A stretch of DNA of 42,376 nt from an uncultured Clostridia bacterium (GTDB lineage: Bacteria; Bacillota; Clostridia; Oscillospirales; Ruminococcaceae): assembly GCA_947363605.1 (NCBI GenBank), contig CANAQK010000012.1, positions 1-42,376 of the forward strand. Direction: 5' to 3'. Every line of letters starts with the position of its first letter. Position 1 is the stretch's first letter. The notes beneath the pieces are model-generated. The model made no database searches. It had not been told where the DNA came from and saw only the letters and a program-made list of their open reading frames with translations. Positions 1-42,376 of the stretch are shown here, in pieces. A program made the position numbers and the translations under genes.

Positions 1-76
1 CTCGCCGCCGTAAACGGCGGCAACCGCAAAACATGGCATCTATTACTTCCGACCTGAAAGGTCGGAAGTAATAGAA
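1..76. repeat. R3 palindromic repeat, copy a (cut by window edge)
   Basis: The segment GCCGCCG-taaa-CGGCGGC, then AACCGCAAAAC, then the hairpin TATTACTTCCGACC-tgaaa-GGTCGGAAGTAATA. The same order (GCCGCC hairpin, CAACCGCAAAACA.GGCA, TATTACT) recurs at 35751-35862. The copy is incomplete on the left because the window starts inside it. Confidence 0.7.
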
Positions 77-232
77 TAGGCAGAGTCCTTTGGAGTGTCG
101 TATTTTTGCAAAAGCCCATATCTTTCTTCAGAACTTACTTCTAATGCGCCGAAATAATAAATTTCACAAACAGAAGAACCTATATGTTGAACATAATGTT
201 GCGGCAATAATTGGAATATAATCGCCGCCTTT
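43..232 (-). pseudogene. Possible AT-rich gene remnant downstream of nrdR
   Basis: A minus-strand frame downstream of nrdR reads like protein for about 55 residues (…SSVCEIYYFGALEVSSEER…), with AT-rich codons unlike the neighbouring genes. It has no start of its own: upstream it runs into nrdR in another frame, and its last residues and stop lie in the R3 hairpin. I do not recognise the family. It may be the tail of a lost gene cut off by the repeat, or chance. Confidence 0.22.
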
Positions 233-685
233 TTATCCCTCCTTGAGCTTCTGCAATTCTTCCATAAAATGATCCACACCGTCAAACTCCCGATAAACGG
301 AAGCAAAACGCACATAAGCCACCTGGTCAATTTTCCGAAGCTTTTCCAGTACCAGTTCCCCTATTTCCGAAGACGGCACCTCTTTCCGCATCTGGTTGGC
401 ATAATGACTTTCAATTTCATGTACTAGCTGCTCTAACACCTGAACGGATACCGGGCGTTTGACACAGGCACGCAGCAAACGGGAGAGAAGCTTCTCCCGA
501 TCAAAAGGCTGAAGTGATTGATCCCGTTTGACCACCATCAGGCGCTGAATTTCCATTTCTTCATAAGTGGTAAAACGCGCACCGCATTTCAGGCATTCCC
601 GGCGGCGGCGGATCCGCGCGCCATCCTCCGTCTGGCGGGAATCAATCACCTTACTGTCCAAATAACCACAGGCAGAACATCTCAT
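233..685 (-). CDS. nrdR: Transcriptional repressor NrdR
   Basis: ATP/dATP-sensing repressor of ribonucleotide reductase genes. It is 150 aa, the usual family length. The N-terminal zinc ribbon has Cys3-x2-Cys6 and Cys31-x2-Cys34, and an ATP-cone follows (about residues 46-140, with the KRDGxxxPFDREKL-type stretch here reading VVKRDQSLQPFDREKL). The ATG start is backed by AAAGGGGG seven bases upstream. It lies just downstream of the isomerase-like gene on the same strand but has its own promoter inside a long palindrome. No reductase gene is present in the window. The family assignment is very firm. Confidence 0.97.
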   Translation of the reverse strand: MRCSACGYLDSKVIDSRQTEDGARIRRRRECLKCGARFTTYEEMEIQRLMVVKRDQSLQPFDREKLLSRLLRACVKRPVSVQVLEQLVHEIESHYANQMRKEVPSSEIGELVLEKLRKIDQVAYVRFASVYREFDGVDHFMEELQKLKEG

Positions 686-699
686 TCGGCATCCCCCTT

Positions 700-744
700 T
701 ACTGGAAAGTATGTTATACTAAAAGTATAACATACTTTCCAGTA
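700..744. promoter_or_regulatory. 21-bp perfect inverted repeat across the nrdR promoter
   Basis: Arms 700-720 and 724-744 are perfect complements around a 3-base centre (AAA). The repeat covers the -10 box and start point of the nrdR promoter, and its outer edge abuts the stop codon of the upstream isomerase-like gene (745-747). It does not match the usual NrdR box (ACACTATATATAGTGT type). It could be an operator for another regulator, or a small palindromic insertion. Confidence 0.6.
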
Positions 745-752
745 TTATGCAA
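724..752 (-). promoter_or_regulatory. sigma-A promoter of nrdR
   Basis: On the minus strand: -35 TTGCAT (747-752), a 17-base spacer, and -10 TATACT (724-729). The predicted start point is near 717, about 30 bases before the nrdR start codon. The -35 overlaps the end of the isomerase-like gene. Confidence 0.6.
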
Positions 753-1533
753 GTTTTTTTCCGAATTTCTGGAGATTTTCATACCCTTCCCGCAGTTCTT
801 GGGGAGAAGAATAACTCTCCCGGTAGAGCTCCTCCACTACGGCCCCCTGAAAACCGGACTCTTCCAAAAGCCCGAGAAGCTTTCCGGTATCCATCTCCCC
901 TACGCCGATCGGAAGGCAGTCCTTCTCCTGGTTATGATCGCTCAAATGGACATGGCAGATTTCCCGGCCCAGCACCCGAATGAATTCCTCCCCATCTACC
1001 CCGGAGCGGATGGCCTGCTTATTGTCAAACACCAGCGCCAAGTCTCCCTGAAGATAGTCCCGCATCCGCAGCAGGAAGGGAAGGGAGCGGCTCCGGCAGC
1101 GCTCCACATTCTCCTGTGCCACGGTTACTCCATATTCCCGGCCAAGATCCCTCAGGGCGGCAAAGCGGGCGAAATATTCCTCTTCGGGAAGCGTCCCCTG
1201 TGCCCGGTCCCCATGGAAAACAAAGATTTCCGCACCCAGCTGGTTCATCCCGTCAAAATAGCGGCGGTGCCATTCCAGCGCGTCACGGAAACGGCGGTCA
1301 TAGCCGGTAAACAGCATAAACGGCTCGAACGCACAGGTAAACGGATGAACCGATACTACTTTAACCCCGCTATCCCGGGCGATTCCGGCCAGCATCCGCA
1401 GATAGGACGGCTCCAGCTCACTCAGGGTATTGAGGAACACTTCCGCGCAGTCAATCCCCCATTCCCCATACAAGCGGAAGGTATCCTCGGTCAGCTGAGG
1501 ATACATACTTGCTGTTGAGATGCCAAAACGCAT
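745..1533 (-). CDS. Sugar phosphate isomerase/epimerase-like TIM-barrel protein
   Basis: A 262-aa protein of the xylose-isomerase-like TIM-barrel / AP endonuclease family 2 superfamily. Supporting stretches are the N-terminal MRFGISTASMYPQL strand, the EVFLNT strand, VSVHPFTCAFEPF, FVFHGDRA, TVAQENVERC, LALVFDNKQA, HVHLSDHN and a C-terminal VVEELYRE. Together these give the E/H/D/E metal ligands typical of the barrel. The exact substrate cannot be read from sequence. ATG start with AAAGGAGG nine bases upstream. It is divergent from ddh and upstream of nrdR. An endonuclease IV-type function is less likely because the protein is short and lacks the full set of nine metal ligands. Confidence 0.8.
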   Translation of the reverse strand: MRFGISTASMYPQLTEDTFRLYGEWGIDCAEVFLNTLSELEPSYLRMLAGIARDSGVKVVSVHPFTCAFEPFMLFTGYDRRFRDALEWHRRYFDGMNQLGAEIFVFHGDRAQGTLPEEEYFARFAALRDLGREYGVTVAQENVERCRSRSLPFLLRMRDYLQGDLALVFDNKQAIRSGVDGEEFIRVLGREICHVHLSDHNQEKDCLPIGVGEMDTGKLLGLLEESGFQGAVVEELYRESYSSPQELREGYENLQKFGKKLA

Positions 1534-1608
1534 GGCAGAAATCCTCCTTTTGTCAGCAGCGCGTCCCAGGGCTTCCCTGCCCGCCTGCGCGCTCTATTTT
1601 CTTTTCAT

Positions 1609-1637
1609 ATTGTAGCACAATGCGGAAAAAATGTCAC
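1609..1637 (-). promoter_or_regulatory. sigma-A promoter of the isomerase-like gene
   Basis: Minus strand: -35 GTGACA (1632-1637), 17-base spacer, -10 TACAAT (1609-1614). It lies back to back with the ddh promoter at 1651-1680, so the 235-bp gap is a divergent promoter region. Confidence 0.6.
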
Positions 1638-1650
1638 GCGGCCTCCCGGA

Positions 1651-1680
1651 TTGACAAATTGGAAAAAATTGAGGTATAAT
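1651..1680 (+). promoter_or_regulatory. sigma-A promoter of ddh
   Basis: TTGACA (1651-1656), 18-base spacer, TATAAT (1675-1680). The leader of about 80 bases contains a CTGCCAT / ATGGCAG hairpin (about 1700-1729) followed further on by a T7 run. No lysine-riboswitch architecture fits in so short a leader. Confidence 0.75.
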
Positions 1681-1768
1681 AAGGTGTAAGATATTTATTC
1701 TGCCATGAAGCAAAGCCGTGAAATGGCAGTATAAGCCTTCGATTTTTTTATGAAATGGAGTGAATCCC

Positions 1769-2665
1769 ATGATTCAAGTTTGTATTGTAGGCTATGGCAA
1801 TATCGGCCGTTCGGTGCTGGAAACTGTCCGTGCATCCCGCGATATGGCGCTTTGCGGCGTCGTCCGTCGGAGCGTCCCTGCTGTCCTCCCAGCGGAGCTG
1901 GCCGGCGTAGAGGTGGCGGACAGCGTGGACAAGCTGAGCATCAAACCCCAAGTCGCCATTCTCTGTACCCCTTCCCGCAGTGTTCCCGAAACCGCGCAGC
2001 AGTATCTTGCCAAGGGAATCTGCACCGTAGACAGCTACGATATCCATTCGTCCATCTATGAACTGAAAACCAGCCTCGAATCAACCGCAAAAGAGCACGG
2101 TACGGCGGCCATTATTTCTGCCGGCTGGGATCCGGGATCCGACTCCATCGTTCGGGCACTGCTGGAATCCTGTGCGCCGAAAGGGATGACTTACACCAAT
2201 TTCGGCCCCGGAATGAGCATGGGCCATACCGTCGCGGTCAAGGGGATTGAGGGGGTCCGGGCAGCCCTGTCCATGACCATCCCGCTGGGAACCGGCATCC
2301 ATCGCCGGATGGTCTATATCGAGCTGGAGCCGGGAGCCGATTATGCCGAGGTCGCTGAGCGGATCAAAACCGATCCCTATTTTGTCCACGATGAAACCCA
2401 TGTGATGGCAGTCGAGGATGTCAATGCACTGATCGACATGGGGCACGGCGTCCAGATGATCCGCAAAGGGGTTTCAGGCGAAACCCAGAACCAGCGTTTC
2501 GAGTTCCAGATGAGCATCAATAACCCGGCGCTGACCGCGCAGAACCTGGTCAACTGCGCCCGTGCCGTCCTGAAGCAGCAGCCCGGCGCGTATACCATGA
2601 TTGAAATCCCGGTAATCGACCTGCTCGACGGTGATCCGGAAACATTGATCCGGCGGCTGGTATAG
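1769..2665 (+). CDS. ddh: meso-Diaminopimelate dehydrogenase
   Basis: NADPH-dependent reductive amination of tetrahydrodipicolinate to meso-diaminopimelate. This is the one-step branch that supplies peptidoglycan cross-links and lysine. The Rossmann start reads VGYGNIGRS (GxGxxG at residues 8-13). Other family stretches are CTPSRSVPE, the substrate loop AGWDPGSDS, FGPGMSMGHT and INNPALTAQNL. About 298 aa, slightly shorter than usual (320-330). I chose ATG 1769 rather than GTG 1760 because GGAG (1757-1760) sits eight bases before it and overlaps the GTG. The TAG stop lies inside the terminal TATAGTC of repeat R1-a. It is transcribed alone. Confidence 0.92.
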   Translation: MIQVCIVGYGNIGRSVLETVRASRDMALCGVVRRSVPAVLPAELAGVEVADSVDKLSIKPQVAILCTPSRSVPETAQQYLAKGICTVDSYDIHSSIYELKTSLESTAKEHGTAAIISAGWDPGSDSIVRALLESCAPKGMTYTNFGPGMSMGHTVAVKGIEGVRAALSMTIPLGTGIHRRMVYIELEPGADYAEVAERIKTDPYFVHDETHVMAVEDVNALIDMGHGVQMIRKGVSGETQNQRFEFQMSINNPALTAQNLVNCARAVLKQQPGAYTMIEIPVIDLLDGDPETLIRRLV

Positions 2666-2810
2666 TCAACACTGCGGCATGATATGCCGCAGTGGGACGC
2701 AAAGCGGCCATGCGGTAGGGCCTCATAGACGGCGCACAGCGCATTTTATGCGCGAACAGGCAAAGCCTGACCCTCCAATCGGGTATCAATTGGAGGGTGT
2801 GCCGACTATA
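2661..2810 (-). repeat. R1 MITE-like repeat, copy a (inverted orientation)
   Basis: Bounded by TATAGTCAAC (2661) and GCCGACTATA (to 2810). It contains the ACTGCGGCAT / ATGCCGCAGT hairpin, the CGCACAGCGCATTTTATGCGC block and the ACCCTCCAATC / GATTGGAGGGT type hairpin shared with copies b-f. It lacks the GAAAAGAAGC/GCTTCTTTTC hairpin of full copies and is reversed relative to copy b, so nadA is bracketed by inverted R1 copies. It supplies the ddh stop codon. Confidence 0.85.
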
Positions 2811-2837
2811 TAAAGGATCCTCCCGCAAACAACAAGG

Positions 2838-2873
2838 AAAGCATCGGCTTTTAAAGCGGTGCTTTCTTTTTAT
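2838..2873 (+). terminator. Intrinsic terminator after ddh
   Basis: The stem AAAGCATCG / CGGTGCTTT closes a short loop and is followed by CTTTTTAT. It lies 170 bases after the ddh stop, beyond R1-a, so the repeat is probably co-transcribed with ddh. Confidence 0.7.
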
Positions 2874-2898
2874 ATGACGGTTTATGCAGCCCCTCCAT

Positions 2899-2930
2899 CT
2901 CCTTTTCTTTGATCACTCAAAGAAAAGGAG
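2899..2930. repeat. R4 palindrome, copy a
   Basis: CTCCTTTTCTTTGA-tcac-TCAAAGAAAAGGAG, a perfect 14-bp stem. A near-identical palindrome with CCCC/GGGG ends is at 26702-26733. The rest of the gap from 2874 to 3131 holds R3-b, a GC-rich stretch (3020-3075) with a GCGGCCGGGCCGC palindrome, and no gene I can support. Confidence 0.7.
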
Positions 2931-2944
2931 GAAAATGCTGGGGG

Positions 2945-2995
2945 GCGGCTCAAATCAAATGTATTATTTCCGAATTTTTAATTCGGAAATAATAT
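2945..2995 (-). repeat. R3 palindromic repeat, copy b
   Basis: CGGCTCAAATCAAATG followed by the perfect hairpin TATTATTTCCGAATT / AATTCGGAAATAATA. This is the exact reverse complement of the left half of the copy at 35751. A weaker relative (ATTTCCGAC..GCCGGAAAT) sits in the nadA leader at about 3169-3196. Confidence 0.8.
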
Positions 2996-3131
2996 TACAG
3001 CGCAGAAAGAAGGTGCTCCTGCGGCCGGGCCGCCCCGGTCGAATCCAGAGGAATGTCCCGGTAGGGAGGTGGATACGCTTGAAAGCTTGCCCTTTTTTAT
3101 GAAACAGCACCCCAGATCAAAAAGAAAAAAC

Positions 3132-3160
3132 TTGTTTTTTTGCAGAAAAAGGGCTATGAT
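3132..3160 (+). promoter_or_regulatory. sigma-A promoter of nadA
   Basis: TTGTTT (3132-3137), 17-base spacer, TATGAT (3155-3160). The leader of about 60 bases carries an R3-like hairpin directly before the ribosome site. Confidence 0.55.
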
Positions 3161-3225
3161 GGCAATAGGATTTCCGACTTTTAAAGCCGGAAATATGGAA
3201 TCCAGAATAATTGAGGTTTGTCATC

Positions 3226-4134
3226 ATGCTGAAAGATTTACAGGAAGAAATTCTGCGTTTGAAAAAGTCCAGCCATGCCGCTGTCCTGGCGCATAGCTAC
3301 CAGTCCGCTGAAATTTTGGAAGTCGCGGATCTGACCGGGGATTCCTTTGCCCTGAGTGTAAAGGCCCGGAAACTGGAAACGGATACCCTGATCCTCTGCG
3401 GGGTGCGCTTTATGGCAGAAACGCTCAAGCTGCTCTGTCCGGAGAAAAAAGTCCTCCTTCCCGTCCCGGAAGCCACCTGCCCAATGGCGGAACAGATCCA
3501 GCCCGAAAGGGTCCGCGCTTTCCGGGAAGCACATCCGGACTATAAAATCGTCGCCTATATCAACACCACCGCCGCACTAAAGGCCGAATGTGATGTCTGT
3601 GTGACCTCCTCCAGCGCGCTGAAAATTGTCGCCTCCCTGCCGGAAAAGAACATCCTTTTCATCCCGGACAAAAACCTGGGCGCTTATGTCCAGGCCCGCC
3701 TGCCGGAAAAAAATATCATTTTGTGGGAAGGCTGCTGCCCTGTCCATAATGCGGTTTCCGAAGAGGAAATCCAAGCGGCAAAGGCCGCGCATCCCGGTGC
3801 AAAGGTCCTCCTGCATCCAGAGCTTCCTGCGGAGGTGGTACGGCATGGGGATATAGTCGGCTCTACAGCGGAAATCCTCCATTACGCCCAGAGTACAACA
3901 GAGGACTGCATCATTGGCACCGAAAAAAGCATCGCCGATTATCTCAGCCTGACACGGCCCTTCCAGCAGTTCCATCTGCTTTCCAAAAAGCTGATCTGCC
4001 CGGATATGCGGATTACCGGGCTGCGCGACCTGCTCCGCACCCTTGAGGGACAGGGCGGGGAAGAAATCCAAATGGATCCCGGGTTTGCAAAGTCTGCTCT
4101 CCGGCCGATTGAAGAAATGATCCGCTTAGGCTAA
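3226..4134 (+). CDS. nadA: Quinolinate synthase A
   Basis: Iron-sulfur enzyme condensing iminoaspartate with dihydroxyacetone phosphate to quinolinate in de novo NAD synthesis. 302 aa, the length of the short (Thermotoga-like) form. The three family cluster ligands are visible at Cys85 (EATCPMA), Cys170/171 (WEGCCPVHN) and Cys258 (LICPDMR). Other family stretches are AHSYQSAEI, CGVRFMAET, YINTTAALKA and IPDKNLGAYV. ATG 3226 was chosen because GAGG sits nine bases upstream; an in-frame TTG at 3211 overlaps that site. Unusually it stands alone, without nadB and nadC, and is bracketed by repeats R1-a and R1-b in opposite orientation. The aspartate oxidase and phosphoribosyltransferase must be elsewhere. 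Confidence 0.95.
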   Translation: MLKDLQEEILRLKKSSHAAVLAHSYQSAEILEVADLTGDSFALSVKARKLETDTLILCGVRFMAETLKLLCPEKKVLLPVPEATCPMAEQIQPERVRAFREAHPDYKIVAYINTTAALKAECDVCVTSSSALKIVASLPEKNILFIPDKNLGAYVQARLPEKNIILWEGCCPVHNAVSEEEIQAAKAAHPGAKVLLHPELPAEVVRHGDIVGSTAEILHYAQSTTEDCIIGTEKSIADYLSLTRPFQQFHLLSKKLICPDMRITGLRDLLRTLEGQGGEEIQMDPGFAKSALRPIEEMIRLG

Positions 4135-4160
4135 AAAACGGGATGATGAGTCTGACACCG

Positions 4161-4197
4161 AGAACCCCACCGGCTGAAAAACCGGTGGGGTTCTTTA
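4161..4197 (+). terminator. Intrinsic terminator after nadA
   Basis: GAACCCCACCGG-ctgaaaaa-CCGGTGGGGTTC followed by TTTAT. The T tract merges into the TATAGTC end of repeat R1-b. Confidence 0.85.
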
Positions 4198-4370
4198 TAG
4201 TCGGCACACCCTCAAATCGGTGCCCGCTTTGAGGGTCAGGCTTTGCCTGTCCGCACATAAAATGCGCTGTGCGCCGTCTATGAAGCACTACCGCATGGCC
4301 GCTTCGCTGGCGGCATTATGCCGCAGTGTTAAAAAGAAGCCAATGCTTCTTTTCAAGCGCGTTGACTATA
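4196..4370 (+). repeat. R1 MITE-like repeat, copy b
   Basis: Full-length copy of 175 bp: TATAGTCGGCAC, a hairpin around CCCTCAAATCGG, CAGGCTTTGCCTG, the GCGCTGTGCGC block, a GCGGCATTATGCCGC hairpin, AAGAAGC / GCTTCTT, then GTTGACTATA. The ends are inverted repeats (TATAGTC / GACTATA). Confidence 0.85.
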
Positions 4371-4418
4371 GATCCTGTCAAAAATGGTAAAATTTCTGCC
4401 AAAATCGCCTTTTCCATC

Positions 4419-4447
4419 TTTACGCTTTCCGCCTGAAATGGTATAAT
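4419..4447 (+). promoter_or_regulatory. sigma-A promoter of the MATE-lysozyme pair
   Basis: TTTACG (4419-4424), 17-base spacer, TATAAT (4442-4447), 68 bases before the MATE start codon. Confidence 0.7.
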
Positions 4448-4515
4448 GAAGAGGAATAGCGGTCGTCGGGCCTGTTCCCCAATACCGCGCACTTCAAAGC
4501 AAAGGATTAAAAGCC

Positions 4516-5877
4516 ATGACTCAAGACCTCACTGCCGGAAAAGAAGGCCGGGTGATGCTCCGCTTTGCCCTCCCGCTGATCGCCGGGGATCTGTTCCAGC
4601 AGCTTTACAATATAGCGGATACTATTATCGTGGGGCGGTACTTGGGGCCGGATGCGCTGGCGGCAGTCGGTTCCTCTTTCGCCGTGATGACCTTCCTGAC
4701 TTCCATCCTTCTGGGGCTGTGTATGGGTGCGTCCGTCCTGTTTTCCCAGCTGTTCGGCGCCAGGGAAACCAGCCTGCTCAAGCACAGCGTCTGGACGGCG
4801 TTCGTTTTTACCGGCGGATTCACGCTGGTTTTGAACCTGCTGGCGGTTTGGGGGACGGATGGAATCCTGACCTTCCTGAACACGCCGGCGGAAATTTTTT
4901 CACTCACGAAGGACTATCTGCTGGTGATTTTTTACGGGATGAGCTTTACCTTTTTGTATAACTTTTTCTCCTCCCTGCTCCGGTCGGTCGGGAATTCAGT
5001 GGCTCCCCTGCTTTTCCTGATCTTGTCCGCCCTGCTGAATATCGGCCTGGATATCCTTTTTATCGCCTCATTCCGAATGGGGATCGCCGGAGCAGCTTGG
5101 GCAACTATCGCCGCACAGGGGCTTTCCGGCCTGGTAACAGCGGCCTATTGTTTCATCAAGCTGCCTTTCCTCCGCTGGAAACGCGGCGAATTAAAAATTA
5201 CAGGCCAGATGCTCCGGAAAATCGCTTCCTACAGCACTGCCACCAGTATCCAGCAATCCATTATGAATTTCGGTATCCTGATGGTACAAGGGCTGGTAAA
5301 CTCGTTTGGCGTTGCTGTCATGGCTGCGTTTGCCGCAGCCGTAAAAATCGACGCGTTTGCCTATATGCCTGCGCAGGACTTCGGCAACGCGTTCTCGATC
5401 TATATCGCCCAGAACACCGGCGCCCGGAAAGCGGACCGGATCCATCGGGGCTCCCGGATCGCGTTTGGGATTACCCTGCTGTTCTGCCTGACAGCTTCAC
5501 TGGCAGTAGCCGTTTTCGCACGGCCGCTGATGACGATTTTCATCCCGCCGGAGGAAACCCTTATCCTGGATTACGGGGTCGGGTATCTCCGGATTGTAGC
5601 CTGTTTTTACTGTCTGATCGGGTTCCTGTTCCTGTTCTATGGCTATTTCCGCGGGCTGGGGCGTACCGGCGTTTCCATCCTGCTGACCATTATCTCCTTG
5701 GGCTTGCGGGTAGCAGTCGCCTATCTGTTTGCCCCGCCACTCGGCGTAACCCTGATCTGGTGGGCTATCCCGATCGGATGGCTGGCAGCCGATCTCGTTG
5801 GGCTTCTGTTCCTCCGCCGGAACCCACCCTCATTCACTCCCGCCCCCTCCGTCCATGAAGGAAAGGTTTCTTTATGA
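4516..5877 (+). CDS. MATE family efflux transporter
   Basis: Cation-coupled multidrug/organic cation exporter of the MATE family in the inner membrane. 453 aa with about 12 hydrophobic segments in two similar halves, the typical length. Family stretches include the N-terminal LPLIAGDLFQQLYNIADTII and VGRYLGPDALAAVGSS. Start ATG with AAAGGA nine bases upstream. The stop overlaps the next gene's start (ATGA at 5874-5877), so the two are translationally coupled. Pairing with a cell-wall hydrolase is unusual and could mean the exported substrate relates to the envelope, but this is speculation; the sequence is of the DinF/NorM type rather than MurJ. Confidence 0.92.
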   Translation: MTQDLTAGKEGRVMLRFALPLIAGDLFQQLYNIADTIIVGRYLGPDALAAVGSSFAVMTFLTSILLGLCMGASVLFSQLFGARETSLLKHSVWTAFVFTGGFTLVLNLLAVWGTDGILTFLNTPAEIFSLTKDYLLVIFYGMSFTFLYNFFSSLLRSVGNSVAPLLFLILSALLNIGLDILFIASFRMGIAGAAWATIAAQGLSGLVTAAYCFIKLPFLRWKRGELKITGQMLRKIASYSTATSIQQSIMNFGILMVQGLVNSFGVAVMAAFAAAVKIDAFAYMPAQDFGNAFSIYIAQNTGARKADRIHRGSRIAFGITLLFCLTASLAVAVFARPLMTIFIPPEETLILDYGVGYLRIVACFYCLIGFLFLFYGYFRGLGRTGVSILLTIISLGLRVAVAYLFAPPLGVTLIWWAIPIGWLAADLVGLLFLRRNPPSFTPAPSVHEGKVSL

Positions 5878-7775
5878 AGCTGCATCTTGGCCCGGAAGAG
5901 CCGCAATCTTCCTTTTCTTTCTCCCCTGAACGCAAGCGGCAGTTAATTAAAATCTCGGTTTTGGGTGCGGCGCTGCTGGCTGTGCTCTTCCTTCTGTTCC
6001 TTCAGCTGCAGCCCCCGGCAGCAGCCAGTGACAGCTCGCTCCCGCCTTCCTCGGTAAAGGATACCCTGGCAGAGGTTTCCCTTCCCGCTTCTTCAGAGGA
6101 AGAACGTATCCTCCAGCTGCTGGCTTCTTCTGTTGAAGAAGACCTGACTGTCATCGTAGCGGATCAAAACCGCAAGCCGGTGGCCGGAACCGCATTCACC
6201 CTGGAAATTACCAACAGCAGTGGGGAAACCTCTTATCATTCCCCTGATCCCGAAACGGCGACCCTCTCATTGACCGGAATGGAGCCGGGCGAATATCAGA
6301 TCCGGCTTCAGCCGACAGCGGAATTTTCTGCCCCTCCGCCGGTTTCCTGCCAGGTACAGGCTAAGGTGGAATACATACCGGTTGAAAATATCCAGGATAA
6401 GGTCGTATCGGATTCCGAGGTGGACGCCTCAAACGAAGATGCCGGGTTCCGTCCCACCCGTCCGGATTCCCCGCCCATCATCGACGAGGAATCCAAGCCC
6501 GCTTCTTCCCAGCCGGAATCCAGCAGTACGCCCTCCTCCAGCCCGGTTTCCTCCAAGGGAGAAACCGTCCCGCCTGTTTCCTCCCAACCGGCAGCGGAGG
6601 ATCCCGTGCGCTACCTTCCCGTACTCAGTGACGCTGGCTACCTTCTCTACAGCAACGGGGAAACAAGCTTCTACTATCCCCAGCTGGACCGTTACGGATG
6701 CCTGGTTTCCGCTTATTATTACGCGGAGGAAGTGGACCCGGAGGCTGAGCCGGGCGGGGACCCGATTTCATTTGAAATCTTTGATGAAACCGGCCGGCCT
6801 GTCCTGGGGGTAGACGGCCAGCCGCTTTTCTGGCTGGAAGAAGCGGAGGAAGAAGACCTGGTGACTTCTTCCTATGAACCGGACGGACCCTCTTCCGAAC
6901 CAGATGAGCCTTCCTCTGAACCAGACGAACCCTCCTCTGAGCCGGAGAAGCCTTCCTCCGAATCGGATGAGCCCTCCTCCGAGCCAGATGAGCCCTCTTC
7001 CGAGCCGGATGTCAGCACAGAAGAGGAAGCCTCCGCCCCAGAGCCTCCAGTCGAAAACGGCTGGAAAACCCTGGATGGAAATACCTACTATATCGGTGCA
7101 GACGGTGAACCGCTGACCGGCTGCCATCTGATCGGCGGGATCAACTATTATTTTGACCCGCAAGGGATCCGGCGGGATTGTGTCGGCATTGACGTTTCTA
7201 AATACCAGGGCAGCATTGACTGGCAGGCGGTAAAAGATTCTGGCATTTCCTTCGTCATGATCCGGGTCGGTTATCGGGGATACAGCTCGGGCGTCTTGGT
7301 AGAGGATCCCTATTTCCGGCAGAATATCGACGGGGCACAGGCTGTTGGGCTCAAGGTTGGGGTTTATTTCTTCACCCAAGCGATTACAGCACAGGAAGCA
7401 GTAGAGGAAGCCAGCATGGTGCTGGAACTGATTTCCGGCTATTCACTGGATTATCCGGTCGCATTCGATACGGAGTATGTCGGCGGCGCAAGAGCGGACG
7501 ACCTGACCGTTTCCCAGCGTACCGCCATTACCGTGGCATTCTGTGAAACAATCCGCAGCAGCGGCTATACGCCGGCCGTTTACGCCAGCAAAAACTGGTT
7601 TGACGGGAAGCTGGATCAAAGCCAGCTGACGGACTATAAAATCTGGCTGGCGCATTATACGACCTCGACAGATAGTTATGAAGGGCAATGCGATATCTGG
7701 CAATACGCTGCTACCGGAAGCGTAGGTGGGATTGCCGGCGGTGTTGACATGAATATCAGCTATATGGAATTCTAA
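5874..7775 (+). CDS. Membrane-anchored GH25 lysozyme with repeat linker
   Basis: A 633-aa cell-wall N-acetylmuramidase-type protein. A short cytoplasmic N-terminus is followed by one membrane anchor (about residues 25-45) and a SpaA-like beta-sandwich (about 75-160: VIVADQNRKPVAGTAFTLEI). Next come a Ser/Pro linker (about 185-245), a second small domain (about 245-335), and an acidic linker built from a six-residue PSSEPDE-type repeat (about 345-385). After that are a cell-wall-binding-like repeat (NTYYIGADGEP, INYYFDPQG) and a C-terminal GH25 domain (about 435-633). Catalytic residues are present: Asp in GIDVSKYQG and the DxE pair in AFDTEYV; WQYAATG closes the domain. The start overlaps the MATE stop by four bases. 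Confidence 0.93.
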   Translation: MKLHLGPEEPQSSFSFSPERKRQLIKISVLGAALLAVLFLLFLQLQPPAAASDSSLPPSSVKDTLAEVSLPASSEEERILQLLASSVEEDLTVIVADQNRKPVAGTAFTLEITNSSGETSYHSPDPETATLSLTGMEPGEYQIRLQPTAEFSAPPPVSCQVQAKVEYIPVENIQDKVVSDSEVDASNEDAGFRPTRPDSPPIIDEESKPASSQPESSSTPSSSPVSSKGETVPPVSSQPAAEDPVRYLPVLSDAGYLLYSNGETSFYYPQLDRYGCLVSAYYYAEEVDPEAEPGGDPISFEIFDETGRPVLGVDGQPLFWLEEAEEEDLVTSSYEPDGPSSEPDEPSSEPDEPSSEPEKPSSESDEPSSEPDEPSSEPDVSTEEEASAPEPPVENGWKTLDGNTYYIGADGEPLTGCHLIGGINYYFDPQGIRRDCVGIDVSKYQGSIDWQAVKDSGISFVMIRVGYRGYSSGVLVEDPYFRQNIDGAQAVGLKVGVYFFTQAITAQEAVEEASMVLELISGYSLDYPVAFDTEYVGGARADDLTVSQRTAITVAFCETIRSSGYTPAVYASKNWFDGKLDQSQLTDYKIWLAHYTTSTDSYEGQCDIWQYAATGSVGGIAGGVDMNISYMEF

Positions 7776-7816
7776 TAATACACGCGCCGCTGGGCCGTAA
7801 TAAAAGAATCAGAAAA

Positions 7817-7851
7817 AAGGGGGCCGCACGAAAATTCGTGCGGCCTCCTTT
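7817..7851. terminator. Bidirectional terminator between convergent genes
   Basis: The strong stem AAGGGGGCCGCACG / CGTGCGGCCTCCTT has an AAAATT loop, with A-rich sequence on the left and T-rich on the right, so it can stop transcription from both sides. It sits between the lysozyme gene and the convergent small gene. Confidence 0.9.
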
Positions 7852-7855
7852 TTCT

Positions 7856-8047
7856 TTAAAGGTCATCGGCATCCTGAACCGGAACCTCATATTCATCTAC
7901 CGGATGGCCAGTATACATCCCCATCGGGTCAGTTTTGCTCGGCAGCTGATGGATCAGCCGAGTCACCAGCGAATCCTTAGCAACCGGCTTCTGCAAATGG
8001 ACCGGCAGATTGCTGCTTTCCCCCCGAAGGTATTTCTCTTGTTTCAA
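7856..8047 (-). CDS. Small conserved protein of unknown function (63 aa)
   Basis: A TTG start with AGGAAG seven bases upstream gives 63 aa, mostly polar, with no membrane segment. The C-terminus is rich in Asp/Pro (DPMGMYTG…VPVQDADDL). I recall similar short proteins with this tail in Oscillospirales, but cannot name a function. It has its own ribosome site and ends at the bidirectional terminator, which argues for a real gene. Confidence 0.6.
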   Translation of the reverse strand: MKQEKYLRGESSNLPVHLQKPVAKDSLVTRLIHQLPSKTDPMGMYTGHPVDEYEVPVQDADDL

Positions 8048-8132
8048 AAAAACACTTCCTCTGCAAAAGTTACAGCCAGCAAAAGCTTGCTTCGCTGGCT
8101 GTACAAAGAAAGTATTCCCGAAAGACCACCGG

Positions 8133-8231
8133 TTATACTAATTCTCGATAAAACGATGCGGTGGTTTTATTGTGCCGCATATCACGCCGCAATAAAAAGA
8201 TTAACATCTTTTTATCCAGAAACAGTTTATA
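8133..8231 (+). repeat. R2 repeat, copy 1 (short form)
   Basis: TATACTAATTCTCGATAAAA, GTGCCGCATATCACGCCGC, the hairpin AAAAAGATTAACATCTTTTT, then ATCCAGAAACAGTTTATA. Same ends as copies 2-4 but the middle is deleted. Its right end supplies the TAA stop of the MBL-fold gene. Confidence 0.8.
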
Positions 8232-9066
8232 CCTCGACGCTTTTCCCGTCATAGGAAACGTCAAAGCCATATTTCGACGCGGCTTCCACAATTTCATCAT
8301 GGTTCAGGTAACGGCAGTTATGGGAAAAATGATTGACAATAAATTTCGTTTCCGGTTTCGTGAAACCCTCGGCAATCAGCCGCTCCTTTACGCGGCTGCA
8401 GCAATCCATCCCCATATGGTTCCGGGAAGCCTCTTCCTTGCCGTGGTTGCAGTCTAACGATACCAGGTCGAACCGGAAGCCCTGCTCTTTGATAAACGCC
8501 CAGACATCCTCCCGGAGATAGCCGGTATCATGCGCATAAAGCAGCATCTTGCCCTCATCGTCTGCAATGGCGTAAATATAGCATTTTTCTGCTGTATTAT
8601 GATCAGCCAGCATGGGGTAGACGGTATAACGCCCAACCTGCACAGGCTGGTATTCCTGGATCTCATGCATCGCTACGACGCTGGGCAGGTCGCGGTTATA
8701 AGGGATCCTAGCACATTCCTCATAGATTTCACGGACGCGGTTATTCCCATACAGGTTCAGGACATGGGGCGCCCGCACCGGGATATAGCCCGGCTGGCGG
8801 TTGGCCAGATCCTCAATATAGAAATGATCCTCGTGCGCGTGGGTAATCAGTACATCGGTGACCGGGTCCAGTTTCAGCCCGCCATGCAGCATATGCAAAA
8901 AGGTATCCGGCGGGAAGTCCAGCAGGAGGTCTTCGTTGACCAGCGCCTGGCTGCGGGTGCGGATGTTTTTCCCGCCCAGCTCCCATGCGGATTTGCAGGA
9001 ATCACAGTGGCAGTAGAGCGCCGGCCATCCCTCTGCGGCGGCAGTTCCAAAATACGTCAGCTTCAT
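8227..9066 (-). CDS. MBL-fold metallo-hydrolase (PhnP-like)
   Basis: Metal-dependent hydrolase of the metallo-beta-lactamase fold, close to the phosphoribosyl cyclic phosphodiesterase/PhnP group by layout. The N-terminus KLTYFGTAAAEG is followed by a possible structural zinc pair CHCDSC, metal motif THAHEDHF (HxHxDH), a further His in MLADHNTA, Asp in LLYAHDTGY and a late His in VNHFSHN. About 279 aa. ATG 9066 is chosen because AAAGGGA sits eight bases upstream; the longer frame has none. No phn genes are nearby, so the substrate is unknown. It is bracketed by R2 copies 1 and 2 in the same orientation. Confidence 0.88.
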   Translation of the reverse strand: MKLTYFGTAAAEGWPALYCHCDSCKSAWELGGKNIRTRSQALVNEDLLLDFPPDTFLHMLHGGLKLDPVTDVLITHAHEDHFYIEDLANRQPGYIPVRAPHVLNLYGNNRVREIYEECARIPYNRDLPSVVAMHEIQEYQPVQVGRYTVYPMLADHNTAEKCYIYAIADDEGKMLLYAHDTGYLREDVWAFIKEQGFRFDLVSLDCNHGKEEASRNHMGMDCCSRVKERLIAEGFTKPETKFIVNHFSHNCRYLNHDEIVEAASKYGFDVSYDGKSVEV

Positions 9067-9087
9067 GATTAAAATCCCTTTCTTTTT

Positions 9088-9249
9088 TATACTGATTCTC
9101 AATAAAACGATGCAGTCGCTTTATTGAGAATCAGAATGCGGTCCGGCGGCACAGCCGCCAGGAATGTTGCCAATACTTTTCTTGGTGCGCCGGAGGCATG
9201 GCGGCGTGATAAAAAGATTTCAATCTTTTTATCGAGAAACTGTACTATC
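9088..9249 (+). repeat. R2 repeat, copy 2 (full form)
   Basis: TATACTGATTCTCAATAAAA pairing with TTTTATTGAGAATCAG-like sequence, GGCGGCACAGCCGCC hairpin, AATACTTTTCTTGGTGCGCC, GGCGGCGTGAT, AAAAAGATTTCAATCTTTTT hairpin, ATCGAGAAACTGTACTATC. About 160 bp, filling the gap between the MBL-fold and SGNH genes. Confidence 0.8.
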
Positions 9250-9268
9250 AAACCCGATAAAATACGGG

Positions 9269-10099
9269 TTATTTTTTGATAATCGCGTGGTTCAGGATAT
9301 ACTCCAGCAATATTTCATACGCCGCCTCATTATAATGCAGGCCATCCCCGCTGTAGCTTGGGATCAGGTCGTTTTCCTCATTTTTCAGCGGCTCGTTGCT
9401 GGCCAGGTAAAACAGCCCCCGTTCCCGCGCCAGCGCGTAAAGCCCATCGTTGATTTCATCCAGCTTTTCGTTGCTGCATCCGGATTCCTGCTCATAATAA
9501 GAGGATACCGGCAAAACAGCCTCAATAATCAGGATGCTGTTTGGCGAGCTCTCCAGCAGGTCGTCAATCAGCAGCGCGTAGCCCTCCAGCAGCTCCTCAA
9601 CGGACATCCAGGCCGCGCCGTTGACCCCAAAATTTACGATCATGATATCTGGCGCTGTAATCCGGACAGCCTCTGAAATCGTCACCAGCGCCTGCCCGTC
9701 CATCTCCACGATCTCCTTGGTACGGGCAGTTTCATGGTTCAGGCCTTCTTCCGCAAAAATATGGTCCCGCTTGATCCCATAAAGCTGCAGCGCCACCGTC
9801 CGGGAATCCCCGATAAAATAAATCTGATCCAGATAGCTCTCGTCCACCCGTTCCGTTTCAGACAGCCGGGTCGTGGTCTGATTGGTTTTCGGAAGGTTCG
9901 GCCGGACGGTCTTAGGGTCATCCACATCATAGACAATGGTGCAGGTACCGAAACAAAATTTCCGCTTACAGTTGCTGCACCGCGGCGCCAGTATAAACAG
10001 GATCGCAGTCAATGAAAGCGCCATGACCATCACCATAACCAAAAACATAATTTTTACATTTTTTGACAAAAATAAGTCCGCCCCTTCCTTTGCGCTCAT
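9269..10099 (-). CDS. Membrane-anchored SGNH/GDSL hydrolase
   Basis: Putative extracytoplasmic esterase/acyltransferase-like hydrolase. One N-terminal membrane segment (about residues 17-40) is followed at once by a Cys cluster (CxxC-x4-C-x3-C, about 42-54). The SGNH domain then carries block I FIGDSRT, block III-like VNFGVNGAA and the C-terminal DGLHYNE with the Asp-x2-His pair. 276 aa from ATG 10099, which has a poor ribosome site. A TTG at 10069 (LSKNVKIM) has a GGAAGGGG-type site upstream and may be the real start. Substrate unknown; peptidoglycan or surface polymer O-acetyl groups are typical for this family. Confidence 0.82.
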   Translation of the reverse strand: MSAKEGADLFLSKNVKIMFLVMVMVMALSLTAILFILAPRCSNCKRKFCFGTCTIVYDVDDPKTVRPNLPKTNQTTTRLSETERVDESYLDQIYFIGDSRTVALQLYGIKRDHIFAEEGLNHETARTKEIVEMDGQALVTISEAVRITAPDIMIVNFGVNGAAWMSVEELLEGYALLIDDLLESSPNSILIIEAVLPVSSYYEQESGCSNEKLDEINDGLYALARERGLFYLASNEPLKNEENDLIPSYSGDGLHYNEAAYEILLEYILNHAIIKK

Positions 10100-10123
10100 T
10101 GCAGGCTGACACCCGATTTGTTT

Positions 10124-10152
10124 AGTATAGCAAAACTTATCGGCTTTTTCAA
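10124..10152 (-). promoter_or_regulatory. sigma-A promoter of the SGNH hydrolase
   Basis: Minus strand TTGAAA (10147-10152), 17-base spacer, TATACT (10124-10129). The start point is about 18 bases before ATG 10099. Confidence 0.65.
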
Positions 10153-10178
10153 GGATTTCCCATCAAATGGGCTTTCTT

Positions 10179-10505
10179 TTATCCTTTCATAAAAGCGTCA
10201 ATCCGATTCAGCAGGATCGGGTCACGCTGATAGGAAAAGTCCGTCGCTTCTATGACCAGGGTTTTCCCTATCACTTTTTCTTTCCGAATCCATTCCGCTG
10301 TTTGGATAAAGTCCTCTTTTACATCCAGCGTTGTCGATAAATGGACAGGATGCCGGTTCTCTTCATTCATACGATGTACATACCGGTGATATAAAACCTC
10401 CGCATCCCCCTGCAGGAGGAGGGTCAGTACATCATACTGATTTTTCCCCGCAATCGAATGCAGTTCCTCCAATTCATTTTCATGGAAGTTGGCTTCCAGG
10501 ATCAA
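10179..10505 (-). pseudogene. 5'-truncated P-loop kinase-like gene
   Basis: The frame (LILEANFHENELEELHSI … VLYHRYVHRMNEENRHPVHL … EDFIQTAEWI) resembles the C-terminal two thirds of small AAA/AAA_33-type nucleotide kinases: a LIxEANF strand, an R-x4-R lid-like segment and a closing EATDF strand. The P-loop half is absent; upstream the same frame continues without a start into the terminator of the cyclophilin gene. A TTG at 10505 exists but has no ribosome site. Best read as a decayed fragment; codon use matches the neighbours. Confidence 0.65.
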
Positions 10506-10534
10506 ATCCGCTTCCGCCGTCGACGGAATGCGGG

Positions 10535-10567
10535 AAAACAGGAGAGGGCAGGAACCCCGTCCTGCCC
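10535..10567 (-). terminator. Terminator of the cyclophilin pair
   Basis: Minus-strand stem GGGCAGGA / TCCTGCCC with loop CGGGGT, followed by TCTCCTGTTTT. Only moderately T-rich. Confidence 0.5.
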
Positions 10568-10574
10568 CTTTCCA

Positions 10575-11279
10575 TCATCCTTCATAAGGAACAATCGTAA
10601 TGCTTTCAATCAGGATATCGGTCTTCGGCATATCGCTTTCGTCCGTTTCCTGTGCCATGATCTTCTCTACCACTTCAATACCTTCAAATACCTGGCCGAA
10701 CACGGTATAACCCCCATCCAGATGGGGAGCGCCGCCGACCCGCTCATAGGTTTCCTTAACAGACGCACTGTAATCATAGGGTTCTTTCCCCTGGAATTTG
10801 GCCAGCTGCTCCATATAATCCCAGTATTCCGTTTCGATTGGGGAGGTATGGACAATATAGAACTGGCTGCCGATGGAATTGGGCTGTGAGCTTTGCGCGC
10901 AGCCTAACGCGCCGGTAAAGTGGGAAAGGTTCTTGTCATGCTCCACACCGAAGCCCTCGCCCCAGATGCTTTCCCCGCCCATGCCGGTACCGGTTGGGTC
11001 GCCGGTCTGCGCCATAAATTCCGCAATCACCCGATGGAATTTCAGCCCATCGTAGTAGCCGTTTTTCGCGTGGGTCGTGAAATTTTCCACCGCCTTAGGG
11101 GCGGATTTCGGGAACAGGCGGATTTTCATCTCGCCATAATCCTTCACCTTGAGGACAGCGATTTCCTCCCCTTTTTTCGGAAGGTCCAGCTGATTAGTAT
11201 TCCCGCTGCATCCGGTCAATAAGCCCACTGTCATCATCAGCGACAGCCCTGCCGCCGCAATCTTATGAAACAATCCCAC
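10575..11279 (-). CDS. Peptidylprolyl isomerase, cyclophilin lipoprotein (catalytic)
   Basis: Secreted lipid-anchored cyclophilin that would catalyse proline cis-trans isomerisation of proteins folding at the cell surface. 234 aa: signal peptide with lipobox LLTGC (Cys about residue 24), then a cyclophilin domain (about 45-230). The catalytic core is intact: KFHRVIAEFMAQTGDPTGTG, followed by FTGALGCAQS and GYTVFGQVFEG. GTG start with GAGG seven bases upstream. It follows its paralogue by 20 bases on the same strand, so the two form an operon. The extra stretch between FYIVHTS and GYTVFGQ is longer than in minimal cyclophilins. Confidence 0.93.
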   Translation of the reverse strand: MGLFHKIAAAGLSLMMTVGLLTGCSGNTNQLDLPKKGEEIAVLKVKDYGEMKIRLFPKSAPKAVENFTTHAKNGYYDGLKFHRVIAEFMAQTGDPTGTGMGGESIWGEGFGVEHDKNLSHFTGALGCAQSSQPNSIGSQFYIVHTSPIETEYWDYMEQLAKFQGKEPYDYSASVKETYERVGGAPHLDGGYTVFGQVFEGIEVVEKIMAQETDESDMPKTDILIESITIVPYEG

Positions 11280-11299
11280 AAATATTCCTCTTTTCTGAT

Positions 11300-12049
11300 T
11301 TATTCCGTATCCGAAGAAGCTGAACCAGCCTCCTCCGCATGGTATTCCGTCAGTTCGATGCTCAGCAGCCGCCCGTCCAGAACCTGGCCGTTATCTGCCG
11401 AAATCTCCGCTTTTGCCAGTTTGTCTACAATCTCCATCCCATCGATCACCTGGCCGAACACGGTATAGCTTCCGGTATACTGCGGCAGGCCGCCATGCTC
11501 TTTATAGGCATCAATCACTTTCAGCGGATACTGGTATTTTTCCATTTCTGTCACCATTTCCGTGGTCGCCGAAAGTGTCCCGACAAAAAAGAACCGGCTG
11601 TCTGACACCATCTCCTGGGAGAACTGGTTTTTTTCCACGCCCAGTGCCGATACCGCCCCGCTGAAATGCCAGAGGTTCGGCGTAACCTCGCTGGCGAGCG
11701 GCTTCTCGTCCTCTGTCAGCAGTTCTCCCTGCGCGCCAAACTCGTCGGACGCACCAGTCACCACGGTACGGCTCCCGATCTGTGCAAAGAGCGGAAGATC
11801 CGTATAAAAACCGGATTCCACCAGCTTTTTAAAATGGGCGACCGTTTGAGGGGCCTCCTTCGGATACAATACCATTGTAATATCCCCCAGCGTCGTATGC
11901 ACTACCGCCAGATCCGCGCCTTCTTCCACTTCTTCAAATTGACGAAAAACAATGGCGCTTTCTTCAATCCCCGATGCTCCGGACGGCATACACCCACTGA
12001 AAAGCAGCGCACAGCTCAGCGCGGCCGCCAACATTATTTTGCCTTTCAA
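11300..12049 (-). CDS. Cyclophilin-like lipoprotein with degenerate active site
   Basis: First gene of the cyclophilin pair. 249 aa with signal peptide and lipobox LFSGC (Cys about 20). The fold is recognisable from VVHTTLGDITMVLYPKEAP, TVAHFKKLVESG, FSGAVSALG, FFFVGTL and SYTVFGQVIDG. The catalytic FHRVI segment is replaced by LFAQI and the FMxQxGD segment by SRTVVTGAS, so the catalytic Arg is missing. This suggests a binding or chaperone-like rather than catalytic role (inference). TTG start with AAAGGGGAG six bases upstream. Confidence 0.85.
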   Translation of the reverse strand: MKGKIMLAAALSCALLFSGCMPSGASGIEESAIVFRQFEEVEEGADLAVVHTTLGDITMVLYPKEAPQTVAHFKKLVESGFYTDLPLFAQIGSRTVVTGASDEFGAQGELLTEDEKPLASEVTPNLWHFSGAVSALGVEKNQFSQEMVSDSRFFFVGTLSATTEMVTEMEKYQYPLKVIDAYKEHGGLPQYTGSYTVFGQVIDGMEIVDKLAKAEISADNGQVLDGRLLSIELTEYHAEEAGSASSDTE

Positions 12050-12126
12050 GGAAAACTCCCCTTTACCTTCAAATGGCCGGATTCCACCAAAAATGGTTTT
12101 CCAAGCCTCATTCTTTTATCGAAAGT

Positions 12127-12155
12127 ATTATAGCACAACTTTTCTTCGCAGGCAA
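12127..12155 (-). promoter_or_regulatory. sigma-A promoter of the cyclophilin pair
   Basis: Minus strand TTGCCT (12150-12155), 17-base spacer, TATAAT (12127-12132), followed by a leader of about 70 bases. Confidence 0.7.
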
Positions 12156-12212
12156 ACGACGGATTGGAACTATTATATGAACAATCTGTAAATTAGCGCC
12201 CGAATCCCGGCC

Positions 12213-13601
12213 TCAAGCCTTCGCAATCCGGGTCCCCTGACGGGTTTCCTCGATCAGGTAGCCCTTTCCGGCGATTTCGTCCCGGATCCGGTCGGCTTCC
12301 GCCCAATTCTTCGCTTTGCGCGCCTCCGCACGGGCAGCCGCCAGCGCCTGGATCTCCGGCGGGATCTCCTCTTCTTTTTTCACGTACAGCAGCCCCAGCA
12401 CACCGGTCAGCTCGTTCAGCAAAGCCAGCGCCGCTTCCAACCAGCCCCGGTTCCCGTTCTGTGCCGCTGCGGTATTCCCTTCCCGCGCCAATTCAAAAAT
12501 AAACGAAACTGCGTCCGCCGTATTGAGGTCGTCCTCCATTGCTTCCAGGAACCCGGCCTTGAAGTGATCCAGCCGGGCCTGCTGCTCCGGCGTAATCTCC
12601 CCATCCTTAGCCTGGGAGAGGGCGCGGGTCAGGTTATCCCGGCAGTTATACAGCCGCGCCAGGGATGCCGCACAGGATTCCACAATCTCCACGGTATAAT
12701 TGATCGGGCTGCGGTAGTGCGCCTGAAGCATGAGATAGCGAAGCGGCTCATATCCGTATTTTTCAGCGACTTCCCGGGTAGTAAAGAAGTTATTCAGGGA
12801 TTTGGACATCTTCTTATTATCAATATTGATGTACCCGTTGTGCATCCAGTAGTGAGCAAAGGGAACACCGTTTGCACACTCGCTCTGGGCAATCTCGTTT
12901 TCATGATGCGGGAAAACCAGATCCTGCCCGCCGCAGTGGATGTCGATGGTTTCCCCCAGGAACCGGCGCGCCATCGCCGAGCATTCGATATGCCAGCCCG
13001 GCCGGCCCTTTCCCCAAGGGGAGTCCCAGCTGGGCTCGCCCGGCTTGGAAGCCTTCCAGAGGGCAAAATCCATCGGATTTTCCTTCACTGAATTCACCTC
13101 GATCCGGGCGCCGGCCTCCAGATCCTCCAGCGGCATATGGGACAGCTTTCCATATTCCTCGAACCGGAGCGTCCGGAAGTAGACGTCCCCCTCCGCTTCA
13201 TAAGCGAACCCTTTTTCCACCAGGGTGCGGACAAAATCAATGATCCCCTCCATATTCTCGGTCACCTTGGGATGAACGGTTGCTTCCCGGACGTTCAGCC
13301 CCTCCGCATCCTTGCGGTACTCCGCGATATACCGTTCCGAAACTACGCTGGAAGGAACCCCTTCCTCATTGGCTTTCCGGATAATCTTATCGTCTACATC
13401 CGTGAAATTCTGCACAAATTCCACCTCGTACCCCCGATATTCCAGATAGCGCCGCAGTACGTCAAAGACACAGAGCGGCCGGGCATTCCCGATATGGATT
13501 CGGTTATAGACGGTTGGGCCGCAGGCATAAATCCGGACCCGGCCCGGTTCGATCGGGACGAGTTCTTCTTTCCGGCGGGTAAGCGTATTATAAATTTTCA
13601 T
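12213..13601 (-). CDS. cysS: Cysteinyl-tRNA synthetase
   Basis: Class I synthetase charging tRNA-Cys in the cytoplasm. 462 aa, the usual size. HIGH motif as RIHIGNARP (about residue 37), KMSKS as KMSKSLNNF (about 268), zinc-site residues ACGPTV (Cys27), IECSAM, CGGQDLVFPHHENE, and a C-terminal DALR-like helical region with AxxKNWAxAD. ATG with GGAAG six bases upstream. Its start overlaps the end of cysE by 14 bases, so cysE-cysS is one transcription unit controlled by the leader at 14257-14509. Synthesis of cysteine and its loading onto tRNA are thus co-regulated, as in the Bacillus cysES operon. Confidence 0.97.
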   Translation of the reverse strand: MKIYNTLTRRKEELVPIEPGRVRIYACGPTVYNRIHIGNARPLCVFDVLRRYLEYRGYEVEFVQNFTDVDDKIIRKANEEGVPSSVVSERYIAEYRKDAEGLNVREATVHPKVTENMEGIIDFVRTLVEKGFAYEAEGDVYFRTLRFEEYGKLSHMPLEDLEAGARIEVNSVKENPMDFALWKASKPGEPSWDSPWGKGRPGWHIECSAMARRFLGETIDIHCGGQDLVFPHHENEIAQSECANGVPFAHYWMHNGYINIDNKKMSKSLNNFFTTREVAEKYGYEPLRYLMLQAHYRSPINYTVEIVESCAASLARLYNCRDNLTRALSQAKDGEITPEQQARLDHFKAGFLEAMEDDLNTADAVSFIFELAREGNTAAAQNGNRGWLEAALALLNELTGVLGLLYVKKEEEIPPEIQALAAARAEARKAKNWAEADRIRDEIAGKGYLIEETRQGTRIAKA

Positions 13602-14256
13602 GTTGTTCTTCCTTTCCTTCCTTCGGCTCGAGAGCAGCCAGACGGTCGCTCAGCAGCCGGATTTCATGCCGCATCCGACAGATTTCCAGCGAAAGCGGGT
13701 CTTTCACATGGACCTGGTCCATTTCCTGGCACAGCTTCTGCCCATCCCGGCGGACAATCCGCGCCGGAACCCCAACGGCGGTGGAATTCGGCGGGACTTC
13801 GTTCAGCACCACCGCCCCGGCCGCGATCCGGGAATTGTCCCCAACCTGGAAAGGCCCTAGGATCCGGGCACCGCTTCCCACCAGGACATTATTCCCCAAA
13901 GTAGGATGGCGCTTGCCATGATCCTTCCCGGTCCCGCCCAAGGTCACACCCTGATAAATCGTACAGTCATCCCCGATGACTGTCGTTTCCCCGATAACGA
14001 CCCCGCTTCCGTGGTCGATGAACAGCCCTTTCCCGATGACCGCGCCAGGATGAATTTCAATCCCGGTAAACCATCTTCCCCATTGGGAAAGCATCCGGGC
14101 CAAAAACCGGCAATGGTGCGTCCAGAACCAATGACTCGCCCGGTACCAGATCAGCGCGTGCAGCCCGGAATACAGGAAAAAAACCTCCCAACTGTTCCGC
14201 GCAGCCGGGTCCTTCTCCCGGATGGTACGAATATCATACCGCAGCTTTGAAAACAA
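13588..14256 (-). CDS. cysE: Serine O-acetyltransferase
   Basis: Acetyl-CoA-dependent acetylation of serine, the first step of cysteine synthesis. 222 aa. The N-terminal helical part (REKDPAARNSWEVFFLYSGL) is followed by left-handed beta-helix hexapeptide repeats (IHPGAVIGKGLFIDHGSG, VVIGETTVIGDDC, TLGGTGKDHGKRHPTLGNN) and a C-terminal extension. The catalytic Asp/His pair lies in HPTLG and IDHGSG regions as in the family. Start TTG 14256 was chosen because AAAGGGG lies eight bases upstream and alignment of the family N-terminus begins there; the frame is open further upstream through the leader, but that stretch is regulatory RNA. Confidence 0.95.
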   Translation of the reverse strand: MFSKLRYDIRTIREKDPAARNSWEVFFLYSGLHALIWYRASHWFWTHHCRFLARMLSQWGRWFTGIEIHPGAVIGKGLFIDHGSGVVIGETTVIGDDCTIYQGVTLGGTGKDHGKRHPTLGNNVLVGSGARILGPFQVGDNSRIAAGAVVLNEVPPNSTAVGVPARIVRRDGQKLCQEMDQVHVKDPLSLEICRMRHEIRLLSDRLAALEPKEGKEEQHENL

Positions 14257-14272
14257 TCTAAAATCCCCTTTC

Positions 14273-14321
14273 AAAAAAGCCGCCCCGTAAAAACCCGCTG
14301 TGCGGATTTTACGAAGACGGC
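14273..14321 (-). terminator. Leader terminator in front of cysE
   Basis: GCCGTCT-t-CGTAAAA-TCCGC-aca-GCGGG-t-TTTTACG-GGGCGGC followed by TTTTTT (14273-14278). This long stem with a U6 tail ends one base before the GAAAGGGG ribosome site of cysE, the position expected for a conditional terminator. Confidence 0.85.
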
Positions 14322-14411
14322 CGGCTCCCGCGGGTAAATCGATCCGCGTTTCTATCTCTATGTATATGTTTGATTCTGCCACGAAGTGAAATGAAAAAGA
14401 AAAACCGGCCA

Positions 14412-14453
14412 TCAGAACGGAAGTGTACATGACAAACAGACCGCCTCAGCCAT
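14412..14453 (-). CDS. Putative cysE-cysS leader peptide with two Cys codons
   Basis: Thirteen codons, MAEAVCLSCTLPF, then TGA. Cys codons are at positions 6 and 9. The ribosome site is weak (AGG three bases upstream within TATAGGTTG), which is the main doubt. The stop codon overlaps the GATGGCCGG element. If a ribosome reaches the stop it would cover that element; if it stalls at the first Cys codon the element stays free to form the antiterminator. Confidence 0.45.
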   Translation of the reverse strand: MAEAVCLSCTLPF

Positions 14454-14480
14454 CAACCTATACGAAGCACAACTGCGCTT

Positions 14481-14509
14481 AGTATAGCATAGGTTCCCCC
14501 AATTGACAA
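14481..14509 (-). promoter_or_regulatory. sigma-A promoter of cysE-cysS
   Basis: Minus strand TTGTCA (14504-14509), 17-base spacer, TATACT (14481-14486). Start point near 14474. It lies just after the pgsA stop, so cysE-cysS is a separate unit from the rimO-pgsA genes. Confidence 0.8.
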
Positions 14510-14533
14510 GAAAAATTTTCCGCACATGGCGGA

Positions 14534-15103
14534 TTACCGGGTCTCGGAAACGGTATCCCAGTTTTTCCAAATATAGTCCACACCGGAAATAATGGTAATC
14601 ACCGCCGAAATCCACATCAGCGTATGTGAAACCGCCCCGATTTCCAGCCAGGCCGGCAACGGAACAAACTGATCCACCGTGCAGAGCATCAGGATCGAAA
14701 TGACCGAAAGCATCTGGATAATAGTTTTGAACTTGCCGATCCAGCTGGCTGCAATCACCCTCCCATTCGAGGATACGGCAACCAGCCGGATAGATGTGAC
14801 CATAAATTCCCGTGCGATAATAATGACCACCGCTACCGAACTGGCATATCCCAATTCAATAAAACAGATCATCGCCGAAAGCACCAGGATTTTATCCGCC
14901 AATGGGTCCAGGAACTTCCCAAAGGTAGTGACCTGGTTGTTTTTACGGGCCAGATGCCCATCCAGCATATCCGTAAACGAAGCTGCTGCAAATACCAGCA
15001 GCGCAAATAAAAACCGGTGCGGGATCTGGTTGATCATCAGCAAAGCCAGAAAAAACGGCACCAGGATCATCCGCAAAACCGTCAGCTTATTCGGCGTGTT
15101 CAT
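14534..15103 (-). CDS. pgsA: CDP-diacylglycerol-glycerol-3-phosphate 3-phosphatidyltransferase
   Basis: Integral membrane enzyme making phosphatidylglycerol phosphate, the committed step to phosphatidylglycerol. 189 aa with several membrane helices. The CDP-alcohol phosphotransferase signature D-G-x2-A-R-x8-G-x3-D-x3-D is complete: DGHLARKNNQVTTFGKFLD followed by PLAD. Starts 24 bases after the rimO stop on the same strand, so probably co-transcribed with rimO. Confidence 0.95.
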   Translation of the reverse strand: MNTPNKLTVLRMILVPFFLALLMINQIPHRFLFALLVFAAASFTDMLDGHLARKNNQVTTFGKFLDPLADKILVLSAMICFIELGYASSVAVVIIIAREFMVTSIRLVAVSSNGRVIAASWIGKFKTIIQMLSVISILMLCTVDQFVPLPAWLEIGAVSHTLMWISAVITIISGVDYIWKNWDTVSETR

Positions 15104-15127
15104 CCTTATCCGACTCCTTCCCTGCGT

Positions 15128-16456
15128 TTACCACAAGCATTCCCCCATCAAGTCATAGTCCATCACTTCGGTCAGCCTTACCTTGACGAAATCGCCCATC
15201 ACGTGTTTCTCTTCGCTGGTGAAGAAAATCTTGCCGTCAATCTCGGGGGCATCCGCCCGGCTTCGCCCGTAGTAGCATTCCGCGTATTTGTCGAAGCCTT
15301 CCACGACGACCTCCACATGCTGCCCCAGCTTGGCCTCGTTCAGGCGCTCTGCCAGCAGGGCCTGCTGCTTCATCAGGATTTCCGCCCGGTCCGCCTTGAC
15401 ATCCTCCTCCAGCTGGTCCGGCAGCCGTGCCGCTGGCGTCCCTTCCTCTGCCGAATAGGGGAAGCATCCCAGCCGGTCGAATTGGATCTCATTCACAAAT
15501 TCACACAATTCCTCAAACTGCTCCTCGGTTTCACCCGGGAAGCCGGTAATCAGGGTTGTGCGCAGGGTAATCCCTGGCACCCTCTCCCGGATATGGGCAA
15601 ACAAAGCGGACAGCTTTTCCCGGTCCATCTTCCGGTTCATCCGCTTGAGCACCTCGCCGCTGCAATGCTGGATCGGGATATCCAGATACTTCACCAGCTT
15701 GGGCTCCTCTGCCAAAGCATCCAGCAGCTCCTCCGTGATTTTATCCGGATAGCAGTAGAGGGTCCGGATCCACCGGAAACCCTCAATCCGGCAGAGCTTC
15801 CGGAGCAGCTCAGCCAGCTTATAGCTCCCGTAAAGGTCTTCCCCATAACGGGAGGTATCCTGCGCCACGACCACCAGCTCCTTGACGCCCTGCCCGGCCA
15901 GCCATTCAGATTCCTCAAGCAGCTTTTCCATCGGGACACTGCGGAACCGCCCCCGGATCTGGGGAATCGCGCAGTAGGTGCAGTGATTGTCACAGCCCTC
16001 TGCAATTTTCAGATACGCATAGTAGGGCAGGGTCGTCAGTACCCGCTCGCCGCAGACTGGCAGGGCTTCTTTTTCCCCATAGCAGGAGAATCTTTCTCCG
16101 CCCGCCGCCTTGGACACGGCCTCGCAAATCCTGGTATTGGAGCCGATCCCCAGCACGACGTCAACCTCTTCCATCTCCTGAAGGATTTCGTCCCGGTAAC
16201 GCTCGGCCATACAACCGGTCACTACGATCCCTTTGACTGTCCCTTCCTTTTTGAGCAGTCCCATCTCAAGGATATTCTCAATCGCTTCCTCCTTGGCGGA
16301 CTGGATAAACCCGCAGGTATTGACGATCACCACATCGCTGCGGGAAACATCCCCGACCAGCTCAAAACCGCTGCGCCGCAGATCCGCCAACAGACGTTCG
16401 CCGTCCACCTGATTTTTCGAACAGCCCAGCGAAATCATGGATACTTTTATGGACAT
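15128..16456 (-). CDS. rimO: Ribosomal protein S12 methylthiotransferase RimO
   Basis: Radical SAM enzyme adding a methylthio group to Asp of ribosomal protein S12. 442 aa. The N-terminal UPF0004 domain carries cluster Cys residues (SLGCSKNQVD, VNTCGFI, VTGCMAERY). The radical SAM CxxxCxxC reads CDNHCTYC (about 155-162), and the protein ends in a TRAM domain (about 375-442). SLGCSKN and NTCGFIQSAKEE separate it from MiaB. ATG with AAGGAGGA upstream. The 72-bp gap to recX contains a short R2 copy. Confidence 0.96.
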   Translation of the reverse strand: MSIKVSMISLGCSKNQVDGERLLADLRRSGFELVGDVSRSDVVIVNTCGFIQSAKEEAIENILEMGLLKKEGTVKGIVVTGCMAERYRDEILQEMEEVDVVLGIGSNTRICEAVSKAAGGERFSCYGEKEALPVCGERVLTTLPYYAYLKIAEGCDNHCTYCAIPQIRGRFRSVPMEKLLEESEWLAGQGVKELVVVAQDTSRYGEDLYGSYKLAELLRKLCRIEGFRWIRTLYCYPDKITEELLDALAEEPKLVKYLDIPIQHCSGEVLKRMNRKMDREKLSALFAHIRERVPGITLRTTLITGFPGETEEQFEELCEFVNEIQFDRLGCFPYSAEEGTPAARLPDQLEEDVKADRAEILMKQQALLAERLNEAKLGQHVEVVVEGFDKYAECYYGRSRADAPEIDGKIFFTSEEKHVMGDFVKVRLTEVMDYDLMGECLW

Positions 16457-16477
16457 TCCTGTTCCTCCTTCTATCCG

Positions 16478-16528
16478 ATACTAATTCTGAATAAAACGAT
16501 GCAGCCATTTTATCAAGAAATCGTATTA
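16478..16528 (+). repeat. R2 repeat, copy 3 (minimal 51-bp form)
   Basis: GATACTAATTCTGAATAAAA, CGATGCAGCCATTTTAT, CAAGAAATCGTATTA: the two ends of the R2 family with the middle missing. It begins immediately after the recX stop codon (16529-16531, minus strand). Confidence 0.75.
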
Positions 16529-17161
16529 CTATTCCCAGTCGTCCTCATAATCTTCCGACTGATAAGCCGCAATCGCCTGTTTGATATCACCGTACTCATA
16601 GCCTTTCCGGGAAAGAGCCGCGATCACCTTCTGTTTTCCTTTATAATCCCCTGGCTCCAGATAAGCGCTGTACTTTTGCTGGATCAGCTCCAGAATCTGG
16701 GTGGGATAATCCAGCCCGCAGGCCTCTACCGCCGCTTCCGCGGTTTCCCGATCAACACCTCGGCGAAGGATCTCATACAGGGTTTTCCGGCCGCCCCATT
16801 TCTTGCTTTGCAGATAATACCGCGCCAGCTTGCCGGCGTATTCCTCGTCATCCAGCAGGTTCTGGCTCTCCATCAGCTCGCAGATTTCCAAGGCGACCGC
16901 CGGATCGGCATTTTTGCAAAGCTTGTCGTAAAGCTCCTTTTTGGAATGATCCCGATAACCCAGCAGATAATAAGCCCGCTCCCGCGCCGTCCTCCGCTGG
17001 GCCTGATACCGGAGATTCTCCAGCTCCTGCTCATCGACCTCTTTCCCCGGCTTGAGGGAATTTTGCAGGATGATTTCCAGATCCAGAATCCACCAGTATT
17101 CCCCATCGACATAGACGGTATACCGGTCACCGCCGGCTTTTTCAATCCCGGTGATTTTCAT
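16529..17161 (-). CDS. recX: Regulatory protein RecX
   Basis: Modulator of RecA filaments. 210 aa, basic and helical, built of three-helix repeats: LRYQAQRRTARERAYYLLGYRDHSK is split here as the first repeat region, then KELYDKLCKNAD, LARYYLQSKKWGGRKT and KVIAALSRKGYEYGDI. The start codon overlaps the recA stop by one base, so it is translationally coupled to recA. The C-terminus is acidic (SEDYEDDWE). Confidence 0.92.
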   Translation of the reverse strand: MKITGIEKAGGDRYTVYVDGEYWWILDLEIILQNSLKPGKEVDEQELENLRYQAQRRTARERAYYLLGYRDHSKKELYDKLCKNADPAVALEICELMESQNLLDDEEYAGKLARYYLQSKKWGGRKTLYEILRRGVDRETAEAAVEACGLDYPTQILELIQQKYSAYLEPGDYKGKQKVIAALSRKGYEYGDIKQAIAAYQSEDYEDDWE

Positions 17162-18336
17162 CAGTCAAAATCGCTTTCATCCGCTTCGATGTCCAGGTTG
17201 ATGCTTTCCGGGACGGCTGCCGCTGCGCGGGAAGGAGGCGGGGCTTCCGGTTCCTCCGATACGGAGGGGCCGTCGCTGTTCATCGGGCGGGAACGGCCCA
17301 GCAGCTCCTCGCTGTGCTCCCGTACCTTTTGGGCGATCTCCTCACAAAGAGCCTCATTTTCCTGAAGCAGCTTCTTGACCTTATCCCGGCCCTGGCCCAG
17401 CCGCTCGCCGTTATAGCTGAACCAGGCCCCGCTCTTTTCAAGGATATCCGCCTCGACCGCGAAGTCGATAATCTCACCCACCCGGGATACCCCTTCGCCA
17501 TACATAATGTCGAACACCACTTCTTTAAAGGGAGGCGCTACCTTATTCTTGACGATTTTGCATTTGGTTTTGTTGCCGATGATCTCCGTACCATTTTTGA
17601 TCGGTTCGCCCCGGCGCACTTCGATCCGGACAGAGGAATAGAATTTCAGCGCCCGGCCGCCCGGAGTGGTTTCCGGATTGCCGTAGACAACGCCGATCTT
17701 CTCACGCACCTGGTTGATGAATACCGCCACACAGTTCGAGCGGGAAACCACCGAGGTCAACTTCCGGAGCGCCTGGGACATCAGCCTTGCCTGCAACCCG
17801 ACATGGGTATCCCCCATTTCGCCGTCAATCTCGGCCTTGGTCACCATCGCTGCAACCGAGTCCAGCACGATGACGTCCAGCGCGCCGGAACGGATCAAGG
17901 CTTCCATAATTTCGAGCGCCTGTTCCCCGGTATCCGGCTGGGAAACCAGCAGGGAATCGATATCCACCCCCAACGCTTTGGCGTAAACCGGATCCAGCGC
18001 GTGCTCAACGTCAATGAAAGCCGCTTCCCCGCCGCTTTTCTGAGCCTGCGCGACAATTTGAAGTGCAACCGTCGTTTTACCCGAGGACTCCGGCCCATAG
18101 ACCTCGACAATCCGCCCCCGCGGGACGCCGCCGATCCCCAGTGCCATATCCAGTCCCAGGGAGCCGGTGGAAATCGCGTCCACGTTCATGGTAGTCGCCT
18201 GCCCCAGCTTCATGACCGCGCCCTTGCCATACTGCTTTTCGATCTGGCTGATAGCCGTTTCCAGCGCCTTCTTTTTGTCCTCGGAACGGACCTGCTGTTC
18301 GACCGGAGGCTTGCCGGTTTTCTGTTTTGTCGCCAT
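17161..18336 (-). CDS. recA: Recombinase RecA
   Basis: DNA strand exchange protein and SOS co-protease. 391 aa, slightly long because of an acidic C-terminal tail ([15 protein letters not shown]). Walker [10 protein letters not shown] (about 76-84), Walker [12 protein letters not shown]2-like [16 protein letters not shown] and the [20 protein letters not shown] stretch are intact. ATG preceded by GGAG. The 54-bp gap to prmC is AT-rich with a TATAAT but no clear -35, and I see no LexA box of the GAAC-N4-GTTC type. Confidence 0.98.
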
Positions 18337-18390
18337 ATTATTACTCCATTCTGTAATATATTATATATTTTATTCAAAATGTATTTGATA

Positions 18391-19233
18391 TTAGAGGGGT
18401 TTCCGGCCAAATACTACCCGGATGACCCCGCCCAGATCCTTCCGGAACCCGATTTCCACCAGGCCCGCTGCTTCCAGGAATGCCCCGACCGATTCTTCCT
18501 GCCCCTGCCCGATTTCGTAAGCCAGCCAGCCGTCCGGTTCCAGCTTCCGGCTCCAGGCCGGGGTCATCCGGCGGTAGAAATCCAAGCCGTCCGATCCGCC
18601 GTCCAGCGCCATCCGAGGCTCCTGCTGAACCTCCTGCTGAAGCCCTGGAATCTCCCCTTTTGGGATATAAGGAGGGTTCGACAGAATCAAGCTGCAAAGC
18701 GGATAGTCCCCGCTTGGGGAAAGGACATCATCCTCCCGGATTTCCAGCACCGCCTGATTCCGCCGGGCATTCTCCCGCAGATAGGACAGGGCAGAAACGC
18801 TTTTCTCCACCGCCAGCACCTGTTCCGGGGCATTCAGCTCCAAAGCCAGCGAAACCGCCAAGCAGCCGCTTCCCGCGCAAAGGTCCATTACCCGCAGGCC
18901 CGGCCGATCAGCAGCCAGCTCCAAGCCCGTTTCCAGCAGGATTTCAGTATCCGCCCGCGGGATGAGAACACCCGGGCCTACTGAAAAGATCCGGCCATAG
19001 AATTCCCATTCCCCCAGCAAATATTGCAGCGGTTCCCCTTGAAGCCGCCGCCCCGCCAGCTCCCGGAGCCGGCATTCCAGCGCGGGAGCCACTTCCAAGC
19101 GGTCCAGCAGCAGCTCTGTGCGGGAAAACCCGCCCGCCTGCTCACAGAGAAGAGCTGCTTCCAATCCGCCCTCTTCCGGGAAAACCTGCTCCAATTCAGC
19201 GCGCAGGGCGTGATACAACTGCCCGCAGGTCAC
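18391..19233 (-). CDS. prmC: Peptide chain release factor N5-glutamine methyltransferase
   Basis: SAM-dependent methylation of the GGQ glutamine of release factors. 280 aa: N-terminal helical domain (TCGQLYHALRAELEQ), SAM site VMDLCAGSGCLAVSLALE and the diagnostic NPPY in LILSNPPYIPKGEI. GTG 19233 was chosen because GGGAGGAGG lies seven bases upstream. The longer open frame would run deep into yqhQ. It overlaps the yqhQ stop by four bases (GTGA). Confidence 0.94.
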   Translation of the reverse strand: MTCGQLYHALRAELEQVFPEEGGLEAALLCEQAGGFSRTELLLDRLEVAPALECRLRELAGRRLQGEPLQYLLGEWEFYGRIFSVGPGVLIPRADTEILLETGLELAADRPGLRVMDLCAGSGCLAVSLALELNAPEQVLAVEKSVSALSYLRENARRNQAVLEIREDDVLSPSGDYPLCSLILSNPPYIPKGEIPGLQQEVQQEPRMALDGGSDGLDFYRRMTPAWSRKLEPDGWLAYEIGQGQEESVGAFLEAAGLVEIGFRKDLGGVIRVVFGRKPL

Positions 19234-20195
19234 CAGCGATCCTCCTCCCGGTTGGCCGGAATCACGGGCTTCAGCGCGGCAATCGCCACTTCGATCTGTT
19301 CGCTGTCCGGCTCCCGGGTTGTCAAGTGCTGGAGCTTTAACCCCGGCCAGGCAATCATCCGGGTCAGCCAATTATCGTAACGCCCGCAAAGCTTGAGCAG
19401 CTCATACCCAATCCCCATAACCACCGGAAGAAGCAACAGCTTGAGCAGGGTACGCACCCAGACTGTCTGCCAGCTGATCAGGGAGTTTACCAGGATACTG
19501 ATAATTAAAATTAAAATCAGGAAGCTGGTGCCGCAGCGGGGATGGAACCGGCTCTGCTTCCGGACATTTTCCACCGTCAGCTCAAGCCCGTTTTCATAGC
19601 AGAAAATCGATTTATGCTCCGCGCCATGGTATTCAAATACCCGCCGGATCTCCTTCATCCGGGATACCAGCAGCATATAGATCAGGAAGAGGGCCAGCTT
19701 GATCACGCCTTCCAGGATATTCATCAGGAAGCCCGGTATCGATACCAGGCTGCTCAAGCCCTTTACAGCCAGCGAAGGCAGCCAGAGGAAAAGGGCCAGC
19801 GCTGCCAGTACGCCCAGCACCATTCCGGCGCCGGCAACGACCTTCATCAACTGATCCCCAAAGGTTTTCTCCAGCCAGCGCTCGAATTTCCCCGGCTCCC
19901 CGTCCTCGAGATCCAGCCCGGACTTCTCAGCCGATTTGGAGAGGCAGCGATAGCCCGTCACCATGCTGGATATAAAATTGAAAATCCCACGCAGGAAAGG
20001 GACCCGGGTGACCGCCTTGAAAAAACGGCCCGGCGTTTCCGTCCAGGTTTCCACATCAACGCTTCCATCCGGAAGCCGCACAGCCATGGCCGCCTCGCCC
20101 AATCCGTGCATCATGACGCCTTCGATCAGCGCCTGGCCGCCGATTTTGCTCTTAATTGCCGGGCAGATGCCGGCTGGTTGTTCCGTCTGTTTCAT
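19230..20195 (-). CDS. yqhQ: DUF1385 membrane protein (YqhQ family)
   Basis: A 321-aa polytopic membrane protein of the DUF1385/YqhQ family. Family stretches are IGGQALIEGVMMHG near the N-terminus, the YHGAEHKSIFCYENG stretch and FHPRCGTSFL. There are about four hydrophobic segments. The molecular role is not established. Adjacency to prmC is common in Firmicutes. ATG 20195 has AAGGAAAGG seven bases upstream. The gene begins 44 bases inside the end of the histidine kinase gene in another frame, so coupling is likely. Confidence 0.88.
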   Translation of the reverse strand: MKQTEQPAGICPAIKSKIGGQALIEGVMMHGLGEAAMAVRLPDGSVDVETWTETPGRFFKAVTRVPFLRGIFNFISSMVTGYRCLSKSAEKSGLDLEDGEPGKFERWLEKTFGDQLMKVVAGAGMVLGVLAALALFLWLPSLAVKGLSSLVSIPGFLMNILEGVIKLALFLIYMLLVSRMKEIRRVFEYHGAEHKSIFCYENGLELTVENVRKQSRFHPRCGTSFLILILIISILVNSLISWQTVWVRTLLKLLLLPVVMGIGYELLKLCGRYDNWLTRMIAWPGLKLQHLTTREPDSEQIEVAIAALKPVIPANREEDRW

Positions 20196-21684
20196 TCCGA
20201 ATCCTTTCCTTATCCTCCGTGAGAGAAAATTCCATCGTCGTGGAAATTTCTGTAATCGTTTCATTCTTCCGGTTTGTTACCGGCAGACTGACCGTGACGG
20301 TTGTCCCGATATCCAGCTGGCTTGCAATCAGGATTTCACCCTCGTGAAGCTGGACAATCTCATCCGCCACTGCCAAGCCAATCCCGGAACCGCGCCGGGT
20401 CAGGTTCGCTTTATAAAACTTGGTTTTGATCTTGGGAAGATCCTCTTCCGAAATCCCGCAGCCGGTATCCGAAACGACAATGTACACATAGCCCGCATTC
20501 TCATGGACGCTGATCCGGACGGTATCCCCCCCATCAGAATATTTCAAGGCATTGTCAATGATATTCAGGAATACCTGGCGCAGGCGGTTTTTATCCCCAA
20601 AAATCGGGGATACCATCTCCGGCTCGTCATAAACCAGCTCGATCTGGTCCCGGCGCGCCCTCTCCGCGTAAACCAGCACGGCTTCGCCCAGCTCTGCCAG
20701 AATATCAATATTAGTTTTCACCAGGGTCAGCCGCCCATTCTGCATCCGGGAAAAGTCCAGCAGCTCCTCCACCATAATGGAAAGCCGCTCGGTTTCGTTG
20801 GTAATCACCCGCATCCCTTTTTGGATCATCTCCGGGCTGGATTCCCCTTCCCCCATCGACATCAGGGTCTCGCTCCAGCCTTTAATTGCTGTCAGAGGTG
20901 TCCGCAGCTCGTGGGATACCGAGGAAATGAACTCATTTTTCATTTCCTCCGAAGCCGAGATTTCATCCGCCATAAAGTTGATGATATCGCAAAGCTCCCC
21001 CAGCTCGTCGTTTGACTTTTTCACAATCCGGGCGGACATATCCCCTGTTGCAAATTTACGGGCCACTGCCCCGACATCCCGCACCGGCAGGACGATCGAC
21101 TTCACAAAATACAGCCCCGAAATCAGCACAAACGCAATGATGACCAGCGCCACCCCTAAAAACAGGATCAGATCTAATTGCAGCTTGCGGTCGATCGCCT
21201 CCATCGAAACCGCATACCGGATCGCGGAATATTCCGCCGTGATAGAGGGCATCATCACCGTCAGCGCCATGATCTTTTCCCCTGAAGAATTCCGGCCGAT
21301 ATAATACCCCCGCCCGTTTGAACTGCGGACAGCCTCCTCGTAATCCGGCATATCGCCGCTCTGCTGCGGGGAATAAGAAAACCCGCTGGAAGAAAGGGCA
21401 ATCCTGCCGTTATGGTCGATCGCTGTAATTTCAAATTTGTCCTTATCCTCCGAGTTTTCCACAATGTCACGCAGTTCCGTGTTGAAATTTACATTGTTGT
21501 CATCAATAAAGCGGAGCAGCACCCCATAAACCACGTTGACGCGCTGTTCGATCGCCTGTTTGACCCCATTGTAGTAAAAGCTCCGCATAACATAGGAAAA
21601 GCCGACGACGCCCAATATGACGACCGCCAGAATAATGCTCAGGCTGTTAAAAATCCAGCGCTGCGTAATGCTTTTGATCGCCAC
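20152..21684 (-). CDS. Sensor histidine kinase with HAMP domain
   Basis: A 510-aa membrane kinase. TM1 about 12-34, an extracytoplasmic sensor (about 35-167), TM2 about 168-192, and a HAMP domain (VGAVARKFATGDMSARI). Then HisKA with the phosphorylated His in SVSHELRTPLTAIKG, and HATPase_c with N box NIIDNALKYSDGG, G1 VSDTGCGI and G2 GSGIGLAV. GTG start with AGGGGG nine bases upstream. It follows its response regulator but is separated from it by the 162-bp element E-A. The 3' end overlaps yqhQ. The signal sensed is unknown; envelope stress is plausible from the neighbouring lipoprotein. Confidence 0.93.
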   Translation of the reverse strand: MAIKSITQRWIFNSLSIILAVVILGVVGFSYVMRSFYYNGVKQAIEQRVNVVYGVLLRFIDDNNVNFNTELRDIVENSEDKDKFEITAIDHNGRIALSSSGFSYSPQQSGDMPDYEEAVRSSNGRGYYIGRNSSGEKIMALTVMMPSITAEYSAIRYAVSMEAIDRKLQLDLILFLGVALVIIAFVLISGLYFVKSIVLPVRDVGAVARKFATGDMSARIVKKSNDELGELCDIINFMADEISASEEMKNEFISSVSHELRTPLTAIKGWSETLMSMGEGESSPEMIQKGMRVITNETERLSIMVEELLDFSRMQNGRLTLVKTNIDILAELGEAVLVYAERARRDQIELVYDEPEMVSPIFGDKNRLRQVFLNIIDNALKYSDGGDTVRISVHENAGYVYIVVSDTGCGISEEDLPKIKTKFYKANLTRRGSGIGLAVADEIVQLHEGEILIASQLDIGTTVTVSLPVTNRKNETITEISTTMEFSLTEDKERIRNETDGTTSRHLPGN

Positions 21685-21722
21685 ACCGCCGCACCCCCTT
21701 CCCGCATAGCCGGACGGTCCCT

Positions 21723-21884
21723 AGAACCTGTATGTACAACCGGGAAACGCCATCTGACCGGGTCTTTTCCGGACATACTGCGTTCATTTTTCTTGCCATA
21801 CGCCAGTATGCCTGCAAAAAATCGCCTTGTCTGCCAGGAAAATCCCTCGGCCATCCAGCATCCCCGGCTATACATACAGGTTCT
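21723..21884 (-). repeat. E-type dispersed repeat, copy A (162 bp)
   Basis: Bounded by AGAACCTGTATGTACA and its inverted match TATACATACAGGTTCT. The interior is roughly 80 percent identical by eye to the element at 39027-39189 in the opposite orientation, including CTGCGTTCAT, CTTGCCATACG and CAGTATGCCTGC. It lies between response regulator and kinase genes and its right edge is the response regulator stop codon. Confidence 0.85.
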
Positions 21885-22579
21885 TACTGCTCCTGCCACT
21901 TATACCCGTAGCCCCAGATCGTTTGGATATACACCGGCTTGGAGGATTCATCTTCGATTTTCATCCGGAGCCGGCGGATGTTGACATCCACAATCTTGAT
22001 ATCCCCGTAATAATTATCGCCCCAGATATGCTCCAGGATCCGGGCGCGGTCCAAAGCGATATTTTTATTCCGAAGGAAATATTCCATGATCTGATATTCC
22101 ACCTGGGTCAAATCAATCAGCCGCCCGTTCTTGGTCAGGGTTCGGCTTTTCGGGTTCAGGACAAAGCAGCCCGAGGTAATCGGGCGGTTTTCCGGATTGT
22201 TGTTCGACGCCATCGAAACCCGCCGGTATACCGCATCCACCCGGGCCACCAGCTCAGAAGGAGAAAAAGGCTTGGTCACATAGTCGTCCGCGCCCAGCAT
22301 CAGGCCCCGTACCTTATCCATTTCCTGGGTTTTGGCGGTCAGCATGATAATGCCGATATTACTGTTTTTTTCCCTCAGTGTCCGGCAGACGGAAAATCCG
22401 TCGATCCCCGGCATCATAATATCCAGCAGGGCAATATCGAAGTCCCCCTGTTCTTCAAAAGCCTTCAGCGCTTCTTCCCCACTGCCGACGTCCACCGTGG
22501 TATAACCGGAACGCTGTAAATTGATAACGACAAAATCGCGGATTGCTTCTTCATCCTCACAAACCAGGATTTTTTTCAC
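21884..22579 (-). CDS. OmpR/PhoB-family response regulator
   Basis: Two-domain transcription regulator, 231 aa. Receiver domain with acidic pair CEDEEA, phospho-acceptor Asp in IALLDIMMPG, Thr in MLTAKT and Lys in VTKPFSP. The winged-helix C-terminal domain ends with VDVNIRRLRMKIE and IQTIWGYGYKW. GTG 22579 (KKILVCED) has AGGGAG eight bases upstream; a GTG three codons earlier is too close to that site. It is paired with the downstream histidine kinase. The targets are unknown. Confidence 0.93.
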   Translation of the reverse strand: MKKILVCEDEEAIRDFVVINLQRSGYTTVDVGSGEEALKAFEEQGDFDIALLDIMMPGIDGFSVCRTLREKNSNIGIIMLTAKTQEMDKVRGLMLGADDYVTKPFSPSELVARVDAVYRRVSMASNNNPENRPITSGCFVLNPKSRTLTKNGRLIDLTQVEYQIMEYFLRNKNIALDRARILEHIWGDNYYGDIKIVDVNIRRLRMKIEDESSKPVYIQTIWGYGYKWQEQ

Positions 22580-22607
22580 TCTGCTCACTCCCTCTAATTC
22601 AGCTTAA

Positions 22608-22790
22608 TATAGTCGGCACACCCTCAAATCGGCACCCGATTTGAGGGTCAGGCTTTGCCTGTCCGCGCATAAAATGCGCTGCGCGCCGTCTATGAAGCCC
22701 TGCCGCACGGCCGATTCGCTGCCCACTGCGGCATGATATGCCGCAGTGTTGAAAAGAAGCCAATGCTTCTTTTCAAGTGCGTTGATTATA
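22608..22790 (+). repeat. R1 MITE-like repeat, copy c
   Basis: 183 bp, full form: TATAGTCGGCAC, CCCTCAAATCGG / CCGATTTGAGGG hairpin, CAGGCTTTGCCTG, GCGCTGCGCGC, ACTGCGGCATGATATGCCGCAGT hairpin, GAAAAGAAGC / GCTTCTTTTC hairpin, GTTGATTATA. It abuts R2 copy 4, and together they fill the 362-bp gap between lipoprotein and response regulator genes. Confidence 0.85.
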
Positions 22791-22959
22791 ATATGGTTTC
22801 TTGACAAAAAGATGTTAATCTTTTTATCGCGGCGTGATACGCCGCCTTGCCTACGGCGCACCAAGAAAAGTATTGAACAGCATTCTTGGCGGCTGCGCCG
22901 CCGGGCCGCATCCTGCGGCCAAATAAAACGACTGTATCATTTTATCGGGAATTAGTATA
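22787..22959 (-). repeat. R2 repeat, copy 4 (full form, inverted)
   Basis: Read on the minus strand it matches copy 2: TATACTAATTCCCGATAAAA, the GGCCGCAGGATGCGGCC and GGCGGC hairpins, AATACTTTTCTTGGTGCGCC, GGCGGCGTATCACGCCGC, the AAAAAGATTAACATCTTTTT hairpin and an AAGAAACCATATTATA end. Its edge encodes the last five residues and the stop of the lipoprotein. Confidence 0.8.
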
Positions 22960-24267
22960 ACGCTGGAAATTCTCCGCTACCTGCTGTTCTGAAATGCCCA
23001 GCTCCGAGCTGGTTTCATAAATCTGATAGGCATATAAAATCTGCCCGTTATCCCAAAGCAGGCGATACCCTTTTTTCTCCGCTTCCCGCTCATAGATTCC
23101 CCGCCGGTAAACCCGGATCGACAACAGCTTTTTTTCCTGTGACGGCTGATCCGGCGTGTATTCATAAAAAATCAGTTCGCTGTCGTTTGTACTGAATTCG
23201 GCCGTTACGCGGCCCCGCCACCTCTCGGGCAGGATGAACAGATATCCCAGCGAATAAGCGGCGTAGGTCGTTTTGGTCCGGGACAAAGCCCCGCCCAAAT
23301 ACAGATACCATTCGGTAAAGGGTTCCGTACTGTTTTTCCCCGGATCCCGGACTGGGATTTCCACAACCCCATCATTGTCCAGATCCACTGCAGGGGAGCC
23401 GGTATCCCGCATGGTCCGCCGTACCAGGTTATCCTCTCCCTGCTCCGGTTCATACATCAGGTTCTCCAGACGGTCCGGCCCGTTTATCACCAGAATTTCT
23501 GTCGTCAGGGTGCTCCCTCCCCGGATGCCGTCCAAATAAAGGGCGCTCCGGCCGTCCAGCAGCTTCCCGCGGAGAATATTGCTGTAACGGGTCACCTCCG
23601 GATCCAGTGCTGTACTGCTCAGCAGGCCCGAACACCCAAAGCTGGTGATCCGCCTGAGCTCCGCCGTCACGGTACGCATCTGTTCCTCGCCATCTTCCGC
23701 GGAGATCGTAACCAGCTCGGTCTGCTTGTCCCCATCCAAATCCATAACCTCGTAATTGCTGCAGGTGGTCTGGAACTTTTTCTCCAACCGGCCGTCTTCA
23801 TAGGAATAAATCAGGATAATCTTATTCGGGCTCCCTAGTTGGTTAAACCCAATGACCAGATATTTCCGGCGATCCACCGCAATCAAAGAAACCTTTTCCA
23901 CCTCACTGGCCGGAACTACCGCATCATAGGTCGAAATCCAGCGGCCATCCTTCTGATCCAGGATATTGATCCGCACCGAAGTCCCGGGCGTCGAGGAAGC
24001 CAGCTCATAAAACACCAGCGCTTCCTGGGAAGGCTCCTCGTCCATATCGTTGATGAGGAACGCCGAAATAAAATCCCCTTTCCGGGGATATTTCAGCCGG
24101 ATATTTTTCCCGACGCTGGCCTGAAGTGCCGTATAGATCTGGCTTTGCTGGTCGGAGAGGGTGGGCGGCTTCAGCATGGAATCAATCCCGGTACTGGTAT
24201 AGGAACAGCCGGACAGCAAAAACAGCAGCAAAAACAGAGCCGCCGCCAGGCGCATGGCTTTTTTCAT
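22942..24267 (-). CDS. Lipoprotein of unknown function upstream of a two-component system
   Basis: 441 aa with signal peptide and lipobox LLSGC (Cys about 21), then a long soluble region with aspartate-rich beta-propeller-like pieces (VMDLDGDKQTEL, AVDLDNDGVVEIPV) reminiscent of FG-GAP/VCBS calcium-binding blades. I cannot name a family or function. ATG 24267 with GGAGGGG seven bases upstream. It lies upstream of the response regulator and kinase on the same strand, so it may be a surface sensor partner or target. The last residues (YTNSR) come from R2 copy 4. Confidence 0.8.
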   Translation of the reverse strand: MKKAMRLAAALFLLLFLLSGCSYTSTGIDSMLKPPTLSDQQSQIYTALQASVGKNIRLKYPRKGDFISAFLINDMDEEPSQEALVFYELASSTPGTSVRINILDQKDGRWISTYDAVVPASEVEKVSLIAVDRRKYLVIGFNQLGSPNKIILIYSYEDGRLEKKFQTTCSNYEVMDLDGDKQTELVTISAEDGEEQMRTVTAELRRITSFGCSGLLSSTALDPEVTRYSNILRGKLLDGRSALYLDGIRGGSTLTTEILVINGPDRLENLMYEPEQGEDNLVRRTMRDTGSPAVDLDNDGVVEIPVRDPGKNSTEPFTEWYLYLGGALSRTKTTYAAYSLGYLFILPERWRGRVTAEFSTNDSELIFYEYTPDQPSQEKKLLSIRVYRRGIYEREAEKKGYRLLWDNGQILYAYQIYETSSELGISEQQVAENFQRYTNSR

Positions 24268-24307
24268 CAAACAGCCCCTCCTTCCGGACAGTTGTATTAA
24301 CCGTCTT

Positions 24308-24350
24308 ATTATAACATAACCGGCGAAAAAAGAATAGTCTTTTTCGCCGG
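24308..24350 (-). promoter_or_regulatory. Promoter region of the lipoprotein gene with an overlapping palindrome
   Basis: Minus strand -10 TATAAT (24308-24313) with no good -35. Where the -35 should be lies a perfect 11-bp inverted repeat, CCGGCGAAAAA / TTTTTCGCCGG (24320-24350). The position suggests an operator or activator site, although it could also act as a weak terminator. The 404-bp gap 24268-24671 otherwise holds R1-d. Confidence 0.4.
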
Positions 24351-24440
24351 TAAATGTAAATTATTCTTTCCGCCGGGCTAGAGTTTGTTTGAAAAATCGA
24401 AATTCCTGTCCTTTTCTGCAAGCAGCGGTGAGAGCCGCGT

Positions 24441-24585
24441 TATAGTCGGCACACCCTCCAATCGATACCCGATTGGAGGGTCAGGCTTTGCCTGTTCGCA
24501 CATAAAATGCGCTGTGCGCCGTCTATGAAGCCCTGCCGCAGTGTTGAAAAGAAGCCAATGCTTCTTTTCAAGTGCGTTGACTATA
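24441..24585 (+). repeat. R1 MITE-like repeat, copy d (145-bp form)
   Basis: TATAGTCGGCAC, CCCTCCAATCG / CGATTGGAGGG hairpin, CAGGCTTTGCCTG, GCGCTGTGCGC, then directly GAAAAGAAGC / GCTTCTTTTC and GTTGACTATA. The ATGCCGCAGT hairpin is deleted. Its hairpins may end transcription of the ABC-F gene, which has no other visible terminator. Confidence 0.85.
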
Positions 24586-24671
24586 AAAATACTTGGAATA
24601 CGGCAAGGATTCCTGCGTTTTTGCCTTGCATTCTCCTGTTGCCTGCGAAAAATTCGGTCATTTCTCTATTT

Positions 24672-26279
24672 TCAAACAAGCCCTAGAAGCTGCTGGAATT
24701 CTGCTTCCAGCGCTTCCTTTTCCTTCTCAGGCGGATTCATGGAAAGCCGCGAAATCACCTCGGCCAGACGGAGCTCCCGCAGGGCTTTTTGGGTGTCCTC
24801 AGGAGGGCGGTTCTGTGCCTCCCGGTACTCCGCAAAGGAGCCTTCGAATGCCCGCAGCTTTCCGTCTTCCAGAAAAAGCAGCCGGGTCGCGCAGGCTTCT
24901 GCAAAGGCTTGGTCGTGCGAAACGAAGAGTATTGTTCCTTCATAGGCGCAGACCAGTTCCTGAAGCGTTTCAATCGAAGGCAGATCCAGATAGTTGGTCG
25001 GCTCATCCAGCAGCAAAAGGTTGGCTTCCGAGCCAAACAGCTTGGCAAAGGAAAGCTTGATCCGCTCCCCTCCCGACAGTACGGACGCTGGCTTGAACAC
25101 CGCGTCCCCACGGAAATAGAGTCGGGCCAGCATATTCCGCATTACCGCCTGCGGCTGTACGGAATGCCGCATCGCGTTTTCCAGTACGGTTTTGGAGAAA
25201 TCCAGCTGTTCAAAGGACTGCCTAAAATAGCCGATCTTGGCTTTGGGAACCGGGCAGATTGCCGGGTCCCCCTCTGCAATCCGGTTTAGAAGGGTGGTTT
25301 TCCCCGCCCCATTTTTCCCGCAAAGCGCCGTCCGGCTCCCGCGGGGAAGGACAAAATCCGCTGAATTCAGGATTTTCCGCTCCCCATAAGAAAAGCTGAC
25401 CCGTTTCCCCCGCAGCACCACCTTATTTTCGGGCGGGTCTGTCAGGGAAAAGTCAAAGGAGATCCGGATTTCCTCTTTGGGACGTTCCTTGACTTCCAAT
25501 CGCTCCAGCCGGGATTCCAGCCGCCGGGTGGAATGCTCCAGCTTTTCCGTGATTTCTGCCGACACCAGCTTATGCAGCCGCGCTTCGGATTTCCCCATTC
25601 GCGGCGGAGCCTTTGCCACACTGCCCGCTTTCCGGCGGCTCTGCTCGATCGCCCCCTCCAGCCGGGATTTTTCTTTGCGGTACTGGGTATACTCAAATCC
25701 AGCCCGCTGGCGCTCCGCCTCTTTTTGCAGGCGATAGGCGGTGAAGTTCCCTTCATAGCTGTTCAGCTTCCCGTCTTCCACCTCGATGATCCGGGTACAG
25801 AGCCGGTCCAACAAAGCCCGGTCATGGCTGACTACAACCAGCGTTTCTGCCTGTTCCAGCCGGGCAGCTGCCTGCTCCGTCCCCTCCTGATCCAAGTTCG
25901 AAGTCGGCTCATCCGCAAACAGTACCGGTGCGTCCCGCCCAATGGCCTGCGCCAAACGCAGCCGGGTTGCTTCCCCGCCGCTGACCTGCTCCTGTCCGGC
26001 AGCCTGAAGGACACCCAGCTTCTTCTGCTCCGTAAAGCTCCCTTCCGACGGCTTGCCGAACTGTTCCAGATAACTGATCCCGGCGCTGCGCCGGATCTGC
26101 CCCTCATCCGGGGAAATCCTCCCGGAAAGCAGGTTCAGCAGGGTGGTTTTTCCAGACCCGTTCGCCCCGACAATCCCGACCCGTTCCCCGGCATACAGGA
26201 CAAACCGTTCAAAATCCAGAATTTTCCGATCCGCAAAATAGTGGACAATCTGGTTGGCTTCCAGCAATAATTTAGACAT
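24672..26279 (-). CDS. ABC-F family ATPase, ribosomal protection type
   Basis: Soluble twin-ATPase that acts on the ribosome, not a transporter: there is no membrane segment. 535 aa. ABC1: Walker A GANGSGKTT, signature VSGGEATRLRLAQA, Walker B VLFADEPTSNLD. A charged linker follows (about 190-275), then ABC2: Walker A GKNGAGKTT, signature LSGGERIKLSFAKL, Walker B LLLLDEPTNYLD. A C-terminal helical extension closes it. The regulated leader and layout resemble Lsa/Vga/Msr-type antibiotic-resistance ABC-F proteins, so a role in protection from peptidyl-transferase-centre drugs is plausible but not shown. ATG 26279 was chosen because it begins at the family N-terminus with GGGGG seven bases upstream; an in-frame ATG at 26324 is also possible. 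Confidence 0.9.
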   Translation of the reverse strand: MSKLLLEANQIVHYFADRKILDFERFVLYAGERVGIVGANGSGKTTLLNLLSGRISPDEGQIRRSAGISYLEQFGKPSEGSFTEQKKLGVLQAAGQEQVSGGEATRLRLAQAIGRDAPVLFADEPTSNLDQEGTEQAAARLEQAETLVVVSHDRALLDRLCTRIIEVEDGKLNSYEGNFTAYRLQKEAERQRAGFEYTQYRKEKSRLEGAIEQSRRKAGSVAKAPPRMGKSEARLHKLVSAEITEKLEHSTRRLESRLERLEVKERPKEEIRISFDFSLTDPPENKVVLRGKRVSFSYGERKILNSADFVLPRGSRTALCGKNGAGKTTLLNRIAEGDPAICPVPKAKIGYFRQSFEQLDFSKTVLENAMRHSVQPQAVMRNMLARLYFRGDAVFKPASVLSGGERIKLSFAKLFGSEANLLLLDEPTNYLDLPSIETLQELVCAYEGTILFVSHDQAFAEACATRLLFLEDGKLRAFEGSFAEYREAQNRPPEDTQKALRELRLAEVISRLSMNPPEKEKEALEAEFQQLLGLV

Positions 26280-26506
26280 AAAAATACCCCCAGTCAAAAC
26301 AGAACCGTTTTGTACTGGGAGCATAAAAATACTCGCAGAAAAAGACCTCCGGGGAAATTTTTCCGCCGGATAAAGCCGTCCTATGGGCAATCCAATTCTA
26401 ATCAGCACAAAACGAAGGGATAACGATCCCTTTTCCATCATCAGTTTTGTTGTGTGATTAGAAATTGCGCATTGCTGCAAATACCTTGCCCTTTCATTCA
26501 AATTCC
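26280..26506 (-). promoter_or_regulatory. Structured attenuation leader of the ABC-F gene
   Basis: A leader of about 225 bases. In order: an 18-codon upstream frame (MKGQGICSNAQFLITQQN, weak ribosome site), then a long stem TCTAATCA..ACAAAAC / GTTTTGTGCTGATTAGA enclosing AAGGGAT/ATCCCTT. A terminator-like hairpin (26336-26370: TCCGG-c-GGAAA / TTTCCCCGGA, then TCTTTTT) follows. Last is a strong hairpin (26287-26321: CTCCCAGT-a-CAAAAC / GTTTTGACTGGGGG) that buries the GGGGG ribosome site. Drug-stalled ribosomes on the upstream frame are the known trigger for leaders of this kind. Confidence 0.65.
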
Positions 26507-26512
26507 AGGTTG

Positions 26513-26541
26513 ACTATATCACATTCCCCCGCGCTTGTCAA
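26513..26541 (-). promoter_or_regulatory. sigma-A promoter of the ABC-F gene
   Basis: Minus strand TTGACA (26536-26541), 17-base spacer, TATAGT (26513-26518), close to consensus. Start point near 26506. Confidence 0.85.
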
Positions 26542-26635
26542 GAGGGCTTTTCAAGCCATCCTCAGGGCCGTTTCATAAAAATACAGAGGAGTAGCCGCCG
26601 AGCCGCGTTCCTCCGGCGTTTGGCCGGGGCGGCTC

Positions 26636-26661
26636 GACAGCAGGGAGGCCTCCCTGCTGTC
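26636..26661. repeat. 26-bp perfect palindrome in a structured gap
   Basis: GACAGCAGGGAGG directly followed by its complement CCTCCCTGCTGTC, with no loop. It is flanked by GC-rich inverted pieces (GCCGAGCCGCG / CGGCTCG; GGGGGATCCCACCC). The gap 26580-26780 holds this, the R4-b palindrome and no gene I can support. Confidence 0.6.
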
Positions 26662-26701
26662 CACCATGTGGGGGATCCCACCCTGGGTGGTTTTCTTTTC
26701 T

Positions 26702-26733
26702 CCCCTTTTCTTTGACCGCTCAAAGAAAAGGGG
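26702..26733. repeat. R4 palindrome, copy b
   Basis: CCCCTTTTCTTTGA-ccgc-TCAAAGAAAAGGGG, a perfect 14-bp stem nearly identical to 2899-2930. It lies 48 bases after the membrane-protein stop and might serve as its terminator, although there is no T tract. Confidence 0.7.
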
Positions 26734-26780
26734 ACGGAATGCGGACGCGGAGTCCCGCATTGGAATCACAGCCGGCCCTT

Positions 26781-27713
26781 TTATTCTCCGGACAGCTCCT
26801 CCTCTAACTCCTCCGGGTTGGCGGAACTGCGCCCAGCCCGGCGCTGACGGTTCAGGCCAATCATCGCACTTCTCACGACCTGGAACAGCAGCACAAACCC
26901 GCACAGCGCCAGCCCGATCATGGACAAGGTCGGCATATTGGAGGATTCATCCCGGATCCCCAGCAGCCCCAATAACGCATAGGGCAGGCTTTCGCTCAAA
27001 ATCAACCCCGGAAGGGCCGCCCCTCCGAACAGGATGAACAGGCGCTTATCCCCGCCGCAGATCTGCATCAGCAGGACATAGAGCAGCAGCATGGAAAGCA
27101 CCGATGTCACCGTTTTGGAAGCATTGGACTGGATTGATACAACCAGCGGATAGGTATAAAGCATCTGCACTGTACAAAGCACATTCCAAACAATCGGTAA
27201 AATACAAAGCCAGGCGGAAGGCTTGCGGCGATGCACCGCGACGCTGTACCCCATCATGAAAAAGCAGATCGCACTGATAAAGGAAATCAGGCAGACCAGC
27301 GGTGCAATCGGCCCCAGCGCGCTCTCGTAATAAGGGATTTCCGGATGTTCCTGGAGCTGCTTCAAAAACCCGGTTAAATCCAGTATGCTCTGCGCCAAAA
27401 AGAAAATCCCGGCCAGCAGCATGGAAAATCCCACCGGCGGCGTCAACACAATCCTGAAATGATATTTCGCTTTGTCCGCCGCCAGCGCCAGCAGCCAGGC
27501 CCGCACCGCAATATACGCAGCCGCCGCCCAGGACACGATCCCAACGACCCGGCTGGCAAATTCATTGGAAAGCAGGCCGGTATCCTCCTCATGAAAGGTA
27601 TAAACCTGTACCGTTTTCAGCGCAATAATCAGGAGGGTCAGCAGGCAGATCTGCCAGAAGCTGTACTCCAGCGTGCGTTTTTGTTTGTCTATCGCTTGAT
27701 CCGTAGAAGGCAT
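26781..27713 (-). CDS. Polytopic membrane protein of unknown function
   Basis: 310 aa with seven or eight predicted membrane helices (for example about residues 20-40, 58-80, 95-115, 140-165, 170-195, 205-225, 230-255, 270-290). The C-terminal tail is acidic (NPEELEEELSGE) and the N-terminus is cytoplasmic and polar. I recognise no family. ATG with AAGGAG seven bases upstream. It follows the citrate synthase gene by 21 bases on the same strand, so the two are probably co-transcribed. Confidence 0.75.
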   Translation of the reverse strand: MPSTDQAIDKQKRTLEYSFWQICLLTLLIIALKTVQVYTFHEEDTGLLSNEFASRVVGIVSWAAAAYIAVRAWLLALAADKAKYHFRIVLTPPVGFSMLLAGIFFLAQSILDLTGFLKQLQEHPEIPYYESALGPIAPLVCLISFISAICFFMMGYSVAVHRRKPSAWLCILPIVWNVLCTVQMLYTYPLVVSIQSNASKTVTSVLSMLLLYVLLMQICGGDKRLFILFGGAALPGLILSESLPYALLGLLGIRDESSNMPTLSMIGLALCGFVLLFQVVRSAMIGLNRQRRAGRSSANPEELEEELSGE

Positions 27714-27734
27714 ATCCTCGCTCCTTGTTTAGAT

Positions 27735-29114
27735 TCAGCGGACAGGCCCTCCCGCGGTACGCATCGCAATCGGGATATAGGGCTGCGGTTTTGAAACCGA
27801 CTTGTACGCTGGACGAATAATCCTGCCCCCGGTAAAAAGCTCCTCGATCCGGTGCGCGCTCCACCCCGCCATACGGGAGGTAGCAAACAGCGGCGTAAAC
27901 AAATCGCGGGGGATCCCCAGCATTTGGTACACCAGCCCGGAGTAAAGATCCACGTTCGCACAGATCGGTTTCCCGCTCCCTTTTTGTCCCGCCAGAATCT
28001 GCGGGGTCAGCGCTTCAATCTGGGAAAGCAGAGCAAAATCCGCTTCAAAGGGAGTCCCTTTTGCCAAACGGGCAGCATTCTCTTTTAGAATTATAGCACG
28101 CGGATCGGAAATTGTATAGACCGCATGGCCCATTCCGTAAATTTTTCCGGAAAAATCGTTCGCTTCCCGATTCAGGATCTTGACCAAATAGTCGGCCAGC
28201 GCGCCGGAATCCTGGGGATGCGGGAGATTTTTCTTGATATTTTCCAGCATTTCCAGCACCTTGATGTTTGCCCCGCCATGCAGCGGGCCTTTCAGCGCGC
28301 CGATCGCCCCCGCATAGGCGGAATACGCGTCCGTCCCGGAGGAAGAAAGGGTGCGGCAGACAAAGGTGGAATTATTCCCGCCGCCATGCTCCGCATGGAG
28401 CATTAAACAAAGGTCCAGCATCAGGGCCTCTTCCCGGGTATACTGCTGGTCCATCCGGAGCAGGTAGAGGATCTCCTCCGCGGTAGAAAGCCCCTCCTTT
28501 TCCGGATGGAGCACCATGGTTTCATTATCATAGCAGCGCCGCTTGATCTGGTAAGCCTTCACCATCAGGTTATGCATCTTGGCCTGTACCTGGAGCGCCC
28601 GGCTGATCTCGGTTTCCAGCGAAATTTCATCGGCGTCTTCATCGTAGGAATACAGCGCCAGTACGCTGCGCGCCAGCTTGTTCATAATGTTGGGGGAAGG
28701 CGCCTTAAGCATCATATCCTCAAAAAAGGATTCGGGAAGATACATAAAATGGGCCATGACCCGGTTGATCATCGCCAGCTGTTCTTTGGTCGGCAAAACA
28801 CCGAACATCAGCAGGTATATCACCTCTTCATAGCCGAAGCGGCCTTCCGCCTGACAATTCCCTGTCAGATCGCGGATATTGTAGCCCCGGTAATAGAGCT
28901 CTCCTTCCACCGCTTCCCGTTCGCCCTCGTTGAGCACATACCCGTGAACGTTGCAGATCTGGGTTAATCCGGCCATTACACCTGTCCCATCCTGGTTCCG
29001 AAGCCCCCGCTTCACATCAAAACGTTCATAAAGCACGGGGTCGATCCGGTTATATTTCCGGAATTCCTCGCATAAATCTTTGACAGCATGAATCCTGTTT
29101 CGTTCCTTCTGCAT
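27735..29114 (-). CDS. Citrate synthase (citrate/2-methylcitrate synthase family)
   Basis: Condenses oxaloacetate and acetyl-CoA (or propionyl-CoA) to citrate or methylcitrate. 459 aa, long type I-like form with an N-terminal extension (EFRKYNRIDPVLYERFDVKRGLRN is typical of the clostridial group, split here across the start region). Catalytic segments: LHAEHGGGNNSTF (His), GPLHGGANIKVLEML (His) and the Asp-containing loop near the C-terminus (YSGLVYQMLGIP). GMGHAVYTISDPRA is also conserved. ATG 29114 was chosen because AAAGGTGAG lies just upstream and family alignment starts there. A role in glutamate precursor synthesis is likely in an anaerobe. Confidence 0.93.
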   Translation of the reverse strand: MQKERNRIHAVKDLCEEFRKYNRIDPVLYERFDVKRGLRNQDGTGVMAGLTQICNVHGYVLNEGEREAVEGELYYRGYNIRDLTGNCQAEGRFGYEEVIYLLMFGVLPTKEQLAMINRVMAHFMYLPESFFEDMMLKAPSPNIMNKLARSVLALYSYDEDADEISLETEISRALQVQAKMHNLMVKAYQIKRRCYDNETMVLHPEKEGLSTAEEILYLLRMDQQYTREEALMLDLCLMLHAEHGGGNNSTFVCRTLSSSGTDAYSAYAGAIGALKGPLHGGANIKVLEMLENIKKNLPHPQDSGALADYLVKILNREANDFSGKIYGMGHAVYTISDPRAIILKENAARLAKGTPFEADFALLSQIEALTPQILAGQKGSGKPICANVDLYSGLVYQMLGIPRDLFTPLFATSRMAGWSAHRIEELFTGGRIIRPAYKSVSKPQPYIPIAMRTAGGPVR

Positions 29115-29210
29115 TCGGCTCACCTTTCCCTGCTTGGGCCTGCCGGCAAAAGTACCACTTGGGAAATCTCCAGCGCTTTTCCGAGACCCGGTTTGATCGA
29201 ATTGTCTGTC

Positions 29211-29239
29211 ATTGTAACATATTTGGGGGAAGGAGTCAA
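29211..29239 (-). promoter_or_regulatory. sigma-A promoter of the citrate synthase gene
   Basis: Minus strand TTGACT (29234-29239), 17-base spacer, TACAAT (29211-29216), with a leader of about 90 bases. The 464-bp gap 29115-29578 also holds an AT-rich stretch, an unpaired AAGGAGGT at about 29298 with no start codon at proper distance, and R1-f. Confidence 0.75.
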
Positions 29240-29351
29240 TCAGATTTGCATTATATATTTCTTTATCATGCAAAAAATTGAATTTATCCCGCATAAAAAG
29301 GAGGTCTGTTCGTATATTTTGCAAGTAAAAAACAAAAATATTTCAAATCGA

Positions 29352-29533
29352 TATAGCCAAAGCGCTTGAAAATCAGTAACCGATTTTCAAGGCGGGCAAA
29401 GCCCGCCAGTCTATGAAATGGACTGTGTTTTGCCTATGAAGTCCACCACAGGCCGCTTCGCGGCCCCTGCAGCGCAAATGCGCCGCACACTTCAAAAGAA
29501 GTAAATCACTTCTTTTGAAGTGTGGTGACTATA
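29352..29533 (+). repeat. R1 MITE-like repeat, copy f (diverged)
   Basis: TATAGCCAAAGCGC, CTTGAAAATC / GATTTTCAAG hairpin, GGCGGGC..GCCCGCC, CTATGAAGTCC, GGCCGCTTCGCGGCC, TTCAAAAGAAGT / ACTTCTTTTGAA hairpin, GGTGACTATA. Same plan and ends as the other R1 copies but only partly similar in sequence. It lies directly upstream of spoIID. Confidence 0.65.
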
Positions 29534-29578
29534 AAGACTACTGCGTAGAAAGGAACCACCGCCTTTCCGGGCGGCGGT

Positions 29579-30604
29579 ATGGTCGTAAAAATGAAAAAAT
29601 ATCTGACTTTTTTTCTGGTCCTGATCTTCCTGATCCTGGTAATCCCCGCCTTTTCCCTGCTGAAGCGCCCGCAGGAGATCCCCCCGGAAACCCCTTCCCT
29701 TCCAAAACCTGCGGCTTCATCGCTGCCGGAGGAAGCCCTTGAAAACAATCGCTTTTATTTGGTACAGGATCACCAAACCGGAGAAACCCTCCGTCTGACC
29801 CCAGAAGAATATATCCGCGGGGTTGTTGCGGCGGAAATGCCGGTTTCCTTCCATACGGAAGCCCTGAAAGCCCAAGCGGTCGCCGCGCATACCTACGCCC
29901 TGCGGCAGATCAGCGCCTCCCTTCAGAATCCCAGCTCGGATTTAAACGGCGCGTATCTTTCCACCGACCCAGCACATTTCCAGTCCTATTTCTCGGTCGA
30001 GGAGATGAAATCCCGCTGGGGCGACCAGTTTGCCGTCAACTATCAAAAAATCTGTGAGGCGGTCGATCCGGTCATCGGGCAGATCCTGACTTATGAAAAA
30101 GAACCGATCATCGCCGCTTTCCACTCGATCTCCGGCGGGATCACCGAAAGCGCTCAGACCGTCTGGGGACAGGAGGTTTCCTATCTGGTACCGGCGGACA
30201 GCCCCGGCGACGAGCTCTCCCCCCATTATGAAACCCAAACCGTCCTGACCGCCGCCGAAGTCCGGCACGCACTGGCTTCGGCTTATCCGGATATCGCCCT
30301 TCCGGAATCCCCGGCGGAATGGCTTTCGATCCAGGAACATAGCTCCTCTGGAACCGTCACCCTCCTGACCGCCGGGAACCAGACCCTCACCGGCACAGAG
30401 CTCCGCTCCCTTCTGAACCTCCGCTCGGCCCAGTTTCAGATCCGCTATGATGACGGGAACTTTACCTTTACCACCTTCGGGTATGGGCATGGCGTAGGGA
30501 TGAGCCAATACGGCGCGGATTATCTCGCACGGCAGGGGTATTCCTATGACGAAATCCTGCGCCATTATTACACGGGGGCGGAGCTTACGATTTTACCGGA
30601 ATGA
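29579..30604 (+). CDS. spoIID: SpoIID/LytB-type stage II sporulation protein
   Basis: Membrane-anchored lytic transglycosylase-like enzyme acting on peptidoglycan during forespore engulfment. 341 aa: N-terminal anchor (about 8-27) and the SpoIID domain with LTPEEYIRGVVAAEMP, EALKAQAVAAHTYAL, ISGGITESAQTVWG and the closing GYGHGVGMSQYGA and ILRHYYTG. ATG 29579 gives MVVKMKKY; ATG 29591 (MKKYLTFF) is an equally good start and neither has a strong ribosome site. A hairpin (ACCGCC / GGCGGT) ends at the first ATG. It supports a spore-forming host. The sporulation-specific partner genes are not adjacent. Confidence 0.92.
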   Translation: MVVKMKKYLTFFLVLIFLILVIPAFSLLKRPQEIPPETPSLPKPAASSLPEEALENNRFYLVQDHQTGETLRLTPEEYIRGVVAAEMPVSFHTEALKAQAVAAHTYALRQISASLQNPSSDLNGAYLSTDPAHFQSYFSVEEMKSRWGDQFAVNYQKICEAVDPVIGQILTYEKEPIIAAFHSISGGITESAQTVWGQEVSYLVPADSPGDELSPHYETQTVLTAAEVRHALASAYPDIALPESPAEWLSIQEHSSSGTVTLLTAGNQTLTGTELRSLLNLRSAQFQIRYDDGNFTFTTFGYGHGVGMSQYGADYLARQGYSYDEILRHYYTGAELTILPE

Positions 30605-30606
30605 GG

Positions 30607-30650
30607 GAAGAGGTTTACAGAGGGAAAGCTTCTGCGAAGCTGCCGGCGAT
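30607..30650 (+). repeat. Left inverted repeat of the HTH cassette
   Basis: GGAAGAGGTTTACAGAGGG and AAGCTTC..TGCGAAGCTGCCGGC match, with small gaps, the reverse complement of 31243-31287 (GGGAGGTTTACAGGGGGGAG, CTTCTTCTGCAAAGCTGCCGGC). It starts two bases after the spoIID stop. Confidence 0.75.
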
Positions 30651-30694
30651 TCTTTGCCGTTATACGGCAATAGGGTGCAGGGCAAAACAGGCGC

Positions 30695-30730
30695 AAAAGA
30701 CAGGAAATCGCTGCTTGATTTCCTGTCTTA
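30695..30730 (-). terminator. Terminator of the small gene (30739-30912)
   Basis: AAGACAGGAAATC-gctgctt-GATTTCCTGTCTT. On the minus strand it is followed by TTGCG, giving a short T run; it may also serve spoIID. Confidence 0.6.
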
Positions 30731-30738
30731 GCGGGCGG

Positions 30739-30912
30739 CTATTCGGTTGTGGCCGGCATCTTTCTGCATTCGATTTCAAACAGGCTTCCTTCTGCTGTGG
30801 TGAGAACAAAGGTATTCTCCTTGTCACAGACCTTGATGCCGGCAAGCTCTAATTCATCGCTGCCGTCATTCAACAGATCCAAAAGCCTGTCTTTGAAATA
30901 GTTCAATTCCAT
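30739..30912 (-). CDS. Small acidic protein of unknown function (57 aa)
   Basis: ATG 30912 with AAAGGGTG about eight bases upstream. 57 aa: an amphipathic start (MELNYFKDRLLDLLNDG) followed by a beta-strand-rich part (TFVLTTAEGSLFEIECRK). Such short proteins occur beside HTH regulators in clostridial genomes, but no function is known to me. It is divergent from the HTH gene across a 17-bp-arm palindrome and has its own promoter and terminator. Confidence 0.65.
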   Translation of the reverse strand: MELNYFKDRLLDLLNDGSDELELAGIKVCDKENTFVLTTAEGSLFEIECRKMPATTE

Positions 30913-30951
30913 TTCCCAATCACCCTTTCTTCGGACTTTGGTTTGTCCGTG

Positions 30952-30993
30952 CTTATAATAATATGGTGTGTACACGCACCATATTATTATAAG
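30952..30993. promoter_or_regulatory. Palindromic operator and divergent promoter
   Basis: CTTATAATAATATGGTG (30952-30968) is repeated perfectly inverted at 30977-30993 around TGTACACG. Each arm contains a TATAAT. On the minus strand TTGTAT (31009-31014) lies 17 bases from TATAAT (30986-30991), a good promoter for the small gene. The rightward -10 (30954-30959) has only a weak -35. A dimeric regulator, most simply the HTH protein encoded at 31033, could bind here and silence both directions. Confidence 0.6.
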
Positions 30994-31032
30994 ACATTTC
31001 CGGCTAGAATACAAGGGAAAGGGAGCATGGAA

Positions 31033-31242
31033 ATGTTAAAATATGAGAACCTCTGGCGGACTCTGAAGGCGAAAAATATCAGCCAGTACAAGTTAATCAA
31101 GGATTATGGGATCGATAAAGCCCAGCTTCATCGGCTTCGCAAAAATATGGTGGTCAAAACGCTGATACTCGACCGTCTTTGTTCTATTTTGGATTGCAGG
31201 ATTGAGGATATCGTGGAATATGTGCCGGACGATACAGAATAG
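31033..31242 (+). CDS. Small XRE/Cro-type HTH regulator (69 aa)
   Basis: Cytoplasmic DNA-binding protein consisting of little more than one HTH: LWRTLKAKNISQYKLIKDYG, then IDKAQLHRLRKN as recognition helix, then LDRLCSILDCRIEDIVEYV. This matches the short Cro/C1-type (HTH_26-like) family. ATG 31033 with GGGAG seven bases upstream; ATG 31027 is too close to that site. It faces the small gene across the palindrome. The stop codon abuts the right inverted repeat. Confidence 0.88.
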   Translation: MLKYENLWRTLKAKNISQYKLIKDYGIDKAQLHRLRKNMVVKTLILDRLCSILDCRIEDIVEYVPDDTE

Positions 31243-31287
31243 CCGGCAGCTTTGCAGAAGAAGCTCCCCCCTGTAAACCTCCCGCAA
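31243..31287 (-). repeat. Right inverted repeat of the HTH cassette
   Basis: GCCGGCAGCTTTGCAGAAG … CTGTAAACCTCCC, the inverted partner of 30607-30650. The two repeats enclose the whole small-gene/HTH pair (about 680 bp overall). Confidence 0.75.
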
Positions 31288-31295
31288 AACCGCGA

Positions 31296-31333
31296 AACAA
31301 GAGGGCTTTCCCTTGAAGGAAAGCCCTCTTGTT
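31296..31333. terminator. Bidirectional terminator between HTH gene and carB
   Basis: AACAAGAGGGCTTTCC-cttgaa-GGAAAGCCCTCTTGTT, a near-perfect long stem with A- and T-rich flanks, ending one base before the carB stop codon. Confidence 0.85.
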
Positions 31334-31334
31334 A

Positions 31335-34300
31335 TCAAATTTTGGTAATGTCAATCAGTGTAATGTCCTTGGCATTTTTATGTGTCGCAAGGATTTCCGC
31401 CACTGCGTTCGCGGTATCCAGTGAAGTCAGGCAGGTAAGCCCCCGTTCTACCGCTTTCCGGCGGATTTTAACGGAGTCACGCGCCGGGATCCTCCCATTC
31501 GGGGAGGTGGAAATCACATAATCCACCTTGCCCGAGTCCAGCAGGGTCAGGAAGTTGTTGTCCGGGTCCTCACTGACCTTACGCACCACGCTGGTAGCAA
31601 TCATATTGCTGTTCAGCACATTCGCCGTCCCTGACGTCGCATACAGGTCAAAGCCCAGCTCTTCGAATTTCTCGGCAATCTGGATGACCTCCTGCTTTTC
31701 GGAATCCCGGACAGTAATCAAAACGCCGCCGCTGGATTTCAGCGAACTCCCGGAGGCGATCAGCCCCTTGAGCAGCGCTTCCTCAAAGGTTTTCGCGATG
31801 CCCAGCACCTCGCCGGTGGACTTCATCTCCGGCCCGAGCTGGGTATCAACATCATGCAGTTTTTCAAAGCTGAAAATCGGCACCTTCACCGCTACATGGC
31901 CGCCATGCGGATACAGCCCGATCCCATAGCCCAGATCCCGCAAGCGTTCCCCGAGCATCACCCGGGTCGCCAAATCCACCATCGGCACATTCGTTACCTT
32001 GCTGATGTAGGGCACCGTACGGGAAGAACGCGGGTTGACCTCGATCACATAGATTTCGTTGTTATAGACGACATACTGCACGTTCATCAGGCCGACCACC
32101 TTGAGCTCCCGTGCCAGGCGGCCGGTATAGTCCACAATCCGGGCCATGAGCTGCTGGGAGAGGTTCTGCGCCGGATAAACTGAGATCGAGTCGCCCGAAT
32201 GCACGCCGGCCCGCTCGATATGCTCCATAATACCTGGGATCAGGTAGTCTGTCCCATCGCAGATGGCGTCCACCTCCACCTCGGTACCCATAAGGTATTT
32301 GTCAATCAGCACAGGGTTCTCATTATTCTGCTGCCCGGCGATAATGCCCATATATTCCACAACATCGTGATCCGTATAGGCGATAATCATATTCTGCCCG
32401 CCCAGCACATAGGATGGGCGAAGCAGCACCGGATACCCCAGGCGGTTGGCTACGGCCAGCGCTTCCTCCGGCGTAAAGACGGTATCCCCTTCGGGGCGCG
32501 GGATCCCGCAGTTTTCAAGCACCTGGTCGAAGCGCTCGCGATCCTCGGCCGCGTCGATGCTGTCCGCCGAAGTGCCCAGGATCGGCATCCCGATTTGATC
32601 CAGATACCGGGTCAGCTTGATAGCCGTCTGCCCGCCGAACTGCACCACGCAGGCATCCGGCTTTTCAGTATCCAGGATATTCTGGACATCCTCGAAGGTC
32701 AGCGGGTCAAAATACAGCCGGTCCCCGGTGTCAAAATCCGTAGAAACCGTTTCCGGGTTATTGTTGACGATCACTGCCTCATACCCATGCTCCTTGAGCG
32801 CCCAGACGCAGTGGACGCAGCAATAGTCGAACTCGATCCCCTGTCCAATCCGGATCGGGCCGGCGCCAAAAACAATGACCTTCTTTTTGCCGCTGTTCTG
32901 AGCCGCAATAAACTCCGCCGCTTCATTCTCCTCGTCAAAAGTGGAATAGAAATACGGGGTCTGCGCGGCATGTTCCGCCGCACAGGTATCCACCATCTTA
33001 AACGCCGCAGAACGATGCCATTCTGGTTTTTTGCCCGAAAGCCGCTCCAGGGTGGAGTCCAGATAGCCCCAGTTTTTCGCCCGGAAATACAGCTCCTCAT
33101 CCAGCCGGCCGGAAGCCAGCTCCCGTTCCAGCTCCACCAGGTTGTTCAGCTTGCTGAGGAACCATTCGTCGATCATGGTCGCTTCGTGGATCCGCTCGAT
33201 CGGGATCCCCCGTTTCAGCGCCTCGAACACCACAAAAATCCGTTCATCGTCCACATCGGAAAGGAGGGAATCGATCTCGTCGTCCGGTTTTTCCGCTAAT
33301 TTGGGCAGGTTCAGGGTATCCAGCTTGAGCTCCGCTCCCCGGATCGCTTTAATCATTGCCTGTTCAAATGAAGTGCCAATGCTCATCACTTCGCCGGTGG
33401 CTTTCATCTGGGTTCCCAGGGTACGTTTCGCGTAAACAAATTTATCAAAGGGCCAGCGCGGGAACTTTACAACAAAATAGTCAATCGCCGGTTCAAAGCA
33501 GGCGTAAGTCGTCCCGGTTACGGCATTTATAATTTCATCCAGGGTATATCCAATGGCAATCTTGGACGCTACCTTGGCAATCGGGTAGCCGGTCGCCTTG
33601 GAAGCCAGCGCAGAAGAACGGGAAACCCGGGGATTGACCTCAATGACTGCATACTCCCGGCTTTCCGGGTGCAGGGCAAACTGGCAGTTGCAGCCCCCCT
33701 CTACGCCCAGCGCATGGACAATATTCAGCGCGGCGGTGCGGAGCATCCCATATTCATCCGGGGAGAGGGTAACTGCCGGAGCCACGACGATGGAATCGCC
33801 GGTATGTATACCGACCGGGTCGAGGTTTTCCATGGAACAAACCGTGATGGCATTCCCTTTCCGGTCGCGGATCACCTCGAATTCGATTTCCTTCCAGCCT
33901 GAAATGCACTTTTCCACCAGGATCTGGGTAATGGGGGAAAGACGCAGCCCGGCTTCAGCAATTTCCCGCAGGGAGGCTTCGTCCTGGGCAATCCCGCCGC
34001 CGGAACCACCCATGGTAAACGCCGGCCGGATAATTACCGGATAACCGATCTCCTGATTTACATAATCCAGCGCGTCCTCCAGCGTTTCCACCACCTTGGA
34101 GGGGATGCAGGGCTCGCCGATCGACTCCATGGTATCCTTGAACAGCTGGCGGTCCTCGGCCTTGTCAATCGTTTCCGGCAGGGAACCCAGCAGCTTCACG
34201 CCGTGGCTCTCCAGAAAGCCCTCCTTCGCCAGCTGCATGGAAAGGGTCAGGCCGGTTTGTCCGCCCAGGTTGGAAATCACGCTGTCCGGCTTTTCCAGTT

Positions 34301-34535
34301 CAATCACCCGTTTGACAATATCCAGCGTCAGCGGTTCCACATAGATTTTATCCGCCATCGCTTTATCCGTCATGATGGTAGCTGGGTTGGAATTGATCAG
34401 CACCACTTCCAGCCCTTCTTCCCGCAGAGCACGGCAGGCCTGGGTTCCGGCATAGTCGAACTCTGCCGCCTGGCCGATTACGATCGGGCCGGAGCCAATG
34501 ACAAGCACGCGTTTGATATCATTTCTTAAAGGCAT
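31335..34535 (-). CDS. carB: Carbamoyl-phosphate synthase large subunit
   Basis: Makes carbamoyl phosphate from bicarbonate, ammonia and two ATP for pyrimidine (and arginine) synthesis. 1066 aa, full length. Two homologous ATP-grasp halves are visible (LVIGSGPIVIGQAAEFDYAG at the start; VFGAGPIRIGQGIEFDY about residue 555), each with a metal/ATP site (VIEVNPRVSRSSALASKATG and VIEVNPRSSRTVPYISKVT). A C-terminal MGS-like allosteric domain (about 935-1066) ends it. The enzyme itself looks fully functional, which matters because its glutaminase partner CarA looks dead. ATG with AAAGGA eight bases upstream; 74 bases after carA. Confidence 0.98.
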   Translation of the reverse strand: MPLRNDIKRVLVIGSGPIVIGQAAEFDYAGTQACRALREEGLEVVLINSNPATIMTDKAMADKIYVEPLTLDIVKRVIELEKPDSVISNLGGQTGLTLSMQLAKEGFLESHGVKLLGSLPETIDKAEDRQLFKDTMESIGEPCIPSKVVETLEDALDYVNQEIGYPVIIRPAFTMGGSGGGIAQDEASLREIAEAGLRLSPITQILVEKCISGWKEIEFEVIRDRKGNAITVCSMENLDPVGIHTGDSIVVAPAVTLSPDEYGMLRTAALNIVHALGVEGGCNCQFALHPESREYAVIEVNPRVSRSSALASKATGYPIAKVASKIAIGYTLDEIINAVTGTTYACFEPAIDYFVVKFPRWPFDKFVYAKRTLGTQMKATGEVMSIGTSFEQAMIKAIRGAELKLDTLNLPKLAEKPDDEIDSLLSDVDDERIFVVFEALKRGIPIERIHEATMIDEWFLSKLNNLVELERELASGRLDEELYFRAKNWGYLDSTLERLSGKKPEWHRSAAFKMVDTCAAEHAAQTPYFYSTFDEENEAAEFIAAQNSGKKKVIVFGAGPIRIGQGIEFDYCCVHCVWALKEHGYEAVIVNNNPETVSTDFDTGDRLYFDPLTFEDVQNILDTEKPDACVVQFGGQTAIKLTRYLDQIGMPILGTSADSIDAAEDRERFDQVLENCGIPRPEGDTVFTPEEALAVANRLGYPVLLRPSYVLGGQNMIIAYTDHDVVEYMGIIAGQQNNENPVLIDKYLMGTEVEVDAICDGTDYLIPGIMEHIERAGVHSGDSISVYPAQNLSQQLMARIVDYTGRLARELKVVGLMNVQYVVYNNEIYVIEVNPRSSRTVPYISKVTNVPMVDLATRVMLGERLRDLGYGIGLYPHGGHVAVKVPIFSFEKLHDVDTQLGPEMKSTGEVLGIAKTFEEALLKGLIASGSSLKSSGGVLITVRDSEKQEVIQIAEKFEELGFDLYATSGTANVLNSNMIATSVVRKVSEDPDNNFLTLLDSGKVDYVISTSPNGRIPARDSVKIRRKAVERGLTCLTSLDTANAVAEILATHKNAKDITLIDITKI

Positions 34536-34609
34536 AATCTATTCCTTTCTTCGTTACAGGGAAAACACGCGGCAGTCTGCCGCTGAACGGATCCGCTTCC
34601 CAGGCCGTT

Positions 34610-35668
34610 TCAGCCTTCCCCAAGCAGGCCGAAAAATTCGTCATAGAGATAGGAGGTGGATTGGGTACCGGGCATAGTATCCGGCAGGAACTGGACGGAA
34701 AACGCCGGGATATCCCGGTAAGACAGCCCCTCGACCGTATGGTCGTTGGCATTTTCGAAGCGGATTTCACCGCCGTCATGGACGCTTTTCACGACGAAGC
34801 CGTGGTTCTGCGCAGTGATATAGGTCCGTCCATCCACCGGGCAGTAAACCGGCTGGTTCGCACCGCGATGCCCGCATTTCATCCGACAGACCTCCATCCC
34901 CTTGGCCAATGCCAGAAGCTGGTGCCCCAGCCCGATCCCAAATACCGGGAGCTCCTGCTCCAACAGTGCCTGAACCTGCTTCACACGGCCTGGGAAGGCG
35001 GTCGGATCCCCGATCCCATCCGAAAGCAGCAGCCCGTCCGGTTTCAACCGGAGGATTTCCTCCGCCGGGGTATCCCAGCCGAAGCAGGCTGGCTGAACCT
35101 GGCGCCGGGCGAACAGGGCCTGCATCCCCGGGGTAAATTCCCCCAGGACCGCCGCTGTTTTTTTCGCACCCGGGACCTCTGCCGGGCGGGCAGCTTGCAT
35201 TTCCGGGGCAAAAACCGGATGCCAGCCGGAAAGCTCCTCCAGCAGCGCCTCCCGGTCATAGCCCGAACCCGAGAAAATCATCCCCGTCATTTCGCCCTTT
35301 TCCCGGATATGCCGGGTCAGCCGGCGGGTATCCACCCCGCAGATCCCAACAACCTGGCCGTCCCGCAGGAAATCCTCCAATTTCCCCTCGCAGCGGTAAT
35401 TGGAGGGGGAAGCACAGATCTCCCGTACAATATAACCGCCGGCACGAACCGGAGCGGACTTCCCATCAATCACCCCATAGTTCCCGATCAGCGGGAAAGT
35501 CTGTGCCAGCAGCAGCCCGCTGTTCGAGGGGGAAACCAGGTTCTCCTGATAGCCCACCATCCCGGTGTGAAACACCACGGTACCGACCGCTTTCCCGGCG
35601 GCACCCATCGGCTTCCCGAAAAATTCTGTCCCATCCGCCAGTAAAAGTACGGTTTGATTTTCGTTCAT
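34610..35668 (-). CDS. carA: Carbamoyl-phosphate synthase small subunit lacking the glutaminase triad
   Basis: Small subunit that normally hydrolyses glutamine and tunnels ammonia to CarB. 352 aa. The N-terminal CPSase domain is intact (VFHTGMVGYQENL, FPLIGNYGV, ICGVDTRRLTRHIREKG). In the class I glutaminase domain the nucleophile elbow reads PVFGIGLGHQLL, with Gly246 (codon GGG, 34931-34933) where Cys is expected. The usual HPE motif reads LPD (Leu328, Asp330), and the oxyanion-strand SNGPGDP reads SDGIGDP. GHQLLALA and AQNHGF survive. Glutamine hydrolysis should be lost, so the enzyme may depend on free ammonia. ATG 35668 was chosen for GGAG six bases upstream. Confidence 0.93.
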   Translation of the reverse strand: MNENQTVLLLADGTEFFGKPMGAAGKAVGTVVFHTGMVGYQENLVSPSNSGLLLAQTFPLIGNYGVIDGKSAPVRAGGYIVREICASPSNYRCEGKLEDFLRDGQVVGICGVDTRRLTRHIREKGEMTGMIFSGSGYDREALLEELSGWHPVFAPEMQAARPAEVPGAKKTAAVLGEFTPGMQALFARRQVQPACFGWDTPAEEILRLKPDGLLLSDGIGDPTAFPGRVKQVQALLEQELPVFGIGLGHQLLALAKGMEVCRMKCGHRGANQPVYCPVDGRTYITAQNHGFVVKSVHDGGEIRFENANDHTVEGLSYRDIPAFSVQFLPDTMPGTQSTSYLYDEFFGLLGEG

Positions 35669-35750
35669 AGTATGCTCCATTCCTCCGCCCTGCACCATCC
35701 CAAGTCCTGTTCTGAACCCGCCGCGCGCAGGGCAGCTGTCCGCGGCGTTT

Positions 35751-35862
35751 TATTATTTCCGAATTAAAAATTCGGAAATAATACATTTGATTTGAGCCGT
35801 TTTGCTCGCCGCCGCAAGCGGCGCCAACCGCAAAACACGGCAGATATTACTCGGCTTGGAAG
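35751..35862 (+). repeat. R3 palindromic repeat, copy c (most complete)
   Basis: The hairpin TATTATTTCCGAATT / AATTCGGAAATAATA, then CATTTGATTTGAGCCG, TTTTGCTCGCCGCCG-caa-GCGGC, CAACCGCAAAACACGGCA, TATTACT. It joins the left half seen at 2945 and the right half seen at 1-76, which shows these are parts of one family. It abuts R1-e inside the pyr operon. Confidence 0.8.
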
Positions 35863-36040
35863 TATAGTCGGCACGCTTGAAAACCGGCGCCCGATTTTCA
35901 AGTCAGGCTTTGCCTGGCATAAAATGCGCTGCGCGCCGTCTATGAAGCCCTGCCGCATGGCCGCTTCGCTTCCCACTGCGGCATATCATGCCGCAGTGTT
36001 GAAAAGAAGCATTGGCTTCTTTTCAAGTGCGTTGACTATA
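35863..36040 (+). repeat. R1 MITE-like repeat, copy e
   Basis: 178 bp: TATAGTCGGCAC, CTTGAAAACCGG / CCGATTTTCAAG hairpin, CAGGCTTTGCCTG, GCGCTGCGCGC, ACTGCGGCATATCATGCCGCAGT hairpin, GAAAAGAAGC / GCTTCTTTTC hairpin, GTTGACTATA. With R3-c it fills the 384-bp gap between pyrF and carA, so it is probably transcribed within the operon. Confidence 0.85.
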
Positions 36041-36052
36041 ATATCTTCCTGG

Positions 36053-36973
36053 TCAGCGGCGTACCGCAAGTAAATCCTCTTTCATACGAAGCGCTTCTTC
36101 TCTGGCGGCCTGGGCAAAATCCCGCTCATCCGCGCCGGTTTTTTGGTACGCACACATAATCCCGCGGGAAGAGTTGACAATCGCGCCGCTGCCCTGTTTG
36201 TCAAAGGCAAACCGGACGTCCTCCGCACCGCCGCCCTGCGCGCCGTACCCCGGCACCAGGAAGAAGGTATGGGGCAGCTTTTCCCGCAGCTCCCGCAGCT
36301 GTTCCGGATAGGTCGCGCCGACTACCGCGCCAACCGCAGAGTAGCCGCTCGCGCCGATGCTGTCACGGCCCCATTCCTCACACATACTGCCCATCGCTTC
36401 ATAAACGCTGCGCCCATCTGCCAGCTTCTGATCCTGAAGCTCGCCGCTGGAGGGGTTGGAGGTCTTAACCAGCACCCAGATCGCCTTGTCCTCTGCTCTG
36501 CAAACCTCCAGCAGCGGGTTGATCCCGTCCGAGCCCAGATAGCCGTTGACCGTCAGCCCGTCCGCGCCGAAGGGAATCAGTTCCTGGCTGCCAACCCTGG
36601 TTTTCCCCAGATGCGCTGCCGTATAAGCCTGCATGGTGGCGCCGATATCGTTGCGTTTGCCGTCGGTCAGGACATACATCCCCTTGGATTGGGCATACCG
36701 GATGGTTCGCTCCAGGGCGCGCACTCCCTGCCAGCCGTACATTTCATAGTAGGCGGCCTGAGGCTTGACCGCCGGGACAATCTTCCACAAGGCGTCAATC
36801 AAGCCGGTGTTGAAGCGGTAAAGCGCCTCAGCCGCGCCCTCCAGGGTTTCACCGAATTCCGTGAAGCATTCCGTTTTGATAAATTCCGGGATAAAATCCA
36901 ATTTCGGATCCAATCCTGCCACCGTCGGATTATTTTTTTCATTGATCGCTGCAACCAGCCGTTCCATCGACAT
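36053..36973 (-). CDS. pyrF: Orotidine 5'-phosphate decarboxylase (type 2)
   Basis: Last step to UMP. 306 aa, the long subfamily 2 form (about 270-310 aa) rather than the 230-aa form. Family features are NPTVAGLDPKLDFIPEF, a Lys/Asp catalytic segment VLTDGKRNDIGATMQAY (KxND), a long LIPFGADGLTVNGYLGSDG insert and the phosphate loop LVPGYGAQGG. ATG with AAGGAGG seven bases upstream. It follows pyrC by 12 bases. Confidence 0.95.
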   Translation of the reverse strand: MSMERLVAAINEKNNPTVAGLDPKLDFIPEFIKTECFTEFGETLEGAAEALYRFNTGLIDALWKIVPAVKPQAAYYEMYGWQGVRALERTIRYAQSKGMYVLTDGKRNDIGATMQAYTAAHLGKTRVGSQELIPFGADGLTVNGYLGSDGINPLLEVCRAEDKAIWVLVKTSNPSSGELQDQKLADGRSVYEAMGSMCEEWGRDSIGASGYSAVGAVVGATYPEQLRELREKLPHTFFLVPGYGAQGGGAEDVRFAFDKQGSGAIVNSSRGIMCAYQKTGADERDFAQAAREEALRMKEDLLAVRR

Positions 36974-36985
36974 CGCAATTCCTCC

Positions 36986-38263
36986 TTAATAGCGCATCAC
37001 ATAGACGATTTCACCATTGACCAAGGTATATTTCACCCGGCCCTGAAGCCGTTCGAACTTGAAAACCGAATTTTTGGATTTGGACTGAAGCCGTTCAGGA
37101 AGCACTGTCCAAAACGCCTTGGGATCCACCAGGGCCAGGTCGGCCGCCATCCCGGGCTCCAGGCTCCCGCCTTCGATTCCCAGGACCCTGGCCGGACCGA
37201 AAGTCATCAGCTCCACCAACCGCTCCAGCTTGATATGCCCGGGCTCTACCAGGAAGCGGATCCCGGCCGCCAGCGAGGTTTCCAAACCCACGGTTCCGTT
37301 AGGCGCTTTCCGGAAATCCATTTTTTCCCGTTTGGTATGGGGGGCATGGTCAGTCACGATACAGTCAAAGGTCCCGTCCTGAATCCCCCGGATAATCTCC
37401 GCAACATCCTCCGGTTCGCGGAGAGGCGGGTTCATCCGGTAATCCGCGTCCCGGCTCCGCAGCTTCTCATGGGTATAGGCGAAATAATGGGGGCAGGTTT
37501 CCGCCGTGACCGGCACGCCCCGTTTTTTCGCCGCGCGGATCAGTTCGGTCGAACCCTTGGTGGAAACATGGCAGATATGCACCGGCGCTCCGGTACGCTC
37601 GGCCAGCTCAATCTCCCGCTGGGTGATACGGTCTTCCGAAAGCCGGTCGATCCCCCGGACCTGCATATCCTCGCTGACACTGCCCTTATGGATAATCCCA
37701 CCGTTCACGATGGCCAGATCCTCACAGTGGGACACCACCCGGAGCCCGGCCTGCTGCGCTTTCAGCAGCACCTGCTCCATCTGTTCCGCGCTTTCCACCG
37801 GCCGCCCATCGTCGGACACCGCGCAAACCCCCAGCTCGCGGTACATCGCATAATCCCCCAGCTCTTCGCCGGACAGCCCTTTCGTTGCCGCGCCGCAGAT
37901 ATAGATTTTCGCTTTAGCCTTTTGGGCCAGCCGCTGGATATAGGCAATCGTTTCCCGGTTGTCGATCGCCGGCCGTGTGTTGGGCATACAGAGAAGGGAC
38001 GTCACGCCCCCGGTCACCGCTGCATTGCAGCCGGTGTAGATGTCTTCTTTTTCCGTCTGCCCTGGGTCTCTGAGATGAACGTGCATATCGATAATCCCGG
38101 GCATCACCAGCAGGTTTTTGGCCTCGATCACCCGGTCTACCCGCTCCGTCACCCTGGGTTCCACACGCAGGATCCGGGTGCCCTCAATCAGTACATCATA
38201 ATGGCCGCTCAGCTTCTGGGCGGGGTCAATCACATAGCCGTTTCGTATCAGCAGTGTTCCCAT
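36986..38263 (-). CDS. pyrC: Dihydroorotase
   Basis: Zinc amidohydrolase closing carbamoyl aspartate to dihydroorotate. 425 aa, the class I length. DMHVHLRDPGQTEKED gives the HxH zinc pair and substrate Arg; further metal residues lie in VVSHCED, ICHVSTKGS and IVTDHAPHT (Asp). ATG 38263 (MGTLLIRNG) was preferred to ATG 38269 because AAAGGAGG is seven bases before it and only one base before the other. It begins two bases after the pyrR stop. Confidence 0.96.
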   Translation of the reverse strand: MGTLLIRNGYVIDPAQKLSGHYDVLIEGTRILRVEPRVTERVDRVIEAKNLLVMPGIIDMHVHLRDPGQTEKEDIYTGCNAAVTGGVTSLLCMPNTRPAIDNRETIAYIQRLAQKAKAKIYICGAATKGLSGEELGDYAMYRELGVCAVSDDGRPVESAEQMEQVLLKAQQAGLRVVSHCEDLAIVNGGIIHKGSVSEDMQVRGIDRLSEDRITQREIELAERTGAPVHICHVSTKGSTELIRAAKKRGVPVTAETCPHYFAYTHEKLRSRDADYRMNPPLREPEDVAEIIRGIQDGTFDCIVTDHAPHTKREKMDFRKAPNGTVGLETSLAAGIRFLVEPGHIKLERLVELMTFGPARVLGIEGGSLEPGMAADLALVDPKAFWTVLPERLQSKSKNSVFKFERLQGRVKYTLVNGEIVYVMRY

Positions 38264-38265
38264 GT

Positions 38266-38790
38266 TCATTCCTCCTTTAAGATGACAACCTGATCCGCAG
38301 GATCCCAGGGACGGATGGAAACCCGTACCTTTTCCCCACGGGAGGTCGGCAGGTTTTTGCCGACAAAATCGGCGCGCATGGGAAGCTCTCGGTGCCCCCG
38401 GTCCACCAGTACCGCCAGCTCGATCCGCTGGGGACGCCCCCGGCTCATCAGGGCTTCCATGGCCGCCCGGACGCTTCTTCCAGTGAAGATCACATCATCC
38501 ACCAGCACCACCTTTTTCCCTTCAATGGAAAAGGGCAGGTCGCTGCGGTCGCTGTCCCCGGGGCGGTCGTCCCGGAAGCGGGTGATATCCAAACCGCCGC
38601 ACTCCACCAAACGCCCCTCAACCTCACTGATTTTGCCGGCAATCCGCCGGGCCACCTCCGCCCCGCGGGAATAAATTCCCACCAGGCAGAGGTTTTCCAC
38701 CCCTTTGTTGTATTCGATGATCTCATGGGAGATTCGGGCGATCGCACGGGCCATCGCCTTTTCATCCAAAATCAAGGTTTGGCTGGGCAT
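38266..38790 (-). CDS. pyrR: PyrR, pyrimidine attenuation regulator / uracil phosphoribosyltransferase
   Basis: RNA-binding attenuator protein that, with UMP, stabilises leader terminators of pyr genes; it also has uracil phosphoribosyltransferase activity. 174 aa. The PRPP loop VVLVDDVIFTGRSVRAA, LVGIYSRGAEVA and RGHRELPMRADFVGKNLPTS are diagnostic. ATG 38790 with AAAGGAG seven bases upstream. It is first in the operon pyrR-pyrC-pyrF-carA-carB and has its own RNA target in the leader. Confidence 0.97.
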   Translation of the reverse strand: MPSQTLILDEKAMARAIARISHEIIEYNKGVENLCLVGIYSRGAEVARRIAGKISEVEGRLVECGGLDITRFRDDRPGDSDRSDLPFSIEGKKVVLVDDVIFTGRSVRAAMEALMSRGRPQRIELAVLVDRGHRELPMRADFVGKNLPTSRGEKVRVSIRPWDPADQVVILKEE

Positions 38791-38806
38791 AAAGCATCTC
38801 CTTTTC

Positions 38807-38847
38807 AGGCAAAAACCGGACTGTCGCAGGCGCGGCAATCCGGTTTG
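38807..38847 (-). terminator. PyrR-controlled leader terminator
   Basis: Minus-strand stem AAACCGGA … TCCGGTTT followed by TTGCC, just before the pyrR ribosome site. The T tract is partly in the stem. Confidence 0.65.
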
Positions 38848-38897
38848 TTTTACAGCAGCAGAGCACCTGTAAATCCCACAGGCGCGCATGATGATAA

Positions 38898-38926
38898 CCT
38901 TGCCGGCCTCACAGGACCAATTTAAA
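38898..38926 (-). promoter_or_regulatory. PyrR binding site (anti-antiterminator)
   Basis: The minus strand reads TTTAAATTGGTCC-TGTGAGGCC-GGCAAGG, matching the PyrR RNA consensus (AnUCCnGnGAGGCUnGnnAnGG type). A TTTACAG / CTGTAAA element that could form the antiterminator lies between it and the terminator. Confidence 0.85.
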
Positions 38927-38943
38927 GGCATTTATTTTCTTTT

Positions 38944-38972
38944 ATTATACTTCACCAACCGGGCGTTGTAAA
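38944..38972 (-). promoter_or_regulatory. sigma-A promoter of the pyr operon
   Basis: Minus strand TTTACA (38967-38972), 17-base spacer, TATAAT (38944-38949). Start point near 38937. Confidence 0.8.
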
Positions 38973-39026
38973 GAAAAATTTTCTGAAAACCCGCAGGAAG
39001 TAAAATTCAAGTAAAATTCAAATGTA

Positions 39027-39189
39027 AGAACCTGTATGTACAATCAGAGGACGCCGGATGCCCGAGGGGCTTTTCGGGCAGGCAAGGCCATTTTTGGCAG
39101 GCATACTGCCGTATGGCAAGGAAAATGAACGCAGTCTGCCTGAAAAAGCACCGGGCAGACCGTGTTCGATGGCTGTGAATACAGGTTCT
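39027..39189 (+). repeat. E-type dispersed repeat, copy B (163 bp)
   Basis: AGAACCTGTATGTACA at the left, ATACAGGTTCT at the right; the inside matches copy A (21723-21884) in the opposite orientation. Both copies keep an open frame containing AGILxYGKxNERS. The stretch 39190-39298 after it is AT-rich with no gene; it probably contains the junction of the integrative element, but I cannot define an att core. Confidence 0.85.
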
Positions 39190-39298
39190 AAAAGCCATAC
39201 TAAAATTCTCTTAGTGCCGTTTTTCCTTGATTTTTCGGGCTTTTTTGAACTTCTCCCCACTGGTTGTCCTATCCCTTAACCAAACAAATTGGTGCATT

Positions 39299-40510
39299 TT
39301 AACTGGAAAATGCCTGATGAAATGCCCCGTTCACCACCGCAAAAAGTTCCTCTGGCTTATTATACTTCACCTTTGCATAGATGTCCATAGTTGTTTTGCT
39401 ATTTTCATGTCCGGCAAGGTACTGAACCGTCTTAGGGTCAACACCGGAATACAGCAAGTTGGTGATATAGGTATGGCGCAGCAAATGTGGCGTCACATGG
39501 AAATCCAATGTATATTGAATCTTGGGGTTGTTTTTCTGCGTCATCCCCAGCGCCGGTGTGACAGTATACTTAATGCTCTGCCCATTTACATATTTATAAT
39601 AGTTGCGCGCCTGGGTAGAGCGAACCACCACATACTGCCATACCCTTTGAAACTGCGATGCGGATAACGGTTCCCCGTTGCTGTCGGAAATCACATATTC
39701 TGATGCAGAGGTTTCTTTGACTTCCCGCAGGCAATCTACCAAGCACTTGGGAATTGGTATGTCCCTCCGGGCTGCTTTCGTTTTTAATGTGGTAGAAATC
39801 ACCGGTCGGTTATGTTCTGTGCGCCATGCCCGCCGCACAGAGATATATGGTGTGGGTGCATCCGGAAAAACACAATCCCATTGCAAGGCAAGTGCTTCTT
39901 CCCGGCGCAGGCCCGAATACAGACCGATCATAACAAAGAGTTGTGGCGGAAGTCCTTTCACTGTATCCAGCAGCACTTTTACCTGTTGATCTGTCAGTGC
40001 CTCTTTTTTCTGTATCGGCTTTCCGCCCTTTGATGAGATTCCCACGCAAGGGTTATGTTGAAGTAATTGGCTACGCTCTGCCGAATAGAAAATGCACTTA
40101 ATGAGCATATTTACCGTATTATACAAACCCGCAGATTTTTTTGACAGTGGCACAAGTGCCAGCCGAATGTCATCTGCCGTTACTTCCTCCATATACATAT
40201 CGCCCATAGGCTTGATGATGTAATTATTCATATTGGAAGTATAACCCTTCAATGTGGCAGCGGACACCTTGGCAGACTGCATCAGCAACCACTTCTCACA
40301 ATACTCTGCAACTGTAGGATGTTCCCGATGAAAGATTATCTCCTCCACCTGACGTTTTGCCTCTGCCTGCTTTTCATACAATTCTTCGCAGGTGGTTGCG
40401 TATAAGCTCACCTGTTTCCCATCAGCATCCAGAATCCGTGTCCGGTAATACTGTACTCCCTTTCGCATGACTGTTCCGTATTGAGGTATTGTTGTTTTCT
40501 TTTTAGCCAT
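39299..40510 (-). CDS. Tyrosine recombinase / integrase (paralogue 1)
   Basis: Site-specific recombinase, 403 aa. An N-terminal arm-type DNA-binding strand region (AKKKTTIPQYGTV..QYYRTR), a SAM-like core-binding domain (about 65-165: TVAEYCEKWLLMQS) and a catalytic domain follow. Active-site residues are Arg in YSGLRREEALAL, HLLRHTYI (H-x2-R), His in AGHENSKTT and Tyr in MDIYAKVKYN. ATG with AAGGAAGG six bases upstream. It is the gene nearest the pyr operon and so the element's terminal gene. About half of its residues match the second integrase by eye. Confidence 0.93.
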   Translation of the reverse strand: MAKKKTTIPQYGTVMRKGVQYYRTRILDADGKQVSLYATTCEELYEKQAEAKRQVEEIIFHREHPTVAEYCEKWLLMQSAKVSAATLKGYTSNMNNYIIKPMGDMYMEEVTADDIRLALVPLSKKSAGLYNTVNMLIKCIFYSAERSQLLQHNPCVGISSKGGKPIQKKEALTDQQVKVLLDTVKGLPPQLFVMIGLYSGLRREEALALQWDCVFPDAPTPYISVRRAWRTEHNRPVISTTLKTKAARRDIPIPKCLVDCLREVKETSASEYVISDSNGEPLSASQFQRVWQYVVVRSTQARNYYKYVNGQSIKYTVTPALGMTQKNNPKIQYTLDFHVTPHLLRHTYITNLLYSGVDPKTVQYLAGHENSKTTMDIYAKVKYNKPEELFAVVNGAFHQAFSS

Positions 40511-40604
40511 CTTGGACCTTCCTTTCTTGAAATGTGCAGCCTATGTACTTACACTCTCTTTTTATCAGAAAGTCCCAATTTAATCAAAGATACGGCCAGC
40601 CTAA

Positions 40605-40640
40605 GACAAAAAGCGAGACAGCCTTGCCTCGCTTTTTGTC
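40605..40640. terminator. Terminator between the two integrases
   Basis: GACAAAAAGCGAG-acagccttgc-CTCGCTTTTTGTC, a perfect 13-bp stem. It lies 18 bases after the upstream integrase stop, so the second integrase gene is probably expressed separately. Confidence 0.75.
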
Positions 40641-40657
40641 TGTTTTCAGTTTTAATC

Positions 40658-41869
40658 TTATACAGCTTCCCATTGGGCGAAAGCACTGCCCATAGTTCTT
40701 ACAAGCTGATCTGGCCTGTTGTATTTGACCTTGGCGTAAATATCCATAGTGATTTTGCTGCTCTCATGGCCTGCCAGGTATTGGACCGTTTTGGGGTCCA
40801 CCGATGAATGAATCAGATTTGTGATATAAGTATGTCGCAGCTGGTGCGGCGTCACTTCAAAATCCAGGCTGTAAACTACTCTGCCATTATGGGCCGCTTT
40901 TTCTCCAAGAACTGGTGTGACTGTATGCTTTATGCGCTTTCCATCTTCATACCGGTAATAGGAGCGTTCCTTAACTGTTCTGGTAACAATATACTGCCAA
41001 AGCCGCTTGAACTGTGTATACGACAGTGGTTCACCATCTCGATTGGCAACTACATAGTCCGAAGTGGAGATTGCCTTTGCCGCCTTTAAGCACTCTGCCA
41101 GACAAACGGGGAGGGGAATGTTTCTCTCTGCCGCTTTTGTTTTTAACTCGGTGAGAATAACCGGCCTGTTATGTTCTATGTGCCATGCCCGTCTTACCGT
41201 TAGATATGGGGTGTCCGTATCCAAATATACAGAATCCCATTGTAACGCAAGAATTTCTTCCCGCCGCAACCCGGCATATAAGCCAATCATAACAAACACA
41301 TATGGGGGTAAACCCCGGATCGCGTCTAAAAGTCGTTCTGCTTGTTCATCTGTCAAAGCCTGCCTTTCCTCCTGGGGAACGCCGCCCTTTGAATCCAGAT
41401 ATATCGTTGGATTTTCATCAATCACATGGCTTTCCTTCGCCGCCCGAAAAATGGACTTATAAAGAATCACCACAGACTTATAAACCGAAGCAGATTTTTG
41501 GGAAACAGGAACAAGAGCCAGCTGAATGTCATCCAGCGTTACATCCGCCATTCGCTTCTGTCCCAGTTCTTTGATAATATGCCGCTGTATTTTGGATGCA
41601 TAATCGGTCAGAGTGGTGGCACGAATATGAACCGACTGCATCAGCAGCCACTTTTCGCAATATTCAGCAACAGTAGGCGATTTTCTTCGGAAGGTGGCGT
41701 TGTCAATCTGCTCTAACGCCTCCAGCTCCTTATCATATAATTCTTCGGGTGTTCTTGCATAAAGAGCCACCAATTTTCCGTCTGCATCCTGAACCCTCGT
41801 TCTGTAATATTCAATGCCGTTGAGTTCAACTGTACCATATTGAGGAATTGCCCTTTTTCTTTTTGCCAA
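40658..41869 (-). CDS. Tyrosine recombinase / integrase (paralogue 2)
   Basis: Also 403 aa and collinear with the previous integrase: AKRKRAIPQYGTV, TVAEYCEKWLLMQS, YAGLRREEILAL, HQLRHTYI, AGHESSKIT and MDIYAKVKYN, so the catalytic residues are all present. TTG 41869 was chosen because AGGAGG lies eight bases upstream; an upstream GTG overlaps that site. Having two intact, similar integrases in tandem suggests duplication, stacked elements, or a pair acting together. Confidence 0.93.
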   Translation of the reverse strand: MAKRKRAIPQYGTVELNGIEYYRTRVQDADGKLVALYARTPEELYDKELEALEQIDNATFRRKSPTVAEYCEKWLLMQSVHIRATTLTDYASKIQRHIIKELGQKRMADVTLDDIQLALVPVSQKSASVYKSVVILYKSIFRAAKESHVIDENPTIYLDSKGGVPQEERQALTDEQAERLLDAIRGLPPYVFVMIGLYAGLRREEILALQWDSVYLDTDTPYLTVRRAWHIEHNRPVILTELKTKAAERNIPLPVCLAECLKAAKAISTSDYVVANRDGEPLSYTQFKRLWQYIVTRTVKERSYYRYEDGKRIKHTVTPVLGEKAAHNGRVVYSLDFEVTPHQLRHTYITNLIHSSVDPKTVQYLAGHESSKITMDIYAKVKYNRPDQLVRTMGSAFAQWEAV

Positions 41870-41953
41870 TTCCGTCACCTCCTAAAAATAATCTCCAGCG
41901 CTGTATCTTTGTTTTATCAGATATACGGGATTCCAGCAAGGATACGGAATGGG

Positions 41954-42184
41954 TCATGTCCTGGCGCTTCGTGGTTTGCGGTAAGTCACGCTCTTGTCCG
42001 CAGGCTTTGCCCTATGGGTGCATTTTGCGATATACTCCTGAAGGCCCGCCGCAGTAAAATACACACAGCCATTCTGCACATACTGAACATAGGCAATCAG
42101 ACCGTTGTTACGAGCCGCATCCAATGTGGCAATACTGATTCCCAAAATCTCCGCAGCTTCTTTTCGTGTAATAAGTTTTTCCAT
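41954..42184 (-). CDS. Excisionase-like helix-turn-helix protein
   Basis: 76 aa. MEKLITRKEAAEILGISIATLDAARNNGL is the typical MerR/HTH_17 excisionase-type start (split here as ITRKEAAEILGIS and IATLDAARNNG), followed by a short wing and a basic tail (TYRKPRSART). ATG 42184 has GGAGGG ten bases upstream. Directly upstream of the integrases, as usual for xis-int pairs that control direction of recombination. It could instead be a simple regulator. Confidence 0.8.
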   Translation of the reverse strand: MEKLITRKEAAEILGISIATLDAARNNGLIAYVQYVQNGCVYFTAAGLQEYIAKCTHRAKPADKSVTYRKPRSART

Positions 42185-42243
42185 GAAACATATTCCCTCC
42201 AATCTGTCAAGTTTGTCATTGTGCTTTCAAAATCACATGAATA

Positions 42244-42267
42244 CGCTGGCAGACAAAACTGCCAGCG
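42244..42267. other. Inverted repeat at the window end
   Basis: CGCTGGCAG-acaaaa-CTGCCAGCG, a 9-bp perfect stem without a T tract, 60 bases upstream of the excisionase-like gene. It could be an operator or the end of a gene lying to the right. The remaining 109 bases show no gene I can support. Confidence 0.4.
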
Positions 42268-42376
42268 CATGGTATCTAATCTTGAAATAGAAAGCTATCA
42301 CAGACAAAAAGCCGGAGAATCACTTCCTAATTTACATATCTCTGCTTCTCGTCATATTTGCCACGCCCCCTGACGA

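Follow-up and report, generated by a model that had tools for sequence, protein, structure and literature searches.

The leader of cysE and cysS in this uncultured Clostridia bacterium holds a decayed copy of a dispersed repeat and an intrinsic terminator, at a place where six other genomes of the genus carry a T-box. In our reading the leader is probably a promoter followed by an old, decayed copy of a promoter-associated repeat and a strong terminator, the T-box being gone, with read-through set by the balance between terminator and antiterminator. The supposed cysteine-sensing mini-gene of this leader appears, from its sequence, to be largely inherited repeat. These features were located in a window of 42,376 nucleotides (nt), the whole stretch of DNA that was analysed, and their coordinates are collected in Table 1.

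Table 1 Features of the cysE–cysS locus, with positions in the window
Feature	Position	Strand	Remarks
cysS, cysteine-tRNA ligase	12213..13601	-	TIGR00435, 569.8 bits
cysE, serine O-acetyltransferase	13591..14256	-	TTG start at 14256; TIGR01172, 242.8 bits, and NF041874, 251.3 bits, both above cut-offs
Predicted intrinsic terminator, locus-specific	14273..14322	-	Hairpin at about 14322-14278 plus U6 tail
CCGGCCGTC	14316..14324	-	Forms the left foot of the terminator and the 3′ partner in the alternative pairing
Decayed copy of the dispersed ~117-nt repeat	14373..14489	-	68.4% identical to consensus
GATGGCCGG	14405..14413	-	Second GATGGCC motif of the repeat and 5′ strand of the alternative pairing; overlaps the frame stop
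13-codon frame MAEAVCLSCTLPF plus stop	14412..14453	-	Inside the repeat copy
−10 box TATACT	14481..14486	-	Coincides with the left end of the repeat copy
−35 box TTGTCA	14504..14509	-	Outside the repeat copy
pgsA	14534-15103		Gene of the locus

The family matches uphold the identities that the first-pass annotation had given to cysE and cysS. The two genes lie behind a promoter of their own, with TTGTCA and TATACT separated by a 17-nt spacer, 10 of 12 consensus matches and a TG preceding the −10 box; it lies on the minus strand (14509–14504 and 14486–14481), where it had been placed before. AAGGGG (14270–14265, minus strand) stands between the U6 tail of the terminator and the TTG start of cysE. 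Upstream, the cysE frame stays open across the terminator as far as an ATG at 14430 (13588–14430, minus strand; 280 amino acids); this longer frame is probably a product of chance, as relatives' genes begin, by eye, near MF at the place of 14256. Elsewhere in the window, two adjacent lipoprotein-like genes (10575–11279 and 11300–12049, minus strand) have a repeated stretch in common and look like cyclophilin-type isomerases.

A T-box precedes cysE in each of the six other genomes of the genus. Four of these T-boxes score above the Rfam cut-off and two (L019 and L020) reach 62.9 and 63.5 bits, below the 93-bit cut-off, with E about 1e-11; by eye, the specifier codon is UGC (Cys) in all six. The scan that returned those four found no T-box at the cysE locus of the sister genome G006 (L014). 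In the window, Rfam gave no T-box at the gathering threshold, and in 14100–14620 no family matched up to E 10. A sequence profile built from 41 T-box leaders, using their 3′ halves, likewise had no match in the window leader at E ≤ 10. Those 41 leaders are the ones with the core motif within 500 nt upstream among 78 loci of relatives, some of which end before 500 nt; two records are counted twice (L016/L093 and L041/L105), and in three the motif lies more than 340 nt away. A T-box or other Rfam RNA in the leader is rejected by the Rfam scans and the 3′-half profile, and the earlier statement that the leader has no T-box holds. Because six other genomes of the genus carry one before cysE, the T-box would have been lost in the window species and in G006. 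A T-box surviving in degenerate or divergent form within the leader's 3′ half would occupy the same place as the relatives' T-box leaders, whose ends are resembled by eye by CCGCGGGA and CCGTCTTCGT, but neither Rfam nor the 3′-half profile gave a match up to E 10, and we hold this reading to be highly improbable. The genome keeps T-boxes elsewhere, with 10 matches, 5 of them above the cut-off. One T-box (L004, 1501–1755, minus strand) stands before an O-acetylhomoserine/serine sulfhydrylase gene and has, by eye, AUG at the specifier place.

A profile of 37 other copies of the repeat, the window's own being excluded, matched the window at 34.7 bits (E 3.7e-10), compared with 5.8 bits for the best of 1000 shuffles, and the window holds no other match to it at E ≤ 10. 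The profile-scored alignment spans 14488–14401; the extent from 14400 to 14373 comes from the multiple alignment. With 68.4% identity to the consensus, the window copy is the third lowest among 38 rows. It is nonetheless full-length: it starts at the TG that precedes the −10 box, reaches about 14373, and contains TGCTATACTAAGCGC and the left hairpin, the two GATGGCC motifs and, at its right end, GGCAGAAT.

A search of eight genus genomes with the leader returned the 99% identical leader of G006 and two weaker matches, also in G006, and the leader stands before cysE in two of the eight. One of the weaker G006 copies, used as a query at E ≤ 1, matched 42 pieces in G000, 39 in G002 and 25 in G006, some of them in tandem; short matches, and opposite-strand matches within the same palindromes, contribute to these counts. 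The other five genus genomes gave eight short pieces in total, none with E below 0.25. Within the family, 197 genomes sampled from a larger group were searched, with at most four candidates scored per genome; repeat matches at E ≤ 1e-6 occurred in 12, the window's own genome counted. The copies are numerous and lie at unrelated places, as in MITE-like elements, and the genes behind them are functionally mixed: RluA-type synthase, MgtC, CAAX protease, beta-lactamase-fold, YlbF, HAD, ABC, dCTP-deaminase-like and LacI proteins (9 of 10 proteins in the first set had a family), with WcaJ, signal peptidase and MerR-like proteins among the further genes.

The mixed families behind the copies lead us to reject the repeat as a sulfur-specific riboswitch. 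They also bear on a novel ligand- or protein-binding attenuator made from repeat-derived RNA, for which an alternative pairing and a terminator are at hand (see below) and which would stand at the T-box position of relatives. We consider such an attenuator quite improbable, since the repeat is not tied to sulfur genes, the leader precedes cysE in only two of eight genus genomes, and 14100–14620 has no Rfam match up to E 10.

The flanks of the repeats suggest that, within the genus, they sit on −10 boxes, a side finding that may matter more than the leader itself. Of 27 left ends, 18 have a TTG upstream of the left TATAAT at a distance of 17 nt (10 ends) or 18 nt (8 ends), and at any other offset from 5 to 109 a TTG stands in at most 3. 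These 27 were taken from 42 left ends as being non-tandem and having at least 120 nt of flank; the window's own copy is among them, as are at least three orthologous pairs (L063/L069, L056/L061 and L070/L081). Further copies in G006 and G002 have the TTG at this offset in 8 of 11 cases, against a mean of 0.43 for other offset pairs, with several of the 11 sites appearing orthologous to earlier ones (for example, L203, L206, L207 and L208). In other genera the count is 3 of 15, against a mean of 0.65 and a maximum of also 3 for other offset pairs. Matches below 25 bits and L195 were left out of these two additional tests. Because the −35 signal elsewhere is weak, being equalled by other offsets, we keep the −10-box claim to the genus. 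Nineteen distinct arrays are followed within 200 nt by a mechanically called frame, and in 17 of them, the window's included, that frame reads in the direction of the repeat.

Insertion at such sites is visible in a comparison of G000:C18, which carries a repeat, with G006:C57, which is empty: the flanks of the two sites can be aligned directly over the gap for about 49 nt on the left and 58 nt on the right, and the empty site shows a promoter, TTGAAA-17-TATCAT. The sequence ATGCTATMAT is found once in the empty G006:C57 and twice in the occupied G000:C18. Farther left of the G000:C18 repeat lies G000 sequence without a match in G006. At a second site G006:C69 is occupied and G000:C7 has no repeat but has other sequence beside the site, and the case is hence less clean. 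The family thus shows the insertion polymorphism, with empty sites, that is looked for in MITE-like elements. At both sites an ATGSTATAAT-like sequence, which may be a target-site duplication or may itself belong to the repeat, occurs once when the site is empty and twice when it is occupied.

The left hairpin of the repeat takes in the flanking −10 box. By eye, its arms change in concert from copy to copy and go on matching each other where that box varies (L043, L044, L050, L056, L062, L083 and others), as illustrated by the matching arms CATGGTATAATAAGTG/CACTTATTATACCATGG of L062. This covariation, seen by eye and carrying no statistic, would fit recognition of the target through base pairing.

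The first-pass annotation had read the leader as ribosome-mediated cysteine attenuation. In that reading, a stall at the Cys codons of a short frame frees GATGGCCGG and the antiterminator forms, whereas completion of the frame leads to termination. As a rival to our explanation, it would have the stall at Cys codon 6 or 9 and the repeat domesticated after T-box loss. The frame, MAEAVCLSCTLPF, is present as described, with its ATG at 14453, its TGA at 14414–14412 (minus strand), two Cys codons upstream of the stop, and GATGGCCGG, the antiterminator strand, overlapping that stop. Its start codon lies inside the first GATGGCC of the repeat and its stop overlaps the second. The ribosome site looks weak by eye, with an AGG three bases 5′ of the ATG, in agreement with the caution raised earlier. 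Of 1000 dinucleotide shuffles of the leader, 252 contained a frame of 8–40 codons with at least two Cys codons, and 40 contained one of at most 14 codons. Across the 37 other repeat copies used for the profile and the codon counts, which include tandem and orthologous ones, the codon matching Cys 6 encodes Cys in none and that matching Cys 9 in four. Both Cys codons are kept in G006 (translated by eye); this sole other genome found with the leader is about 99% identical, too close to reveal selection on the frame or on the pairing. We infer that the short frame is mostly a by-product of the repeat. The Cys codons could have been recruited later, and their mere presence is no evidence for recruitment.

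The terminator that had been claimed between promoter and cysE is present, with its U6 tail (TTTTTT at 14278–14273, minus strand) adjoining AAGGGG and the cysE start. Its hairpin is predicted within a fold of −26.5 kcal/mol; a simple terminator scan did not list it, and a looser scan did, at −24.3. A simple hairpin plus T5, sought in the 150 nt downstream of 52 repeat copies or arrays, was found in 3 of them, window included, the window's being the strongest. Because so few downstream regions have one, the terminator is not part of the repeat, and we reject it as a component of the family. As modelled, the terminator is strong, real-looking and locus-specific, and it still needs explaining.

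GATGGCCGG and the terminator foot CCGGCCGTC can form nine pairs, one of them G–U. With G–U counted, this pairing extends to 14 contiguous pairs, a length reached by 0 of 500 shuffles; with Watson–Crick pairs only, its longest run is 6, an ordinary value that 320 of 500 shuffles reach, and the significance accordingly depends on counting G–U. The duplex energy of the repeat-derived RNA with the terminator arm is −34.5 (shuffles: mean −23.2, s.d. 3.3), equalled by 2 of 1000. Since these tests were made after the pairing had been noticed, their statistics carry selection bias. Folding of the leader as a whole is ordinary (z = −1.04; 31 of 200 shuffles fold equally well). The lowest-energy predicted fold contains the alternative pairing, at −60.4 kcal/mol, and in it the antiterminator forms without any stalled ribosome; when 14405–14413 is kept single, the full terminator forms at −54.2, 6.2 kcal/mol away. 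On whether the two structures exclude each other the evidence points both ways: they have bases 14316–14324 in common and the pairing beats shuffles with G–U counted, but the upper terminator stem persists in the antiterminated fold, which may therefore not abolish termination.

These results bear on the cysteine reading. On its side are the position of the Cys codons, a pairing beyond chance, a terminator adjoining cysE, the retention of both codons in the sister and a precedent discussed below; its spacing is also self-consistent by the estimated ribosome footprint, which counts against our preferred explanation. Frame and motif, however, are repeat sequence whose Cys codons are not conserved in the family, two-Cys frames are common by chance (less so when short), the ribosome site looks weak, conserved Cys codons or covarying pairs turned up in no independent relative, and the lowest-energy fold holds the antiterminator with no ribosome at all. 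Attenuation by cysteine stalling is unsupported, and we judge it improbable. What survives of the annotated attenuator is the absence of a T-box, a promoter of its own, the terminator and a pairing beyond chance when G–U is counted; the frame and its Cys codons are not supported as an evolved sensor.

Returning to the preferred explanation, a decayed repeat between promoter and terminator, we picture the present leader as a promoter, the repeat lying on its −10 box, about 48 nt of other sequence and the intrinsic terminator. Transcripts from TTGTCA/TATACT would have to pass the terminator to express cysE and cysS. Repeat-derived RNA at 14413–14400 would pair with the left foot at 14316–14329 and favour read-through, making the leader default-on, with a thermodynamic leaning towards read-through in the predicted folds, and expression would be set by the terminator/antiterminator balance. 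Termination would be favoured by anything that covers 14405–14413, be it a ribosome that has reached the leader stop, as the first-pass annotation proposed, or another occupant. The non-random pairing and the strong terminator exceed what a passive leftover needs, which counts against this explanation. Some attenuation is still plausible, because the terminator is locus-specific and its left foot pairs with repeat-derived RNA beyond chance.

A more elaborate history, to which we give a small chance, is that a small mobile element inserts at the −10 boxes of promoters, perhaps guided by its own ATTATA arm pairing with the target TATAAT, with the −10 still working on the left side. An old copy would then have taken over the cysES leader after T-box loss, its RNA being domesticated as an antiterminator, possibly with a young Cys leader peptide.

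The window contains other repeats. Further dispersed families, which contain internal palindromes and by eye do not resemble the cysE repeat, lie at 4196–4371, 22608–22791, 24441–24586, 35863–36044 and 2666–2815. A hairpin-rich family with direct and inverted copies and TATACTRATTCT-like stretches is found at 8126–8217, 9080–9234, 16469–16519 and 22788–22961.

The locus is a warning that a decayed repeat can pass for a textbook attenuator. It would also be a case in which, inside a single genus, a cysteine operon has lost its RNA regulator, a T-box, and has repeat-derived leader sequence in its place. A repeat family on the −10 boxes of this gut bacterium would, moreover, let mobile DNA enter 5′ untranslated regions while sparing the promoter.

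Three known systems invite comparison. The cysE T-box leaders of the genus (RF00230) have the same place before cysE, a promoter and a terminator, but no T-box sequence or structure was detected in the window. The uORFC-8-2 motif, which precedes cysS in Rhodobacterales and is the precedent for cysteine attenuation, has tandem Cys codons and a terminal U run, and in the portion of the source available its Cys codons are called highly conserved among 145 unique examples (PMC8632094). The cysE leader resembles the motif described there in its short two-Cys frame and in the terminator that precedes a gene for Cys-tRNA ligase; it differs in that its Cys codons are part of a repeat copy whose family does not conserve them. 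Bacterial MITE-like repeats (Correia, BOX, RUP and SPRITE) are, like the cysE repeat, short, palindromic, multi-copy, mostly beside genes and sometimes tandem, with −10-like sequence. Promoters inside such elements have been described, and possible terminators or riboswitches in mRNAs suggested, in the part of the literature source at hand (PMC10969869). A literature search at the level of titles and abstract openings found, among the papers listed, no repeat whose left end lies on the −10 box of promoters. Unlike the MITE-like repeats, the genus repeat has a left end that coincides with the −10 of promoters whose −35 lies outside it.
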